Source: Isoptericola dokdonensis DS-3
Lineage (GTDB): Bacteria > Actinomycetota > Actinomycetes > Actinomycetales > Cellulomonadaceae
Assembly: GCF_001636295.1 (NCBI RefSeq)
Contig: NZ_CP014209.1
Location: 1,116,001-1,180,000 of the forward strand
Length of the DNA stretch: 64,000 nt
Reading direction: 5' to 3'
Each line of letters begins with the position of its first letter. Position 1 is the stretch's first letter. This document shows positions 1 to 64,000 of this stretch, one piece after another. Position numbers and translations under genes: made by a program. Under the pieces are notes generated by a model. The model had not been told where the DNA came from, searched no databases, and was given only the letters and a program-made list of their open reading frames with translations.

Positions 1-51
1 CGGCAGGTTGCGGCCGGCACGGGAGGTGCGCTGCGCGTCGACGGGTGCCAT
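1..51 (-). CDS. cdsA: Phosphatidate cytidylyltransferase, N-terminal fragment (cut by window edge)
   Basis: Only the first 17 codons are present. The ATG shares its A with the frr stop codon (TGATG), so the gene is translationally coupled to frr. The visible residues end in SRAGRNLP, a stretch common near the N-terminus of actinobacterial CdsA, and cdsA follows frr in many bacteria. CdsA makes CDP-diacylglycerol from phosphatidate and CTP at the membrane. Identification rests on position and this short motif only. Confidence 0.65.
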   Translation of the reverse strand, partial: MAPVDAQRTSRAGRNLP

Positions 52-608
52 CAGACCTCGAGCAGCTCGCTCTCCTTGCCGGCGAGCAGCTGGTCGACCA
101 GCTCGACGTGCTTCTTGGTGAGGGCCTCGAGCTCCTTCTCCGCCCGGGCGCCCTCGTCCTCGCCGACCTCGCCGTCCTTGACCAGACGGTCGATCTGCTC
201 CTTGGCCTTGCGGCGCACGCCGCGCACCGAGACGCGCGCGTCCTCCGCCTTGCCCTTGGCCATCTTCACGTAGTCACGACGCCGCTCCTCGGTGAGGGCG
301 GGCATGACGATCCGGATCGCGTTGCCGTCGTTCGACGGGTTCACGCCGAGGTCCGACTCGCGCAGGGCCTTCTCGATGGTCGTCATCGAGCTCTTGTCGA
401 ACGGCGAGATGAGCACTGTGCGCCCGTCCGGGATGTTGAACGACGCGAGCTGCTGCAGCGGCGTCGGGGCGCCGTAGTAGTCCACCATGAGGGAGGAGAA
501 CATCCCCGCGTTCGCCCGACCGGTGCGGATCCCGGCGAACTGTCCCTTGGCGACCTCGATCGCCGTGTCCATCTTCTCCTCGGCCTCGAGGAGGGTCTCG
601 TCGATCAC
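51..608 (-). CDS. frr: Ribosome recycling factor
   Basis: 185 residues, the usual RRF length. With EF-G it splits post-termination 70S complexes so that ribosomes can be reused. The sequence has the RRF pattern throughout: an N-terminal helix (residues 1-30) with IRTGRA, the small domain around [12 protein letters not shown], and the long charged C-terminal helices ending in [10 protein letters not shown]. The start is GTG at 608, supported by an AAGGAG Shine-Dalgarno about 7 nt upstream. It lies 44 bp downstream of pyrH and overlaps the cdsA start by one base, so pyrH-frr-cdsA probably form one operon. Confidence 0.97.
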
Positions 609-652
609 CCGGTGCTCCTTGTTCGTTCGCGGTTCGTGGTCTGGATGGTCGG

Positions 653-1417
653 TCAGCGCGTGGTGATCGAGGTGCCGATCTGCTCGCCCAGCAGCGCACG
701 GGTCACGTTACCCGTCTCCTCGAGCCCGAAGACGCGCATCCGCACGTCGTTGTCCCGGCACAGGGCGAGCGCGGTGTCGTCCATGACGCCCAGTCGCTGC
801 ACGAGCGCGTCGGTGTAGGTGACGTGCGCGAGCCGCTGCGCGTCCGGGTTGGTGCGCGGGTCGGCCGAGTAGACGGCGTCCACGCCGTTCTTGCCCATGA
901 GCACCTCGTCGCAGTGGGTCTCCAGCGCGCGCTGCACCGAGACGGTGTCCGTCGAGAAGTACGGCATGCCGGCCCCGGCGCCGAAGATGACGACGCGGCC
1001 CTTCTCGAGGTGCCGGATGGCCCGCAGCGGGATGTACGGCTCGGCGACCTGACCCATCGTGATGGCGGTCTGCACGCGGGTCTTGATGCCGTCCTGCTCG
1101 AGGAAGTCCTGGAGCGCGAGGCAGTTCATGACGGTGCCGAGCATGCCCATGTAGTCGGCGCGCGCCCGGTCCAGACCGGCGCGCGACAGCTCGGCGCCGC
1201 GGAAGAAGTTGCCGCCGCCGACGACGATCGCGACCTGCACGCCCCGGCGGACCGCGTCACCGATCTCCTGCGCGACCCGACGCACCACGTCGGTCGCCAG
1301 CCCCACGGCGCCGCCGCCGAACGCCTCGCCGGAGAGCTTCAGCAGCACCCGGCGGGTGTCGGCGCCCTCGAGCACCGGCTGCGGGCTCAGGGCCTCGGTC
1401 TGGTCGATCTGGGTCAT
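653..1417 (-). CDS. pyrH: UMP kinase
   Basis: 254 residues. Bacterial hexameric UMP kinase of the amino-acid-kinase fold; it phosphorylates UMP to UDP in pyrimidine nucleotide synthesis. The glycine-rich entry [11 protein letters not shown], the [11 protein letters not shown] loop, DYMGMLGT and the uridylate-binding [12 protein letters not shown] are all present. An in-frame upstream ATG would add 21 residues of arginine/serine-rich sequence; the start at 1417 ([10 protein letters not shown]) keeps a short acidic leader and the usual family length. It is followed by frr and preceded by tsf, the standard rpsB-tsf-pyrH-frr order. A hairpin after tsf suggests partial separation from the upstream genes. 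Confidence 0.96.
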
Positions 1418-1536
1418 GCCACCGTCCGTCTCTGTCGACGCCCGGGACCGCACGACCCGGGACGAGGTCTCCTGGCGCATCCTGACACCGGATGCCCGGA
1501 CCCGCCCCCGCAGCCACGGCCGGGAGCGAGCATGCG

Positions 1537-1570
1537 ACGGCCCGGCCGCACCGCGGTGCGACCGGGCCGT
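1537..1570 (-). terminator. GC-rich hairpin downstream of tsf
   Basis: The outer 9-bp arms ACGGCCCGG and CCGGGCCGT enclose an inner GCACCG/CGGTGC stem, making a nearly continuous hairpin 7 bp after the tsf stop. No T-run follows. It may act as a rho-independent-like terminator or partial attenuator between tsf and pyrH. Confidence 0.6.
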
Positions 1571-1576
1571 GACGCG

Positions 1577-2416
1577 TCAGTTGCCGACGCGGAAGCGGAC
1601 GAAGCCCTTGAGCTCGCCACCCGTGGCGGCGACGTGCTTGCCCACCGTGGTCTTGGTGTCCTTGGCCAGCGGCTGGTCCACCAGGACGGCGTCCTTGAAG
1701 AAGCCGTTGAGGCGACCCTCGACGATCTTCGGCAGCGCGGCCTCGGGCTTGCCCTCGGCGATCGACACCTCGCGGGCGATCTCGCGCTCCTTCTCGACGA
1801 CGTCCGCCGGGACGTCCTCACGGGTGAGGTACGTCGGGGACAGCGCGGCGACGTGCTGCGCGACGTCCTTGGCCGCGGCCTCGCCGGCCTCGTCGGTGAC
1901 GACGAGGACACCGATCGACGGCGGGAGGTCCTTGGCCGTCTTGTGCAGGTACGCGGTGACCTTCGGGCCCTCGACGCGAGCGACGCGACGCAGCACGACC
2001 TTCTCGCCCATCGTGGCGCCCTGCGCCGCGATGGTGTCGCCCACAGTGCCCTCGGCGGCCGGGGCGGCCAGGGCCGACTCGGCGTCGGTCGCGCCGGCGG
2101 CGTCGGCAGCCTCGAGGACGGCCTCGGCGAGCGCGATGAACTTCTCGTTCTTGACGACGAAGTCCGTCTCCGCGTTCAGCTCGATCATCGTGGCGGTCTG
2201 GCCGCCGTCGACGTCGGAGACCTTGACGGCCACGAGGCCCTCGGAGGTCGCGTTGCCCTCACGCTTGGCGGCGCGGGCGAGGCCCTTCTTGCGGATGATC
2301 TCGACGGCCTTCTCGGCGTCGCCGGCAGCCTCGTCGAGGGCCTTCTTGACGTCGAGCATGCCGGCGCCGGTGCGCTCGCGCAGCGCCTTGATGTCAGCGG
2401 CGGTGTAGTTCGCCAT
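1577..2416 (-). CDS. tsf: Elongation factor Ts
   Basis: 279 residues. It is the guanine-nucleotide exchange factor that regenerates EF-Tu-GTP. The N-terminal UBA-like domain reads MANYTAADIKALRERTGAGM, and the EF-Tu contact motif appears as NAETDFVVKN near residue 80. The C-terminal dimerisation domain is complete. The start ATG at 2416 has a GGAGGA Shine-Dalgarno 7 nt upstream. It follows rpsB by 81 bp with a hairpin between them, the classical rpsB-tsf pair, so the two are probably co-transcribed with partial attenuation. Confidence 0.97.
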   Translation of the reverse strand: MANYTAADIKALRERTGAGMLDVKKALDEAAGDAEKAVEIIRKKGLARAAKREGNATSEGLVAVKVSDVDGGQTATMIELNAETDFVVKNEKFIALAEAVLEAADAAGATDAESALAAPAAEGTVGDTIAAQGATMGEKVVLRRVARVEGPKVTAYLHKTAKDLPPSIGVLVVTDEAGEAAAKDVAQHVAALSPTYLTREDVPADVVEKEREIAREVSIAEGKPEAALPKIVEGRLNGFFKDAVLVDQPLAKDTKTTVGKHVAATGGELKGFVRFRVGN

Positions 2417-2459
2417 GGGGGTGTCCTCCGTGCAGGTGGGTCGGGATGCGGTGGGCGGG

Positions 2460-2492
2460 GTGCGGGCCGGCCGACGTGCGGCCGGCCCGCAC
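2460..2492 (-). terminator. rpsB-tsf intergenic hairpin
   Basis: Perfect 13-bp arms (GTGCGGGCCGGCC and its complement) around a 7-nt loop lie 5 bp beyond the rpsB stop, with no T-run. By analogy with rpsB-tsf in other bacteria it may partially terminate transcription or stabilise the rpsB message. Confidence 0.6.
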
Positions 2493-2497
2493 CGGGC

Positions 2498-3418
2498 TCA
2501 CTCGGACTTCTCGGTGCCCTCGGCCTCGGCCTCGGCCGGAGCGGCCTCGACGGTGGCCTCGGCCTCGACCGGAGCCTCCTCCGCGGGAGCGGCCTCGGCC
2601 TCGGCCGGAGCGGCCTCCGCGGGGGCGGCCTCGGCCGCGGCGTCCGCCTCGGCACCGGCGAGGAGCTCGCGCTCCCACTCGGCCAGCGGCTCGGCCTCGG
2701 CCTCGGCGGCGTCGCCCTTCTTGCCGGAGGCGCGCTGCATGAGGCCCTCGGCGACGGCGTCGGCGATCACGCGGGTGAGCAGCGTGACGGAGCGGATCGC
2801 GTCGTCGTTGCCCGGGATCGCGAAGTCGACCTGGTCCGGGTCGCAGTTCGTGTCGAGGATCGCGACGACGGGGATGCCCAGCTTGCGAGCCTCGTCGACG
2901 GCGAGGTGCTCCTTGTTGGTGTCCACGATCCACACGGCCGACGGCGTCTTGGCCATGTCGCGGATACCACCGAGGGTGCGGGCGAGCTTGTCCTTCTCGC
3001 GACGCAGGACCAGGAGCTCCTTCTTCGTCAGGCCCGAGGCCGCGACGTCGTCGAAGTCGATCTCCTCGAGCTCCTTGAGGCGCTGGAGACGCTTGTGCAC
3101 GGTGGTGAAGTTGGTCAGCATGCCGCCGAGCCAGCGGTGGTTCACGTAGGGCATGCCGACGCGCGCCGCCTGGTCCGCGACGGGCTCCTGCGCCTGCTTC
3201 TTCGTGCCGACGAACAGGATGGTGCCGCCGTGGGCGACGGTCTGGGAGACGAACTCGTAGGCGCGGTCGATGTACGACAGCGACTGCTGGAGGTCGACGA
3301 TGTAGATGCCGTTGCGCTCGGTGAAGATGAAGCGCTTCATCTTCGGGTTCCAACGGCGGGTCTGGTGCCCGAAGTGGACACCGCTCTCGAGGAGCTGGCG
3401 CATGGTCACGACGGCCAT
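2498..3418 (-). CDS. rpsB: 30S ribosomal protein S2, with long acidic C-terminal tail
   Basis: 306 residues. S2 binds late to the 30S body near S1 and bS21. The core is canonical: [22 protein letters not shown] at the start, [22 protein letters not shown] and [13 protein letters not shown]. After about residue 245 the protein continues as an alanine/glutamate tail of roughly 60 residues (repeats of APAEA and EAEA) ending in TEKSE; such tails are frequent in high-GC actinobacteria. The start at 3418 was chosen over an upstream in-frame ATG because AAAGGA lies 8 nt upstream and MAVVTMRQ matches the family N-terminus. First gene of the rpsB-tsf unit. Confidence 0.97.
2516..2655 (-). repeat. Low-complexity repeats encoding the S2 tail
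   Basis: On the plus strand the units GGCCTC, GGCCGGAGC and GGCCTCGGCCTC recur many times. They encode the Ala/Glu tail of S2. The period is irregular, and length variation between strains would be expected. Confidence 0.7.
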
Positions 3419-3746
3419 GACACGTCCTTTCGCCGCACACCCCGGGATCAACCCGGTGGCGTGCGCGTCGGCGGCCGCCCCGGCAGGGCGGACCGCGGTT
3501 CCGGTTGTCGGCAGCGGGCATCGGGCCCGTCACCCCTGGCGTCACCCCGCGTCGGCACCGACCGGGGCAGGACGCCTCGGGCGGACCGCTGCCGACGCGA
3601 CCGCGCCGCCGACGCCGGGTGGCCCCGGCTCCTGCGGCACGTCCGTGACGCGCGATGTCGACCGGTACCCGCACGTCTCCCCGGGGACAGGCCGGAGGCC
3701 TGGACAGGGGTGGGTGCGGACACGGTTGGTCGCACCGGAGAGTCTA
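3419..3746 (-). promoter_or_regulatory. rpsB upstream region with candidate -10 and long leader
   Basis: A TAGACT hexamer on the minus strand at 3741-3746 is a plausible -10, which would give a leader of about 315 nt before rpsB. I see GC-rich inverted segments but no recognisable known leader family. The rest of the divergent spacer up to the M23 gene (3747-3891) shows nothing identifiable. Confidence 0.35.
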
Positions 3747-3891
3747 CCCGACCGTCCCGAACGCCGGGACCGGACCCCGACGTGGCGTACGGCACCCCTG
3801 CGGGCGTCCACCGCCGCCGCGACGACGACCCCGTCCACCGACGCGCCGGACGCTGCGCCGGCAGGCCGCGACCTGGACCATCGTGGCCGTC

Positions 3892-4446
3892 GTGAGCCGA
3901 TCCCGCACTCGTCCCCGGCCCGGCCGTGCCGTCCGTGCCGTCCGCCTGGCGGCGGCCGCCGTGGCGGTCCTGCTGCCCGTGACGGTCGCCGTCGCGACCG
4001 AGCCCGCCCCGCCGGACGGCCCCACGACCCGGACGTCCGTCGCCGGCTGGCGCGCGCCCGTCCCCGGCGCCGTCGCCGCGCCCGCCGACCTGCCCGCCCA
4101 GCGGTGGCTGCCCGGCCACCGCGGAGTGGACCTGGCCTCGACGGCGGGCGAGCCGGTGGTGTCCCCGGCCGCCGGGACGGTCACCTTCGCCGGCCCGGTC
4201 GCCGGACGCCCGCTCGTCGTCGTGACGCACGGCGAGCTCCGCTCCACCCTCGAGCCCGTGGACGCCACGGTGGTGGTCGGCACCGTCGTCGCGGCAGGGC
4301 AGGTGGTGGGGACCACCGGTGCCGTCGGGTCGCACTGCGGGCCCGCCGTCTGCCTGCACTGGGGCGTGCGGCGGGGCGAGACCTACCTCGACCCGCTCAC
4401 CCTGCTCGGGCGCTCCGCGCCGATCGTGCTGCTCCCCCTCGGCTGA
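3892..4446 (+). CDS. M23-family peptidoglycan endopeptidase-like secreted protein
   Basis: 184 residues from GTG 3892 (an in-frame GTG at 3883 is an alternative). An arginine-rich N-terminus followed by a hydrophobic alanine/valine segment (about residues 17-36) looks like a Sec signal peptide or anchor. The LytM/M23 domain follows: GHRGVDLAS carries the HxxxD zinc ligands, SPAAGTVTFAG is the lysostaphin-fold strand pair, and CLHWGVRRGETYLDP is the C-terminal motif. Where canonical M23 enzymes have HxH, this protein has C-L-H, so the catalytic-base histidine is replaced by cysteine. It may be a weak hydrolase or a wall-binding adaptor. It is divergent from rpsB and convergent with the recombinase gene. 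Confidence 0.8.
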   Translation: MSRSRTRPRPGRAVRAVRLAAAAVAVLLPVTVAVATEPAPPDGPTTRTSVAGWRAPVPGAVAAPADLPAQRWLPGHRGVDLASTAGEPVVSPAAGTVTFAGPVAGRPLVVVTHGELRSTLEPVDATVVVGTVVAAGQVVGTTGAVGSHCGPAVCLHWGVRRGETYLDPLTLLGRSAPIVLLPLG

Positions 4447-4463
4447 CACCGCGTCACGGGGGC

Positions 4464-5408
4464 CTACGCCCGCGGGAAGGCCTGCTCGAAGACCGTGCGG
4501 AGACGCTCGGCGTCGACGTGGGTGTAACGCTGCGTGGTCCCGAGGTCGGCATGGCCGAGGACCTCCTGCACCGACCGGAGGTCCGAGCCGCCGGCCAGCA
4601 GGTGCGTGGCCGCCGAGTGGCGCAGCGCGTGCGGGGCGACGTCGTCGACGCCCGCGAGCGCGGCCAGCGCGTGCACCGTCTCGCGGGCCTGGCGCTGGCC
4701 CCACCGGCCGCCGCGGTCACCGAGGAACAGCGCGGCGGGCGATCCCGCCCGGACCAGCTCCGGTCGGCCGTGCGCCGACCAGGCGCGCAGGGCCCTGGCC
4801 GCCGGCACGCCGAACGGGACCACCCTCTCCTTGCCGCCCTTGCCGAGGACCTTCACCAGCCGCTCGTCGAGGTCGAGGTCGCCGACGTCGACCTGGACCA
4901 GCTCGCCGACCCGCACCCCCGACCCGTACAGCAGCTCGGCCGCCGCCCAGGCCCGCAGGGCGGCCGGTCGACGGTCCGGCTCCGCCTCCTCGACGCACCG
5001 TTCCGCGGACGCCAGGAGCTGCTCGGCCGCCACGACCGACAGCACCGTGGGCAGGGTCCGCGCGACCTTCGGTGTGGCGAGCCGCGCCGACACGTCGGTG
5101 GCGACCAGACCCTCGGCGTGCGCCCAGCGCAGGAAGGCGCGCGCGGACGCGCCTCGGCGGGCGAGCGTGGCCCGGGACAGGCCGCGGTCCGCCTGCGCGG
5201 CGAGCCATCCGCGCAGCACCGTCAGGTCGACGTCGTCCAGCCCGGACGCGCCGTGCCGCACGGCGTGGCGCAGCAGCCCGGTCACGTCCGCCCGGTACGC
5301 GCGACGGGTGTGGCTCGAGTGCCCCTGCCGGGTCGCCAGGAACCGCGTGAAGCCGTCCACCGCGGTCGAGAGCGCGGTGGGCAGCGGGGGCAGGTCCGGG
5401 TCCGGCAT
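4464..5408 (-). CDS. xerC: Tyrosine recombinase, XerC-like
   Basis: 314 residues. An N-terminal SAM-like core-binding domain (about 10-110) precedes the tyrosine-recombinase catalytic domain. All catalytic residues are visible: Arg in GSGVRVGEL, Lys in LGKGGKERVVP, HALRH, the second His in VLGHADLGTTQ, and the nucleophile Tyr in QRYTHV. Xer recombinases resolve chromosome dimers at dif. The position beside dprA and the M23 gene is common for actinobacterial XerC; XerD cannot be excluded. Start ATG 5408 (MPDPDLPPLP) gives the usual length. It lies 62 bp downstream of dprA on the same strand. Confidence 0.9.
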   Translation of the reverse strand: MPDPDLPPLPTALSTAVDGFTRFLATRQGHSSHTRRAYRADVTGLLRHAVRHGASGLDDVDLTVLRGWLAAQADRGLSRATLARRGASARAFLRWAHAEGLVATDVSARLATPKVARTLPTVLSVVAAEQLLASAERCVEEAEPDRRPAALRAWAAAELLYGSGVRVGELVQVDVGDLDLDERLVKVLGKGGKERVVPFGVPAARALRAWSAHGRPELVRAGSPAALFLGDRGGRWGQRQARETVHALAALAGVDDVAPHALRHSAATHLLAGGSDLRSVQEVLGHADLGTTQRYTHVDAERLRTVFEQAFPRA

Positions 5409-5470
5409 CGTCGTCCAGTGTGGCGGTCGCCACGGCGACGACGTCGCAGGTCGTCCGGCGATTCGCCGCA

Positions 5471-6751
5471 TCACGCGCGGCGCCAGCGGCCCCCCTCCCG
5501 GCGCACCAGGTCCTGCCGCTCGAGCCCGCCCAGCAGGGTCAGCACCCGGCGCGGCGGCAGGCCCGCCGCGCGCGCCAGGGAGTCCACCGACGCAGCGGCG
5601 CGCACCGGCAGCGCGTCCCGGAGCAGGCGCTCGTCCGGCCCGAGCCGGTCCAGCACGGTGTCCGCCGACGGCGGCGGGGGCGCCGCCTCGCGCCCGAGGT
5701 CGCCCGCGAGGTCGGCGACCTCCGCCGCGCCGGTGACGCAGACGGCCACCGCGTCCCGCAGCAGCCCGTGGCACCCGGCCGACGCCATCGACGTCACCGG
5801 GCCCGGCACCGCACCCACCGGCCGCAGCAGCTCCGCTGCCCGTCGGGCGGTGGACAGCGCCCCGGAGCGGTGCGCCGCCTCCACCACGACCGTCGCGGCC
5901 GTCAGCGCCGCGATCACCCGGTTGCGGGCGAGGAACCGCTGCCGGAACGGGGCCGAGCCGGGAGGGACCTCGCTGAGCACGGCTCCCGTGCCGGCGACCC
6001 GGCGCAGGAGGCCGTCGTTGCCCTGCGGGTAGAAGCGGTCGACGCCGCTCGCCAGGACCGCGCACGTCATCCCCTCCGCCGCCACGGCACCGCGGTGCGC
6101 GGCCGCGTCGATGCCGTACGCACCGCCGGAGACCACCGTGAAGCCGCGCTCGGCCACGCCTGAGGCGAGCTCCGCGGCGACCCGCTCGCCGTACGCCGTG
6201 GCCGCCCGCGCCCCGACGACCGCGACCGATCGCCGCGACCAGCCCTCGACGTCCGCCCGGCCCCGCACCCACAGGGCGAACGGTGCGGCGACGCCCAGGT
6301 CGTCGACCCGGCGGGGCCAGTGCTCGTCGCCCGGGACCAGGAGGGTGCCGTCGCAACGTTCCAGCACGCGCAGCTCACGACGCGGGTCCAGCGACGCGAG
6401 CCGCGGGGCCCAGCGCCCCACGGCCGACAGCAGGCGGTCGGTGGCCGCCCGCCGCACGGGAGGGACGTCCGTCCCGTCCTCGTCCGCCCGGCGCAGCCCG
6501 CCGAGAGCCCGGTCGGGGTCGACGGTCGCGTCCACGAGCCACCGCAGCGCCCCGGACGCGCCGAGCTGCGCCACGAGGGCGCCCGCCACCGCGTCGCCGG
6601 GCTCGGCGAGGCGGCTCCACGCGGCCGCCGCCAGCCGCGGGTCGTCGGCGTCGAAGACCAGCGGCGCCCCGGCCGACCGGGCGACGGTGCGCGGCATGGC
6701 GGCCGCACCGGCGGGCGGGCGGGAGGCGACGCCGTCAGCCACGCTGCTCAC
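5471..6751 (-). CDS. dprA: DNA-processing protein DprA
   Basis: 426 residues. DprA binds incoming single-stranded DNA and loads RecA during natural transformation; in actinobacteria its physiological role is less clear. The Rossmann-like core shows VAVVGARAATAYGE, VVSGGAYGIDAAAHRGA and the FLARNRVIAALT segment. The C-terminal winged-helix (about 355-426) includes LARAAGLPPRRVLTLL. An N-terminal extension of about 100 residues is poorly conserved in the family. The start overlaps the end of comM by 17 bp; a start at 6697 (MPRTVARS) is a shorter alternative. Confidence 0.93.
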   Translation of the reverse strand: MSSVADGVASRPPAGAAAMPRTVARSAGAPLVFDADDPRLAAAAWSRLAEPGDAVAGALVAQLGASGALRWLVDATVDPDRALGGLRRADEDGTDVPPVRRAATDRLLSAVGRWAPRLASLDPRRELRVLERCDGTLLVPGDEHWPRRVDDLGVAAPFALWVRGRADVEGWSRRSVAVVGARAATAYGERVAAELASGVAERGFTVVSGGAYGIDAAAHRGAVAAEGMTCAVLASGVDRFYPQGNDGLLRRVAGTGAVLSEVPPGSAPFRQRFLARNRVIAALTAATVVVEAAHRSGALSTARRAAELLRPVGAVPGPVTSMASAGCHGLLRDAVAVCVTGAAEVADLAGDLGREAAPPPPSADTVLDRLGPDERLLRDALPVRAAASVDSLARAAGLPPRRVLTLLGGLERQDLVRREGGRWRRA

Positions 6752-8273
6752 CGGTCCGGAGCACGAGCGCCGTGTCCACGTCGTCGACGGACGGGACCTC
6801 CCGCCCGTCCAGGTCCGCCACCGTGCACGCGACCCGCAGGAGCCGGTCGGCGCCGCGCAAGGTCAGGGCGCCGGCGTCGATCTGCCGCTCGACGCGGGGC
6901 AGCACGCCGGCCTCGCCCCGCAGCCGGTCCCGCAGCCAGGGCCCCGGGAGCTCGGCGTTCGTCGTCCAGGCCGAGCCGGAGAACCGGGCCCGTGCCGCCT
7001 CCCGGGCGGCGAGGACGCGGGCCGCGACGACCGACGACGGCTCGCCGACCGACCCGAGGACCCGGTCGGCACGGGTCAGGCCCTCGAGACGCACGTGCAG
7101 GTCCACGCGGTCGAGCAGCGGGCCCGACAGCCGCCCCAGGTAGCGGCGCCGCGCGATCGAGGTGCAGCCGCACTCCGACCCGGCGTCGGTCCCGGCCATC
7201 CCGCACGGGCAGGGGTTCGCGGCGAGCACGAGCTGGAAGCGGGCCGGGTACCGGGTGGCGCCGCCCGCCCGGTGCAGGACGAGCTCGCCCGCCTCCAGCG
7301 GTTGGCGCAGCGTCTGCAGGACGCGCGGCGTGAACTCGGGCGCCTCGTCGAGGAACAGCACGCCGCGGTGCGCGCGGGAGACGGCCCCCGGACGAGCGAG
7401 ACCCGACCCGCCGCCGACGACGGCGGCCGGGGTGGCGGTGTGGTGGGGGTCCTCGAACGGCGGGCGCCGCACCAGGCCCGCCCCGGGGTCGAAGGTGCCG
7501 GCGACGGAGTGGACGCTGGTGACCTCGACGGCCTCCGCGTCGGTGAGGTCGGGCAGGATGCCCGGCAGCCGGGCCGCGAGCATCGTCTTGCCCGCGCCGG
7601 GCGGGCCCACCATGAGCAGGTGGTGCCCGCCGGCGGCCGCGATCTCGAGCGCGAGCCGGGCCTCGTGCTGGCCGACGACGTCCGCGAGGTCGCCGACGGG
7701 GCGGCGGGCGAGGCCGGGCCGGGCGGGCACGACAGCTCCCCCGGCGGCCTCGTGCTCGACCGTTCCCCCGTGCAGCCGCACGACGTCGGCGAGGTGCGCG
7801 GCGCCGTGCACCCGCGCACCGGGCACCAGCGCCGCCTCGGCGGCGTCGGCCTCGGCCACCACGACCTCCGTCCGGCCGGCCTCGACGGCGGCCGCCACGG
7901 CCGGGAGCACGCCCCGCACGGGCTGCAGCCGGCCGTCGAGACCGAGCTCGGCGAGGTGCACCACGCGGTCGAGCCCGGCGGCGGGGAGCAGCCGGTGGCC
8001 GGCCAGCACCGCCACGGCGACGGCGAGGTCGAACGCGGAGCCGGACTTGCGCAGGGAGGCGGGCGACAGGTTGACGGTGATCCGCCGGTGCGGCCACTCG
8101 ATGCCGGTGGACAGCACGGCGGCACGGACCCGGTCGCGGGACTCGGCGAGCGCCGCGTCGGGCAGGCCGACGAGGGTGAAGCCGGGCACGGACGCCGCGA
8201 GCTGCGCCTGCACCTCGACGACGTGCCCCTGCATCCCGGCGAGGGCGACGGCGGTGGTGGTGGCGTACCCCAT
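6735..8273 (-). CDS. comM: YifB/ComM-type Mg-chelatase-like AAA+ ATPase
   Basis: 512 residues. ComM-type helicases promote branch migration during recombination of transforming DNA. An N-terminal Lon-like (ChlI) domain (TVNLSPASLRKSGSAFDLA) is followed by the AAA+ module with Walker A MVGPPGAGKTMLA, Walker B VLFLDEAPEF and a C-terminal helical domain. The cysteine-bearing insert NPCPCGMAG...CGCTS is typical of the family. Start ATG 8273 overlaps the yraN stop (TGATG); an upstream in-frame extension is arginine-rich and unlikely. Part of yraN-comM-dprA. Confidence 0.94.
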   Translation of the reverse strand: MGYATTTAVALAGMQGHVVEVQAQLAASVPGFTLVGLPDAALAESRDRVRAAVLSTGIEWPHRRITVNLSPASLRKSGSAFDLAVAVAVLAGHRLLPAAGLDRVVHLAELGLDGRLQPVRGVLPAVAAAVEAGRTEVVVAEADAAEAALVPGARVHGAAHLADVVRLHGGTVEHEAAGGAVVPARPGLARRPVGDLADVVGQHEARLALEIAAAGGHHLLMVGPPGAGKTMLAARLPGILPDLTDAEAVEVTSVHSVAGTFDPGAGLVRRPPFEDPHHTATPAAVVGGGSGLARPGAVSRAHRGVLFLDEAPEFTPRVLQTLRQPLEAGELVLHRAGGATRYPARFQLVLAANPCPCGMAGTDAGSECGCTSIARRRYLGRLSGPLLDRVDLHVRLEGLTRADRVLGSVGEPSSVVAARVLAAREAARARFSGSAWTTNAELPGPWLRDRLRGEAGVLPRVERQIDAGALTLRGADRLLRVACTVADLDGREVPSVDDVDTALVLRTGEQRG

Positions 8274-8626
8274 CACGACACCCCGACGAGGTGCTCGAGC
8301 CGGGCGGCGCCGGAGCGCGGCAGGACGACCGCCACGACGTCGATCCGCACGTCGCGCGCCCCGGGGTGGGCGTGCAGCCACTCCCCCGCGAGCCGTCGCA
8401 GCCGGCCGAGCTTGGCCCGGGTCACGGCCTCGGCGGGATGCCCGAACCCGAGCCCCTGGCGGGTCTTGACCTCGACCACGACGACGGTCCCGCCGTCGCG
8501 GACGACGAGGTCGATCTCGCCGGCCGCCCCTCGCCAGTTGCGGTCGAGCAGCTCGTACCCGAGACCTGTCAGATGCCGGGCCGCCAGCTTCTCGCCGTAG
8601 CGCCCGACGGCGTCCTTCGCCTGCAC
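8273..8626 (-). CDS. yraN: UPF0102 (YraN) nuclease-fold protein
   Basis: 117 residues from GTG 8626, chosen because GGAGGTGG lies 4-5 nt upstream and [18 protein letters not shown] matches the family start. The endonuclease-like core shows [27 protein letters not shown], with the E-x-D ... E-x-K metal-binding residues of the PD-(D/E)XK fold. Function is uncertain; the family usually sits beside rnhB and comM, as here, and is suspected to process DNA. Stop and comM start share one base. Confidence 0.9.
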
Positions 8627-8634
8627 GGAACCAC

Positions 8635-8661
8635 CTCCGCGCAGCACGGTGCCGCGCGGAG
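8635..8661 (-). promoter_or_regulatory. Hairpin overlapping the yraN Shine-Dalgarno
   Basis: Minus-strand arms CTCCGCGC and GCGCGGAG (8 bp, 11-nt loop) include the GGAG of the yraN Shine-Dalgarno. The hairpin could lower yraN initiation or be the tail of a terminator after DUF2469. Confidence 0.4.
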
Positions 8662-8731
8662 CCCGCCGGACGCCATCAGCACCGGCGCGATCTGTGGACA
8701 CCCCCGCCTGCCGCGGCCCTGTGGACGGCCC

Positions 8732-8763
8732 GGCGTGGCGGCGCGGCGTGGCGGCGCGGCGTG
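8732..8763. repeat. 13-bp tandem repeat, about 2.5 copies
   Basis: The unit GGCGTGGCGGCGC is repeated directly just beyond the DUF2469 stop codon. It is simple-sequence DNA of no known function. Confidence 0.7.
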
Positions 8764-8765
8764 CG

Positions 8766-9065
8766 TCAGAGCGCCATCTCCGCCTTTGCGAGCTCCTCGA
8801 CGTTGACGTCCTTGAAGGTCACGACGCGCACCGACTTCACGAACCGGGCCGACCGGTAGACGTCCCACACCCAGGCGTCGGAGAGCCGTACCTCGAAGTA
8901 CACCTCGCCCCCGGCGGACCGGACCTGCAGGTCGACCTGGTTGGCCAGGTAGAAACGTCGTTCGGTCTCCACCACGTACGAGAACAGCCCCACGACGTCC
9001 CGGTACTCACGATAGAGCGCGAGCTCCATCTCGTTCTCGTAGTTCTCGAGGTCCTCAGCGCTCAC
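8766..9065 (-). CDS. DUF2469 family protein
   Basis: 99 residues, highly conserved in actinobacteria with no established function. Characteristic sequence: [25 protein letters not shown] at the start, [31 protein letters not shown] and [11 protein letters not shown]. It is acidic and soluble, with no signal or membrane segment. It lies between rnhB and yraN, its usual place. The GTG start at 9065 is preceded by GATGAT six bases upstream, so a leaderless internal transcript is possible as well as read-through from lepB-rnhB. Confidence 0.9.
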
Positions 9066-9072
9066 GCGGCCA

Positions 9073-9891
9073 TCATCCCACCCGGGAGCGGAAGGACACG
9101 TCGAGCGGGTCGCCGAGGCGCGTCTGCTCGGCCCGCGCGTCGCCGGCCCCGCCCGCGACGGGCTGCGGCTCCACCGCGGCCGGGGCCTCCTCCAGCACCC
9201 GCAGGTTCCACGACCGGCGGTGCTGGGGCGTCGGCCCCAGCCGGCGGAGCGCGTCGAGGTGCGCGGGGGCCGAGTAGCCCTTGTTCTGGTCCCACGCGTA
9301 GTGCGGGTACTGCGCGGCGAGCCGGGTGAGCAGCCCGTCGCGCTCCACCTTCGCCAGGACGCTGGCCGCGGCGACGGACGAGCACTGCAGGTCGGCCTTG
9401 ACGAGGGTGCGCACGCCGGGCTCGGGTGCGTCGAGGCCGCTGCCCGGGTCGAGCGCGGCAGCCTCGAACAGGTCCCGCTGGGGTCGGCTCAACCAGTCGT
9501 GGGAGCCGTCGAGCAGCACGACGTCCACGTCGCCGAGGCTGCGCCGCACCTGCGACAGCGCGCGGCGCCCGGCGAGCCGCAGCGCCGCGACGATGCCGTG
9601 CGCGTCGATCTCCGCCGGGCCGGCGTGACCGACGGCCCACGTGACCGCCCAGTGCCGCAGGGGCTCCACCAGCGCCTCGCGCGCCGCCGGGGACAGCAGC
9701 TTGGAGTCGGTGAGCCCGCGCGGTGCCGTCCGGGTCCCGGTGTCGACCACGACCAGCCCCACGCTCACCGGCCCGGCCAGGGCCCCGCGACCGACCTCGT
9801 CCATGCCGCCGACCAGGCGGGCACCCTCCCCCAGCAGCGCCCGCTCGGTGCGCAGCGTCGGGCTGCGTCGACGGGTGGCGGCGGTGGTCAC
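9073..9891 (-). CDS. rnhB: Ribonuclease HII
   Basis: 272 residues. It cleaves the RNA strand of hybrids and removes single ribonucleotides from DNA. Motifs: GGMDEVGRGALAGPV (catalytic Asp-Glu), GLTDSKLLSP, LLDGSHDWL, and VKADLQCSSVAAASVLAKVERD with the later acidic residues. A short C-terminal extension after RRSWNL is alanine-rich. The GTG start at 9891 overlaps the lepB stop as GTGA, so the two are coupled; an ATG-initiated longer frame upstream is not needed. Confidence 0.93.
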   Translation of the reverse strand: MTTAATRRRSPTLRTERALLGEGARLVGGMDEVGRGALAGPVSVGLVVVDTGTRTAPRGLTDSKLLSPAAREALVEPLRHWAVTWAVGHAGPAEIDAHGIVAALRLAGRRALSQVRRSLGDVDVVLLDGSHDWLSRPQRDLFEAAALDPGSGLDAPEPGVRTLVKADLQCSSVAAASVLAKVERDGLLTRLAAQYPHYAWDQNKGYSAPAHLDALRRLGPTPQHRRSWNLRVLEEAPAAVEPQPVAGGAGDARAEQTRLGDPLDVSFRSRVG

Positions 9892-10703
9892 GGCTCCGGG
9901 ACCTCGGCGAAGACGTCCGACGGGTTGCGCAGCAGCGTCATGTCCGCCAGGGGCCACACGATGACGAAGGCGTTGCCCACCACGTTGTCGATCGGGACGA
10001 ACCCGCCCCCGGGCTTGCCGGTGTTGTACCGGGAGTCCTGGGAGTGCTGGCGGTTGTCGCCCATGACGAACAGCATGTCGTCGGGGACCACGGTCGAGAA
10101 CTCGGACTGGCTCGGGACCGAGCCGGGGGCGATGTAGGTCTCGTCGATCGGTACGCCGTTGACGCTGACCCGACCCTCGGCGTCGCAGCACTCGACGGTG
10201 TCGCCGGGCATGCCGACGACACGCTTGATGAGGTGCTCGCCGGTGTCCTGCGGCAGCAGGCCCACGAACGTCGCGGCGTCACGCACCGCGTTGCCGACGG
10301 GGCCCCGGTCGGGCGCCTCGTACGGCGGGAGCCAGCCGCCCGGGTCCTTGAAGACGACGACGTCACCACGGTGCACGTCCAGCACGTCCGGGACGAGACG
10401 GGACACCATGACGCGGTCGCCGATCTGGAGCGTCTCCTCCATCGACGAGCTCGGGATGAAGAACGCCTGCACCAGGAACGTCTTGATCAACCACGACAGC
10501 ACGAGCGCCGAGACGACGATGATGACGGTCTCGCGCAGCAGGCTCAGACCTCGCCCGCCGCGGGGCTCCGCGGGGGCCGCGGCGTGCGCGGGCACCGACT
10601 CCGCACGGGCCGCGACCTGCTCGTCCGTGGGGCGGACACCGGGGGCGTCGTCGTCGGGTCCGCGCCGATGGTCGGAGGACGTCATGGGGTCGGAGTCTGC
10701 CAC
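9888..10703 (-). CDS. lepB: Type I signal peptidase
   Basis: 271 residues. A cytoplasmic N-terminus of about 55 residues, rich in Asp, Ala and Pro, leads to one membrane segment (ETVIIVVSALVLSWLIK). The extracytoplasmic catalytic domain has the Ser nucleophile in FIPSSSMEETL, RGDVVVFKDP, the general-base Lys in HLIKRVVGMPGD and the box E motif GDNRQHSQDSR. It removes signal peptides from secreted proteins. Start: GTG 10703 has GGAAGG 7 nt upstream; GTG 10709 and ATG 10685 are in frame but have poorer spacing. It is followed by rnhB with a GTGA overlap. Confidence 0.93.
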   Translation of the reverse strand: MADSDPMTSSDHRRGPDDDAPGVRPTDEQVAARAESVPAHAAAPAEPRGGRGLSLLRETVIIVVSALVLSWLIKTFLVQAFFIPSSSMEETLQIGDRVMVSRLVPDVLDVHRGDVVVFKDPGGWLPPYEAPDRGPVGNAVRDAATFVGLLPQDTGEHLIKRVVGMPGDTVECCDAEGRVSVNGVPIDETYIAPGSVPSQSEFSTVVPDDMLFVMGDNRQHSQDSRYNTGKPGGGFVPIDNVVGNAFVIVWPLADMTLLRNPSDVFAEVPEP

Positions 10704-10740
10704 GAGCACACCTTCCCACGGTGCCCCCGGGAAGGCGAAA

Positions 10741-10786
10741 CGCCGACGGGCGGCACCTCCCGGCTGGGAGGTGCCGCCCGTCGGCG
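10741..10786 (-). terminator. Rho-independent terminator of rplS
   Basis: Perfect 21-bp arms starting CGCCGACGGG with a 4-nt loop are followed on the minus strand by TTT. It lies 27 bp beyond the rplS stop and upstream of lepB, which probably has its own promoter. Confidence 0.85.
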
Positions 10787-10813
10787 TGGCGGCGGCCGGT
10801 CAGGCCGCACGGC

Positions 10814-11164
10814 TCACTTGGCGTCGCGCTTCTCGCGGATCTTCGCCTTCTTGCCGCGCAGCTTGCGCAGGTAGTAGAGCTTCGCGCGGCGGACGTCGCC
10901 GCGGGTCACGAGCTCGATCGACTCGATCGTCGGGGCGTGCACCGGGAAGGTGCGCTCCACGCCGACGCCGAAGCTGATCTTGCGGACGGTGAACGTCGAG
11001 CCGACACCGCTGTTGCGGCGGGCGATGACGATGCCCTGGAAGGCCTGCACGCGCGAGCGGCTGCCCTCGATGACCTTGACGTTGACCTTGACGGTGTCGC
11101 CGGCACGGAAGTCCGGCACGTCGGAACGCAGCGAGGCTGCGTCGACGAAGTCGAGCGTCTTCAT
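10814..11164 (-). CDS. rplS: 50S ribosomal protein L19
   Basis: 116 residues, normal length. L19 sits at the 30S-50S interface near bridge B8. Hallmarks: [51 protein letters not shown] and the basic tail [21 protein letters not shown]. Start ATG 11164 ([11 protein letters not shown]) has GGGGAG upstream; seven extra residues to an upstream start are not conserved. It is transcribed separately from trmD, with its own leader and a strong terminator. Confidence 0.96.
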
Positions 11165-11319
11165 GTTCTCTCCCCACACTGCCACAGGTCAGAGCAAGCA
11201 TCGGAGGGCCGGCACGGCGGCGCGGACCCTGGTGTCGTCAGTGGTGGTGCGCCGTACCTCGGCCCGATGGTCTCCCCTGTGGCAGAGTCCGGGCTGCAGC
11301 ACACCGACGCACCATTCTG
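11165..11319 (-). promoter_or_regulatory. rplS promoter and leader
   Basis: Minus-strand CAGAAT at 11314-11319 is a candidate -10, giving a leader of about 140 nt with GC-rich inverted segments. No known L19 leader motif could be assigned. The stretch 11320-11407 up to trmD holds nothing recognisable. Confidence 0.35.
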
Positions 11320-11407
11320 CCACACGGCTTCGCGCCGCACGACAGCCCGGAGCCCTCGCCGTCCGTGACCCGCGCCACCACCGGCCGCCGAGGCTCTCGC
11401 CCTGGCC

Positions 11408-12223
11408 TCAGACCTGGTCGTCCCGCCGCACCCCGTCGGCGTCCACCGTCCACCCGAGCCCCGCCAGCACCTCGCGGTCCCGCCGGTCCAGCACCGCCGG
11501 CTCCAGCGCGGCCAGCATGTCGGGCCGGCGCCGGGCCGTCCGCTCGAGCGCCTGGTCGCGCCGCCACCGCTCGACCCGCCCGTGGTGGCCGGAGAGCAGC
11601 ACGTCGGGCACGTCGTGCCCCGCCCAGGCGGGCGGCTTGGTATAGACGGGGTACTCGAGCAGCCCGGCGGCGCCGTGCGACTCCTCGACCAACGAGTGCG
11701 GGTTGCCGACGACGCCCGGCAGCAGCCGCCCGACGGCCTCGACCATGACGAGCGCCGCGACCTCGCCCCCGTTGAGCACGTAGTCGCCGATGGACAGCTC
11801 GCTCACCGGGTGGCCGGCCGCACGGTAGTGCTCCACCACGCGGGCGTCGATGCCCTCGTACCGCCCGCACGCGACGACCAGGTGGTCGGCGCCCGCCAGC
11901 CGCTCGGCGTGCCGCTGCGTGAACACCTCGCCCGACGGCGTCGGCACCACGAGGTGGGCGCCCGCCGGGACCTCGTCGGGTCCGCCGACGGGCGGCTCGC
12001 CCATGAGGTCGTCGAGCGCGCGACCCCACACGTCGGGGCGCATGACCATGCCCGCGCCGCCGCCGAAGGGCGTGTCGTCGACCGTGCGGTGCCGGTCGGT
12101 CGTCCAGTCCCGCAGGTCGTGGACGCGCAGGTCCAGCAGCCCGGTGCGCCGGGCCTTGCCCACGAGCGACAGGTCGAGGGCGGCGAGGTAGTCGGGGAAG
12201 ATCGTGACGACGTCGATCCGCAC
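11408..12223 (-). CDS. trmD: tRNA (guanine-N1)-methyltransferase
   Basis: 271 residues. TrmD methylates G37 of tRNAs with SAM, which prevents +1 frameshifting. The SPOUT trefoil-knot motifs are present: [11 protein letters not shown] at the N-terminus, [25 protein letters not shown] and [18 protein letters not shown]. The C-terminal domain ending in RRPDML is complete. GTG start at 12223, only two bases after the rimM stop, so the genes are co-translated. It is the last gene of rpsP-KH-rimM-trmD. Confidence 0.96.
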
Positions 12224-12225
12224 GC

Positions 12226-12780
12226 TCAGTCCTCGCCCTCGGCAGGGCCGTCGGGGCGGTCCACGACGGCCGCGTCGGCGTCGCGGGCGAGCAGCCCGCC
12301 CGGCGGGGTGAGCACGACGCGACCTCCCGCGACGTCGACCTCGGGGACGATCTCCCGCACGAACGGCACGAGCGTCCGCTCGCCCCCGGTCTCCCGCACG
12401 ACCAGCGCGTCCTGGGCGGGCAGGTGCTCGAGCCCGACGACCTCGCCCACGACGGTGCCGTCGGCGAGCTCCGCCCGCAGCCCGGCGAGCTCGTGCGGGT
12501 ACCAGGCGTCCTCCTCGTCGGAGACGTCCTCCTCCACCACCAGCGCGACGCCGCGCAGCGCCTCGGCGGCGCTGCGGTCGGCGACCTCCGCGAACCCGAC
12601 GATCCACTTGCCCTGGTGGGTCCGCGCGCCGGTGACCGTCAGCGGCCCGGCGTCGGCGGGGTCGGTGGTGAGCACCGCGCCGACGGCGAACCGCTCGTGC
12701 GGGACGTCCGTGCGCACGTCGAGCCCGAGCTCGCCGCGCAGTCCGTGGGCCCGTCCGATGCGGGCGACCACCAGGTCCAT
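12226..12780 (-). CDS. rimM: 16S rRNA processing protein RimM
   Basis: 184 residues. RimM binds S19 and helps maturation of the 30S head. The N-terminal barrel begins [15 protein letters not shown]; the PRC-barrel domain has [21 protein letters not shown] and [12 protein letters not shown]. The C-terminus is an acidic tail. Start ATG 12780 with AAGGAG at good spacing; longer in-frame sequence upstream crosses a hairpin and is not RimM-like. Between the KH-domain gene and trmD, the usual arrangement. Confidence 0.95.
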
Positions 12781-12840
12781 GTCGTCTCCTTGGTCGTGGG
12801 CCGTCGGCCCGTCGGCACCGCTCGGTGCCAGTGAACACGA

Positions 12841-12873
12841 CGAGGCCCGGTCCCGCGGGGGGACCGGGCCTCG
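12841..12873 (-). terminator. Hairpin between KH-protein gene and rimM
   Basis: Perfect 14-bp arms (CGAGGCCCGGTCCC and complement) with a 5-nt loop lie 20 bp after the KH-protein stop. No T-run follows. It is probably a partial terminator or processing signal within the rpsP operon, which would lower rimM-trmD expression relative to rpsP. Confidence 0.6.
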
Positions 12874-12892
12874 TCGGCGTGCCCGTGGTGGG

Positions 12893-13132
12893 TCAGCGGC
12901 GGTCGACGTCCACGACGTCGACCCGCACCGGGCCCTCGGCGGACAGCGCACCGACGACGGTGCGCAGCGCCTTGGCGGTGCGGCCTCCCCGACCGATGAC
13001 CCGCCCGAGGTCGTCCGGGTGGACCCGGACCTCGAGCAGGTCGCCCCGGCGCTGCGTGCGGGCCGTGACCCGGACGTCGTCCGGGTTGTCGACGATGCCG
13101 CGCACGAGGTGCTCGAGGGCGTCGGCGAGCAT
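12893..13132 (-). CDS. khpA: KH-domain RNA-binding protein (KhpA/YlqC, UPF0109)
   Basis: 79 residues, a single KH domain with the GxxG loop in RVIGRGGRTAKALRTVV. Related small KH proteins (KhpA) pair with KhpB/Jag and bind many RNAs in Gram-positive bacteria. The gene always sits between rpsP and rimM in this phylum, as here. ATG overlaps the rpsP stop by one base. Confidence 0.93.
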   Translation of the reverse strand: MLADALEHLVRGIVDNPDDVRVTARTQRRGDLLEVRVHPDDLGRVIGRGGRTAKALRTVVGALSAEGPVRVDVVDVDRR

Positions 13133-13548
13133 CAGGCCCCGGCCTCGTCCTCGGCGGACTCCGCCTTGGTCTCGGACTTGGCCTCGGAGGCCTTCGCCTT
13201 GGCCTTCTCGGCCTCGGCGTGGACGGCCTCGACCGCGGCGGCGGTGTCGGTCGTGGACTGCTTGGTCCGCAGGGTGCCCTCGGCGCCCTCGAGGCCCTTG
13301 AACTTCTGCCAGTCGCCGGTCACCTTGAGGATGGCGGCGACCTGCTCGGTCGGCTGCGCGCCGACGCCGAGCCAGTACTGCGCACGCTCGGAGTCGACCT
13401 CGATGAACGAGGGCTCCTCGGTCGGGTGGTACTTGCCGATCTCCTCGATGACGCGACCGTCGCGCTTGGTGCGCGAGTCCGCGACGACGATGCGGTAGTA
13501 CGGGGCCCGGATCTTGCCGAGACGCTTCAGACGGATCTTGACGGCCAC
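13132..13548 (-). CDS. rpsP: 30S ribosomal protein S16 with charged C-terminal tail
   Basis: 138 residues. The core (1-80) is canonical: [36 protein letters not shown] and [13 protein letters not shown]. From about residue 95 it extends into an Ala/Lys/Glu-rich helical tail ([16 protein letters not shown]), common in actinobacterial S16. The start is GTG 13548, with GGAG about 9 nt upstream. First gene of rpsP-khpA-rimM-trmD. Confidence 0.96.
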
Positions 13549-13672
13549 TTAGGTGGTCTCCTGGTTCTGGTGGGTGCGACCCTGGCGCCGTGCCGGTGGG
13601 GTCCGGCGGACGATCGGGTCAGGACCGGGCACGCGCAGGAGAGAGGGGCCTGGGCACGCCGAGTACCCGGAC

Positions 13673-13702
13673 ATTGTGCCAGACCGCGGGCCCGGGACCC
13701 AA
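13673..13702 (-). promoter_or_regulatory. Candidate rpsP operon promoter
   Basis: On the minus strand TTGGGT (13697-13702) and CACAAT (13673-13678) are separated by 18 bp, a fair match to vegetative -35/-10 elements. The leader to rpsP would be about 120 nt. The remaining bases to 13737 hold nothing identifiable. Confidence 0.45.
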
Positions 13703-13737
13703 CCGCGCGTTCGTCACACGTCCTCCCGCGGGGGCGG

Positions 13738-14850
13738 TCACGGGGCGACGATGCGGCCGCGGAGCACCACGGCCGTCGGGTGCCGCAGCACGGACACGTC
13801 CAGCCGGGGGTCGGCGGGATAGACGACGAAGTCGGCGCTGGCGCCCTCGACCATCGATCCGTGCCCGAGGAAGGCCCGCGCCCGCCAGGTGGCCATCGCG
13901 ACGACCTCGGCGTCGGGGATGCCCGCGGCGACCAGCTCCGCGCACTCGTCCGCGATCCGACCGTGGTCGATCGTGCCGCCGGCGTCGGTGCCCACGAGCA
14001 GCGGGACGCCGGCCTCGTACAGCTCGCGCACCTGCTCGTACCGGCGGGCGTGCAGCCGTCGCATCCGCGCGGCGAACAGGGGGTACCTGCCGTCCGCCTG
14101 CGCCGCGATGTTCTCGAACTGGCCCACCTGGAGCAGCGTCGGGGTCACGTGCACCCCGCGCTGGGCGACCTCGCCCATGAGCTCGGGCGGGATGCCGGTA
14201 CCGTGCTCGATCCCGTCGACGCCGGCGGCGAGGAGGTCGGGCACGACCTCCTCGGAGAAGGCGTGGACGGTCACGCGGGCGGCCTCGGCGTGCGCCGCAT
14301 CGACCGCCTCGGTGAGGACGTCGCGCGGCCACAGCGGCGTGAGGTCGCCCTCGTCGCCGAGGTCCCGGTCGATCCAGTCCCCGACGAGCTTCACCCAGCC
14401 GTCGCCGGCGCGCGCCTGCGCGCGCACGGCCTCCGGCAGCTCTGCGACGTCGTCGAGCTCGAGGCCGTAGTGGCGCAGGTAGCGCTTGGGCCGGGCGAGG
14501 TGCGCCCCTGCCCGCACCAGCCGCGGCAGGTCGGCACGCGCGTGCACCCAGGAGGTGTCCAGCGGCGAGCCGGCGTCCCGGACGAGCAGGACCCCGCTGT
14601 CCCGGTCGGTGAGGGCCTGCTTCGCGGCCGTCTCCGGCGCGGTGGCTCCCCCGGCGTCCAGACCGACGTGGCAGTGGACGTCGACCAGCCCGGGCAGCAC
14701 CCAGCCGTCGAGCTCCGTGGCAGGGCTGCCCTGCGGCGTGGGGCGCAGCAGGCTGATGCGGCCGTCACGGACCCACATCTCGCCGACCTCGCGGTCGCCG
14801 TCCAGCAGGACGTGACCCGTGACGTGCAGGGGGACGTGCGGCACCGACAT
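13738..14850 (-). CDS. Amidohydrolase-family protein (imidazolonepropionase/prolidase-like)
   Basis: 370 residues. Metal-dependent hydrolase fold: an N-terminal beta-sandwich, then VLPGLVDVHCHVGLDAGG (the HxH metal ligands), GWVKLVGDW (position of the bridging lysine), VTVHAF (His), GIEHGTGI (His) and LVGTDAGG (the terminal Asp). A C-terminal segment ADFVVYPADPRLDVSVLR returns to the sandwich. Substrate cannot be told from sequence; related proteins hydrolyse cyclic amides or dipeptides. It is likely leaderless: TACGCT stands 7 nt before the ATG. It is downstream of ffh but independently promoted. Confidence 0.85.
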   Translation of the reverse strand: MSVPHVPLHVTGHVLLDGDREVGEMWVRDGRISLLRPTPQGSPATELDGWVLPGLVDVHCHVGLDAGGATAPETAAKQALTDRDSGVLLVRDAGSPLDTSWVHARADLPRLVRAGAHLARPKRYLRHYGLELDDVAELPEAVRAQARAGDGWVKLVGDWIDRDLGDEGDLTPLWPRDVLTEAVDAAHAEAARVTVHAFSEEVVPDLLAAGVDGIEHGTGIPPELMGEVAQRGVHVTPTLLQVGQFENIAAQADGRYPLFAARMRRLHARRYEQVRELYEAGVPLLVGTDAGGTIDHGRIADECAELVAAGIPDAEVVAMATWRARAFLGHGSMVEGASADFVVYPADPRLDVSVLRHPTAVVLRGRIVAP

Positions 14851-14857
14851 GAGCGCA

Positions 14858-14863
14858 AGCGTA
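14858..14863 (-). promoter_or_regulatory. -10 hexamer of the amidohydrolase gene (leaderless)
   Basis: Minus-strand TACGCT, 7 nt before the ATG at 14850, placing the predicted transcript start at or within a base or two of the start codon. Confidence 0.55.
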
Positions 14864-14887
14864 ACGCCGCTTCGACCCCCCGTGCGG

Positions 14888-16513
14888 TCAGCGTCCGCCG
14901 AGGAGCTTGTCGAAGCCCGCGGGGAGCTGGAGGTCGTCGACGTTCGCGGGCTCGCCGTCCTGCGCGCCGACGCCGAACGCCGACCCCGCCGGCGCGGCCG
15001 ACCGCGCGCCCCCGCCGAGCGCCCGCTGCATGGCCTCGCGCTCCTGCTGCGCCCGCTTGGCGGGGTTGCCGGACTTGCCCTTGACCTTGCGGGCGGGGGC
15101 CTGCTTGCCGCGGGCCTTCTTCCCGCCGCCCGGCATCCCCGGCATCCCGGGCATCCCGCCCGGCATGCCCGGCACGCCGCCGCCGCGCGCCATCTGGCGC
15201 ATCATCTTCTGCGCCTGCGTGAACCGGTCCAGCAGTCCGTTCACCGCGGTCGTGGTCTGCCCGGAGCCGCGGGCGATCCGGGCCCGGCGGGACCCGTTGA
15301 TGATCTTCGGGTTGTCCCGCTCCGCGGGCGTCATCGACTGGATGATCGCCTGCACGCGGTCGACCTCGCGCTCGTCGAAGTTCTCGAGCTGCTCGCGCAT
15401 CTGCGCCATGCCCGGCATCATCCCGAGCATCTTCTTCATCGAGCCGAGCTTCTTCATCTGCTGCATCTGCACCAGGAAGTCGCCGAGGGTGAAGTCCTCG
15501 CCGCCGGCGACCTTCGCGGCCATCTTCTCGGCCTCGTCGGCGTCGAAGGCACGCTCGGCCTGCTCGATGAGGGTGAGGACGTCACCCATGTCGAGGATGC
15601 GCGACGCCATGCGGTCGGGGTGGAACACCTCGAAGTCGGTGAGCTTCTCACCGGTCGAGGCGAACATGATGGGGCGGCCCGTCACCTTCGCGACCGACAG
15701 CGCCGCACCACCACGGGCGTCGCCGTCGAGCTTGGACAGCACGACGCCCGTGAAGTCGACGCCGTCGAGGAACGCCTGCGCCGTGGTGACGGCGTCCTGG
15801 CCGATCATCGCGTCGATGACGAACAGGACCTCGTCGGGCGTGATCGCGGCACGGATGTCCGCGGCCTGCTGCATCAGCAGCCGGTCGACGCCCAGGCGGC
15901 CGGCGGTGTCGACGATGACGACGTCGTGCTGCTTGGCGCGCGCCTGGGCGACACCCTCGCGGGCCACCGACACCGGGTCGCCGATGACCGTGTCGTCGGC
16001 GGGGTCCGTCGCGCCCGTGTTCCCCGGGTGCGGGGCGAAGACCGGGACCCCCGCGCGGTCCGCGACGACGGAGAGCTGGGTCACGGCGTTCGGGCGCTGG
16101 AGGTCCGCGGCGACCAGGAGCGGCGTGTGCCCCTGCTCCTTCAGCGCGAGGGCCAGCTTGCCCGCGAGCGTCGTCTTGCCGGCACCCTGCAGGCCGGCGA
16201 GCATGATCACCGTCGGCGGCGTCTTGGCGAGCTGCAGGCTGCGGGTCTGCCCGCCGAGGATCTCGACGAGCTCGGCGTTGACGATCTTGACGACCTGCTG
16301 CGCCGGGTTCAGCGCTCCCGAGACCTCGACACCGAGCGCGCGCTCGCGCACCGCGGCGGCGAACTCGCGCACCACGGGGACGGCGACGTCGGCGTCGAGC
16401 AGGGCGCGACGGATCTCGCGGACGGTCGCGTCGATGTCCGCCTCGGAGAGCCGACCCTTGCCGCGCAGGTTCTTGAAGGTCGCGGTGAGCCGGTCCGACA
16501 GGGAGTTGAACAC
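14888..16513 (-). CDS. ffh: Signal recognition particle protein Ffh
   Basis: 541 residues. Ffh with 4.5S RNA delivers ribosomes making membrane proteins to FtsY. The N domain (1-85) and G domain are canonical: G1 LAGLQGAGKTTLAGKLA, DLQRPNAVTQL, G3 VIVDTAGRLGVD, G4 LSKLDGDARGG and G5 region ASTGEKLTDFEVF. The methionine-rich M domain runs from about 330 (MQQMKKLGSMKKMLGMMPGM) to 440. A C-terminal extension has GMPG repeats and a basic stretch before VDDLQLPAGFDKLLGGR. It follows glnD by 45 bp. Confidence 0.97.
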   Translation of the reverse strand: MFNSLSDRLTATFKNLRGKGRLSEADIDATVREIRRALLDADVAVPVVREFAAAVRERALGVEVSGALNPAQQVVKIVNAELVEILGGQTRSLQLAKTPPTVIMLAGLQGAGKTTLAGKLALALKEQGHTPLLVAADLQRPNAVTQLSVVADRAGVPVFAPHPGNTGATDPADDTVIGDPVSVAREGVAQARAKQHDVVIVDTAGRLGVDRLLMQQAADIRAAITPDEVLFVIDAMIGQDAVTTAQAFLDGVDFTGVVLSKLDGDARGGAALSVAKVTGRPIMFASTGEKLTDFEVFHPDRMASRILDMGDVLTLIEQAERAFDADEAEKMAAKVAGGEDFTLGDFLVQMQQMKKLGSMKKMLGMMPGMAQMREQLENFDEREVDRVQAIIQSMTPAERDNPKIINGSRRARIARGSGQTTTAVNGLLDRFTQAQKMMRQMARGGGVPGMPGGMPGMPGMPGGGKKARGKQAPARKVKGKSGNPAKRAQQEREAMQRALGGGARSAAPAGSAFGVGAQDGEPANVDDLQLPAGFDKLLGGR

Positions 16514-16558
16514 CAGGTGGTCCTCTTCACGGGGATGGATGACGTGCGGTGCACCAGC

Positions 16559-18424
16559 CTACCGGCCGTCGGCGGCGGGACCCGCGTCGCCCTCCGGGTG
16601 CTCGGCCGCCAGCACCGCCCGGGCCCGCACGGTGAGCTGGTCGACCAGGCTCGCCCGCCAGCCCGTCCAGCCGGCCGGGCCGAGGGACGACGCGTCGCAC
16701 TCGGTGAGCGCGCGCAGCGTCTCCAGCAGGTCCCGGCGGTGGTCGACGGCGTCGAGCAGCCTCGCCACGGTGGCCGGGTCGTCCGGGTCCGACGTCGTCG
16801 CGAGCCCCGCGAGCGTCAGGTGGTGCCGCACCAGCAGCTCGACGTCGGCGACGAAGTCCTCGTCGAAACCCATGCGGCGCACGATCGGCCCCACCACCCG
16901 GGCTCCCTCGGTCGAGTGGTCGCTGCTCTGCGCGCCCCGGCGCTTGCCGATGTCGTGCAGGATCGCGGCGACCCCCAGCAGGTCCGCGCGCAGGAGCTCC
17001 GCCGGCACTCCCCGGGCGATCTGCCGCTTGCGCACCGAGGCCACCAGCGCGGCGGTCTCGACGAGGTGCCGGTCGACGGTGTGCCGGTGGATCGCGGCCC
17101 GCTGCGGCTTGTTGCGCACGTCCGCCCACTCGGGGATCCAGGTGGTCACGGCGCCCGCGAGGTCGAGCGCCTCCCAGACGTGCACCTGTGCCGCACCCGA
17201 GCCGAGGAGCGTCAGGAGGTGCCCCCGGGCCGTCGCCGGCCAGGGCGCGGGCACGGGCGGGCACTCGGCGAGGGACTGCATCGTCACGGGTGCCAGCGCG
17301 AGCCCGGTGCGGGCCGCGGTGGCGGCGGCCCGCAGGGACAGCGCCGGGTCCCGGGACGGCACCGCGCTGACCGCGAGCACCAGCTCGCCGTCGTGCTCGA
17401 CCAGCCCCTCGCCCACCGACCGCAGCCGGGGCGGCTGCCGGCGGCCCCGCACCAGCACGGGCCTCTTGGCGGCCGGCCGCTGGAGCGCCTGCCGGGCGCG
17501 CCGGATCGTCGAGTCCAGGGCGAAGGAGATCTCCCGGCCCGCCTCGGCGAGGCTGGCCAGCAGCTCGTCGGGGTCGTCCACCCCGCACAGCGCCGCCACC
17601 TCGTCCAGGTCCGCCAGCAGCAGCTTCGTCGAGCGGCGACCGGTGACCGCCTGCAGCGCGTCGCGCACGTCCAGCAGGTGCGCGTACGCGGTGTCCACCC
17701 GACCGTGCGGACGGTCGGTCAGCCAGGTCGCGGCGAGCGCGGACAGCACCACGGCGTCACGGATGCCGCCGCGCGCGTCCTTGAGATCGGGCTCGATGAG
17801 GTACGCCAGGTCACCGGACCGCTCGGCCCGCTCCTTGACGCTGGACAACAGCTCGGGCAGGCGCCGGCGCGAGGCCGAGCGCCAGTCCGTGAGGATGCCC
17901 GACGCCGCCCGGTGCACCACGACGGCGTCACCGGCGACCGGCTTCACGTCGAGCCAGCCGACCGCCGCCGGCAGGTCGCGCATCGCGAGCTGACGCGTCT
18001 GGTTGAGGGACCGCACCGCGTGGTCGATGTCGACCCCCGAGTCCCACAGCGGGTACCAGAGCCGCTCGGCGATCGTCGCCAGCTCGTCGGGCTTGTGGGT
18101 GCGGCCGTCGTGGACCAGGACGAGGTCGAGGTCGGACAGCGGCCCCAGCTCGCCGCGGCCGAGCGAGCCCACGGCGGCCAGCGCCAGGCCGGTCGGGTCG
18201 ACGTCGGCCGTCGCCTCCGCGTAGAGCGGGCCGAGACGGTCCACGACGAGCTGCTGGAGGGTGGCGCGCCGCGCCACCCCGGAACGCCCCGGACCGGTCA
18301 GGTCCCTGGCCGTGGCGAGAAGGTCCTCGCGCAGCCCCACGACAGGGCCCCGCACCCCGGTTCCGGGGTGCGGGGCCCTGTCGTGAGGCCGTGCAGGACC
18401 GCCCGTGGGAGGAAGGTCGGTCAT
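16559..18424 (-). CDS. glnD: PII uridylyl/adenylyltransferase GlnD, lacking C-terminal ACT domains
   Basis: 621 residues from ATG 18424. GlnD modifies PII in response to nitrogen status. The nucleotidyltransferase motif [18 protein letters not shown] (about 105-125), the central GlnD helical domain and the HD hydrolase motif [10 protein letters not shown] with [11 protein letters not shown] are intact. The protein stops about 100 residues after the HD motif, where usual GlnDs (about 800 residues) carry two glutamine-sensing ACT domains; ffh begins 45 bp on, so they are absent rather than frameshifted away. The first 28 codons span a 23-bp hairpin and no Shine-Dalgarno precedes ATG 18424; GTG 18340 is an alternative start. 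Third gene of amtB-glnB-glnD. Confidence 0.88.
18338..18385 (-). terminator. Long perfect hairpin after glnB, inside the annotated glnD 5' end
   Basis: Perfect 23-bp arms (CACGACAGGGCCCC then GCACCCCGG, and complement) with a 2-nt centre lie 46 bp past the glnB stop. No T-run follows. It is probably a terminator or attenuator reducing glnD relative to amtB-glnB. Confidence 0.7.
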
Positions 18425-18430
18425 CGACGG

Positions 18431-20040
<1,610 letters not shown>

Positions 20041-20121
20041 CTGTCTATCTCCCCTCGCCAGCCCGTGTGGCCGGTCGGGGACTACCGTCTTGGAGCGGCA
20101 TTTCCCCTGAACTGTCCGGGG

Positions 20122-20137
20122 GTTACAGCCGTGTGAC
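20122..20137 (-). promoter_or_regulatory. Possible GlnR-like box upstream of amtB
   Basis: On the minus strand GTCAC and GTAAC are separated by 6 nt, resembling the actinobacterial GlnR half-site pair gTnAC-n6-GaAAC (one mismatch). No second pair at the expected spacing is seen, so this is tentative. Confidence 0.3.
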
Positions 20138-20241
20138 AAGCACCCGCGTCACGTAAACGTTGGGTTTCCGTCCCGCACTGCGAGACGCGGACGGCGGGTC
20201 GTGATCGCACCGTGACCTGACCGTGTCCGGGCCGCGACCTC

Positions 20242-20275
20242 GCGCGCACCGCCCGCTGCACCTCCGGCTCAGCCG
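20242..20275. repeat. 34-bp direct repeat, copy 1
   Basis: Identical to 20330-20363, 88 bp away. This copy is in the amtB-ftsY spacer; the second contains the ftsY stop codon. It looks like a local duplication of the ftsY 3' end. Confidence 0.85.
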
Positions 20276-20329
20276 GGTCCGTGTCGACCGACCCTGCGGC
20301 TCCACGACCGGCGAGCGCCTCGTCCCTCG

Positions 20330-20363
20330 GCGCGCACCGCCCGCTGCACCTCCGGCTCAGCCG
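20330..20363. repeat. 34-bp direct repeat, copy 2 (spans ftsY stop)
   Basis: Second identical copy. It includes the last two codons and stop of ftsY and an internal CGGCTGAGCCG inverted repeat. Confidence 0.85.
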
Positions 20364-21508
20364 AGGAGACCGTCGACGAACTGCTCCGGCACGAACGGCG
20401 CCAGGTCGTCCGGGCCCTCGCCGAGCCCGACGAGCTTCACCGGGACGCCGAGCTGACGCTGGACCGCGACGACGATGCCGCCCTTGGCGGTGCCGTCGAG
20501 CTTGGTCAGCACGATGCCGGTCACGCCGGCGACCTCGCCGAACACCTTGGCCTGCTGCATCCCGTTCTGGCCCGTCGTCGCGTCGAGCACGAGCAGCACC
20601 TCGCCGAGCGGCGCCTCGCGCGTGATGACCCGGGTGATCTTGCCGAGCTCGTCCATGAGGCCCGCCTTGTTCTGCAGCCGGCCCGCGGTGTCGACCAGCA
20701 CGACGTCCGCGCCGTCGGCGACGCCCCGACGCACCGCGTCGAAGGCGACCGCGGCCGGGTCCGCACCGTCGGCGTGGGAACGCACCGTCGGGACGCCCAC
20801 CCGCGAGCCCCACGTCTGGAGCTGGTCGGCGGCGGCCGCGCGGAACGTGTCCGCGGCACCGAGCACGACGCTGCGGTCCTCCGCGACGAGCACGCGCGCG
20901 AGCTTGCCGACCGTGGTGGTCTTGCCCGTGCCGTTCACGCCGACGACGAGCATCACGGCGGGCTTCGTCACGCCGTCGACCACGGGGCGCTCCAGGGCGA
21001 GCGTCCGGTCGAGCGTCGGGTCGACGACGCGCAGCAGCTCCTCGCGCAGCAGCTCGCGCACGGCACCCGGCTCCCGCACGCCCAGCACCCGCACCCGCGT
21101 GCGCAGCGCCTCGAGCAGCTCCTCCGCGGGGCCGGGGCCCAGGTCGGCCAGGAGCAGGGTCTCCTCGATCTCGTCCCAGTCGTCCTCGGTGAGGTGGTCG
21201 CGGGACAGCACGCTCAGCAGGCGCGCGCCCAGCGGGGAGCCCGACCGGGCCAGCCGGTCGCGCAGCCGCACCATCCGCCCCGACGCAGGCTCGGGCACCT
21301 CGACCGGCGGCGCCGCGACCTCCGGGGTGGCGTCGGCTCCCGTCGCCTCGGCGGCCGCACCGTCAGGCGGCGCGACGACACCGGGCTCCGGGGACTCGTC
21401 GAGGGTCGCGGCGCCCCGGCCGCGACGACGGGGGACGACGAACGCGGTCGTGGCGCCCGCCACGACCAGGACGCCGAGAAGGATCCAGAGCCAGGAAAAG
21501 TCGGTCAC
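20357..21508 (-). CDS. ftsY: Signal recognition particle receptor FtsY
   Basis: 383 residues. N-terminal membrane segment (WLWILLGVLVVAGATTAFVV) followed by a linker rich in Pro, Ala and Glu (about 30-75), as in actinobacterial FtsY that anchor directly. The NG domain has G1 VVGVNGTGKTTTVGKLA, DTFRAAAADQL, G3 LVDTAGRLQNK, G4 LTKLDGTAKGG and LGEGPDDLAPF. It receives the Ffh-ribosome complex at the membrane. GTG start at 21508. Its stop codon lies inside a repeat shared with the downstream spacer. It is downstream of smc and a small membrane-protein gene. Confidence 0.96.
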   Translation of the reverse strand: MTDFSWLWILLGVLVVAGATTAFVVPRRRGRGAATLDESPEPGVVAPPDGAAAEATGADATPEVAAPPVEVPEPASGRMVRLRDRLARSGSPLGARLLSVLSRDHLTEDDWDEIEETLLLADLGPGPAEELLEALRTRVRVLGVREPGAVRELLREELLRVVDPTLDRTLALERPVVDGVTKPAVMLVVGVNGTGKTTTVGKLARVLVAEDRSVVLGAADTFRAAAADQLQTWGSRVGVPTVRSHADGADPAAVAFDAVRRGVADGADVVLVDTAGRLQNKAGLMDELGKITRVITREAPLGEVLLVLDATTGQNGMQQAKVFGEVAGVTGIVLTKLDGTAKGGIVVAVQRQLGVPVKLVGLGEGPDDLAPFVPEQFVDGLLG

Positions 21509-21569
21509 GGTGCCCCAGTCTCCCAGACGCCCGGCGCCGCGTCGTCAGGTCGCGGCCGTCCCCGTGGGG

Positions 21570-21914
21570 TCAGGCGTCCGCGCGGCCCACGGCCGACGGC
21601 GGGTGGTGCGGCAGCCGCACCCGGCCCTGCGCACGGTGCAGCACGTCGGTGAGCTCCTCGGCGTCGACGTAGCCCGGCGCGTCCTCGACGTTCGCGGCGA
21701 AGAAGTCGTCCATGTCGGTGTCCACCGACTTCGGCACCGCCCCGCGGTGCCGGCGCAGGCCGCCGCGGAAGTCGCGCAGGAACGCGCGCGCACCACGGAC
21801 GTCGTCGTCGCCCTCGCGGCGCTCCATGACGCTCGCCACGAGGAACACGGCCCCCGCGAGCAGGAGCGTGACGACGAGCCAGACGACGAACGTGACCATG
21901 TCCACCATTCTCAC
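21570..21914 (-). CDS. Small single-span membrane protein of unknown function
   Basis: 114 residues. One N-terminal membrane helix (VTFVVWLVVTLLLAGAVFLVASV) is followed by a charged cytoplasmic tail with DDVRGARAFLRDFRGG and ending PSAVGRADA. I do not recognise a family. GTG 21914 overlaps the smc stop (GTGA), implying coupling; ATG 21908 is another start. Being between smc and ftsY, it may be co-expressed with them. Confidence 0.7.
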   Translation of the reverse strand: MRMVDMVTFVVWLVVTLLLAGAVFLVASVMERREGDDDVRGARAFLRDFRGGLRRHRGAVPKSVDTDMDDFFAANVEDAPGYVDAEELTDVLHRAQGRVRLPHHPPSAVGRADA

Positions 21915-24900
21915 CCTGCCTCGGCGGTTTCACGCAGGCGCTGGGAGATGACCGTCGTCACACCGTCCCCGCGCATGGTCACGCCGTACAGGGCGTCGGC
22001 GACCTCCATCGTGCGCTTCTGGTGCGTGATGACGATCAGCTGGGAGTCCTCCTGCAGCTCGCGGAAGATGTCCAGCAGCCTGCCCAGGTTGACGTCGTCG
22101 AGCGCGGCCTCGACCTCGTCCATGACGTAGAAGGGGCTGGGCCGCGCCTTGAAGATGGCCACCAGGAAGGCGACCGCCGTGAGGGACCGCTCCCCGCCCG
22201 ACAGCAGGGAGAGCCGCTTGACCTTCTTGCCCGCGGGTCGCGCCTCGACCTCGATGCCGGTCGTGAGCAGGTCCCCGGGATCGGTGAGCACGAGCCGTCC
22301 CTCCCCGCCGGGGAAGAGCCGGGCGAACACGCGCTCGAACTGCGCCGCGGTGTCCTGGTAGGCCTCGGCGAACACCTGCTGCACGCGGTCGTCGATCTCG
22401 GAGACGATGTGCAGCAGGTCCTCGCGGGACTTCTTGAGGTCCGCGAGCTGGGTGGCGAGGAACTGGTGCCGTTCCTCCAGGGCGGCGAACTCCTCCAGCG
22501 CCAGCGGGTTGACCGTGCCGATGCGGCGCAGCGCCTTCTCCGCGGCGGCGAGCCGCTTCTCCTGCTCGGCGCGCACGTACGGCACGGGTGCGGGGTCGGG
22601 GTCGTCGTCGGCGGCGCCCTCGGGTCGCGGCACGGGCACGTCGTGGTGCGGCCCGAACTCCTCGACGAGCAGGTCGGGGTCGGTGCCGAGCTCGTCCACG
22701 GCCCGGCCGCGCAGCTGCTCCCAGCGCGCGAGCTGGGCGGCGCGGGCCACCTCGTCGCGGTGCGCGGCGTCGGTGAGGTCACGCAGCTCGCGGGTGTGCC
22801 GGTCGACGTCGCCACGGGTCCGGGCGACCTCCTGGCCGGCCGTCCCCCGGTCGGCCTCGGCGGAGGCCCGCTCGTCCGCGACCCGGTCGAGGGAGGCCGC
22901 CAGCGCCGCGAGCACGACGTCGGTGTCGGCGCGGACCTCGGCGGCCCGGCGCGCCTGCCCGGCCCGGCGGCGGGCCCGCTCGGCGGCCTGGGCGCGGGCC
23001 TGTCGCTCCTGCTCGGCGGCGCGGGCCAGGCCCTGGGCGCGGCCGGCCACGGCGCGGGCGCGCTCCTCGGCGGTGCGCAGCGCGAGCCGGGACTCCGTCT
23101 CCGCCTGGCGCGCCCCGGTGGCCGCCGCCTGGGCGGCGTCGCGGGCGGCGGCCTGCCGGGCGAGGTCGTCCTCCGACCCGGCGGGCTCCGCCTGGGCCAC
23201 CTCGAGCCGCCGGACGAGGTCGGCCAGCTCGGTCTCGTCGGCGGCGCGGCGAGCCTGGACGGCCTCCACGGCCTGCCGGTGCCGGTCCGCCTCGGTCTGC
23301 GCGGCGCGGCGGGCGGCGCCCAGCGTGCCGAGCTGCTCGGCCACCGCGGCCATCGCCGCGTCCGACTCGTGCAGGCGGGCGAGGGTGGCGTCGTGCCGGT
23401 CCTGCGCCTGTGCCGCCGCGGCGCGGGCGTCGACGAGCCCGGCCACGCACCGCTCGGCGCGGGCGAGCGCGTCCTGCAGTCCCGCGCGCGCCTCGTCGAG
23501 CGCGCCGGTGAGGTGCAGCACGCTCGGCGCCGCGGCCGAGCCGCCGGACGCACGCGTGGCGGTGAGCAGGTCACCGGCGCGGGTCACGACCACCCGGCCG
23601 GGCTCCGCGGTGAGGAGCGCGCGGGCCTCGGCGAGGTCCTCCACGACGACGACGTCCGCGAGCAGGGACCGCAGCGCGGAGGCCGCCGGGCCGGAGGCGG
23701 TGACGACGTCGAGGACGGCCCGCCCGGACGCCGGCGCGGACGCCACGACAGGGGCGTGGTCCCCGCCGACGACGATCCCGGCCCGGCCCGCGTCGTCGTC
23801 GCGCAGGGTGCGGATCGCATCGACGGCCGCGCCGAGGGACTCGACCGCGACGGCGTCGGCGAGCGGCCCGAGCGCGGCGGCGACGGCGGCCTCGTAGCCG
23901 GGCTCGACGCCGAGCAGAGCGGCCACGGAGCCGAGCACCCCGTGCTGGTCGCCCGCGAGGAGCGCGCCCGCACCGTCCTTGCGGTCCAGGCTGAGCTCGA
24001 GCGCCTCCACCCGCGCCGACCAGGTCGCGCGGTCGGTCTCCGCGGCGGCGGCCTCCGCCTCCAGCGCGGCGACGGCCTCCGTGGCCCGGTCGAGCGCGTC
24101 GGCGGCGGCCTCGTGCTCGGCGTCCAGGCCCGCCTCGCCCGCCTCGGCGCCGGTGACCTCCGACTCCAGGGCGGCGAACTCCCCCGCAGCGGCCTCGGCG
24201 CGGCGTTCTGCCTCGCCGAGCTGTTCGCGCACCCGCTCGAGCTCGGCGTCCGCGGACTCGACGCGGCTGCGCCGCGTGGCGACCTGCCCGGCGAGGCGGG
24301 CCAGGCCCTCGCGGCGGTCCGCCGCGCCGCGCAGCAGCGTGGCCACCTCCCGCTCGGCGTCCGCGGCGGCGCGCTCGGCCTGCGCCCGGGCAGACTCGGC
24401 GTCGCCGAGCGCGGCGCGGGCGATCTCCACCTCGCGCGTCAGCTCGGCCTCGGAAGCACGGGCGCGTTCGGCCTGCGCCTCCAGCGCGTCGGGGTCCTGC
24501 CCCTGGTGGGCGGGCTCGGCGACCCCGAGCAGGCGGACGCGCTCGTCGGCGAGCGACGCGACGCCGCGCAGCCGCTCCCGCACGGCCACCAGCCCGTGGT
24601 ACGTGTCGTTGGCGGCGGCCGCCGCCCGGGAGGCGCGGGCCGCGTCCACCTCGGCGCGCGCCAGCCGCGACCGGGCGTCGTCGAGCGCCTCCTGCGTCGC
24701 CTCCCGGCGCTCGGCGAGCGCCGCCTCGTCGGCCCGTTCCTGGTCGAGCCGCGCGCCGAGCTGTGCCAGGTCGTCGGCGAGCAGGCGGGCACGGGCGTCG
24801 CGCAGGTCCGCCTGCACGACACGTGCCCGGCGCGCGGCCTCCGCCTGCCGGCCGAGCGGCCCGAGCTGACGGCGCAGCTCGGTGGTGAGGTCGGTGAGGC

Positions 24901-25468
24901 GGGCCAGGTTGCCCTGCATCGCCTCCAGCTTGCGCAGCGCCTTCTCCTTGCGCTTGCGGTGCTTGAGGACCCCGGCGGCCTCCTCGACGAACCCGCGCCG
25001 GTCCTCCGGGGTGGCGCGCAGGACGGCGTCGAGCTGCCCCTGACCCACCACGACGTGCATCTCCCGGCCGATGCCGGAGTCGCTGAGGAGCTCCTGGATG
25101 TCGAGCAGGCGGCAGCCGCTGCCGTTGATCGCGTACTCCGACCCGCCGCTGCGGAACAGGGTGCGCGAGATCGTGACCTCGGTGTACTCGATCGGGAGGG
25201 CGCCGTCGGTGTTGTCGATGGTGAGCGCGACCTCGGCCCGGCCGAGCGGGGGGCGACCCGACGTCCCGGCGAAGATGACGTCCTCCATCTTGCCGCCGCG
25301 CAGCGACTTGGCGCCCTGCTCCCCCATCACCCACGACAGGGCGTCGACGACGTTCGACTTGCCCGAGCCGTTGGGGCCCACCACGCACGTGATGCCCGGC
25401 TCGAAGCTCAGCGTCGTCGCCGAGGCGAACGACTTGAAGCCCCGGAGCGTGAGCGTCTTGAGGTGCAC
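21911..25468 (-). CDS. smc: Chromosome segregation protein SMC
   Basis: 1185 residues, full length. SMC with ScpAB compacts and segregates the origin region. The N-terminal ABC half has VVGPNGSGKSNVVDALSWVMGEQGAKSLRGGKMEDVIFAG split across positions 32-70; two long coiled coils (about 170-500 and 660-990, rich in Ala, Arg and Glu) flank a hinge around LLGVEPGYEAAVAAALGPL. The C-terminal half has LSGGERSLTAVAFLVAIF (signature) and PFYVMDEVEAALDD (Walker B). GTG start at 25468 with TACGCT six bases upstream, so the transcript is probably leaderless. Confidence 0.97.
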   Translation of the reverse strand: MHLKTLTLRGFKSFASATTLSFEPGITCVVGPNGSGKSNVVDALSWVMGEQGAKSLRGGKMEDVIFAGTSGRPPLGRAEVALTIDNTDGALPIEYTEVTISRTLFRSGGSEYAINGSGCRLLDIQELLSDSGIGREMHVVVGQGQLDAVLRATPEDRRGFVEEAAGVLKHRKRKEKALRKLEAMQGNLARLTDLTTELRRQLGPLGRQAEAARRARVVQADLRDARARLLADDLAQLGARLDQERADEAALAERREATQEALDDARSRLARAEVDAARASRAAAAANDTYHGLVAVRERLRGVASLADERVRLLGVAEPAHQGQDPDALEAQAERARASEAELTREVEIARAALGDAESARAQAERAAADAEREVATLLRGAADRREGLARLAGQVATRRSRVESADAELERVREQLGEAERRAEAAAGEFAALESEVTGAEAGEAGLDAEHEAAADALDRATEAVAALEAEAAAAETDRATWSARVEALELSLDRKDGAGALLAGDQHGVLGSVAALLGVEPGYEAAVAAALGPLADAVAVESLGAAVDAIRTLRDDDAGRAGIVVGGDHAPVVASAPASGRAVLDVVTASGPAASALRSLLADVVVVEDLAEARALLTAEPGRVVVTRAGDLLTATRASGGSAAAPSVLHLTGALDEARAGLQDALARAERCVAGLVDARAAAAQAQDRHDATLARLHESDAAMAAVAEQLGTLGAARRAAQTEADRHRQAVEAVQARRAADETELADLVRRLEVAQAEPAGSEDDLARQAAARDAAQAAATGARQAETESRLALRTAEERARAVAGRAQGLARAAEQERQARAQAAERARRRAGQARRAAEVRADTDVVLAALAASLDRVADERASAEADRGTAGQEVARTRGDVDRHTRELRDLTDAAHRDEVARAAQLARWEQLRGRAVDELGTDPDLLVEEFGPHHDVPVPRPEGAADDDPDPAPVPYVRAEQEKRLAAAEKALRRIGTVNPLALEEFAALEERHQFLATQLADLKKSREDLLHIVSEIDDRVQQVFAEAYQDTAAQFERVFARLFPGGEGRLVLTDPGDLLTTGIEVEARPAGKKVKRLSLLSGGERSLTAVAFLVAIFKARPSPFYVMDEVEAALDDVNLGRLLDIFRELQEDSQLIVITHQKRTMEVADALYGVTMRGDGVTTVISQRLRETAEAG

Positions 25469-25474
25469 CCGCCG

Positions 25475-25480
25475 AGCGTA
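25475..25480 (-). promoter_or_regulatory. -10 hexamer of smc (leaderless)
   Basis: Minus-strand TACGCT, 6 nt before the GTG start codon at 25468. Confidence 0.55.
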
Positions 25481-25533
25481 GCCGCCGCGGGCCGCGGTTC
25501 CGCGCAGGCGGGCCGGTGTTCCGGGAACGGCGA

Positions 25534-25587
25534 GGGCGGGGCCCCGGCGTCGCCGACCGCTGCGGGTCGACGACCGGGACCCCGCCC
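25534..25587 (-). terminator. Imperfect hairpin after ndk
   Basis: 14-bp arms with one mismatch (GGGCGGGGCCCCGG against CCGGGACCCCGCCC) and a 26-nt loop lie 15 bp past the ndk stop. Likely terminator before smc. Confidence 0.55.
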
Positions 25588-25601
25588 AGGTCGACGGTCG
25601 G

Positions 25602-26048
25602 TCAGGCGGCGGTCTGCGGGAACCACAGGCCGATCTCGCGCGCGGCCGACTCGGGCGAGTCCGACCCGTGCACGAGGTTCTGCTGGACCTTGAGGCCCCA
25701 GTCGCGGCCGAGGTCGCCGCGGATGGTGCCGGGCGCGGCGGCGGTCGGGTCGGTCGCGCCCGCGAGGGAGCGGAACCCCGCGATGACGCCCTGGCCCTCG
25801 GCCACGACCGCCAGGACGGGCCCGGAGAGCATGAACTCCACGAGGGGCGCGTAGAACGGCTTGCCCTCGTGCTCGGCGTAGTGCTGCGCGAGCAGCTCGG
25901 GGGTCGCGTGCTTCAGCTCGACGGCCGCGAGCGTGTAGCCCTTGGCCTCGATGCGCCGCAGGATCTCGCCGGACAGGCCCCGGCGGACGCCGTCGGGCTT
26001 GACGAGGACGAGCGTGCACTCGACGGTGACGGTGGTCGGTTCGGTCAT
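25602..26048 (-). CDS. ndk: Nucleoside diphosphate kinase
   Basis: 148 residues, usual length. It balances NTP and dNTP pools through a phosphohistidine intermediate. [19 protein letters not shown] (N-terminal strand), [24 protein letters not shown] and the active-site His in [12 protein letters not shown] are all present. ATG 26048 is preceded 7 nt upstream by TAGGGT, so a leaderless start; an upstream in-frame start three codons earlier is less likely. It sits next to DUF4233 as in many actinobacteria. Confidence 0.97.
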
Positions 26049-26055
26049 GCGGACC

Positions 26056-26061
26056 ACCCTA
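26056..26061 (-). promoter_or_regulatory. -10 hexamer of ndk (leaderless)
   Basis: Minus-strand TAGGGT, 7 nt before the ATG at 26048. Confidence 0.5.
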
Positions 26062-26121
26062 TCGGCGCACCGGTGCCCGGCCGGACCCGGGCCGGCCCGC
26101 GAACGGGTCGGACGGGCGGCC

Positions 26122-28304
<2,183 letters not shown>

Positions 28305-28907
28305 TCAGGGGGCGAAGACGGCGCCGAGCTGGTCCAGCACGGACCGGACGTGGTCGCCGACGTCGCCGGTGCGGCCGTCGCGGTCCCAGTCGTCCATCGC
28401 GGCGCGGGCCACGAAGAAGACGACCATGGTGCAGGTGTCGGCCGACGCCGGGAGCGGGACGACGCCGGAGCGCCGTTCGAAGAGCGCGACGACCTGGGAC
28501 TTGTGCCGCTCGAACCAGGCGAAGTGCCGCCCGAGCAGGCGGGGCTCGCGCTGGAGGATCTCGAGGGTCTGGGCGGCGGCGTCCGGGCCGTGGCCGACGA
28601 GGGCGTCGAGGAGCCCCCGCACGAGCGGGTCGAGGTCGGTGAGCAGGCGGCCGGTGGGGCCGCCGCCGACGAAGGTCTCGCGCACGTGCGTGTCGAGGTC
28701 GAACGAGCCCTGGCCGAGCACGGCGTCGTCCTTGGACTCGTAGTAGTTGAAGAAGGTGCGCGGCGAGATGCCGGCCTCGGTGGCGATGTCCTCGACCGTC
28801 ACCGCGTCGAGGCCGCGGTCGAGCACGAGCCGCTGGGCGGCCTCGACGATGGCCTCGGCGCGGGCGCGCTTCTTGCGCTCGCGCAGTCCGGTGGGGTCGG
28901 GGGTCAC
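28305..28907 (-). CDS. TetR-family transcriptional regulator
   Basis: 200 residues from GTG 28907. The N-terminal HTH domain reads ERKKRARAEAIVEAA, VTVEDIATEAGISPRTFFNYYESKDDAV, a typical TetR recognition helix. The C-terminal ligand domain (about 75-200) has no identifiable specificity. The longer in-frame start at 28943 would place a palindromic operator inside the coding region. GTG 28907 instead sits exactly where a transcript from TTGACT-18-CAGAAT would begin, so the mRNA is predicted leaderless and self-repressed. The MFS gene follows in the same direction. Confidence 0.9.
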   Translation of the reverse strand: MTPDPTGLRERKKRARAEAIVEAAQRLVLDRGLDAVTVEDIATEAGISPRTFFNYYESKDDAVLGQGSFDLDTHVRETFVGGGPTGRLLTDLDPLVRGLLDALVGHGPDAAAQTLEILQREPRLLGRHFAWFERHKSQVVALFERRSGVVPLPASADTCTMVVFFVARAAMDDWDRDGRTGDVGDHVRSVLDQLGAVFAP

Positions 28908-28913
28908 CCGGAT

Positions 28914-28943
28914 ATTCTGCACGCGCTGCAACTTTGCAGTCAA
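28914..28943 (-). promoter_or_regulatory. tetR promoter
   Basis: Minus-strand -35 TTGACT (28938-28943), 18-bp spacer and -10 CAGAAT (28914-28919); six bases later comes GTG 28907. The operator overlaps both elements. Confidence 0.6.
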
Positions 28944-28950
28944 TGCAGAA
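28915..28950. promoter_or_regulatory. Nested palindromic operator of the TetR regulator
   Basis: 36-bp symmetric site: outer arms TTCTGCA and TGCAGAA, then 4-nt spacers, then inner arms CTGCAA and TTGCAG around a central CT. All arm bases pair. It covers the tetR promoter and is the obvious candidate for autorepression; two dimers could bind. Confidence 0.75.
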
Positions 28951-28963
28951 AGTGTGACGTGCG

Positions 28964-29719
28964 TCAGACCTCGCCGAACCCGCCCTCGATGAGCCCCGTC
29001 ACCAGCGCGACCGCCGCCTCGGCACCCGGACCGCGCGCCGCCACCCGCACCACCTGGCCCTCCGTGGTGCCCAGCGACATGAGCTGCAGCACGCTCGAGG
29101 CGTCCGCACCGTCGATCGTCACCGTCGCCCCCAGGCCTGCCGTCGACCGCGCCACCACGGCCGCCGGACGCGCGTGCAGCCCCAGCGCGTTGCGGATCCG
29201 GACGTGCGCCACGACGTCGTCGCCCCCGCCCGCCGGGGCCGGACGCCCGACCACCTCACCCTGCACCGTCGTCGCGGCCACCGCCGGCGAGTCCGTGCCC
29301 TCCGCCTCGACGAGCTCCAGCACCGGACCTCCGCCGATCGACCGGACCGCACCCGCCGCCGCCTCCGCGACCCCCTCGAGGTCCGCGCCCTGCTGAGCCG
29401 TCACCGCGGCGGCCACCGCACCCTCGACGAACGGCGCCGAGACCAGCCGCGCCCGGCGGGGCAGGTCCGGGTCCAGCTCGAACGCGCTCTCGACCGTCAG
29501 CACCGCCGACCCCAGGTCCGCCAGCACCACGACCGCGTCGACCTCCTCCAGCGCGGCCGCGAGCACCGCCACCACCCGGTCGAAGGACGTGCCCAGCCCG
29601 CCGTCGGGGCCACCCGCGGCGGGACGCACGACGACGTCCGGCGCCATCTGCGCCGCCAGCTCCGCCGTGCCCTCCGCGAGCCGCACCGAGTGCGACACCA
29701 GCACCAGCCCGACCCTCAC
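28964..29719 (-). CDS. dhaM: DhaM: PTS EIIA-like subunit fused to HPr
   Basis: 251 residues. The N-terminal EIIA(Man)-like domain has the phospho-accepting histidine in LVLVSHSVRLAEGTAEL and DAVVVLADLGSAVLT. After a linker (about 130-165) comes an HPr domain with the active His in NALGLHARPAAVVARS and SSVLQLMSLGTTEGQ. It passes PTS phosphate to DhaL-ADP so that dihydroxyacetone is phosphorylated without free ATP. There is no EI domain, so general PTS EI must act in trans. GTG 29719 overlaps the dhaL stop (GTGA). Last gene of dhaK-dhaL-dhaM. Confidence 0.92.
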   Translation of the reverse strand: MRVGLVLVSHSVRLAEGTAELAAQMAPDVVVRPAAGGPDGGLGTSFDRVVAVLAAALEEVDAVVVLADLGSAVLTVESAFELDPDLPRRARLVSAPFVEGAVAAAVTAQQGADLEGVAEAAAGAVRSIGGGPVLELVEAEGTDSPAVAATTVQGEVVGRPAPAGGGDDVVAHVRIRNALGLHARPAAVVARSTAGLGATVTIDGADASSVLQLMSLGTTEGQVVRVAARGPGAEAAVALVTGLIEGGFGEV

Positions 29720-30362
29720 GAGGCGTCGGCCGCCTGCGCCGCCTCGACCGCCGCGGCCAGGACCAGCGCCGTCGAGCAGGCCCCGGGGTCCTGCGTCCCC
29801 GCGCTCCGCTCCCCCAGGTACGACGCCCGGCCCTTCGTGGCCGTCATCGGGATCGTCGCGAGCGCCCCCGCCGCGGCGCCGTCGGCCGCCGCCCGCAGCA
29901 CCGCGAGCGCGTCGCCCGCGGTCACCACCGGACCTGCGGCCTCGACCGCGGCGTGCCATGCGTCGACCATCGTCTTGTTCCCCGGCACCGCGTGCCCGCG
30001 CGACGCGATGCCCTCACCCGCGGCCTCCACGAGCGCCAGCACCCCGGCGGCGTCCAGCACCGGGCGGTCCGTCACGCGCGAGGCGTGCAGGAACGCCGTG
30101 CCGTACAGGGGACCCGCCGCGCCGCCGACGGTCGACATGAGCGTCGTGGCCACCAGCTGCAGCACCTGCCCCACCGTCGCGAGCCGCGTCCCGTCCGGGC
30201 CGTCGAGCCGCGCCACGACGGCCGTGAACCCGCGGTCCAGGTTGACGCCGTGGTCGCCGTCGCCGATGAGCCGGTCGAGCTCGGTGAGCTCGTCGCGGTG
30301 CGTGCGCACGTCCGCGGCCGCGCACCGCACCCAGCGCACGGCCCAGTCGGCGTCGAGCGCCG

Positions 30363-30369
<7 letters not shown>
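29716..30369 (-). CDS. dhaL: Dihydroxyacetone kinase subunit DhaL (nucleotide-binding)
   Basis: 217 residues, all-helical barrel that holds ADP as a permanent cofactor in PTS-dependent kinases. The Mg-binding aspartates are in LDRLIGDGDHGVNLDRGF; other motifs are TLMSTVGGAAGPLYGTAFL, GNKTMVDAWHAA and TKGRASYLGERSAGTQDPG. Start ATG 30369 overlaps the dhaK end by 7 bp; GTG 30366 (GTGA overlap) is equally possible. Works with DhaK and DhaM. Confidence 0.95.
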
Positions 30370-31358
<989 letters not shown>

Positions 31359-31418
31359 CGCCCAGCACCCCTCTCGGATCGTCCTCGACCATCCAACACC
31401 CGTCACGCCCCGCACGCA

Positions 31419-31434
31419 GCACCCGGCCGGGTGC
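31419..31434 (-). terminator. Palindrome after folC
   Basis: The 16-bp perfect palindrome GCACCCGGCCGGGTGC lies 10 bp past the folC stop and before dhaK. It is a candidate terminator or regulator site. Confidence 0.4.
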
Positions 31435-31443
31435 AGCGGCCGG

Positions 31444-32859
31444 TCAGGGGCGGCCGAGCAGCAGCCGGGCGTCGGCCACGGTGACGACCGACCCGGTGAC
31501 CACGACCCCGGTCCCCGTCCCGACGCCCACGACGTCGTCGGCCTCGACGAGGTCGGTGGCGACCTGGAGCGCCTCGTCGAGCCGTTCGGCGACGTGCACG
31601 CGGTCCTCGCCGAACACGTCGCGCGCGACCTCGGCGACGTCGAGCGGGTCGGCGGAGCGCGGCGACGACGACCGCGTGATCACGACGTGCGCGAAGGCGG
31701 GCTCGAGCTCGGCGAGCAGACCCTCGGCGTCCTTGTCGGCCATGAGCCCGACGACGCCGACGACGGTGCGCAGCGTGAACGCCTCCTCGAGGGCCGCCAC
31801 GAGCGCGCGGGCGCCGTGCGGGTTGTGCGCGACGTCCACGAGCACGGTCGGGCTGGACCGCACCAGCTCGAGACGGCCCGGCACGGACACGTCGGCGAAC
31901 GCCGTCTCCACGACCGCCCCGTCGAGCGCGCGCCCGCCGAGGAGCTGCTCGACGGCGGCCAGGGCGAGCAGCGCGTTGTGCGCCTGGTGCTCCCCGTGCA
32001 GCGGCACGAACACCTCGGTGTAGGTGGCCGCGGGGGTGCGCAGGGCGACGAGCTGACCGCCGACGGCGACGCGCCGGTCGACCACGGCGAGCTCGTCGTC
32101 CTCGGTGAGGATCCGCGCCCCGACCCGGGCGACCTGCTCGCGCAGGACCTCGGTGACCTCGGGGAGCTGGACGGCCGACACGGCGGTGGCGCCCGGCTTG
32201 ATGATGCCCGCCTTGACCTCGGCGATCTCCGCCGGCGTGGAGCCGAGCCACCGCTCGTGGTCGACGCTGACCGGCGTGATCACGGCGACCTCGCCGTCCG
32301 CGGTGTTGGTGCAGTCCCAGGAGCCGCCCATGCCGACCTCGACCACGGCGACGTCGACGGGGGTGTCCGCGAACGCGGCGAACGCCATCGCGGTGAGCAC
32401 CTCGAAGAAGTGCAGCCGGGACCTGCCCGCCGCCTCCAGCTCGGCGTCGACGATCTGCACGTACGGGTAGACGTCGTGCCACACCTCGACGAACCGGGCC
32501 GCGCTCAGGGGCTCGCCGTCCACGCAGATGCGCTCGGTGACGCTCGTCAGGTGCGGCGAGGTGAACAGGCCGGTGCGCAGCCCGTGCTCGCGCACCAGGC
32601 GCTCCGTCATGCGGGCCGTCGAGGTCTTGCCGTTGGTGCCCGTGAGGTGCACGACCCGGAACGCGTGCTGCGGGTCGCCGAGCATCTCGAGCAGCCGGCC
32701 GACCCGGTCGTCGATCGTCGGTGCGACGTCGTGCTCCGGCGCCCGGGAGACGATGTGCTCGTAGATGCGTTCCAGGTCGGCGCGGGCCGCGGCATCCTCG
32801 GCCGCGTCGCGCGCCGCGTTCCGCTCGGCCGCGCGGGCCTTCGCGTCCTTGCCGCTCAT
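31444..32859 (-). CDS. folC: Folylpolyglutamate/dihydrofolate synthase
   Basis: 471 residues. It adds glutamate to dihydropteroate and folates. The Mur-ligase-type P-loop is [66 protein letters not shown] and DVAHNPHGA follow. A charged N-terminal extension of about 35 residues is common in this group. ATG overlaps the ileS stop (ATGA), so ileS and folC are one transcription and translation unit. Confidence 0.95.
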
Positions 32860-35800
32860 GCGTCCTCCTTCGCGACCCGGACGACGCGCTCGGCGCCGTC
32901 CGTGCCGGTGACGGTCAGGGTGGTGGCGAGCGTCTCGCTCGTGACCAGGCCACGGTGCGCCTCGACGTCGGCGACGTGCGCGGCCGGGACGTCGAGCTCC
33001 AGCGCGATCCGGTCGCTCACCTCCAGGCCGGCGGCCTTGCGGGCGTCCTGGACGTCGCGGACGACGTCGCGGGCGTACCCCTCGGCGCGCAGGGCGTCGT
33101 CGAGCGCCAGGTCGAGGACGACGAACCCACCGCCGGGCAGCACGCTCGCGGCGACCTCTCCCCCGCCGGCCTGCTCGCCGACGACCGTGGTGAGGTCGTA
33201 CTCGGACTCCAGCATCACGACCGGGCCGTCGTCCGTGGCGACCACGACGGCGCCCTGGTCGTCGCGCGACCACGCACCGGCCTTGGCCGCGCGGATGACG
33301 GCCTGGACGCCCCTGCCGAGGCGCGGGCCTGCGGCGCGGGCGTTGACGGCGAGCCGCTCGGTGATGCCGAACCGCTCGGACGCCGCGGCGTCCGCGGTCA
33401 CCAGGTCGACCGCCTTGACGTTGAGCTCGCCCGTGAGCAGCCCGACGTAGTCGGCGAGCGCCGCCGGGTCCGGCACGGCGACCGTGAGGCGGGCGAGGGG
33501 CTGGCGCACCCGCAGCTGGTGCGCCTTGCGCAGGGCGAGCGTCGTGGAGACCACGGCGCGGACCTCGTCCATGGCGGCGACGAGCTCGTCGTCGGGCACC
33601 AGCGCGGGCTCGACCGCGCCGTCCGCGGCGGGCCAGTCGGCGAGGTGCACGGACCGACCGCCGGTGAGGCCGCGCCAGATCTCCTCGGCGAGCAGCGGGG
33701 CGAGCGGGGCCATCACCCGGGTCAGCGTCTCCAGGGCCGTGCACAGGGTGTCGAACGCGTCGGCGTCCTCCTCCCAGAACCGGTCCCGCTGGGTGCGCAC
33801 GTACCAGTTGGTGAGGACGTCGAGGTGCTCGCGGACGCTCTCGCAGGCACCCGCGATGTCGTAGGCGTCGAGCTGGGCGGTGACCGTGCCGACCAGGTCG
33901 TGGGTGCGGGCGAGCAGGTAGCGGTCGAGGGCCGGGAGGTCCGGCACCCGCTCCGCGGTGACGGGCCCCGCCGTGCGGCCGCGCCCGGCGTCGGCGCTGT
34001 TCGCGTACAGGGTGAAGAAGTAGTAGGTGCTCCACAGGGGCAGCAGCACCTGGCGGACGGCGTCACGGATGCCGTCCTCGGTGACCACGAGGTTGCCGCC
34101 GCGCAGGATCGGGCTGGCCATGAGGAACCAGCGCATGGCGTCGGAGCCGTCGCGGTCGAACACCTCGTTGACGTCCGGGTAGTTGCGCAGCGACTTGCTC
34201 ATCTTGCGGCCGTCGGAACCCAGCACGATGCCGTGCGAGATCGCGGAGCGGAACGCGGGCCGGTCGAACAGGGCCGTGGCGAGCACGTGCAGTGTGTAGA
34301 ACCAGCCGCGGGTCTGGCCGATGTACTCGACGATGAAGTCGCCCGGGTAGTGGTGCTCGAACCAGTCGGCGTTCTCGAACGGGTAGTGCACCTGGGCGTA
34401 CGGCATGGAGCCGGAGTCGACCCACACGTCCATGACGTCCTCGACGCGGCGCATGGTGGACGCGCCGGTCGGGTCGTCGGGGTTGGGGCGCGTGAGGTCG
34501 TCGACGAAGGGCCGGTGCAGGTTCGGCTGCCCGTCCTGGCCGAGCGGCAGCCGCCCGAAGTCGCGCTCGATCTCCGCGAGCGAGCCGTAGACGTCGATGC
34601 GCGGGTAGGCCGGGTCGTCGGACTTCCACACGGGCACGGGCGAACCCCAGAACCGGTTGCGCGTGATCGACCAGTCGCGGGCGCCCGCCAGCCACTTGCC
34701 GAACTGGCCGTCCTGGATGTGCTCGGGCGTCCAGGAGATCTCCTGGTTGAGCTCGAGCATCCGGTCCTTGATCTTCGTGACCTCGACGAACCAGGAGGAG
34801 ACGCCCATGTACATCAGCGGCTGCCGGCAGCGCCAGCAGTGCGGGTACGAGTGGTCGTAGGACTCGCGGCGCAGCAGCACCGTGCCGGGCGTGACGGAGC
34901 CGGCGTCGGCCTCGCCGCGGGTGGCGGCCTTGAGGTGGTCGATGATCGGCGCGTTCGCGTCGAACACCTGCAGGCCCGCGTACTCGTCGACCGGGTGGAC
35001 GAACGTGCCGTCCGCCTTCACCGGCATCACCGACGCGACGCCCTCGCGGTCGCAGACGACCTTGTCGTCCTCGCCGAACGCGCCGGCCGAGTGGACCAGG
35101 CCGGTGCCGTCGGTCGTCGTGACGAAGTCGGCCTCGACGACGCGGTGGGCGCGCTCGTGACCCGCGTAGTAGGAGAACGGCGGGCGGTAGGTGGTGCCGA
35201 GCATCTCGGCACCGGTGAGGCGCGCCACGACGCGCGGTTCCTCGGCGCCGTCGTCGGTGAGCTCGCGGGCGAAGGCCGCGACCCGGGCCTCGGCGAGCAC
35301 GTAGCGCTGCGCCTGCCCGGTGTACGCCGACTCCACGACGACGTAGTCGATGTCCGCGCCCACCATGACGAGCAGGTTGGACGGCAGCGTCCAGGGGGTG
35401 GTCGTCCAGACCAGCAGCTTGTCGCCGGGGAGCAGCGCCCCGCCCGCGGGGGCGTCGAGGACGTCGAGGCCCACCGTGACGGCCGGGTCCTGACGGTTCT
35501 GGTAGACGTCGTCGTCCATGCGCAGCTCGTGGGTGGACAGCGGCGTCTGGTCGTTCCAGCAGTACGGCAGCACGCGGTAGTCCTCGTAGACGAGGCCCTT
35601 GTCGTACAGCTCCTTGAAGCCCCACAGCACCGACTCCATGTAGGAGGTGTCGAGGGTCTTGTAGTCGTGGTCGAAGTCGACCCAGCGCGCCTGGCGGGTC
35701 ACGTAGTCGCGCCACTGCGAGGTGTACCGCAGCACCGAGGCGCGGCAGGCGTCGTTGAACTTCTCGATGCCGAGCTCGACGATCTCGTCCTTGGTCTTGA

Positions 35801-36173
35801 TGCCGAGCTGGCTCATGGCCTCGAGCTCGGCGGGCAGGCCGTGCGTGTCCCACCCGAACCGCCGCTCCACCCGCTTGCCGCGCATCGTCTGGTAGCGCGG
35901 CACGACGTCCTTGGCGTAGCCGGTGAGGAGGTGGCCGTAGTGCGGCAGCCCGTTGGCGAACGGCGGGCCGTCGTAGAAGACGAACTCGTTGGAGCCGTTC
36001 TCGCCCGCGGGGTTCTTGTCCACCGAGGCGCGGAACGTGTCGTCGGCCTCCCAGTAGGCCAGCACGTCGCGCTCGATGTCCGGCAGGCGCGGGGACGCCG
36101 GGACGCCGGCGATGCCGAAGGCCGCGCCGGGGGCGCCGGTGGGCTCGGTCGAACGGTGCAGCGGGTAGGCCAT
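32856..36173 (-). CDS. ileS: Isoleucine-tRNA ligase
   Basis: 1105 residues. Class I synthetase of the longer, eukaryote-like IleRS type found in actinobacteria. HIGH motif appears as PHYGHLLTG after [10 protein letters not shown]; editing domain (about 210-430) has [10 protein letters not shown]; the KMSKS loop is [23 protein letters not shown] is a Cys pair; the C-terminal anticodon-binding region is complete. The upstream T-box leader shows that it is induced when tRNA-Ile is uncharged. ATG 36173 has AGGAG 7 nt before it. Confidence 0.97.
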
Positions 36174-36180
36174 GGGTGGG

Positions 36181-36430
36181 CTCCTGAACGGGCGGTCGGG
36201 CGGTGGTACGGGTCGGTCCTGCCGTGCGAGGACGACGCCGCCGCCCCTCGGGGACGGCGGTACCGCGGTACCACCCCGCTTGCGGGTGCCAGGACCTGCC
36301 TGGGACCCACCGCTCGTTCACGGCTGTGACGGGCCTGCCCGTCCGGTTCTACTGAGCCGCACCAGGGTGCGGCCGTTCTTCCGGAGGCTCGCCGGTGATG
36401 GCCGGGTCGACGCCTGTGCGCACCATCGTA
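36181..36430 (-). promoter_or_regulatory. T-box riboswitch leader of ileS (Ile specifier)
   Basis: The T-box core GGGTGGTACCGCG is on the minus strand at 36264-36276; its UGGU can pair with the 3' ACCA of tRNA-Ile. The Stem I specifier AUC is at 36397-36399, followed by the conserved GGCGAGCCTCCGGAAGAAC. TACGAT at 36425-36430 is the likely -10. Within the leader GTACCACC (36202-36209) is complementary to the T-box GGTGGTAC, and the ileS Shine-Dalgarno (36181-36185) lies beside it, so control is probably at translation, as for other actinobacterial ileS T-boxes. There is no terminator-like T-run. Confidence 0.92.
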
Positions 36431-36488
36431 GCCCTCCGACCCGGCGGGCGCGGGACCGGCCCGTCGCCCCGCCGGAGCACGGCTGGGC

Positions 36489-36494
36489 TAGGTT
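36489..36494 (+). promoter_or_regulatory. -10 hexamer of the MFS gene (leaderless)
   Basis: TAGGTT six bases before GTG 36501. It diverges from the ileS T-box promoter about 60 bp away. Confidence 0.5.
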
Positions 36495-36500
36495 CGGCGG

Positions 36501-37799
36501 GTGGCAGCGCACTCCCCCGACCCGGCACCCGCCGTCGAGGTCGTCGACCCCGTCCAGCGACGCACGCTGGTCGTGCTCGTCGCCGCGCAGGTGCTGTCCG
36601 GGGCCGGGCTGGCCGCCGGGATCACCGTCGGCGCCCTGCTGGCCGCCGAGATGCTCGGGTCCGCGGGGCTCGCGGGGCTCCCCGCCGCCCTGTTCACCTT
36701 CGGGTCGGCGTCCGCGGCGCTGGTGGTGGGTCGGCTGTCCCAGCGGTGGGGACGGCGGGTCGGGCTGGCCGCCGGGTACCTCGTCGGCGCGGGCGGCGCG
36801 GTGCTCGTGGTGCTCGCCGCGACCCTCGACGACGTCGTGCTGCTGTTCGTCGCGTTCACCGTCTACGGGGCCGGGACCGCCACCAACCTCCAGGCCCGGT
36901 ACGCGGGCGCCGACCTCGCCGCGCCGGCCCACCGCGGCCGCGCCGTGAGCACGGTGCTCGTCGCGACCACGCTCGGCGCGGTCGCCGGGCCCAACCTCGT
37001 GGGGGTGACGGGCGACCTCGCGACCGGCTGGGGGCTGCCGGCGCTGGCGGGCCCCTTCCTCCTCGCGGCGGCGGCCTACGGCGGTGCGGGTCTCGTGCTG
37101 GCCGCGTTCCTGCGGCCCGACCCGCTGCTGCTGGCCCGTGCCCGCGCGGCCGACGACGCGGCCGCCGACGCCGCAGGCGCCCCCGACCGCGCGCCGGGCA
37201 CCCCCGCGGCCCCGGAGGCCACCGGCGACGCGGGCGACGCGCAGGTGCGCCGCGTGGTGCTGCTCGCGGGGACCGTCATGGTGCTCACCCAGGGCGTCAT
37301 GGTCGCGATCATGACGATGACCCCGGTCCACATGACCCACCACGGGCACGCCGTCGCGACCGCCGGGCTCGTCATCGCCGTGCACGTCGGGATGATGTAC
37401 CTGCCCTCACCGCTGTCCGGCCGGCTCGTGGACCGGCGCGGGCCGCGGTTCGTCGCCGTCCTCGCCGCCACGGTGCTGCTGGCCGCCGGGATCGTGTCCG
37501 CCGTCGTCCCGCCGTCGTCGGTGGTCGGGCTGGCCGTCGGCCTCGGGCTGCTGGGCCTCGGCTGGAGCCTGGGGCTCGTGGCCGGCACCGCGCTGCTCAC
37601 CACCGCCGTGCCCCTGGAACGACGTGCCCGCACCCAGGGGTCGGTCGACCTCGCCGTCGCCCTCGCCGGGGCCGCCGGCGGCATCGGCTCCGGGTTCGTC
37701 GTCGCGGGGTCGAGCTACGCGACGCTCGCCCTCGTCGGCGGCGTGCTCGGCCTGGCGATCCTGCCGGTCGTCGCGCTCGACGCGCGGCGCCGCGACTGA
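36501..37799 (+). CDS. MFS transporter
   Basis: 432 residues, about 12 membrane helices with a cytoplasmic loop of about 45 Ala/Asp/Pro-rich residues (215-258) in the middle. GRLSQRWGRRVGLAAGYLVG is motif A; LSGRLVDRRGPRFVAV is its repeat in the C-half. Substrate unknown. GTG start with TAGGTT six bases upstream, predicted leaderless. The 3' end carries a 21-bp segment repeated after the next gene. Confidence 0.85.
   Translation: MAAHSPDPAPAVEVVDPVQRRTLVVLVAAQVLSGAGLAAGITVGALLAAEMLGSAGLAGLPAALFTFGSASAALVVGRLSQRWGRRVGLAAGYLVGAGGAVLVVLAATLDDVVLLFVAFTVYGAGTATNLQARYAGADLAAPAHRGRAVSTVLVATTLGAVAGPNLVGVTGDLATGWGLPALAGPFLLAAAAYGGAGLVLAAFLRPDPLLLARARAADDAAADAAGAPDRAPGTPAAPEATGDAGDAQVRRVVLLAGTVMVLTQGVMVAIMTMTPVHMTHHGHAVATAGLVIAVHVGMMYLPSPLSGRLVDRRGPRFVAVLAATVLLAAGIVSAVVPPSSVVGLAVGLGLLGLGWSLGLVAGTALLTTAVPLERRARTQGSVDLAVALAGAAGGIGSGFVVAGSSYATLALVGGVLGLAILPVVALDARRRD
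37776..37796. repeat. 21-bp direct repeat, copy 1 (end of MFS gene)
   Basis: Identical to 38488-38508. This copy encodes the last residues of the MFS protein. The two copies bracket the lysE-like gene exactly. Confidence 0.75.
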
Positions 37800-37823
37800 A
37801 CCGCCCGACGTCGACGGGCGCCC

Positions 37824-37832
37824 CGGTACGGT
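37824..37832 (+). promoter_or_regulatory. -10 region of the lysE-like gene (leaderless)
   Basis: TACGGT ends six bases before ATG 37839, so transcription should begin at or next to the start codon. Confidence 0.45.
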
Positions 37833-37838
37833 GCCGTC

Positions 37839-38477
37839 ATGACCGTCCCCGAAGCGCTCCTCGCGTTCGCCCTCGTCGCCGGGCTCCTCACCGTCGTGCC
37901 CGGCCTCGACACGGCGCTCGTGCTGCGCAGCACCGTGACCCGGTCCCGGGCGCACGGGTTCGCCGCGCTGGCCGGCATCCAGGTGGGCACGCTCGTGTGG
38001 GGCGTCGCCGCCGCGGCCGGGGCGGCCGCCCTGCTGGCCGCGAGCCAGACGGCCTACCGCGTCCTCACCGTCGTCGGCGCCGCATACCTGGTGTGGCTCG
38101 GCGGAACCATGCTGTGGTCGTCGTTCCGCCGTCCGGCCGGCCCGAGCCCCGACGAGCTCCCGGTGATCTCCGGCGGGCACGGGCGCGACCTGGGAACCGG
38201 ACTGGTGACGAACCTCCTCAACCCCAAGGTCGGGGTGTTCTACGTCGCGACCATCCCCCAGTTCGTGCCCGACGGCGTCAACCCGCTCGCGATGGGCGCG
38301 CTGCTCGCGCTCGTGCACTGCGCGCTCGGGACGGCCTGGCTGACCGGCGTCGTCCTCGCGGCCGGGTCGCTCGGCCCGCGGCTGCGCCGCGCGTCGGCCA
38401 CCCGCTGGATCGACCGCGTCACGGGCGGGGTGCTCGTCGCCCTCGGCGCCCGGCTGGCCGTCACCGCGCGCGTCTGA
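37839..38477 (+). CDS. LysE/RhtB-family amino-acid exporter
   Basis: 212 residues, six predicted membrane helices. Signature VPGLDTALVLRSTVTRSRAHGFAALAGIQVG in the first third, AAYLVWLGGTMLW, and GLVTNLLNPKVGVFYVATIPQFV. The family exports amino acids such as lysine, homoserine or threonine; substrate here unknown. It starts 40 bp after the MFS gene from its own leaderless promoter and converges on the molybdopterin oxidoreductase gene. Confidence 0.92.
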   Translation: MTVPEALLAFALVAGLLTVVPGLDTALVLRSTVTRSRAHGFAALAGIQVGTLVWGVAAAAGAAALLAASQTAYRVLTVVGAAYLVWLGGTMLWSSFRRPAGPSPDELPVISGGHGRDLGTGLVTNLLNPKVGVFYVATIPQFVPDGVNPLAMGALLALVHCALGTAWLTGVVLAAGSLGPRLRRASATRWIDRVTGGVLVALGARLAVTARV

Positions 38478-38481
38478 CGTC

Positions 38482-38511
38482 CCGGTCCTCGACGCGCGGC
38501 GCCGCGACCGG
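38482..38511. terminator. Bidirectional hairpin between convergent genes
   Basis: Arms CCGGTC and GACCGG enclose the palindrome CGCGGCGCCGCG. It lies between the lysE-like stop and the oxidoreductase stop, so could serve both strands. Confidence 0.5.
38488..38508. repeat. 21-bp direct repeat, copy 2
   Basis: Second copy of the segment at 37776-37796, now intergenic and inside the bidirectional hairpin. Confidence 0.75.
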
Positions 38512-38516
38512 CCGGC

Positions 38517-40124
38517 TCAACCGACCGACACCTCGACGGTGTGCCACCCCGTCGCACCGTCGGGGGCGGGGGGCGCCTCGTCGGCGGTCTGCACCTGACC
38601 GTCGGCGTCCGTGGCCCGCACCGCGACGGTGTGGTCACCGGCGGCGGCGTCCCACGTGTACCGCCACTGCCGCCACGTGTCCGGGCCGACGGTGTCGGCG
38701 AGCTCGGCGGCCTGCCACGGCCCGCCGTCGACGCTCACCTCGACCGCCTCGACGCCGGTGTGCTGCGCCCAGGCCACCCCCGCCACGACGACCTCCCCCG
38801 CCGTGAGGTCCGCACCCGGGCGCGGCACGTCGATCCGGGACTGCAGCTTGACGGGCCCCAGCGCCGACCAGCCGCGCGGCGTCCAGTAGCCCTCGTCGTC
38901 GGCGAACCGCGTCACCTTGAGCTCGGTCACCCACTTGGTGGCCGACACGTACCCGTACAGGCCCGGCACGACGAGCCGGGCGGGGAAGCCGTGCTGCTCG
39001 GGCAGCGGCTCGCCGTTCATGCCGATCGCGAGCAGGCACTCGCGGTCCGGGTCGGTGAGCACCTCCAGCGGCGTCCCCGCGGTGAAGCCGTCCACCGACG
39101 TCGACAGCACCATGTCCGCCCCGGCCTGCGGGCGGGCGCGCGCCAGGAGCTCGCGCAGGGGGTGGCCGAGCCACAGCGCGTTGCCGATCAGGTCACCGCC
39201 CACCCCGTTCGAGACGCAGGCGAGGGTGAGGTGGTGCTCGGTCATCGGCAGGGCCAGCACGTCGTCCCACGTGAGCTCGAACGGCTCGTCCACCAGCCCG
39301 GTGACGCGCAGCGTCCACGTCGCCGGGTCCACCTGCGGGACCCGCAGGGCCGTGTCGATGCGGTAGAAGTCGTCGTTGGGCGTGACGTAGGGGGCGACGT
39401 CGGCGATCCCGAGGTCGGCCCCCGCCGGCACCGCCGGGGCGGGCGTGGACGGCGACGGCAGGCGGATCGCGTCGCGGACGACCTGCACCGCACGGCTGCC
39501 CGCGGACGCCGCCCGCGCCGCCACCAGGGCGACGACCGCCCCGGCAGCCGTCGCGCCCGTCCAGGTGAGGAACGTGCGGCGGGAGGCGCCGTCGGCCACG
39601 TGCCCCGGATCGCCCGTCACGACGTCGCCCGGCAGCCCGGTCGCGACGGCAGCCGACGCCGTGCCGGGCACGCGCGCGACGAGCGCCCGCAGCAGGACCA
39701 CGCCGACACCGACGCCCAGCACCGCGGGCAGCGCCCACACCGGCGTCGCGCCCGGACGGGTCGCCGCGACCACGCCGAGCGCCAGACCCACGACCGCCAG
39801 GAGCACGCCCCCGGACGGCGGACGTCGTCGCTCCAGCACCCCCGCGAGCGCCGCGCCCGCGGCCAGCACGACGCCCATGGACAGCAGCAGCACGAGCTTG
39901 TCGTTGGTGCCGAACCACTCCACCGCGAAGTCCTTCAACCACGGCGGCACGCTGTCCACGACGACGCCGCCGAGCGCCAGCACGGGCGAGGACGCCGGGT
40001 CGATCAGCGCCGCGACCAGCTCGGCGAGCGCCAGGCCCGCCCCGGCGGCGACCACCCCGGCGAGCGCCGCCGCCCCGTCGCCTCGTCGTCGTCCACCGCT
40101 GCCGTCGCCCCCGCGCCCGCTCAT
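38517..40124 (-). CDS. Membrane-anchored molybdopterin-dependent oxidoreductase (sulfite-oxidase fold)
   Basis: 535 residues. The N-terminal half has about four to five membrane helices (positions about 17-165) and then a further helix after RRTFLTWTGATAAG (about 190-215), placing the catalytic part outside. The molybdopterin domain has ADLGIADVAPYVTPNDDFYRID, LTLACVSNGVGGDLIGNALW with the Mo-ligand Cys, GFPARLVVPGLYGY and VKWVTEL-like ATKWVTELKVT. A C-terminal Mo-co dimerisation domain (about 430-535) has VAWAQHTGVEAVEVSVDGG. Substrate unknown; resembles YedY or sulfite-oxidase relatives. ATG 40124 has AAGGTGG upstream. It is divergent from the ABC cassette. Confidence 0.9.
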   Translation of the reverse strand: MSGRGGDGSGGRRRGDGAAALAGVVAAGAGLALAELVAALIDPASSPVLALGGVVVDSVPPWLKDFAVEWFGTNDKLVLLLSMGVVLAAGAALAGVLERRRPPSGGVLLAVVGLALGVVAATRPGATPVWALPAVLGVGVGVVLLRALVARVPGTASAAVATGLPGDVVTGDPGHVADGASRRTFLTWTGATAAGAVVALVAARAASAGSRAVQVVRDAIRLPSPSTPAPAVPAGADLGIADVAPYVTPNDDFYRIDTALRVPQVDPATWTLRVTGLVDEPFELTWDDVLALPMTEHHLTLACVSNGVGGDLIGNALWLGHPLRELLARARPQAGADMVLSTSVDGFTAGTPLEVLTDPDRECLLAIGMNGEPLPEQHGFPARLVVPGLYGYVSATKWVTELKVTRFADDEGYWTPRGWSALGPVKLQSRIDVPRPGADLTAGEVVVAGVAWAQHTGVEAVEVSVDGGPWQAAELADTVGPDTWRQWRYTWDAAAGDHTVAVRATDADGQVQTADEAPPAPDGATGWHTVEVSVG

Positions 40125-40210
40125 GTGCCCACCTTGCCACCACGGGCGGCGGTTGCCGAGCCCCGGCGGCGCCGTGGCGCGGAGACCGCCGGCACCGCGG
40201 CGGCGGGTAC

Positions 40211-40345
40211 TAGGCTGGAGGTTCGCGGACCACGGGCACCGGTGACTCGCCCGTCGGTGCGGCCCTCCGCTCTGGGTCGCAGGTCCCTGCGGCGCGAGAT
40301 GACGCGCCTGCCCTGACCGAACCCTGCTCGAGGGAGCCTCCGTCC
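40211..40345 (+). promoter_or_regulatory. Promoter and structured leader of the ABC cassette
   Basis: TAGGCT (40211-40216) is a good -10, giving a leader of about 120 nt. It holds three consecutive hairpins: GCACCG/CGGTGC (40236-40260), CGCAGG/CCTGCG (40278-40291) and GGCGCG/CGCGCC (40291-40308), then a GAGGGAG Shine-Dalgarno. GGTGACTC followed by GCGGCCCTCCGCTCTG loosely resembles the cobalamin-riboswitch core, but the B12-box bases do not match, so this is a weak suggestion. Confidence 0.4.
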
Positions 40346-41443
40346 GTGCGCCTGGCACACCACCGTCCTGTCGTCGTCCCCGCGTCCGGGTCGACCCCGC
40401 CCCCGTCCGTCCTGCGTCCCGTCCGTCGCGCGGCCGCGCCGCTGGCCGGCGTCGTCGGCGCGACCCTGCTGCTCGGCGCGTGCTCCGCACCCGACGAGCC
40501 CGGCCCGACGACGCAGGAGACCACCGAGGGCGGCGCTTCCGCCTCCGCGACGACGTACCCCCTCACGCTCGACAACTGCGGCACCGAGGTCACGTTCGAC
40601 GCGGCGCCGCAGCGCGTCGTCACCGTGAAGTCGTCGACCGCCGAGACGATGCTCGCCCTCGGCGTGGGCGACCGGATCGTCGGGGCCGCGTTCCTCGACG
40701 GCCCCGTGCCCGACGACCTCGCCGACGCCGCGGCCGGGACCGCCGTCGCCGAACCGCTCAGCGACCAGGTGCCCGGCACCGAGGCCGTCCTCGCCCTGGA
40801 GCCGGACCTCGTGTACGCCGGCTGGGAGTCGAACGTGTCCGCCGACGGCGCGGGTGAGCGCGACACCCTGCACTCCCTCGGGGTGGACACGTACGTGTCC
40901 CCGGCCGCGTGCAAGGACCCGGCGTACATGCCGGACCCGCTGACGTTCGACGAGGTCTTCGCGGAGATCACCGAGGCCGGGCAGGTCTTCGACGTCAACG
41001 AGGCCGCCGCCGACCTCGTCGCGGAGCAGCGGGCCGAGCTCGACGCCGTCGTCCCCGACGACCGCGGCCTCGACGCCCTGTGGTACTCCTCGGGCACCGA
41101 CATCCCGTACGTCGGCGCGGGCATCGGCGCGCCCGCGATGATCATGGACGCCGTCGGCCTGGACAACGTCGCCGGGGACGTCCAGGACACGTGGACGTCG
41201 CTCGGCTGGGAGAGCGTCGTCGAGGCGGACCCGGACGTCGTCGTGCTCGTCGACGCCGCCTGGAACACCGCGGAGAGCAAGATCGAGGCCCTGGAGGCGA
41301 ACCCCGCCACGGCGACGCTCACCGCCGTCCAGGAGGGCCGCTACCTGACGGTGCCCTTCCCGGCGAGCGAGGCGGGCGTGCGCAACGTGGACGCCGTCGT
41401 CGACCTCGCCGCCCAGCTGGCCGCCCTGGAGATCGATGGCTGA
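40346..41443 (+). CDS. ABC transporter substrate-binding lipoprotein, putative F420-0 binding
   Basis: 365 residues. A long basic leader and hydrophobic segment end in the lipobox LLGACS, so it is a lipoprotein. The TroA/BtuF-like fold follows, with VTFDAAPQRVVTVKSSTAETMLALG, LEPDLVYAGWESN, WYSSGTDIPYVGAGIGAPAMIMD and EGRYLTVPFPASEAGVRNVDA. These features match what I recall of the actinobacterial three-gene cassette TIGR03868/03869/03873, proposed (not proven) to import F420-0. Corrinoid or siderophore binding is the alternative. GTG start; the stop overlaps the permease start by 8 bp. Confidence 0.75.
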   Translation: MRLAHHRPVVVPASGSTPPPSVLRPVRRAAAPLAGVVGATLLLGACSAPDEPGPTTQETTEGGASASATTYPLTLDNCGTEVTFDAAPQRVVTVKSSTAETMLALGVGDRIVGAAFLDGPVPDDLADAAAGTAVAEPLSDQVPGTEAVLALEPDLVYAGWESNVSADGAGERDTLHSLGVDTYVSPAACKDPAYMPDPLTFDEVFAEITEAGQVFDVNEAAADLVAEQRAELDAVVPDDRGLDALWYSSGTDIPYVGAGIGAPAMIMDAVGLDNVAGDVQDTWTSLGWESVVEADPDVVVLVDAAWNTAESKIEALEANPATATLTAVQEGRYLTVPFPASEAGVRNVDAVVDLAAQLAALEIDG

Positions 41444-42500
41444 GACCACCCTCCCGGCGACCCGCGCACCCCTGACGCGCGGGCGGCTCGCCACGTGGGT
41501 CGCCGCCACGGCGGCGGTGCTGGCGGCGAGCGTCGTCGTCGCCGTGACGATCGGGCCCGCAGGTCTGACCCCGTCGGACGTCGGCCAGGTCGTCGCCACG
41601 CGCCTGGGCCTGGGCGACCTGCTGAGCCTGGCGGCGCCCGACCGGCTCGACGACGGCATCGTGTGGCAGCTCCGGCTGCCGCGCGTGCTCACCGCGGCGG
41701 CCGTCGGCGCCGGGCTCGCGGTGTGCGGCGTCGTCATGCAGTCGCTCCTGCGCAACCCGCTGGCCGACCCTTACCTGCTGGGGCTCAGCTCGGGCGCGTC
41801 GCTGGGGGCCGTGTGCGTGCTGGTCCTCGGCTGGCTCGCGGTGCTGCCCGTCGCGGCGTTCGTCGGCGCGGCCGCGGCGCTGGTGGCCACCCTCGTGCTG
41901 GCGACGTCGGCCGGGCGGGGCGAGCTCTCCCCCGCCCGGACCGTGCTGGCCGGGCTCGCCGTGTCCCAGCTCGCCGCCGCGGCCACCAGCTTCGTCATCT
42001 TCTGGTCCGCGCAGGGCGACCAGTACCGCGAGATCCTCGCGTGGATGCTCGGGTCGGTCGCCGGGGCCACGTGGACGTCGGTGGCGATCACCGTCGGCGC
42101 GGTGCTCGTGCTCGGCACCCTGCTGGCGCTCACCGGGTCGGTGCTCGACGCGTTCACGTTCGGCGACACCGCCGCCGCGGCCCTCGGCGTGCCCGTGGCG
42201 AAGGTGCGGTGGGGGCTGCTCGTCGTGGTGGCGCTGCTCACCGGGGCCCTCGTGTCCCAGTCCGGAGCCATCGGCTTCGTCGGGCTGATCCTGCCGCACG
42301 CCGTCCGGCTCGTCGTCGGCGCCCGGCACCGCACCCTGCTGCCCCTGTCGATGCTGTGCGGCGCCACGTTCCTCGTCTGGGCGGACACCCTCGCCCGCAC
42401 CCTCTTCGAGCCGCGCGAGCTGCCCGTCGGCATCGTCACCGCCGCCATCGGCGCCCCCGTGTTCGCCGCCCTGCTCTGGAAGGGACGGACCCGCGCATGA
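41436..42500 (+). CDS. ABC transporter permease (BtuC/FecCD type), putative F420-0
   Basis: 354 residues, about ten membrane helices. FecCD-family signatures: LRLPRVLTAAAVGAGLAVCGVVMQSLLRNPLADPYLLGLSSGASLG in the first third, LAGLAVSQLAAAATSF, GAIGFVGLILPHAVRLVVGARHRTLLP (coupling-helix region) and RELPVGIVTAAIGAPVFAALL. Start ATG 41436 lies within the end of the binding-protein gene; the stop overlaps the ATPase start as ATGA. Substrate is inferred from the cassette, not from this subunit. Confidence 0.88.
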   Translation: MAETTLPATRAPLTRGRLATWVAATAAVLAASVVVAVTIGPAGLTPSDVGQVVATRLGLGDLLSLAAPDRLDDGIVWQLRLPRVLTAAAVGAGLAVCGVVMQSLLRNPLADPYLLGLSSGASLGAVCVLVLGWLAVLPVAAFVGAAAALVATLVLATSAGRGELSPARTVLAGLAVSQLAAAATSFVIFWSAQGDQYREILAWMLGSVAGATWTSVAITVGAVLVLGTLLALTGSVLDAFTFGDTAAAALGVPVAKVRWGLLVVVALLTGALVSQSGAIGFVGLILPHAVRLVVGARHRTLLPLSMLCGATFLVWADTLARTLFEPRELPVGIVTAAIGAPVFAALLWKGRTRA

Positions 42501-43366
42501 CCCAGGCACCCACCCGCACGACCCGCGCGACGGCGGACGCCGCGGAGGTCGTCCCTGCGCCCACGGCCGGCCTGGTCGCGCAACGCGTGCGCTGGTCCGT
42601 CGGCGGGCGGCTGATCCTCGACGACGTCGACGTCACCGCACCGCCCGGCGCCGTCACCGGGCTCCTCGGGCCCAACGGCACCGGCAAGTCCACGCTGCTG
42701 CGCCTCGTCGCGGGCGTGCAGCGGCCCGACGGCGGCGGGGTCCGGCTGGTGGGGCCCGACGGCGGGGACGACGCCGACCTGCTCGCGATGGACCGGCGCC
42801 GGCGCGCCCGCACGGTCGCGTTCGTCGAGCAGGACGCCACGAGCGAGCTTCCCGTCACCGTGCTCGACGCGGTCCTGCTGGGCCGCACCCCGCACCGGCA
42901 CCTGCTCGCCGGCCCGAGCGCCCGCGACCGCGACGTCGCCCGGGCCGTGCTCGTGCGCGTCGGCGCCGCGCACCTCGCGGACCGGGAGGTCGCCACGCTC
43001 TCCGGCGGCGAGCGCCAGCGCGTCCACCTGGCCCGCGCGCTCGCCCAGGAACCGCGCGTGCTGCTGCTCGACGAACCGACGAACCACCTCGACGTCGCCG
43101 CGCAGCTCGCCACCATGCGGCTCGTCACCGAGCTCGCCCGCGACGGCGTCACCGTGCTCACCGCGCTGCACGACCTGTCTCTCGCCGCCGCGACCTGCGA
43201 CCACGTCGTCGTCCTCGCCCCCGGACCGGCGGGACGCGTCGTCGCCGCCGGACCCGTCGAGGACGTGCTGGTGCCCGAGGTGATCGACCCCGTCTACGGG
43301 GTGCGCACCACCGTGCTGCGCCATCCCCGCACCGGGCGGCCCGTGCTGACGTTCGACGATGTCTGA
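42497..43366 (+). CDS. ABC transporter ATPase, putative F420-0 importer
   Basis: 289 residues. Complete ATPase of the FepC/BtuD type: Walker A LLGPNGTGKSTLLRLVAG, Q-loop FVEQDATSELPVTVLDAVLLGRTPHR, signature LSGGERQRVHLARALAQ, Walker B VLLLDEPTNHLD and H-loop ALHDLSLAA. An N-terminal extension of about 25 residues precedes the fold. Last gene of the cassette; it converges on the DoxX-like gene with only six bases between stops. Confidence 0.92.
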   Translation: MTQAPTRTTRATADAAEVVPAPTAGLVAQRVRWSVGGRLILDDVDVTAPPGAVTGLLGPNGTGKSTLLRLVAGVQRPDGGGVRLVGPDGGDDADLLAMDRRRRARTVAFVEQDATSELPVTVLDAVLLGRTPHRHLLAGPSARDRDVARAVLVRVGAAHLADREVATLSGGERQRVHLARALAQEPRVLLLDEPTNHLDVAAQLATMRLVTELARDGVTVLTALHDLSLAAATCDHVVVLAPGPAGRVVAAGPVEDVLVPEVIDPVYGVRTTVLRHPRTGRPVLTFDDV

Positions 43367-43372
43367 GCGGGC

Positions 43373-43753
43373 CTAGCCTGCCGTGCGGGACACCCGCCAC
43401 GCCCACGCCACCAGCGGGACCTGCAACGGCAGCCGCCCCCAGGTGACGGACCGCCGACGCGACCAGTGCCGGGCCGCCGGACGGGAGTCGAGCGCCATCT
43501 TCACGTTGCCGGGGAACACCCCGACGAACAGGGCGGCCGTCGCCAGCCCGCCCGGCCGCCGGGTCGCGGGGATCGCGACCGCGGCCGCGCAGGCCAGCTC
43601 GGCCACGCCGCTGCCGTACACCCAGGCCCGCGGCGAGCCGAGCGCGTCAGGGATGAGCCCCTCGAAGACGCGGGGGCGCACGAGGTGCAGGGTGCCGGAC
43701 GTGGCGAGGACCGCCGCGAGCGTGCAGGCCGAGAGATCCGATCGACGGGACAT
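43373..43753 (-). CDS. DoxX-like membrane protein
   Basis: 126 residues with four predicted membrane helices: LAAVLATSGTLHLVRP, VYGSGVAELACAAAVAI, LATAALFVGVFPGNVKMAL and LPLQVPLVAWAWRV. The GVAELACAAAV and FVGVFPGNVKMA segments are typical of DoxX/DUF4267-like proteins, often linked to redox or stress functions. ATG start with TAGCCT six bases upstream, predicted leaderless. Divergent from the FAD monooxygenase gene with only 25 bp between the start codons. Confidence 0.8.
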   Translation of the reverse strand: MSRRSDLSACTLAAVLATSGTLHLVRPRVFEGLIPDALGSPRAWVYGSGVAELACAAAVAIPATRRPGGLATAALFVGVFPGNVKMALDSRPAARHWSRRRSVTWGRLPLQVPLVAWAWRVSRTAG

Positions 43754-43759
43754 GGCCCG

Positions 43760-43772
43760 AGGCTAATAGCCT
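43760..43772. promoter_or_regulatory. Back-to-back palindromic -10 elements of two divergent leaderless genes
   Basis: AGGCTA, one A, TAGCCT. Read on the minus strand TAGCCT lies 6 nt before ATG 43753; on the plus strand TAGCCT lies 6 nt before ATG 43779. The two core promoters abut, so the two polymerases must exclude each other. Confidence 0.65.
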
Positions 43773-43778
43773 GGCGCG

Positions 43779-44966
43779 ATGACATCGGAGGGTGGCGCGC
43801 CGGGCGCCGGCAGCACGGACGGACGGCGTGCCGTCGTGGTCGGCGGCGGGATCAGCGGGCTGGCATCGGGTGTGGCCCTCGCCCGTCAGGGGTGGACGGT
43901 CACCGTGCTGGAGCGCGCGCCGTCCCTCGAACCGGTCGGCGCCGGGATCGCGATCGCTCCGAACGCCGTCCGGTCGCTGGCCGCGCTCGGTATCGCCGAG
44001 CAGCTGCGCGACCTGTCCGCGCTGCAGGGCGAGTACGGCATCCGCCGGGCCGACGGCGGCTGGCTGGTCCGCACCGACGCGCAGGAGGCCGGCTCGCTCT
44101 TCGGCGACCGCACCCTCGTCCTGCACCGGGCGCACCTCGTCGGGCTGATCGCGGACGCACTGCCTGCGGGCTCGCTGCGGACCGCCACGAGCGCCACCGT
44201 CGTCGAGCCGGGGACGGACGGCCGCGCGGCGCGCGTCTCGACGTCGGACGGCGACCTGGAGGCCGAGCTCGTGGTCGCCGCGGACGGGATCGGGTCCGCG
44301 ACGCGCACCCGCTGGTGGCCGGACGCCCCGTCGCCCGGGCCGGCCGACTCGACCGCCTGGCGCTTCGTGGCGCCCGCCGTGCCGGGGGTCGTGGGGTCCG
44401 AGTCCTGGGGGCGGGGCGTCGTCGTCGGGGTCATGCCCCTCGCGGACGGGCGCGTGTACTGCTACGTCTCGGTCGCGCACGCGGCCGGGGTGCCGCGCGA
44501 CCTGGACGAGCTCCGCGACCGGCTCGCCGGGTGGCATGACCCGATCCCCGCGCTGCTCGCCGCCGTCGACCCCGGCACCGTCCTGCGCAACGAGCTGCGG
44601 GCCCTGCCCGCCCCGCCGCCGTCCCTCGCCGTCGGGCGCACCGTGCTGGTCGGCGACGCCGCCCACGCCATGCTGCCGAACCTCGGCCAAGGCGGGTGCC
44701 AGGCGCTGGAGGACGCCGTCGTGCTCGGCGCCCGGGTCCACCCCGGGCCCGAGGTCCCCGCCGCCCTGCTGCGGTGGTCCCAGGAACGCCGTCCCCGGGT
44801 CGAGCACGTCATGCGGCTCTCCGCCCGCATCGCGGGACCCACTCTGTGGACCTCACCGGTGCTCACCGGCGCCCGCGACGTCGGCATGCGGCTGGCTGGC
44901 CGGTGGGGCGCAGCCCTCGGGGCGCGGGCGCTGCGCCCGGTGATGAGCTGGCGCCCGCCCGCCTGA
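43779..44966 (+). CDS. FAD-dependent monooxygenase (PHBH fold)
   Basis: 395 residues. Rossmann FAD site VVVGGGISGLASGVALARQGWTVTVLER (residues 18-45), the arginine/valine stretch AGIAIAPNAVRSLAALG, the DG motif VVAADGIGSATR and the GD motif VLVGDAAHAMLPNLGQGGCQALEDA. This is the class A aromatic hydroxylase family (salicylate or kynurenine hydroxylase-like). Substrate cannot be assigned. Predicted leaderless (TAGCCT). Confidence 0.9.
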   Translation: MTSEGGAPGAGSTDGRRAVVVGGGISGLASGVALARQGWTVTVLERAPSLEPVGAGIAIAPNAVRSLAALGIAEQLRDLSALQGEYGIRRADGGWLVRTDAQEAGSLFGDRTLVLHRAHLVGLIADALPAGSLRTATSATVVEPGTDGRAARVSTSDGDLEAELVVAADGIGSATRTRWWPDAPSPGPADSTAWRFVAPAVPGVVGSESWGRGVVVGVMPLADGRVYCYVSVAHAAGVPRDLDELRDRLAGWHDPIPALLAAVDPGTVLRNELRALPAPPPSLAVGRTVLVGDAAHAMLPNLGQGGCQALEDAVVLGARVHPGPEVPAALLRWSQERRPRVEHVMRLSARIAGPTLWTSPVLTGARDVGMRLAGRWGAALGARALRPVMSWRPPA

Positions 44967-44971
44967 CCAGG

Positions 44972-45223
44972 CTAGGCGCGGGCGAACCGCTCCTGGCACC
45001 CGGGTTGCACCACGCGCCGCACCCCTGCCGGGTGCCTCGTCAGAGCCGCCGGCGGACGCACCGGCCGGCGCTGGAGGTCGCCGCCGCAGTTCGGGCACGC
45101 CCGCCCGGGGAAGGTGTCGACGCAGGGCGGGCACCAGGTGCACTCGAAGCTGCAGACGTACGCCTCGTCGGCGAGCGCCAGGTCGCGGTCGCAGCACTCG
45201 CAGCCGGGTCGGATCTCGAGCAT
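44972..45223 (-). CDS. DUF1272 zinc-ribbon-like protein
   Basis: 83 residues. Eight of its ten cysteines are in pairs: CECC, CSFECTWCPPC and CPNCGG, forming likely zinc sites; the pattern MLEIRPGCECCDRDL with RRPVRPPAAL after the last pair is DUF1272. Function unknown. ATG start with TAACCT six bases upstream, predicted leaderless. It converges on the monooxygenase gene with five bases between stops. Confidence 0.85.
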   Translation of the reverse strand: MLEIRPGCECCDRDLALADEAYVCSFECTWCPPCVDTFPGRACPNCGGDLQRRPVRPPAALTRHPAGVRRVVQPGCQERFARA

Positions 45224-45229
45224 GGCGCC

Positions 45230-45235
45230 AGGTTA
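45230..45235 (-). promoter_or_regulatory. -10 hexamer of the DUF1272 gene (leaderless)
   Basis: Minus-strand TAACCT, 6 nt before ATG 45223. The 111 bp beyond to the next gene hold no other identifiable element. Confidence 0.5.
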
Positions 45236-45346
45236 TGCCGCCGTGACGGCTCCCGGCGTCCGGGGCAGAGATGTGCCCACGACGCGCAGGTCAGGCAAGG
45301 CACAACCCGCTCAGGTGAGTCGCAGCAGGCACAGCCCCACTTGGAC

Positions 45347-45934
45347 TCAGTCCTTCGGCGGTGGTCCTGCGACCAGGGCGAGCGCCTCCTCGTAGGCTCC
45401 GCCGAAATCGATCCGCGTCACGTCGCTCGCATCGATCGGACGCACCTTGCGGTGCCACTGGGCTTGCTGATCGACTTCGAGAAGGCGGAGCGTGTCCGCG
45501 TCGACCGAGACGACCGCCCCGATGTAGCAGATGTCGGGTCGGTCGAGCTCCACGAAGATCGAGGTCATCGGGGCCATGGCGGCAGAGGTGGCCACGGCGC
45601 TTCGGAAGTCGTCGAGCTCGACGTCCGTCGACGGGGGCGGCCACTCCGAGCGAGCCCGCAGCGCCTTCACCGTGAAGGAGTCCGGGTCAGGATCGACGGT
45701 GACCGCCTGGATGTCCTCCAGCCGCAGCAGCGTCCAGCCGTCGAACCTCACACTGCCGTCCACCTCTGCGAGGGCCACCCACCGAGCACCGATGCCCACC
45801 ACGAACCCTTCGACACGGTCCGCACGGCGGATCCAGCGCCGGACTCCCACCATGAGCCGGTCATCCTTCGCTCGCTCCAGCCGGGCGCGAACGACTGAGC
45901 TGTCGATGGGCGGCGTCGACTTCTTCCCGGGCAC
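45347..45934 (-). CDS. Hypothetical protein
   Basis: 195 residues from GTG 45934 (13 more if ATG 45973 is used). I do not recognise a family. It is soluble, with strand-rich segments such as VEGFVVGIGARWVALAEVDGSVRFDGW, repeated in form by ICYIGAVVSVDADTLRLLEVD, suggesting two small barrel-like (Sm- or PRC-type) units. CATCCT lies 7 nt before GTG 45934. The codon use appears less extreme in G+C than neighbours: one 60-base line I counted was 63 %. It is divergent from the HhH-GPD gene. Confidence 0.65.
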   Translation of the reverse strand: MPGKKSTPPIDSSVVRARLERAKDDRLMVGVRRWIRRADRVEGFVVGIGARWVALAEVDGSVRFDGWTLLRLEDIQAVTVDPDPDSFTVKALRARSEWPPPSTDVELDDFRSAVATSAAMAPMTSIFVELDRPDICYIGAVVSVDADTLRLLEVDQQAQWHRKVRPIDASDVTRIDFGGAYEEALALVAGPPPKD

Positions 45935-46002
45935 GAGGCTCAGGATGCCGCACCGCGGGCCGGTCGTCTGCATCGTCGATCGCGGCCGGGCATCATGGAC
46001 TC

Positions 46003-46614
46003 ATGACGACGCAGCTCTGGATCACCGGCGACCCCGACACCGACGCGTTGCTGCGCGACGACCCGTTCGCCCTCCTGATCGGCATGCTCCTCGACCAGCA
46101 GTACCCGATGGAGCACGCGTTCGCGGGCCCGCGCAAGATCCGCGACCGGATCGGCACGCTGGACCCGCAGGTGATCGCGGACGCCGACCCGGACGAGTTC
46201 GTGACGATGGCGACCACTCCCCCGGCGATCCACCGGTACGGCCGGTCGATGGCGGGGCGGGTGCAGGCGGTGGCGCGCGCCGTCGTCGACGACTACGACG
46301 GCGACGTGACGCGGATCTGGACCGCGCCCGGCGCGACGGGCGACGCGCCGACGGGTGCGGAGGTGCTGAAGCGGCTCAACGCCCTGCCGGGTTTCGGCGC
46401 GCAGAAGGCGCAGATCTTCCTGGCGCTGCTCGGCAAGCAGCGGGGCGTGGAGCCGACGGGCTGGCGGGAAGCGGCGGGACACTACGGCGACGAGGGCTCA
46501 CGGCGGTCCATCGCGGACGTCACGAGCGCCGAGTCGCTGGCCGAGGTGCGCGAGTTCAAGAAGTCCGCGAAGGCGGCGGCCAAGGCCGCGCAGGCGACGA
46601 AGGCACGCTCGTGA
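46003..46614 (+). CDS. HhH-GPD-type base excision repair protein
   Basis: 203 residues. Helix-hairpin-helix segment LKRLNALPGFGAQKAQIFLALLGKQ is clear, and the N-terminal part (DPFALLIGMLLDQQYPMEHAFAGPRKI) matches the small actinobacterial HhH-GPD family TIGR03252. The basic C-terminus (KKSAKAAAKAAQATKARS) may bind DNA. The family is predicted to remove damaged bases; lesion unknown. CATCAT lies six bases before the ATG. GTGA overlap with the next gene. Confidence 0.88.
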   Translation: MTTQLWITGDPDTDALLRDDPFALLIGMLLDQQYPMEHAFAGPRKIRDRIGTLDPQVIADADPDEFVTMATTPPAIHRYGRSMAGRVQAVARAVVDDYDGDVTRIWTAPGATGDAPTGAEVLKRLNALPGFGAQKAQIFLALLGKQRGVEPTGWREAAGHYGDEGSRRSIADVTSAESLAEVREFKKSAKAAAKAAQATKARS

Positions 46615-47666
46615 ACGCGAACCCGACGGAGCGTCCCGAGCACGCCCAGGGCGGCACGTACACGGTCGAGGGCCAGGAGTACGTGCGCGACCAGCGGTAC
46701 ATCACCACCCGCATCACCGCGGACGGCTCCGACGGCTACCCGGTGGAGGAGGGCCGGTATCGGCTGGTCGCGGCCCGTGCCTGCCCGTGGGCGAACCGCG
46801 CGATCATCGTGCGGCGCCTGCTCGGCCTGGAGGACGCGCTCAGCATCGGCCTGGCCGGGCCGACGCACGACGAGCGGAGCTGGACGTTCGACCTCGACCC
46901 CGGCGGGAAGGACCCGGTGCTCGGCATCGAGCGGATCCAGGAGGCGTACTTCCGGCGCGACCCCGACTACCCGCGCGGCATCACCGTGCCCGCGATCGTC
47001 GACACCCACGACGGCGCCGTCGTGACCAACGACTTCGCGCAGATGACGCTCGATCTGTCGACGCAGTGGACCGCCCACCAGCGCCCCGGCGCGCCCCGGC
47101 TGCTGCCCGACGACCCCGACCAGCGCGCCGAGATGGACGCCGTCATGCGGCGTGTCTTCACCGAGGTCAACAACGGGGTGTACCGGTGCGGCTTCGCCGG
47201 GTCGCAGGAGGCGTACGACGCCGCGTACGTGCGGCTGTTCGACGCCCTCGACTGGCTGGAGGAGCGCCTCGCGGACCGCCGCTTCCTCATGGGGCCCGCG
47301 GTCACCGAGGCCGACGTGCGCCTCTTCACCACGCTCGTGAGGTTCGACGCCGTCTACCACGGCCACTTCAAGTGCAACCGGAACAAGCTCACCGAGATGC
47401 CGGTGCTGTGGGCGTACGCCCGCGACCTGTTCCAGCTGCCCGGGTTCGGCGACACCGTCGACTTCGCACAGATCAAGGAGCACTACTACGTGGTGCACCG
47501 CGACATCAACCCCACCGGGATCATGCCCGCGGGGCCCGACCTGTCCGGCTGGACGACCCCGCACGGGCGCGAGTCGCTCGGCGGCGACCCCTGGGGCGGC
47601 GGCACCCCGCCCGGCCCCGTGCGCGACGGCGAGCAGGTCGACCCCGACCACACGCCGCTGCGCTGA
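46611..47666 (+). CDS. Glutathionyl-hydroquinone reductase-like (ECM4/YqjG) GST
   Basis: 351 residues. Xi-class GST-like reductase: the N-terminal domain has YRLVAARACPWANRAIIVRRLLGLE with the catalytic Cys of the CPWA motif, then DLDPGGKDPVLG and VPAIVDTHDGAVVTNDFAQM; the C-terminal helical domain has GVYRCGFAGSQEAYD, LTEADVRLF-like VTEADVRLFTTLVRFDAVYHGHFKCNRN. In actinobacteria, which use mycothiol, it probably acts with that thiol. GTG start overlaps the repair gene, and its stop overlaps the DUF4126 start. Confidence 0.92.
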   Translation: MNANPTERPEHAQGGTYTVEGQEYVRDQRYITTRITADGSDGYPVEEGRYRLVAARACPWANRAIIVRRLLGLEDALSIGLAGPTHDERSWTFDLDPGGKDPVLGIERIQEAYFRRDPDYPRGITVPAIVDTHDGAVVTNDFAQMTLDLSTQWTAHQRPGAPRLLPDDPDQRAEMDAVMRRVFTEVNNGVYRCGFAGSQEAYDAAYVRLFDALDWLEERLADRRFLMGPAVTEADVRLFTTLVRFDAVYHGHFKCNRNKLTEMPVLWAYARDLFQLPGFGDTVDFAQIKEHYYVVHRDINPTGIMPAGPDLSGWTTPHGRESLGGDPWGGGTPPGPVRDGEQVDPDHTPLR

Positions 47667-48328
47667 TGCTGGAGCTCGCCACCGGCGCAGGCCTGGCGCT
47701 GGCAGCCGGGCTCAACGCCTGGATCCCGCTGCTGGCCCTCGGCCTGCTGTCCCGGTACACCGACCTGCTCGCCCTGCCGCCGGGCTGGTCGTGGCTGGAG
47801 AACGGGTGGGTGCTCGTCGTGCTCGGCGTGCTGCTCCTGCTGGAGGTCGTGGGCGACAAGGTGCCCCTCGTCGACTCGGTCAACGACGTCGTGCAGACGG
47901 TCGTGCGGCCCGGGGCGGGCGGGATCGCGTTCGGTGCCGGCGCGACGTCGGAGACGGCCCGCGTCGAGGACCCCGGCACGTTCCTCGAGTCCGGCGCCTG
48001 GGTGCCCGTGCTGCTCGGCATCGTGCTGGCGCTCGCGGTGCACCTCGCCAAGGCGGGCGTGCGCGCCACGGCGAACGCCGCCACCGGTGGGATCGCGGCC
48101 CCGGTGCTGTCGACCGCGGAGGACGGCGCGTCCGTGGGCCTGAGCCTCGCCGCGGTCCTCGTGCCGCTGCTCGTCGTCCCGGTGCTCGTCGGGCTGGGCG
48201 TCGTGGTGTGGCGGCTGCTCCGCCGACGACGACGCACCGGCCTCCCCGACGACGGGCCGCCCGACACGGCGCCCGGCCCGCCGGCGCTTCCGCCGGCGGT
48301 GCCGCCCGCCGGACCGCACGGCCGTTAG
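47666..48328 (+). CDS. DUF4126 membrane protein
   Basis: 220 residues, four or five membrane helices (for example LATGAGLALAAGLNAWIPLLALGLL, WVLVVLGVLLLLEVVGD, WVPVLLGIVLALAVHLAKAG, LSLAAVLVPLLVVPVLVGLGVVVW). AAGLNAWIPLLALG and DKVPLVDSVNDVVQTVVRPGAGG mark DUF4126. The C-terminal 35 residues are proline-rich. ATG shares one base with the preceding stop, completing a three-gene unit 46003-48328. Confidence 0.88.
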   Translation: MLELATGAGLALAAGLNAWIPLLALGLLSRYTDLLALPPGWSWLENGWVLVVLGVLLLLEVVGDKVPLVDSVNDVVQTVVRPGAGGIAFGAGATSETARVEDPGTFLESGAWVPVLLGIVLALAVHLAKAGVRATANAATGGIAAPVLSTAEDGASVGLSLAAVLVPLLVVPVLVGLGVVVWRLLRRRRRTGLPDDGPPDTAPGPPALPPAVPPAGPHGR

Positions 48329-48331
48329 GCT
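48326..48331 (+). promoter_or_regulatory. -10 hexamer of the 48340 gene
   Basis: TAGGCT ends 8 nt before ATG 48340. The hexamer overlaps the stop of the DUF4126 gene. Confidence 0.5.
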
Positions 48332-48339
48332 CGGTCCCC

Positions 48340-49188
48340 ATGGACGCCCTGCTGCCCCTCGGACCCGCCCCGCGCCCCACCACCGACGACGACCTCGCCG
48401 CCCGGCTGGGCGACACCCTCGTCACGCTGGCCGCCGGTCGGGCCCAGGGCCTCGACGCCGCGAAGATCGTGCCGGTGCTCGACGGCGCCGACCTCGCCTC
48501 GCTCGACGTCGACCTCACCGGTGTCGCCGTCGGTCTGCCCACCGGGCAGCAGGCCGCCGTCGAGCACTGGCGACCCACCGTCGCGGCCCGCGAGGACGCC
48601 ACCCTGCGCACGCTGCGGATCGACGCGCACCCGCTGACCGCCGTCGACCTCCCCGTGGACGTCACGGCCGAGCTCGCCGGCGTCCGGTTCGCCTGGGTGT
48701 CGACCGACGACGGCCAGGTCGGCGCCGAGCTCGTCGAGCCCACCACCGACGCCCCCGTCACCGGCAGCGCCCGGGTCGCGGTCTCCCGCGCGGGCCTCGC
48801 CGGCACCGTCCAGGGGATGCTCGCCGTCGCGCTGCAGTCGAACGGCATCCAGCTCACCTCGTTCGACCTCGACGTCACCCAGTCCGGTCCCCGCGGCGCG
48901 GCCCTCAAGGCGTCCGCCGGGATCCGCAAGGGCATGTTCCTGTCGGCCACCATCACCGCCACCGCCTCGGCCGCCGTCGACGACACCATGGTGCTCACCG
49001 TCGGCGACGTCCAGCTCTCCAGCGGCAACCCCCTCGTCGGTGCCATGCTCGGCGCGTTCCGCGGCAAGATCGAGGCGGCCGCCGGCCAGCGCATCGACCT
49101 GGCCGCCTCCCTCCCGCCGGGCGTCCACCTCACCGACGTCACCCTCGACGTCGGTGACGACGTCGTCATCGCCGCCCGCCTCGGCTGA
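48340..49188 (+). CDS. Hypothetical protein, strand-rich (possible lipid-binding fold)
   Basis: 282 residues without signal peptide or membrane helix. It is built of alternating beta-type segments (DLTGVAVGLP; TLRTLRIDAHPLTAVDLPVDVTAELAGVRF; LTSFDLDVTQSGPRGAALKASAGIRKG; LPPGVHLTDVTLDVGDDVVIAARLG). The pattern recalls DUF2993/LmeA-like phospholipid-binding proteins, but I cannot claim membership. Predicted near-leaderless (TAGGCT, 8 nt). Its stop is the edge of the 20-bp repeat arrays. Confidence 0.7.
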   Translation: MDALLPLGPAPRPTTDDDLAARLGDTLVTLAAGRAQGLDAAKIVPVLDGADLASLDVDLTGVAVGLPTGQQAAVEHWRPTVAAREDATLRTLRIDAHPLTAVDLPVDVTAELAGVRFAWVSTDDGQVGAELVEPTTDAPVTGSARVAVSRAGLAGTVQGMLAVALQSNGIQLTSFDLDVTQSGPRGAALKASAGIRKGMFLSATITATASAAVDDTMVLTVGDVQLSSGNPLVGAMLGAFRGKIEAAAGQRIDLAASLPPGVHLTDVTLDVGDDVVIAARLG

Positions 49189-49189
49189 C

Positions 49190-49320
49190 GAGTCAGCGCT
49201 CGTCGGCGCGAGTCAGCGCACGTCGACGCGAGTCAGCGCAGGTCCCGGCCGGTCAGCGCAGCCCAGCACGAGTCAGCGCGAAGGTGCCGCGAGTCAGCGC
49301 ACGAAGGCGCGAGTCAGCGC
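49190..49320 (+). repeat. Left array: seven GAGTCAGCGC cores at 20-bp spacing
   Basis: Cores begin at 49190, 49210, 49230, 49250 (variant CGGTCAGCGC), 49270, 49291 and 49311; steps are 20, 20, 20, 20, 21, 20. The 10-nt spacers between cores differ. All read in the plus direction. The array starts two bases after the 48340 gene's stop. Confidence 0.9.
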
Positions 49321-49358
49321 TCGTCCGAAGCTCCCGACGCGGCGCGTGACGTGAAAGG

Positions 49359-49449
49359 ACGTCGGGGGATGCCGCGCGTCGTCGTCGATCCCGGAGTGGA
49401 GCGCCCCCTGGGGCGCGTGAACGCGACGACGCGCGGCATCCCCCGACGT
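49359..49449. repeat. Central hairpin with perfect 26-bp arms
   Basis: Arms 49359-49384 (ACGTCGGGGGATGCC then GCGCGTCGTCG) and 49424-49449 are perfect complements. Inside the 39-nt loop a second hairpin GCGCCCC/GGGGCGC (49401-49416) forms. It could be a bidirectional terminator for the convergent genes or the centre of a larger element. Confidence 0.85.
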
Positions 49450-49465
49450 ACGGACCCGACGGTGT

Positions 49466-49535
49466 GCGCTGACTCGCGCCGAGGAGCGCTGACTCGCGGC
49501 AGTCCACGCTGACTCGGCCGAATCTGCGCTGACTC
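49466..49535 (-). repeat. Right array: four inverted cores at 20-bp spacing
   Basis: GCGCTGACTC (the complement of the left core) begins at 49466, 49486, 49506 (variant ACGCTGACTC) and 49526, exactly 20 bp apart. The orientation is opposite to the left array. It ends 12 bp before the DUF1772 stop. Confidence 0.9.
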
Positions 49536-49547
49536 GCGCCCACGCCG

Positions 49548-50000
49548 TCAGGCGAGGACGAAGCACAGGCAGGCGGCGGCACCGGCCGCGGTGCGGACGT
49601 GGTTCCAGCGGAGCCACGGGCCGACGAACCGCTCCCACTCGGCGGCCGGGTCGGTCGCGGCGTCGAGCCGCTGGTTGAGGGGCACGTTGCGCAGGCCGGT
49701 GACGCCGAGGACGCCGACGACGGCGAGCACGGCACCGGCGACGGCCCAGGGTGCGCCGTCCCCGCCGGTCACCGGTCCGGCCACGGCCGCCGCGACGGGC
49801 ACCACGAGGGTCGCGACGAGCAGCACGCCCAGCGGCGGGCGCACCGCCGTGACGTTGATGGACCGCATGGCGGCGGCCGCGGCGTCGGGCGGGAGCCGGC
49901 GCAGACCGGCCATGACGAACGCCGAGAACGCGTACAGGACGCCGCCGGCGAGGCCGGTGACGACAGCGGCCGCGACGGCGAGGGCCGCGTAGGCGCTCAT
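49548..50000 (-). CDS. DUF1772 membrane protein
   Basis: 150 residues, four membrane helices. AAVVTGLAGGVLYAFSAFVMAGLRRLPPDAAAAAMRSIN is typical of DUF1772 (anthrone oxygenase-like), with GLRNVPLNQRLDA and WERFVGPWLRWNHVRTAAG later. The enzyme activity is unproven in bacteria. ATG overlaps the NmrA-like gene's stop (ATGA), so they form an operon facing the AraC gene. Confidence 0.85.
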   Translation of the reverse strand: MSAYAALAVAAAVVTGLAGGVLYAFSAFVMAGLRRLPPDAAAAAMRSINVTAVRPPLGVLLVATLVVPVAAAVAGPVTGGDGAPWAVAGAVLAVVGVLGVTGLRNVPLNQRLDAATDPAAEWERFVGPWLRWNHVRTAAGAAACLCFVLA

Positions 50001-50914
50001 GACCCCACCCGTCCCGGCCCGGGCACGAGCTGGGCGCCGGGCGCCCAGACGGCGGCGTCGCGGACGGCGTACTCGCGGAAGTCCGTCGCGCCGCGGCCGA
50101 TCGCGGCGCGGACGCCGTCGGTGGTGCGGGAGCCGCGACCGTCGAGCACCTCGGTGAAGAGGTAGCGCAGGAGGTCGACGACGTCGCCCGGCAGCCCGAG
50201 ATCGGCCAGCGCGGTGGTGAACTCGTCCAGCGTGATCGGCACGAACGTCAGGTCGCGCCGGGAGGCGGCCGCGAGCTCCGCGACCGCGGCCGCGAAGGTG
50301 AGGGAGCGCGGGCCGGTGAGCTCGTGGACGGCGCCGGCGTGCCCGTCGCGGGTGAGCGCGGCGACGGCGACCTCGGCGACGTCCTCCAGGTCGACGAAGG
50401 GCTCGGTGAGCTCCCCGACGGGCAGGGCGAGGGTGCCCTCGAGGAGGGGGTCGAGCAGGAAGCTCTCGGAGAAGTTCTGCGCGAAGAAGGCGCACCGCAG
50501 GACGGTCCGGTCGGGGAAGGCGTCGGCGACGAGCTGTTCGGCGCGCTGCGCCTCGGTCTCCCCGCGACCGGTGAGGAGCACGAGCCGACGCACGCCGAGG
50601 TCGTGGGCGAGGCGAGCGAGGCGGGTGACGGTCTCGGGTGCGCCGGGGATCGCCAGGTCGGGCGCGTAGGCGACGTAGACGGCGGAGGCACCGTCGAGCA
50701 GGGGCGGCCAGGTGGACTCGTCGTCCCAGTCGAAGCGTGGTGTGCCGGTGCGGCTCGCCCGCCGCACCGGGACGCCGAGGGCGTCGAGGCGGTCGGCGAC
50801 GCGCCGTCCGGACCTGCCGGTGGCGCCGAGGACGGTGACGGTGCCGCGGCCTGTGACGACGCCGTCGTGGACGGACCGGGTGGACGGGGTGGACCGGGTG
50901 GACTGGGTGGACAT
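49997..50914 (-). CDS. NAD(P)H-binding NmrA-like protein
   Basis: 305 residues from ATG 50914, with GGAGGT 5 nt upstream. A Ser/Thr/Arg-rich leader (STQSTRSTPSTRS) encoded by 9-bp tandem repeats precedes the Rossmann fold VTVLGATGRSGRRVADRL. Later RLVLLTGRGETEAQRAEQLV, RCAFFAQNFSESFL and DLEDVAEVAVAALT match atypical short-chain dehydrogenases that sense or reduce via NADP. It forms a divergon with AraC and an operon with DUF1772. Confidence 0.88.
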   Translation of the reverse strand: MSTQSTRSTPSTRSVHDGVVTGRGTVTVLGATGRSGRRVADRLDALGVPVRRASRTGTPRFDWDDESTWPPLLDGASAVYVAYAPDLAIPGAPETVTRLARLAHDLGVRRLVLLTGRGETEAQRAEQLVADAFPDRTVLRCAFFAQNFSESFLLDPLLEGTLALPVGELTEPFVDLEDVAEVAVAALTRDGHAGAVHELTGPRSLTFAAAVAELAAASRRDLTFVPITLDEFTTALADLGLPGDVVDLLRYLFTEVLDGRGSRTTDGVRAAIGRGATDFREYAVRDAAVWAPGAQLVPGPGRVGS

Positions 50915-50947
50915 CGTGACCTCCGAGGTCGGGGTGGGTTGGCCCTC

Positions 50948-51000
50948 CGATTCCACGCCGCCGGGGCGAGACGATCCATCGTCGTGGCGCTCCGATCCAT
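50948..51000. promoter_or_regulatory. Candidate AraC-type direct repeats
   Basis: CGATCCAT occurs at 50972-50979 and 50993-51000, 21 bp apart (two helical turns), with a related CGATTCCA at 50948. They lie between the divergent NmrA-like and AraC genes, as expected for AraC half-sites. Confidence 0.45.
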
Positions 51001-51032
51001 GCGCGAGCGTCTCCCGCGACCGGATCCCGGCC

Positions 51033-51038
51033 TACGCT
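51033..51038 (+). promoter_or_regulatory. -10 hexamer of the AraC gene (leaderless)
   Basis: TACGCT, 7 nt before ATG 51046. Confidence 0.5.
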
Positions 51039-51045
51039 GGTGCGC

Positions 51046-52008
51046 ATGGACGTCGTCGCCGGACTCCTCGACGGACCCCGCGCCAGGGGCGCGTTCCTGC
51101 TGCGCAGCCACCTGTCCGCCCCGTGGGGGATGCGGGTCGAGGACGAGTCGCCGCTGACGATCGTCCCGGTGCTGCGCGGGTCCGGGTGGGTCGGCACGGT
51201 CGGGGGCCCCGGCGGTCCGGTGGACGCACCGACCGATGCGGGCGTGCTGCTCGAGGCAGGCGACGTCGTGCTGCTGCGCGGCCCGCAGCACTACCAGGTC
51301 GCGGACTCCCCCACGACGCGACCGACCGTCGTCGTCGGCCCGCACCCGGAGGACTGCCGGGCGATCGACGGCGGCCCCTCGCCGATGACGGTGTTCGGGG
51401 TGCGCAGCTGGGGCAACGACCCCGGCGGCGAGACCGTGTTCGTCACGGGCACCTACCCGCTCGACGGGGCGGTCGGGCGACGCATCCTGCGGGTGCTGCC
51501 GCACCGGGTGGTGCTGCGCCGCGGCGACGTCGACCCGACGCTGGTGGACCTGCTGGCCCGCGAGGTCGTGCAGGACCTGCCCGGCCAGGAGGCGGTGCTC
51601 GACCGGCTGCTGGACCTGCTGCTCATCACCTGCCTGCGCACCTGGCTCGACCGCCCGGACGCCCCCGGCTGGTACCGCGCGGACGCCGACCCCGCCGTCG
51701 GGGCCGCGCTGCGGCACATCCATCACGACCCGGCGCGGGCCTGGACGGTCGACTCCCTGGCCCGCGAGGTGGGGTTGTCCCGGGCGGCGTTCGCCCGCCG
51801 GTTCACGACGCTCGTCGGCGAGCCGCCGATGACCTACCTGACCGGGTGGCGGCTCGACCTCGCCGCGGACCTGCTGCTGGCGGACGACGACGCCACCCTG
51901 GCGTCCGTCGCCCGCCAGGTCGGGTACGCGACGCCGTTCGCGCTGTCGGCGGCGTTCAAGCGGGTGCGCGGCGTGAGCCCGGCCACGCACCGGCGACGGG
52001 CCGCCTGA
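51046..52008 (+). CDS. AraC-family transcriptional regulator
   Basis: 320 residues. An N-terminal cupin ligand-binding domain (PVLRGSGWVGTVGG; LLEAGDVVLLRGPQHYQV; the DUF6597/cupin_6 form) precedes two HTH motifs: WTVDSLAREVGLSRAAFARRFTTLVG and TLASVARQVGYATPFALSAAFKRVRGVSPATHRRR. It probably regulates the divergent NmrA-like-DUF1772 operon. ATG 51046 is preferred over the ATG two codons earlier because of the -10 spacing. Confidence 0.93.
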   Translation: MDVVAGLLDGPRARGAFLLRSHLSAPWGMRVEDESPLTIVPVLRGSGWVGTVGGPGGPVDAPTDAGVLLEAGDVVLLRGPQHYQVADSPTTRPTVVVGPHPEDCRAIDGGPSPMTVFGVRSWGNDPGGETVFVTGTYPLDGAVGRRILRVLPHRVVLRRGDVDPTLVDLLAREVVQDLPGQEAVLDRLLDLLLITCLRTWLDRPDAPGWYRADADPAVGAALRHIHHDPARAWTVDSLAREVGLSRAAFARRFTTLVGEPPMTYLTGWRLDLAADLLLADDDATLASVARQVGYATPFALSAAFKRVRGVSPATHRRRAA

Positions 52009-52014
52009 CCGGCG

Positions 52015-52356
52015 TCAGCGCACCTCGGCGCGCACCCAGGACTGATACCCCGGCCCCGCGGCCTTGACGAGGGTGCGCAGCACCTCGGGCACGTCGTAGG
52101 GGTGGCGCACCACGATCCACTCCTCGAGGTCCGGTGCGCGCCCCGCCGTGGTCTTGAAGGTCACGCGCACCTCCGTGGTGGTGACGACGGCGCCGTCCCA
52201 CCAGTAGGTGCTGGTGCTCGGGGCGTCCACCTGTGCGCAGGCGGCGAGCCGTTTGCCCACCGCCTCGGCGGCGAGCTCTTGCGCGGCCTCGACGGTGTCG
52301 ACCGTCGTGGCGACGAGGGCGAGGGGCTCGCGGGCGTTCGGCAGGTCGATGGCCAT
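52015..52356 (-). CDS. cutA: CutA1 divalent-cation tolerance protein
   Basis: 113 residues, trimeric ferredoxin-like fold. KRLAACAQVDAPSTSTYWWDGAVVTTTEVRVTFKT carries the Cys and the aromatic cluster, and HPYDVPEVLRTLVKAAGPGYQSWV is the C-terminal signature. It was linked to copper tolerance in E. coli; its real role is unsettled. It converges on the AraC gene, with six bases between. Confidence 0.93.
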   Translation of the reverse strand: MAIDLPNAREPLALVATTVDTVEAAQELAAEAVGKRLAACAQVDAPSTSTYWWDGAVVTTTEVRVTFKTTAGRAPDLEEWIVVRHPYDVPEVLRTLVKAAGPGYQSWVRAEVR

Positions 52357-52443
52357 GCCCAGCAGCGTCGCAGCACCGGCCGGGTCGCGCCAACCGGTCG
52401 GCGGTGAAGGTGTGCCACCGGGGTCGTGACGGTCCTGCGACGG

Positions 52444-54771
52444 TCAGAGGGTGACGGTGGTCCCGACCAGCACGAGCTCCGCGGAGTGCGACCCGGCGAC
52501 CCCGACGTCCGCGGGCCGCTCGACGAACCCGGGCAGCCTGTCCAGCCCGCCGCCGGCGGCGACGACCCGCAGCGCGACGTCCTCGCCGGCGGGCACGGTG
52601 ACGACGACCTGGAAGCCGTCGGCCCCGGGAGCGTAGTAGCGGGTGTCGAGGTGGCCGTCGACGCCGACGGGGATCTCGCGCCCTGCGACGCTCGCGGCCC
52701 GGACGACGCCTGGCGCCATCTCGCCGCCGCTGACGTCGACGTAGCGCAGGGCTCCCGCGGTGCCGAGCGCGCCGTCGCCGGGGCGCACCTGCAGGGTCAC
52801 GGTGCGGCCGTCGCCGGCGGTGACGTCGTCGAGCACCTCGACGGTCGGCACCGGCAGGTCCGCGACCTCGGCGGGCCCGGCCCAGACGTCGTCGTGCAGC
52901 GGCGGGAACTGCGGCGACAGCGCCTGGGTCCCGTCGACGTACTGCGCGGTCCAGTCGCTGGGCGTGACCTCGTCGGACACCCACCACGCCTCGCCGGTGT
53001 CGGCGTCGAGCGCATAGCCGAGCGCGGTGGGGCGTGGGTGCTCGGCGTCGAACGAGTCGACGGCGAACCCGGTGACGAGGGCCCCGACGGCGACGGCGCC
53101 GCACGCGGCGACCGTCCAGCGGCCGGGGCGACCGGTCGGCAGGACGACGGCGAGCACCGGCACGAGCGCCAGCCCGAGCAGGGCGGCGACCACGGCGGGC
53201 GCGGCACCGGTGGCGAGGCCGAGCGCGGGGAAGAACAGCAGCACGATCGGCGCGAGCACGACGACGCCGACGCCGGCACCGAGGGTCACCGCGACCCTGC
53301 GCCCGACCGGTCCACGGCCGAGCGCGACGAGCCCGGCGACCGCGCCGGCGAGGGCGGGCAGCGCCGCGAGGTACGAACCCCCCGGGGTGAGCGCGGCGAG
53401 CACGACGCCCAGCACGGCGAGCCAGCCGAGGGCACCCACGACGAGCGCCGGGGCGCCGAGCCACCGGCGCAGCCCGACGAACCACCCGGTCACGACCAGG
53501 GCGACGATGCCGAGCAGCGCCGCACGGAAGCCCCACGGCTGCCACGGGTCGAGCAGCTCGGCGTACCCGGGACGCACCGCGACCAGGGCGGCCCACAGCC
53601 CCGTGGCACCGAGGACCGCACCGGCGAGGGGCAGCAGCCCGGAGAGGAAGCCGAGGGCGAGGCGGCCGGGCCCGGCGACGCGGGTGCCGTCGTCGGACCG
53701 GTGTCGTGCGACGGCGACGGCCAGGGCGACGACGGCCCCGAGCGCGGCGAGCGCCAGCGGCCACACGAACCCGCCGGGGTAGGTGACGAGCAGCCGGCCC
53801 GGCAGCGGGAAGTACGTCGCGTCGGCGGCGGACGGCGCGGCGAGCGCGGTGAGGTCGGCGTCCCCGAGCGTGCGGGTCAGCGCCAGCGCGTTGGAGCCGT
53901 GGTGCTGCAGGCTCGCCAGGGACATGCGCTCCGGGGTGTCCTGCGGCGAGTGGTAGGCGGCCGAGCCGTCGATGTAGGCGGTGTTGAGCCCGGTGAAGCG
54001 GCCCTCCGGGTCGCCGAGGAACGGCGAGAAGTCCGTGTCGTTCGGCAGGGCCCGGTAGACCTCGACGGCGAGCGAGCTGCCCACCGGGTAGGGCACGTCG
54101 GCGTACGCGGACACGAGGTCGGCGTTGCCGTCGGAGGTCTCGAACATGATGGCCGGGCCGGACGAGCCCCGCGCCTCGAAGTTGAGCACGACGCCGCCGG
54201 CGGCCGCCCGCGGGTCGGCGTCGACGAACGCCTCGGCCCCGCACAGGCACGCCTCCTCGGCGTCGGTGAGGGCCAGGACGACGTCGTTGCGCAGCGCCGG
54301 GCCCTCGCGCAGCGCGCGGACGGTCTCCAGGATCGTGGCGAGACCGGCACCGTCGTCGTTGCCGCCGTACGACACCTCGGCGGAGTCGTAGTGCGCGACG
54401 AGGAACAGCGGCGACGTCGGGTCGGTGCCCGGCAGCGTGGCGACGACGTTCTGCGTGGCGGCCACCCGGCTCTGCTCCCCCAGCCCGCCGAACATGCCGG
54501 TGCCGCCGACGACCTCCGGCTCCAGGCCCAGCGCGGTGAGCCGGTCGAGGAGGTAGGCGCGCACGTCGTCGTTCGCGGCGGTGCCGTGCGGGTGCACCTG
54601 CGCGCCGACGGCCTCGACGACGTCGAAGGCCCGGGTCGCGGAGAACTCGTCGGCGGGCGCGTCGGCGCCGCGCGGGGAGGGCGGGAGCACCGTCCACACC
54701 GACAGCGCGGCGAGGACGAGCAGGAAGACGGTGCACGCGAGCGTCGTCGCCCGCGTCCGGGTGATGGTCAC
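52444..54771 (-). CDS. Membrane-bound M28-family zinc aminopeptidase
   Basis: 775 residues from GTG 54771. One N-terminal membrane helix, then the M28 catalytic domain outside the cell (about 35-320): zinc ligands in FLVAHYDSAE, GGNDDGAGLAT, TDAEEACLCG, PNDTDFSPFLG and AAYHSPQDTPE. From about 335 to 590 come eight or more membrane helices, then a C-terminal strand-rich domain. The layout matches the Fxna-type and vacuolar-type M28 proteins. TACGGT lies 7 nt before the GTG, so a leaderless start is chosen over the GTG three codons earlier. Stretch 52357-52443 before cutA's start side holds nothing recognisable. Confidence 0.9.
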   Translation of the reverse strand: MTITRTRATTLACTVFLLVLAALSVWTVLPPSPRGADAPADEFSATRAFDVVEAVGAQVHPHGTAANDDVRAYLLDRLTALGLEPEVVGGTGMFGGLGEQSRVAATQNVVATLPGTDPTSPLFLVAHYDSAEVSYGGNDDGAGLATILETVRALREGPALRNDVVLALTDAEEACLCGAEAFVDADPRAAAGGVVLNFEARGSSGPAIMFETSDGNADLVSAYADVPYPVGSSLAVEVYRALPNDTDFSPFLGDPEGRFTGLNTAYIDGSAAYHSPQDTPERMSLASLQHHGSNALALTRTLGDADLTALAAPSAADATYFPLPGRLLVTYPGGFVWPLALAALGAVVALAVAVARHRSDDGTRVAGPGRLALGFLSGLLPLAGAVLGATGLWAALVAVRPGYAELLDPWQPWGFRAALLGIVALVVTGWFVGLRRWLGAPALVVGALGWLAVLGVVLAALTPGGSYLAALPALAGAVAGLVALGRGPVGRRVAVTLGAGVGVVVLAPIVLLFFPALGLATGAAPAVVAALLGLALVPVLAVVLPTGRPGRWTVAACGAVAVGALVTGFAVDSFDAEHPRPTALGYALDADTGEAWWVSDEVTPSDWTAQYVDGTQALSPQFPPLHDDVWAGPAEVADLPVPTVEVLDDVTAGDGRTVTLQVRPGDGALGTAGALRYVDVSGGEMAPGVVRAASVAGREIPVGVDGHLDTRYYAPGADGFQVVVTVPAGEDVALRVVAAGGGLDRLPGFVERPADVGVAGSHSAELVLVGTTVTL

Positions 54772-54778
54772 GGCGCGC

Positions 54779-54784
54779 ACCGTA
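54779..54784 (-). promoter_or_regulatory. -10 hexamer of the M28 peptidase gene (leaderless)
   Basis: Minus-strand TACGGT, 7 nt before GTG 54771; this decides the start codon. Confidence 0.5.
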
Positions 54785-54826
54785 CGCCCGGGGGCACGTC
54801 GTGGCCCAATCGTGACCGGGCGGCGG

Positions 54827-54832
54827 TAGGTT
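54827..54832 (+). promoter_or_regulatory. -10 hexamer of ddaH (leaderless)
   Basis: TAGGTT, 7 nt before GTG 54840. Confidence 0.5.
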
Positions 54833-54839
54833 CGCTCTC

Positions 54840-55595
54840 GTGCCGCGCCTGATCGTCCGTCCGCCCTCGCCCGCCCTCGCCGACGGCGAGCTGACGCACC
54901 TCGACCGGGTCCCGGTGGACGCCGCGCTGGCGACGGCGCAGTGGACGGCCTACGTCGGCGTGTTCCGCGAGCGCGGATGGGACGTCCACGAGCTGCCGCG
55001 CGCCGACGAGCACCCGGACGGGGTGTTCGTCGAGGACGCCGTCGTCGTCTTCGACGACCTGGCGGTGCTCACCCGGCCGGGAGCGGCGTCGCGGCGCGGC
55101 GAGCAGGCCACGGTCGCGCCCGCGCTCGACGGTCTCGGGCTGACGGTGGCCCGCCTGGGGCAGGGCTCCCTCGACGGCGGCGACGTGCTGAAGATCGGGC
55201 GCACCGTGTACGTCGGCCGCGGCGGCCGGACCGACGACGCCGGGATCGCCGCGCTGCGCACCCTGCTCGCCCCTCGGGGGCTGACGGTCGTCAGCGTGCC
55301 GGTGACCCGGGTGCTGCACCTCAAGAGCGCGGTGACGGCCCTGCCGGACGGGACCGTCGTCGGCCACCTGCCGCTCGTCGACGCCCCGGCGACGTTCCCC
55401 GCCTTCCTGCCGGTGCCCGAGCCGGAGGGCAACGCCGTGGTGGTCCTCGACGAGGGCACCGTGCTGATGTCGGCGTCCGCGCCCCGGACCGCCGCCCTGT
55501 TCCGGGATCGGGGCCTGGAGGTCGTCACGACGCCCGTCACCGAGCTGGAGAAGCTCGAGGGCTGCGTCACCTGCCTGTCCGTCCGCGTGCGCTGA
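54840..55595 (+). CDS. ddaH: Dimethylargininase (N-omega,N-omega-dimethylarginine hydrolase)
   Basis: 251 residues. It hydrolyses methylated arginines to citrulline. Pentein fold: FVEDAVVVFDD and TRPGAASRRGE (substrate-binding Asp/Glu and Arg), GGDVLKIGRTVYVG, the catalytic His in TRVLHLKSAVTAL, and the nucleophile Cys in EGCVTCLSVRVR at the very C-terminus. Predicted leaderless. Divergent from the M28 peptidase gene. Confidence 0.93.
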   Translation: MPRLIVRPPSPALADGELTHLDRVPVDAALATAQWTAYVGVFRERGWDVHELPRADEHPDGVFVEDAVVVFDDLAVLTRPGAASRRGEQATVAPALDGLGLTVARLGQGSLDGGDVLKIGRTVYVGRGGRTDDAGIAALRTLLAPRGLTVVSVPVTRVLHLKSAVTALPDGTVVGHLPLVDAPATFPAFLPVPEPEGNAVVVLDEGTVLMSASAPRTAALFRDRGLEVVTTPVTELEKLEGCVTCLSVRVR

Positions 55596-55611
55596 GCGGT
55601 GACCCCCGGAG

Positions 55612-55846
55612 TAGACTGTGCCCGGCCCCACCCGGCGCTCGGCACACCGGCCGTCGCCCGACCACGAAGGAGGTACGCGCATGACCCGCAGCGAACCTCC
55701 CAGTAGTCCGAGCCGCGACTGAGCCGGTTCCACACCGCCGTCCCGGCACGGGGCGGTGACGCCGCCGTCCCCGAGCGCACCCGTCGGCACCCCCAGTCGC
55801 GGATACCAGCACGCAGACCACCGATCCTGCACGCCTGGGAGTCCTC
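55612..55846 (+). promoter_or_regulatory. corA promoter and structured leader
   Basis: TAGACT (55612-55617) is a likely -10, giving a leader of about 220 nt. It contains a 13-codon ORF (55681-55722). CCGCGACTG (55713-55721), the end of that ORF, is complementary to CAGTCGCGG (55794-55802). Between them CACCGCC (55733-55739) can pair with GGCGGTG (55752-55758), and alternative pairings with the following GCCGCC are possible. corA has its own GGGAG Shine-Dalgarno. The layout suits leader-peptide-controlled expression. Confidence 0.55.
55681..55722 (+). CDS. Leader peptide upstream of corA
   Basis: 13 codons, MTRSEPPSSPSRD. AAGGAGGT at 55667-55674 with a 6-nt spacing is one of the strongest Shine-Dalgarno sites in the window. 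The peptide has three prolines and a Glu-Pro-Pro; in enteric bacteria, leader peptides of mgtA (proline and acidic residues) and corA control Mg2+ transporter genes through ribosome stalling or instability. The analogy is inference. Its last codons sit in a possible long-range stem. Confidence 0.6.
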   Translation: MTRSEPPSSPSRD

Positions 55847-56992
55847 ATGGCCTTCAGCTCCAACCGTTCGGTCCGTACCCGTCAGATGCTGGGCGCGCTG
55901 CGCCCGCGTCGCCCCGGGGTGAACGACCCCGCCACGGACCCGACGCCCCCCACCCCGATCCGTCCCCGTTCCGCGATCGTCGCGGCCACCGTCTACGACG
56001 ACGAGGGCCACCGCACGGCGGGCTTCACGCGCCTGGCCGACACGTTCCGCGCGCTGCGCTCGTCCCCCGGCGGGATGGCGTGGATCGGGCTGGAGCGGCC
56101 CGACGAGCACGAGCTCGCGGCGCTCGCCCGCGAGTTCGACCTGCACCCGCTCGCCGTCGAGGACGCCATCCAGGCCCACCAGCGGCCGAAGATCGAGCGC
56201 TACGGCGAGACGCTGTTCGTCGTGCTGCACGCGGCGCGCTACCTGGACTCGATCGAGGAGGTCGAGTTCTCCGAGCTGCACGTGTTCATCGGCCCCGACT
56301 TCGTCGTGACGGTCCGCCACGGCGACTCCCCCGACCTGGCCACCGTGCGCGCCCGCCTGGAGTCGACGCCGCAGATGCTGGCCCGCGGTCCCGAAGCCGT
56401 GCTCTACGCGATCATGGACCGCATCGTCGACGACTACGCGCCGGTCGTGTCCGGCCTGGACTACGACATCGACCAGATCGAGGGCGAGGTCTTCTCCGGC
56501 GACGCGCACGTCTCCCGGCGCATCTACGAGCTGTCCCGCGAGGTCGTCGACTTCCAGCGGGCCGTGCGCCCGCTGCAGAGCGTCTGCCAGTCGCTGGCCA
56601 AGGGTGCCGAGAAGTACCGGGTGGACGAGGAGATGCAGACGTACCTGCGCGACGTCGCGGACCACCTCATCGAGGTCGCCGAGTCCGTCGAGACGTTCCG
56701 CGCGGCCCTGCGCGACATCCTCACGGTGAACGCGACCCTCGTGGCGCAGCGGCAGAACGAGGAGATGACGCACCTCACCGAGGTGTCGATCAAGCAGGGT
56801 GACGAGGTCAAGCGGATCTCCGGCTGGGCGGCCATCCTCTTCGCGCCGACCCTCGTGGGCGCCATCTACGGCATGAACTTCGACACGATGCCGGAGCTGC
56901 ACTGGGTCTGGGGCTACCCGTTCGCGCTGCTGCTGATGCTCGCCGTCAGCGTCGGGCTGTACGCCGTCTTCCGCTGGAAGAAGTGGATGTAG
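55847..56992 (+). CDS. corA: CorA-family magnesium/cobalt transporter
   Basis: 381 residues. A proline-rich leader (about 20-40), cytoplasmic alpha/beta domain (IVAATVYDDEGHRTAGF; WIGLERPDEHEL; LHPLAVEDAIQAHQRPKIERYGETLFVVLH), the long stalk helix (about 180-310), then two membrane helices. The pore signature YGMNFDTMPEL between them is intact and the C-terminus RWKKWM is basic. It imports Mg2+. Preceded by a leader ORF; its stop is one base from the stop of the convergent cold-shock gene. Confidence 0.94.
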   Translation: MAFSSNRSVRTRQMLGALRPRRPGVNDPATDPTPPTPIRPRSAIVAATVYDDEGHRTAGFTRLADTFRALRSSPGGMAWIGLERPDEHELAALAREFDLHPLAVEDAIQAHQRPKIERYGETLFVVLHAARYLDSIEEVEFSELHVFIGPDFVVTVRHGDSPDLATVRARLESTPQMLARGPEAVLYAIMDRIVDDYAPVVSGLDYDIDQIEGEVFSGDAHVSRRIYELSREVVDFQRAVRPLQSVCQSLAKGAEKYRVDEEMQTYLRDVADHLIEVAESVETFRAALRDILTVNATLVAQRQNEEMTHLTEVSIKQGDEVKRISGWAAILFAPTLVGAIYGMNFDTMPELHWVWGYPFALLLMLAVSVGLYAVFRWKKWM

Positions 56993-56993
56993 G

Positions 56994-57437
56994 TCAGCCG
57001 TCGAGCCAGCCGTGCCCCCGGGCGACCTGCTCGACGGCGTGCCGCACGGCGAGCACCTGACGCCCCGTGAGGTCGCCCGCGGCGGTGAGCAGGCGCTCCG
57101 TGAGCTCGGCCCGCAGCTCGGCCGCGGACAGCACGTCGGCGAACCCGTCGTGGGGCGGCGGGTTCGCGGCGTCAGCAGGTGTGGAGGTGCCCGTCCCGAG
57201 GGCGGCCTGCACGGCGTCCGCCACCGGCGACGACACGAGCGAGGCCCCGAGGGCTCGCGGCCCGCGGTCGCCGTCCTCGTAGTCAATCTCGACCACCGTG
57301 CCGACGGCCATGAGGGACTTGTCGAAGTCGAGGTCGTTCACGTGCAGGAACACGTCCTCGTCGAGGCCGTCGGCCGCGACGAACGCGTACCCCTTGGACA
57401 CGTCGTACCGCACCACGCTGCCACGCACCCGAGCCAC
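56994..57437 (-). CDS. Cold-shock-domain protein with C-terminal extension
   Basis: 147 residues from GTG 57437; GTG starts at 57452, 57440 and 57428 are also in frame. The CSD (about 3-67) reads VRGSVVRYDVSKGYAFVAADGLDEDVFLHVNDL, with KGYAF and DVFLHV as the RNP-like motifs. A C-terminal segment (about 85-147) with LSAAELRAELTERLLTAAGDLTGRQVLAVRHAVEQVARGHGWLDG is typical of the longer actinobacterial CspA-like proteins. TATGCT at 57468-57473 is a likely -10. It probably acts as an RNA chaperone. Confidence 0.85.
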   Translation of the reverse strand: MARVRGSVVRYDVSKGYAFVAADGLDEDVFLHVNDLDFDKSLMAVGTVVEIDYEDGDRGPRALGASLVSSPVADAVQAALGTGTSTPADAANPPPHDGFADVLSAAELRAELTERLLTAAGDLTGRQVLAVRHAVEQVARGHGWLDG

Positions 57438-57511
57438 CACCTCTAGCCGCACTGCTCCGACAGTCGCAGCATAGACCCGCGCGGCAGCGCGCCGCGGGGC
57501 GAGGACGCCGC

Positions 57512-57517
57512 TAGCCT
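57512..57517 (+). promoter_or_regulatory. -10 hexamer of the AI-2E-like gene (leaderless)
   Basis: TAGCCT, 7 nt before GTG 57525. Confidence 0.5.
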
Positions 57518-57524
57518 CGCCCAC

Positions 57525-58868
57525 GTGACGACCATCGCGCACCCGAGCCCGACGGCCGACGTCGCGGCCGACGGCCCGACCGGCCCCGCCGGGCTCGGCC
57601 CCACCCTGCGGACCCTGCTCGGCCTGGCCGCGGCGGTGGTGGTGCTCGCCGGCATGAGCGCCGCCGGGGAGGTGCTCGCCCCCCTGCTGCTCGCCGCCGT
57701 CATCGTCATCATCTGCCACCCGGTACGGTTCCCGCTCCTGGCCCGCGGCTGGCCGAGCTGGCTCGCCACGACCGCCGTCATCGTCGTGTCGTACCTCATC
57801 CTCGCCGCGCTCCTCGCGATGGGCGTCTGGGCGGGGTTCCGGTTCGCGGCGCTCGTGCGCGAGTACGTGCCGCAGCTGACCTCCATGGTGAACGACATCC
57901 AGGCGCAGCTCGCCACGCTCGGCCTGGACACCCAGATCGCGGACGCCGTGACGACGTGGCTCCAGCCGTCCAACATCGTGTCGATCGCGGGCACGGTGAC
58001 CAGCATGGCGCTCGGCATCGGGACCGCGTTCTTCTTCGTGCTCGCCTACGCCGTGTTCATGGCCGCCGACGGCGCCCGGTACGCGACGGCCCGCGCCCGC
58101 TTCGGTCGCACGCACGCGGACGCCATCGACCGGTCCGAGCGGTTCAGCTCAGGAGTGCGCCGGTACTACGTCGTCAACGCGTCGTTCGGTGCCGTCGTCG
58201 CCGTGGTCGACGGGGTCGCCCTGGCGCTGCTCAACGTCCCGGGTGCCGCCATCTGGGCGATCCTGGCGTTCGTCACCAACTTCGTGCCGAACATCGGGTT
58301 CGTGCTCGGGCTCGTGCCGCCGGCCGTCATGGCGCTCGTCGCCGGCGGGTGGCAGCTCTCCCTCGCCGTCGTCGCCGTCTACTGCGTGGTCAACGTCGTG
58401 CTCCAGGTGTTCGTCCAGCCGAAGTTCGTCGCCGACGCCGTCTCGCTGTCGCTGACGCTGAGCTTCGTGTCCGTGGTGTTCTGGACGTTCGTCATCGGCC
58501 CGCTCGGCGCGATCCTGTCGATCCCGCTGACGCTGCTGGTCCGTGCCCTCGTGCTGGAGGGCGACCCGCGCAACGTGTGGCTGCGCTGGCTGTCGGGCGA
58601 CGTCGTCACCGAGGACGACGGGCCACCGGCGCCGGCCCCGCCGCCCGCCGCCGACGACGAGCGGGTCCCGGTGGCCGCGTCCGCCCGCCACCTCGGCACG
58701 GCGGTCGAGACGGCCGACGACGCACCGGCCGGGCCGGCGCCCGTCGCCGCCGAACCCGGCCCGCCCGCAGGCCCGGTGCCGACGACGGAAGGCCCCGACA
58801 CCCCGGAGCCGCCGTTGCGCGACCCGTGGGACGACGTGGACTCCCCCGCCGGGCCGTCCGGCTCCTGA
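57525..58868 (+). CDS. AI-2E family transporter
   Basis: 447 residues, about seven to eight membrane helices. AAVVVLAGMSAAGEVLAPLLLAAVIVIICHPV and later GAAIWAILAFVTNFVPNIGFVLGLVPPAVMALVAGGW and FVIGPLGAILSIPLTLLVRALVL are family hallmarks. Members export signalling molecules or ions (the TqsA-type and Na+/H+ antiporter-type are known); the substrate here is unknown. The last 75 residues are a Pro/Ala-rich cytoplasmic tail. Divergent from the cold-shock gene. Confidence 0.9.
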   Translation: MTTIAHPSPTADVAADGPTGPAGLGPTLRTLLGLAAAVVVLAGMSAAGEVLAPLLLAAVIVIICHPVRFPLLARGWPSWLATTAVIVVSYLILAALLAMGVWAGFRFAALVREYVPQLTSMVNDIQAQLATLGLDTQIADAVTTWLQPSNIVSIAGTVTSMALGIGTAFFFVLAYAVFMAADGARYATARARFGRTHADAIDRSERFSSGVRRYYVVNASFGAVVAVVDGVALALLNVPGAAIWAILAFVTNFVPNIGFVLGLVPPAVMALVAGGWQLSLAVVAVYCVVNVVLQVFVQPKFVADAVSLSLTLSFVSVVFWTFVIGPLGAILSIPLTLLVRALVLEGDPRNVWLRWLSGDVVTEDDGPPAPAPPPAADDERVPVAASARHLGTAVETADDAPAGPAPVAAEPGPPAGPVPTTEGPDTPEPPLRDPWDDVDSPAGPSGS

Positions 58869-58901
58869 CTCCCGGCAGCCGCCCGAGGCCGGGCCGCTCG
58901 G

Positions 58902-59690
58902 TCAGAGCTCGTGGCGGACGAACTGCACGATCCGCGCGGCCATCGCCTCCGGGTCCCACGAGTGGTCCGCGCCCGCGACCTCCTCGACGGTGCCGCGCGT
59001 CGCGACGTCGGCGACCCGCTCGGCCGCCACGGGCATCTCGGGGAAGGTGGTCGTGCCGTAGGTGGCCAGCACGGGCACGGCGAGCTCGCGCAGGGCCCCC
59101 GTCTCGAGCAGCTCGGTGGCACGCACCAGCGCCTGCCCGTCGGCCCGCTGGCTCAGCGCGGCACGGGCCAGCACCTCGAAGTCGGGCGACGCCTTCATCC
59201 CCGCCAGCCACTCCGGCGGCATGTCCTTCATGTACTGCTCGGTGGCGCCGACGAGGTCGCCGACGTCGAGACGGCGCTCGAACTCGGCGATCCAGGCGGT
59301 GACCTCCTCGAGCGTGCCCGCCAGCGGCGCCTCCCACAGCAGCAGGCCCGCCACCGGCTGCTCGCGATCGGCGGCGGCCAGCGCGATCGCGGCGCCCGAC
59401 GAGTGCCCCACCAGGACGGCGGGGACGCCGGCCGCATCGATCGCCGCGCCCAGCGCCGACACCTCGCGGTCCAGGTCGAGGACTCCGTCGGCCGGGCTGT
59501 CGCCCCGGCCGAGCCGGTCGTAGACGACGGTCGTCAGGCCGTGCGCGGCGACGAGCTCCGCCGTGCGGGTGGTGACCGGGTCCGTCGCGCGGGTCGGTCC
59601 GGCACCGGCCACGAAGACGACCCCCGGGCCGTCCCCGTAGCGGTCGAACCCGACCTGGTCACCGGCCACGCTCGTCACGTGCTGCGTCAT
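58902..59690 (-). CDS. Alpha/beta hydrolase
   Basis: 262 residues. Nucleophile elbow VLVGHSSGAAIAL, oxyanion region VVFVAGAGPTRATDP and the terminal His in AGADHSWDPEAMA; TYGTTTFPEMP is near the acid residue. A cap domain lies between about 120 and 200. Substrate unknown. ATG 59690 has GGGAGG at good spacing, so this gene uses a conventional leader. Next gene upstream is the small hypothetical 59767-60147. Confidence 0.88.
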   Translation of the reverse strand: MTQHVTSVAGDQVGFDRYGDGPGVVFVAGAGPTRATDPVTTRTAELVAAHGLTTVVYDRLGRGDSPADGVLDLDREVSALGAAIDAAGVPAVLVGHSSGAAIALAAADREQPVAGLLLWEAPLAGTLEEVTAWIAEFERRLDVGDLVGATEQYMKDMPPEWLAGMKASPDFEVLARAALSQRADGQALVRATELLETGALRELAVPVLATYGTTTFPEMPVAAERVADVATRGTVEEVAGADHSWDPEAMAARIVQFVRHEL

Positions 59691-59766
59691 CACGTCCTCC
59701 CTGCGGCGCGGCAGGTCCGCGCCAGAGGTGACGCTAGCCCCCCGCGCCGACATCCGACAGCGGAGC

Positions 59767-60147
59767 TCATCCGCCGAAGGAGGTGACGCCGTCGGGGTCG
59801 TCCGTGCGGCGGGGCCGCAGCGCGGACGGCGCGGGCCACGGGAGCTCGAACCGCTCGACGGGGACGTCGACGGCACCGAAGTCGTCGGTCTGCACCACCA
59901 CACGCTCCGGGGTGAGCTCGACCAGCCGTACCCGCAGCGCCGCCGCACCGTCCCGCTCGAGCATCCACACCTCGCCGAGCCACGCGAGGCTGACGTCGTC
60001 GAGCACCTCCTCCGCGGCGAGCCAGTCGACGGGTCCCGTGAGCTCCTCGCCGAGGAGGGAGACGGCCACCCAGTCGTCCCCGGCGGGCCTGATCCACCCC
60101 ACGTGCTCCCGGTCGCCCGGGCGCCGGTGCTCGATCCATCCGTCCAT
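59767..60147 (-). CDS. Hypothetical protein
   Basis: 126 residues, acidic, strand-rich, no membrane segment: MDGWIEHRRPGDREHVGWIRPAGDDWVAVSLLG, then GPVDWLAAEEVLDDVSLAWLG and a C-terminal RVRLVELTPERVVVQTDDFGAVDVP. No family recognised. TAGGGT lies 7 nt before the ATG, so it is probably leaderless. Downstream is the hydrolase gene, 76 bp on. Confidence 0.7.
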   Translation of the reverse strand: MDGWIEHRRPGDREHVGWIRPAGDDWVAVSLLGEELTGPVDWLAAEEVLDDVSLAWLGEVWMLERDGAAALRVRLVELTPERVVVQTDDFGAVDVPVERFELPWPAPSALRPRRTDDPDGVTSFGG

Positions 60148-60154
60148 GGTCGCG

Positions 60155-60160
60155 ACCCTA
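60155..60160 (-). promoter_or_regulatory. -10 hexamer of the 60147 gene (leaderless)
   Basis: Minus-strand TAGGGT, 7 nt before ATG 60147. Confidence 0.5.
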
Positions 60161-60200
60161 GGCCGACCGGCCGACCCCGTCGAGGCGATTCCGGCGCGGC

Positions 60201-61025
60201 TCAGGACCCGGCGCGCCCGTCGGCGAGCCCGCGGGCGTACGCCTCGGCCGTGCCCTCGCGGAACAGGTCGTCCGGACCCGTGCGCACCAGCGACCGCGCC
60301 CGTGGACCGCCGTCGGCGCCGCCCAGGACGAACCGCCCTGCCCCCCGCACCACCGCGACCGCCCGACCGCTGGCCTTGCCCCGCACGAGCTCCGAGGCCG
60401 CGGCGAGCTCGTCGGCCACGGCCGTCACCGTCACCGTCAGCGCGCGCCCGTGGCTGTCGACGCCGCCGCGCAGGTCGTCGAGCACCCGCAGGCCCGCCGA
60501 GCCGATCGCGACGTCGGTGACGCCGTCGCGCCAGGTGCGGCCCGCGGTGTCCGTCACCAGGACCGCGAGCCGGTCGAGCCCGAACCGGGCCCGCCACGCG
60601 GCCCGCAGCGCGCGGGCGGTCGCGTCCGGGTCGAGCGGCAGCAGCAGCACCGTGCCCTCGGGGGTGTTCGAGGCGTCCACCCCGGCCGCGGCCATGACGA
60701 GGCCGAGCCGGTTCTCCACGATCCGCAACGGCGGAGCGCCGGGGCGCTCCCGTGTCGCGACGACCCGCACCGTCTCGTCGGTGATCGCCTGCTCACGGTC
60801 GGCGGCGGCCACGACGCGCCCCTCGGCCTTGGAGACGATCTTGGACGTGACGACGACGACGTCCCCCTCGGCCAGGGCGTCGCCCGACCGGGCGGCGTCG
60901 GCGGCCAGGAGGTCGCCGACCAGCGCCGCGAGGTCGTCGCCGGGGCGCACCTCCCCCAGGCCGGACGGCGCCCACAGGCTCAGGCGGGCTTCGCCCAGCA
61001 CCTCGGGACGCTCCGGGACGGTCAC
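60201..61025 (-). CDS. cofE: Coenzyme F420-0:L-glutamate ligase (CofE)
   Basis: 274 residues. CofE/FbiB-N domain adds gamma-glutamates to F420-0. [25 protein letters not shown] is the family N-terminal signature; [49 protein letters not shown] and [17 protein letters not shown] follow. The C-terminal FMN-reductase-like half of mycobacterial FbiB is missing, so this is the stand-alone type. GTG 61025 overlaps the LLM gene stop (GTGA), so both are co-expressed. Together with the cassette at 40-43 kb it suggests use of imported F420-0. Confidence 0.92.
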
Positions 61026-62026
61026 CGGACGAGCTTCGGCAGCACCTCGCGACCGAAGACCTCGATCCACTCCCGCTGGTTGCGCCCGACGTTGTGCAGG
61101 TAGATGCGGTCGAAGCCGAGGTCGACGTACTTCTGGATGGCGGCGCGGTGCTCGTCCGGGTCGGCCGAGATCACCATGCGGCCCTCGAAGTCCTCGGGGC
61201 GCACCAGCTTGGCCATCTGCGCGAAGTCGTGCGGCGAGCGGATGTCCGCCTTGGGGAACTTCATGCCACCGTTCGGCCACTCCGTCATGGCGTTCGCGAG
61301 CGCCTCCTCGTCCGTCTCCGCCCACGACATGTGCACCTGGAGCACCTTGGGCATGCCCTCGGGGTCGCGGCCGGACTCCTTGACGCCGGCGTCGAAGCGG
61401 CCGAAGAGCATCTCGATCTTCTCCAGCGGCGCGCCGACGGTGATGAGGCCGTCGGCGTGCTTGCCCGCACGCTTGGCGGTGATCGGGCCCGCCGTGGCCA
61501 CCAGGATCTCGGGGGCGACCTCCGGCATGGTCCACAGCCGGGTGGACTCCAGCTTGAAGAACTGCCCCGAGTGCTTGACGTCCTTGCCCTCCAGGCCGGA
61601 CGCGAAGAGCTTCTTGATGACGTCGATCGCCTCGAACATGCGGTTGATGCGCTCCGGCGCCTCGGGCCAGTAGCCCGCGGTGACGTGCTCGTTGAGGGCC
61701 TCACCGGAGCCGAGGCCGAGCCAGTGCCGACCCGGGTACATCGCGGCGAGCGTCGCCGACGCCTGCGCGACCACCGCGGGGTGGAACCGGAACGACGGGC
61801 ACGTGACGCCGGGGCCGAGGTCGCCGCGGGTGCGCTCGCCGAGGGCCGACAGGACGTTCCACACGAACGCCGCCTCGCCCTGCTGCGGGACCCACGGCTG
61901 GAAGTGGTCCGCGGCCATCACGCCGGAGAAGCCGTGCTCCTCCGCGTACGCCGACAGCGCGACCACGTCGGTGGGGTGGAACTGCTCGAGCATCGCGGCA
62001 TAGCCGATGGTGAGATCAGGAGCCAT
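61022..62026 (-). CDS. F420-dependent LLM-class oxidoreductase (TIGR03557-like)
   Basis: 334 residues. TIM-barrel luciferase-like monooxygenase group close to F420-dependent glucose-6-phosphate dehydrogenase: [91 protein letters not shown], and [22 protein letters not shown]. The usual F420-binding glycine/serine positions (GSGEALNEH) are present. Substrate is uncertain; related enzymes oxidise sugars or reduce exotic compounds. Leaderless (TAGGCT, 7 nt). First gene of the LLM-cofE unit. Confidence 0.92.
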
Positions 62027-62033
62027 ACGACCG

Positions 62034-62039
62034 AGCCTA
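62034..62039 (-). promoter_or_regulatory. -10 hexamer of the LLM oxidoreductase gene (leaderless)
   Basis: Minus-strand TAGGCT, 7 nt before ATG 62026. Confidence 0.5.
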
Positions 62040-62082
62040 TCCCCGGCGCGGTGGTCCCCACCGCCGGACGGCGAGGGGGACG

Positions 62083-63051
62083 TCACCGCAGGTTCTTGGC
62101 GAAGAAGTGCGTCGCGTGGGGGTTGTCGCTGTAGCGCTCGATGCTCCGGTAGCCGGCCCGCTCGTACATCGCCACCGCCTCGGTCAGCGCCCCGTTGGTG
62201 TCGAGCCGCACGACGTCGTGGCCCAGGTCGCGCGCCGCACCCTCCAGGTGCCGCAGCAGCCGGGAGCCCAGACCGGCACCGCGCCACGCGTCGTCGACCC
62301 ACATCCGCTTGATCTCCGCCGCGCCGTCCTCGAGGGGCTGCACGCCCCCGCAGGCCACCGGGACGCCGTCCGACACCGCCACGACGAAAGCCCCCCGGGG
62401 TGCCACGAGATGCTCGGCGTCCGCCGCGAGCGCGGCGTCGACGTCCAAGGTCTCGCCGCCGCCGATGCGCGCACCGACCTCGTCGAAGAAGGCCACGACC
62501 GCGCGCCGCGCCAGGGCCGAGGTGGGCGGGACGGGCTCGATCGCGACCGTGGCGGCACGCACGAGCAGGTCCGCCTCCGCCAGCGCGGCCGAGAGCCGGT
62601 CGCGCTGGCGCGCCGTCAACGGGGCGATCAGGTCGCGCGCGCGGTCCGCCGAGCGCTCCTCCAGCTCGCCCCACGTGCGCCGGCCGGCCGCCGTGAGCTC
62701 CACCCTGCGTCGACGGCGGTCGCCCGGGTCGGGTTCGACGCGCACCAGGCCGTCGGCCTCCAGCCGGCGCAGCAACCTGCTGAGATAGCCCGAGTCCAGG
62801 CCCAGCCGGGAGCGCAGGTCGCGGGCGGTGCCCGGTTCGACGCCGATCTCGTAGAGGAGCCGGGCCGTGCCGAGCGCCATGCCGAGGCCCAGGAAGGACT
62901 CCTCGAGCGCGCCGACGCGCTGCGTGTAGCTGCGGTTGAACCGGCGTACGACGTCGGTGTGCTCCGGCTGCACGGTGCTGGGGTCGGGGGCGCGGGGGAC
63001 GTCCGGGGCGGCGCGGGCGACGAGGGTCGCCGGGCTCGGGTCGATGGCCAT
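62083..63051 (-). CDS. MarR-family regulator fused to a GNAT acetyltransferase
   Basis: 322 residues. The N-terminal winged-helix domain (about 30-150) has GTARDLRSRLGLDSGYLSRLLRRLEADGLV and DPGDRRRRRVELTAAG. The GNAT domain (about 165-322) carries MWVDDAWRGAGLGSRLLRHLEGAARDLG with the acetyl-CoA P-loop RGAGLG, and VAMYERAGYRSIERY. Such fusions are known in actinobacteria; acetylation may change DNA binding or act on a small molecule. TATGAT stands 7 nt before ATG 63051, so the start four codons upstream is less likely. Divergent from valS. Confidence 0.92.
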   Translation of the reverse strand: MAIDPSPATLVARAAPDVPRAPDPSTVQPEHTDVVRRFNRSYTQRVGALEESFLGLGMALGTARLLYEIGVEPGTARDLRSRLGLDSGYLSRLLRRLEADGLVRVEPDPGDRRRRRVELTAAGRRTWGELEERSADRARDLIAPLTARQRDRLSAALAEADLLVRAATVAIEPVPPTSALARRAVVAFFDEVGARIGGGETLDVDAALAADAEHLVAPRGAFVVAVSDGVPVACGGVQPLEDGAAEIKRMWVDDAWRGAGLGSRLLRHLEGAARDLGHDVVRLDTNGALTEAVAMYERAGYRSIERYSDNPHATHFFAKNLR

Positions 63052-63058
63052 GTCTCGG

Positions 63059-63064
63059 ATCATA
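63059..63064 (-). promoter_or_regulatory. -10 hexamer of the MarR-GNAT gene (leaderless)
   Basis: Minus-strand TATGAT, 7 nt before ATG 63051; it decides this start. Confidence 0.5.
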
Positions 63065-63131
63065 GTCAGAGAATTTCGGGGGGCGGGACCAGGTGTCGAC
63101 GAGCCCCGGCCGTCTGGGACAATGGCTGACC

Positions 63132-64000
63132 ATGAGCGACTTCCCGACTCCCGGGGCGCCCGCGGCGCCCGAGCAGACCTCCGCAGCGAACCCGACCACC
63201 GGCGCGGTAGCCGGCGACGTCGTGCGCGCGGTGGTCCGGGAGGTACCGGACAAGGTCTCGCTGGACGGCCTCGAGGCGCGGTACGACGAGCGCTGGACGA
63301 GCGAGGGCACGTTCGCGTTCGACCGCACGCGCACCCGCGACGAGGTGTACTCCATCGACACCCCGCCGCCCACGGTGTCCGGCTCGCTGCACGTGGGCCA
63401 CGTGTTCAGCTACACGCACACCGACGTCGTGGCGCGCTACCAGCGCATGCAGGGCAAGGAGGTGTTCTACCCCATGGGGTGGGACGACAACGGCCTGCCC
63501 ACCGAGCGTCGCGTGCAGAACTACTTCGGCGTGCGCTGCGACCCGTCGCTGCCGTACGTCGAGGGTTTCGTCCCGCCGCACCAGGGCACCGACGGCAAGA
63601 ACGTCAAGCCGGGCGACCAGGTGCCGGTGAGCCGACGCAACTTCATCGAGCTGTGCGAGCGGCTCACCGCCGACGACGAGCGTCAGTTCGAGGAGCTGTG
63701 GCGCAAGCTCGGCCTGTCCGTCGACTGGTCGCAGACCTACCAGACCATCGACGCCACCTCCCGCGCCGCCTCCCAGCGCGCGTTCCTGCGCAACCTGGAG
63801 CGTGGGGAGGCCTACCAGGCCGAGGCCCCTGGACTGTGGGACGTCACGTTCCAGACGGCGGTCGCCCAGGCCGAGCTCGAGGCCCGCGAGTACCCCGGCC
63901 ACTACCACCGCGTGGCGTTCCACCGCCCCGACGGCACCCCGGTCCACATCGAGACCACCCGGCCGGAGCTGCTGCCCGCCGTCGTCGCGCTCATCGCGCA
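63132..64000 (+). CDS. valS: Valine-tRNA ligase (3' end beyond the window)
   Basis: The first 289 codons are present. Class I synthetase: HIGH as SGSLHVGHVFSYTHTDVVARYQRM after SIDTPPPTV, then PMGWDDNGLPTERRVQNYFGVRCDP, a motif of the actinobacterial ValRS type. The first 35 residues are a Pro/Ala-rich leader. The start of the editing region (VHIETTRPELLPA) is included. GACAAT ends 8 nt before ATG 63132. No T-box element is visible in the 80-bp divergent spacer. Confidence 0.95.
   Translation, partial: MSDFPTPGAPAAPEQTSAANPTTGAVAGDVVRAVVREVPDKVSLDGLEARYDERWTSEGTFAFDRTRTRDEVYSIDTPPPTVSGSLHVGHVFSYTHTDVVARYQRMQGKEVFYPMGWDDNGLPTERRVQNYFGVRCDPSLPYVEGFVPPHQGTDGKNVKPGDQVPVSRRNFIELCERLTADDERQFEELWRKLGLSVDWSQTYQTIDATSRAASQRAFLRNLERGEAYQAEAPGLWDVTFQTAVAQAELEAREYPGHYHRVAFHRPDGTPVHIETTRPELLPAVVALIA

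What the first reader, a model, noticed from the sequence alone, without database searches (positions are those of the whole stretch)
49190..49535. Two inverted arrays of a 20-bp-phased repeat around a long hairpin, between convergent genes
Seven GAGTCAGCGC cores in one direction and four in the other, all 20 bp apart (one step is 21), flank a hairpin with perfect 26-bp arms that itself contains a second hairpin. Spacers between cores differ, so the spacing is kept rather than the sequence, which suggests a protein binding one face of the DNA every two helical turns. The arrays fill the spacer (all but about 14 bp) between two stop codons. I know of no named element of this form. It could be a repetitive extragenic element, a nucleoid-protein or chromosome-organising site, a degraded mobile element, or a bidirectional terminator.
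Basis: seen in the sequence. Interest (0 to 1): 0.8.

Follow-up and report, generated by a model that had tools for sequence, protein, structure and literature searches.

The report
Phased repeat arrays at gene ends
Around many gene ends in one bacterial genus sit rows of a short DNA word repeated every 20 bases; the word differs between species but the rows can stay at the same gene ends, which suggests a site read by an unknown DNA-binding protein rather than a chance duplication.

Summary
The genome has 391 copies of GAGTCAGCGC against 4 of the reversed word. Of 340 examined, 11 lie in predicted genes. Of 223 same-strand gaps of at most 130 bp, 210 are exact multiples of 20. Cores stay constant while spacers diverge (0.73 against 4.0 differences per 10 bp). 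Convergent intergenic regions are favoured (40 of 105, against 35 of 482 others). A sister species shares the sites (19 of 21). Five other species of the genus show the same 20-bp architecture with another core, CGAGGTAG. Their array sites coincide with this genome's more often than their other intergenic regions do (7 of 23 against 10 of 476, p = 2e-6). So the core has dialects while some positions are kept. The central hairpin is a covarying element without an Rfam match. No Y1 (RAYT-type) transposase was found in 21 genomes. Best reading: a REP/BIME-like but new variant, probably sites for a cooperative DNA-binding protein at gene ends. Protein and function are unidentified.

The parts
48340..49188 (+). 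Convergent gene A (left); its TGA stop is at 49186-49188, 1 bp before the first unit
   Evidence: ORF list and home-made gene caller; in two relatives (G021, G084) the orthologue appears to end at the corresponding TGA and no array follows
49190..49320 (+). Forward array: 7 units (core GAGTCAGCGC) at 49190, 49210, 49230, 49250 (two mismatches), 49270, 49291, 49311
   Evidence: direct reading
49359..49449 (+). Hairpin element: perfect 26-bp arms 49359-49384 / 49424-49449; member of a covarying family of which 26 copies were aligned
   Evidence: RNA-parameter fold of 49186-49545 z = -10.5
49385..49425 (+). Conserved apical part of the hairpin: internal loop (left strand UC...CCCGRAGUGGAG, right strand CGUGAACGCG) and inner 6-bp stem 49401-49406 / 49411-49416 with two positions that show compensatory GC/CG changes
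   Evidence: invariant columns; pair counts; copies were picked by a loop-motif match, so loop conservation is partly by selection
49466..49535 (-). Reverse array: 4 units at 49466, 49486, 49506 (one mismatch), 49526
   Evidence: direct reading
49548..50000 (-). Convergent gene B (right), stop codon at 49548-49550
   Evidence: ORF list, gene caller

Best explanation
A family of gene-end boundary arrays seen in 7 of 18 species of the genus. SHOWN: a ~13-bp word (SGCGAGTCAGCGC in this species and its sister; CGAGGTAG-based in five others) is repeated in 20-bp phase, in one or both orientations. It lies most often in convergent intergenic regions, frequently within 30 bp of a stop codon, and at some loci around a conserved palindromic hairpin. 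The word is conserved against diverging spacers, and positions overlap between species whose word differs. INFERRED: a sequence-specific DNA-binding protein recognises the word on double-stranded DNA; the 20-bp phase (about two helical turns) puts bound copies on one face so that they bind cooperatively; the complex marks or closes the gene end (a roadblock to convergent RNA polymerases, or a clamp for the supercoils they create); the word drifts together with the protein, giving species dialects, while arrays grow and shrink by tandem duplication.
For: 391 cores against 4 control in the genome; of the 340 in fetched stretches 11 are inside predicted CDS. Phasing: 210 of 223 (this genome, fetched stretches) and 119 of 122 (sister) gaps of at most 130 bp are multiples of 20, although ordinary orthologous intergenic DNA of the two species shows 162 indel events to 538 substitutions. 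Core 0.73 against spacer 4.04 differences per 10 bp (291 comparisons). Convergent bias p = 3e-14 (this genome), 2e-9 (sister), 6e-4 (five other species pooled). Within 30 bp of a stop: 42 of 80 sides of convergent array regions here, 19 of 48 in the sister. Shared sites: 19 of 21 with the sister; 7 of 23 against 10 of 476 across dialects. No covariation between would-be stem positions of the core, so no sign that it is read as a small hairpin.
Against: No transcription or binding data. In this species array orientation relative to the gene is nearly even (50 sense, 42 antisense of 92 gene 3' ends facing an array; sister 31 and 28 of 59), which a simple polar roadblock would not predict. Even in stretches chosen around arrays, 65 of 105 convergent regions have none. 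Samples of 20-123 kb from eight other species of the genus showed none; three more species were sampled only slightly or not at all. Position sharing could also come from insertion hot spots.
Confidence: 0.42

Rival explanations
1. A selfish or neutral REP-like satellite. The 20-bp unit spreads by an unknown mechanism into safe intergenic sites and expands by tandem duplication; positions are shared because they are old or are the only tolerated sites, and dialects arise by drift and local re-expansion. No host function.
For: Tandem growth is visible (adjacent spacers identical in 52 of 291 comparisons; alternating 40-bp dimers at 1602868); copy number differs between the sister species at shared sites; REP families in other bacteria also lie downstream of genes and between convergent genes (abstract of PMC3733652); another genus (G052) carries dispersed ~65-bp palindromes built from the same 10-mer.
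Against: Core far more conserved than spacer; few spacer length changes (22 of 432 not 10 bp, with 9-11 allowed; open-ended gap list); no Y1/RAYT transposase in 21 genomes; sites coincide across dialects.
Confidence: 0.33
2. An RNA-level element: opposed arrays plus the hairpin fold into a long stem at the 3' ends of convergent transcripts and act as a bidirectional terminator or mRNA-stabilising 3' end.
For: Window locus folds at -245.3 against -182.5 kcal/mol for shuffles (z -10.5); arrays face each other at our locus and at loci in other species; in the five CGAGGTAG species 27 of 35 gene 3' ends face a sense-oriented array; the hairpin family covaries.
Against: Many clusters run in one direction only or point outward; no sense bias in this species and its sister; other GC-rich terminator-like hairpins lie beside arrays at the same gene pair in two species; hairpin stems show 8 G-U cells against 30 mismatches outside one invariant U-G pair (my tally), which I would not expect under RNA-level selection; no T run longer than 3 next to the hairpin on either strand.
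Confidence: 0.17
3. The arrays are the multi-site ends of a transposon or its miniature derivative (as in Tn7- or IS21-like elements with several transposase sites per end; recalled), with the hairpin as the remnant of the interior.
For: The composite forward array - hairpin - reverse array recurs (12 of 26 listed hairpins in this genome enclosed; also in G141 and G084).
Against: Array number and orientation vary, including outward and single arrays; positions are shared across dialects; hairpins also occur with no listed core within 450 bp (12 of 26). Target duplications were not searched for formally.
Confidence: 0.05
4. A DNA-uptake signal with species dialects, as in Neisseriaceae.
For: Short word in many copies, species dialects and frequent inverted pairs at gene ends are described for DUS (passages of PMC3630211).
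Against: The passages call intragenic DUS common, while 11 of 340 cores here are inside predicted CDS; arrays at fixed 20-bp phase are not mentioned in the passages I saw. Competence genes were not examined.
Confidence: 0.03

Closest known systems
REP / BIME elements (repetitive extragenic palindromes and bacterial interspersed mosaic elements)
   Same: Short repeats in hundreds of copies, predominantly downstream of genes and between co-directional and convergent genes, single or in groups, many in opposite orientation (PMC3733652 abstract and background)
   Different: Unit is not palindromic and shows no internal covariation; strict 20-bp phase; no Y1/RAYT gene found. A word search of that paper's main text for actinobacter, Isoptericola and Cellulomonas gave none
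REPIN-like dispersed palindromes
   Same: Inverted pairs of units; the G052 elements (core-9-core-7-inverted core-9-inverted core) look like this (the REPIN comparison is from recall and a search listing)
   Different: Arrays here have 1-13 units when up to 3 mismatches are allowed, variable topology and shared positions between species
DNA uptake sequence (DUS) dialects of Neisseriaceae
   Same: Species-specific variants of a short word with a shared kernel (PMC3630211, passages); here CGAGnnAG is shared
   Different: DUS are common inside genes too; the role here is unknown and the copies are in phased arrays
Intrinsic terminators at convergent gene pairs
   Same: Position, and a GC-rich hairpin in between
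   Different: Conserved asymmetric internal loop, no T run; at L074/L243 arrays exist in addition to another terminator-like hairpin
CRISPR arrays
   Same: Constant repeat with variable spacers of constant length
   Different: 10-bp repeat and 10-bp spacer against repeats of 24-48 bp (PMC3733652 background); spacers share a weak consensus; at least 75 clusters, many with inverted copies. cas genes were not searched for

Membership tests
REP/BIME | Many intergenic copies, biased to gene 3' ends and convergent pairs | tested here: met
REP/BIME | Unit itself a 20-40 nt palindrome that forms a stem-loop | tested here: not met
   core logo is asymmetric; mutual information of would-be stem columns 8-19, 9-18, 10-17 is within the shuffled range
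REP/BIME | GTAG or CGTC tag at one end | tested here: inconclusive
   CGAGGTAG dialect contains GTAG, GAGTCAGCGC does not
REP/BIME | Cognate Y1/RAYT transposase in the genome (GTAG class) | tested here: not met
   PF01797: 0 of 21 genomes including G000, G116, G052; 5 of 14 control genomes rang
DUS/USS | Copies common inside coding genes as well | tested here: not met
   11 of 340 cores inside predicted CDS
DUS/USS | Specific receptor and enhanced transformation | not testable with these tools
   needs experiment
Intrinsic terminator | Hairpin followed by a T run at transcript 3' ends | tested here: inconclusive
   no T run longer than 3 beside the hairpin on either strand (by reading); transcript ends not available
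Transposon ends / MITE | Fixed terminal inverted repeats and target-site duplication | tested here: inconclusive
   topology is variable; short array-less orthologous spacers in two relatives; duplications not searched formally
Known structured RNA (Rfam 15), for the hairpin | Match above a family's gathering score | tested here: not met
   window 49100-49650: 10 matches at E up to 10, the highest 18.8 bits against a gathering score of 40
Protein-bound phased array | A protein that binds the core cooperatively | not testable with these tools
   needs pull-down or ChIP

The most novel reading that the evidence does not exclude
A new class of bacterial chromosomal boundary: gene-end arrays read by a co-evolving DNA-binding protein whose target word switches between species (GAGGTAG against GAGTCAG) while sites stay in place, constraining supercoils or blocking polymerases between convergent genes and sparing the terminus region, with a palindromic DNA hairpin as a second component.
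Probability: 0.27. Interest if true: 0.9.

Novelty: new variant of a known kind. Interest (0 to 1): 0.74.

Why it matters
Bacterial intergenic repeats are usually discussed as selfish elements or as structured RNA. Here a short word is kept in strict 20-bp phase at gene ends and changes as a dialect between species of one genus while some sites stay the same. That makes an old question, whether such repeats are bound, selected and used, directly testable: the dialects predict protein-DNA co-evolution, and single arrays can be deleted. It also points to a covarying hairpin family in this genus that Rfam does not hold.

Tried and rejected
Chance or local duplication: rejected. Restriction to two species: the exact word is restricted and I first read this as a recent burst; period scans then showed other dialects, so that reading was dropped. 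RAYT-mobilised REP: no PF01797 hit. Core as a mini-hairpin: no covariation. Simple 3'UTR element in sense orientation: no bias in this species and its sister, though 27 of 35 gene ends in the five CGAGGTAG species face a sense array. Plasmid or viral origin: no plasmid match, no viral match for the exact pair; two viral contigs with a CGAGGTAG triple are 10-bp tandem repeats; the phage collection was not searched. Other genera: no 20-bp arrays in 400 kb of hairpin-centred stretches from 11 genomes of 4 genera. Literature: eight searches, of which I saw listings only; two papers seen in part: PMC3733652 (abstract, background, start of results, passages) and PMC3630211 (passages). The cognate protein was not found. 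No call names the genus; the names Isoptericola and Cellulosimicrobium in two searches were guesses.

Full report
What is in the window. Between the stop codons of two convergent genes (49188 and 49548) lie seven plus-strand units, a hairpin and four minus-strand units. Nine of the eleven units are exact GAGTCAGCGC. All steps are 20 bp except one of 21.

It is a genome-wide family. The chromosome (3,826,972 bp, one contig) has 391 exact cores; the same word read backwards has 4. I fetched 60 stretches, most around known arrays and a few unselected, and called genes with a home-made coding model (648 genes, 88.6% coding, not validated against an annotation). With the window, 340 of the 391 cores lie in this sequence: 182 convergent, 107 co-directional, 37 divergent, 11 inside predicted CDS, 3 at edges, in 75 clusters. 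Of all intergenic regions in those stretches, 40 of 105 convergent, 27 of 379 co-directional and 8 of 103 divergent ones carry exact cores (Fisher p = 3e-14 for convergent against the rest). The sister species gives 24 of 37, 15 of 106 and 4 of 34 (p = 2e-9). The stretches were chosen around arrays, so the absolute rates are inflated; the contrast between classes is less affected. In 42 of 80 sides of convergent array regions the nearest core is within 30 bp of the stop codon (19 of 48 in the sister). In 11 cases here and 7 in the sister the stop codon lies inside an antisense core.

Phase and conservation. Among 223 same-strand gaps of at most 130 bp between exact cores in these stretches, 210 are exact multiples of 20 and 220 within 1 bp; in the sister 119 and 120 of 122. 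In 32 array-free orthologous intergenic regions the two species differ by 538 substitutions and 162 indel events (the ratio depends on my gap costs). Adjacent spacers differ at 4.04 of 10 positions and adjacent cores at 0.73 (291 comparisons; sister 3.94 and 0.82 in 210). Units with up to 3 core mismatches were admitted; their numbers fall off (340, 155, 38, 18), so the cut-off does not by itself create the contrast. Spacers with many changes but few length changes argue that the spacing itself is constrained. Of 19 opposite-strand neighbours within 80 bp, 10 are outward at a fixed 12-bp offset; in the sister 2 of 6. Tandem growth is evident: identical neighbouring spacers (52 of 291) and alternating dimers. 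The two species prefer different core variants (CAGTCAGCGC 66 here and 6 in the sister; GACTCAGCGC 56 in the sister, and none among this genome's distinct units).

Distribution. The exact word is far above control only here and in G116, 2 of 18 genomes of the genus, with 44 copies in G052 of another genus. The phased pair was found in 3 of 396 genomes of the order, two of them with one copy each; G116 and G052 were not in that sample. Among named genomes, from which this one and near ones may be left out, 3 stretches with one match each were found. G116 is a sister species: median protein identity 92.9% over 117 proteins in syntenic stretches (matches above 60% only). Of 65 orthologous intergenic regions, 21 have an exact core in either species: 19 in both, one only here, one only in G116. 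Orientation is usually the same; in the 14 pairs I printed the spacers do not match by eye. At the window's own locus two more distant relatives (G021, G084) have short spacers with no array.

Dialects. A relative's hairpin locus (G141) showed the same architecture with another core. Period scans of sampled stretches found 20-bp arrays of CGAGGTAG words in G141 (CGAGGTAGCGC), G058 (CGAGGTAGGCAA), G084, G103 and G110, and none in samples of G021, G042, G072, G094, G127, G132, G137 and G145 (20-123 kb each). G149 was seen for 3.4 kb only and G150 and G151 not at all. One G084 locus (L224, from 12184) has nine exact units, a hairpin and four inverted units between convergent genes, like the window. 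Of 61 orthologous intergenic pairs, 6 have a CGAGGTAG array and all 6 have a GAGTCAG array in this genome; 10 others have an array only here. Wider test: 7 of 23 array regions in the five species abut a gene end orthologous to an array-bearing gene end here, against 10 of 476 array-free regions of the same stretches (odds ratio 20, p = 2.4e-6; within convergent 3 of 12 against 1 of 92, p = 0.0045; within co-directional 4 of 11 against 6 of 279, p = 2e-4). Limits: two of the seven are neighbouring regions in G110; orthology means best BLAST hit above 50% identity; many stretches were centred on hairpins; the 16 array regions without a partner may lie in unfetched parts of this genome or be truly unshared. 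In the five species 27 of 35 gene 3' ends face a sense array, but 50 of 92 here and 31 of 59 in the sister.

The hairpin. Twenty-six copies (19 from this genome, 7 from the sister) align. Of 37 pairs 24 show changes on both sides and 96.9% of cells pair; none of 500 shuffles and no slide reaches this. The copies were taken by a loop-motif match, so loop conservation is partly by selection; the stem was not selected. Outside one invariant U-G pair I count 8 G-U cells and 30 mismatches in the table; under RNA-level selection I would expect more G-U, so a palindrome kept at the DNA level is an alternative (inference). Rfam has no match above gathering in 49100-49650. The loop motif (up to 3 mismatches) is in 30 of 150 family genomes, in 5 of 25 genera and in all 16 genus members of that sample. 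The covariance model finds 5-10 copies per genome, with at most 10 candidates scored per genome, in all 8 genus members sampled and 1 copy in one other genus, out of 396 genomes of the order. In this genome 12 of the 26 listed copies (35 counted) are enclosed by inward cores, 2 more lie within 450 bp of a core and 12 have no listed core near (cores outside the fetched stretches were not in the list).

Chromosome position. dnaA lies at 2.665 Mb here and 0.057 Mb in the sister; I take it as the origin. Loci with three phased exact units, collapsed by hand, fall 12, 14, 9, 3 into quarters by distance from dnaA (38 loci, p = 0.007 for the last). In the sister 6 of 168 phased pairs lie in the far quarter (my count from the list, which shows the first 100 places, in coordinate order to 3.33 Mb). 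The sites are largely shared, so this is not independent, and lower gene conservation near the terminus is a possible cause.

Related elements. In G052 the same 10-mer builds dispersed ~65-bp palindromes with a 19-bp period (7 loci read), REPIN-like. No PF01797 gene was found in 21 genomes. Eleven genomes of four other genera gave no such arrays in 400 kb.

Judgement. Established within these samples: a family of 20-bp-phased, gene-end arrays in one genus, with species dialects and partly conserved sites. Likely: selection on the word by a double-strand DNA-binding protein. Open: the protein, and whether the arrays stop transcription, manage supercoils, organise the chromosome, or merely persist.

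Noticed in passing
window 49359-49449; also L039, L040, L056, L060, L072, L113 and others: A structured hairpin family of this genus with strong stem covariation, an invariant asymmetric internal loop and few G-U pairs; no Rfam match at the window copy.
   Followed up: partly
L106-L112 (G052): Another genus carries dispersed ~65-bp palindromes made of two direct and two inverted copies of the same 10-mer (some degenerate) with a 19-bp period, in some copies with complementary spacers.
   Followed up: partly
arrays in G000 and G116: A recurrent spacer GAACTTCGTT (7 exact in G000), which between a core ending in T and one starting with C makes the palindrome TGAACTTCGTTCA.
   Followed up: no
gene ends in G000, G116, G141, G058, G103: Array cores can supply the stop codon of the gene: TGA in antisense GAGTCAGCGC cores (11 and 7 cases) and TAG in sense GAGGTAG cores (3, 4 and 2 cases).
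   Followed up: partly
L074 (G000) and L243 (G110): Arrays of different dialect lie next to another GC-rich terminator-like hairpin at the same convergent gene pair.
   Followed up: no
L057 (G000) and L128 (G116): At an orthologous intergenic region the enclosed hairpin lies in opposite orientation in the two species, as recombination between the inverted arrays could produce.
   Followed up: no
G000 and G116 chromosomes: Arrays are sparse in the quarter of the chromosome opposite dnaA.
   Followed up: partly
G000:C1:76900-77625: Inward arrays 535 bp apart enclose a small predicted gene (L035 4014-4463, minus strand) rather than a hairpin.
   Followed up: no
L248 and L249 (viral contigs): Short 10-bp tandem repeats of CGAGGTAG plus two bases, different in period from the arrays.
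   Followed up: yes
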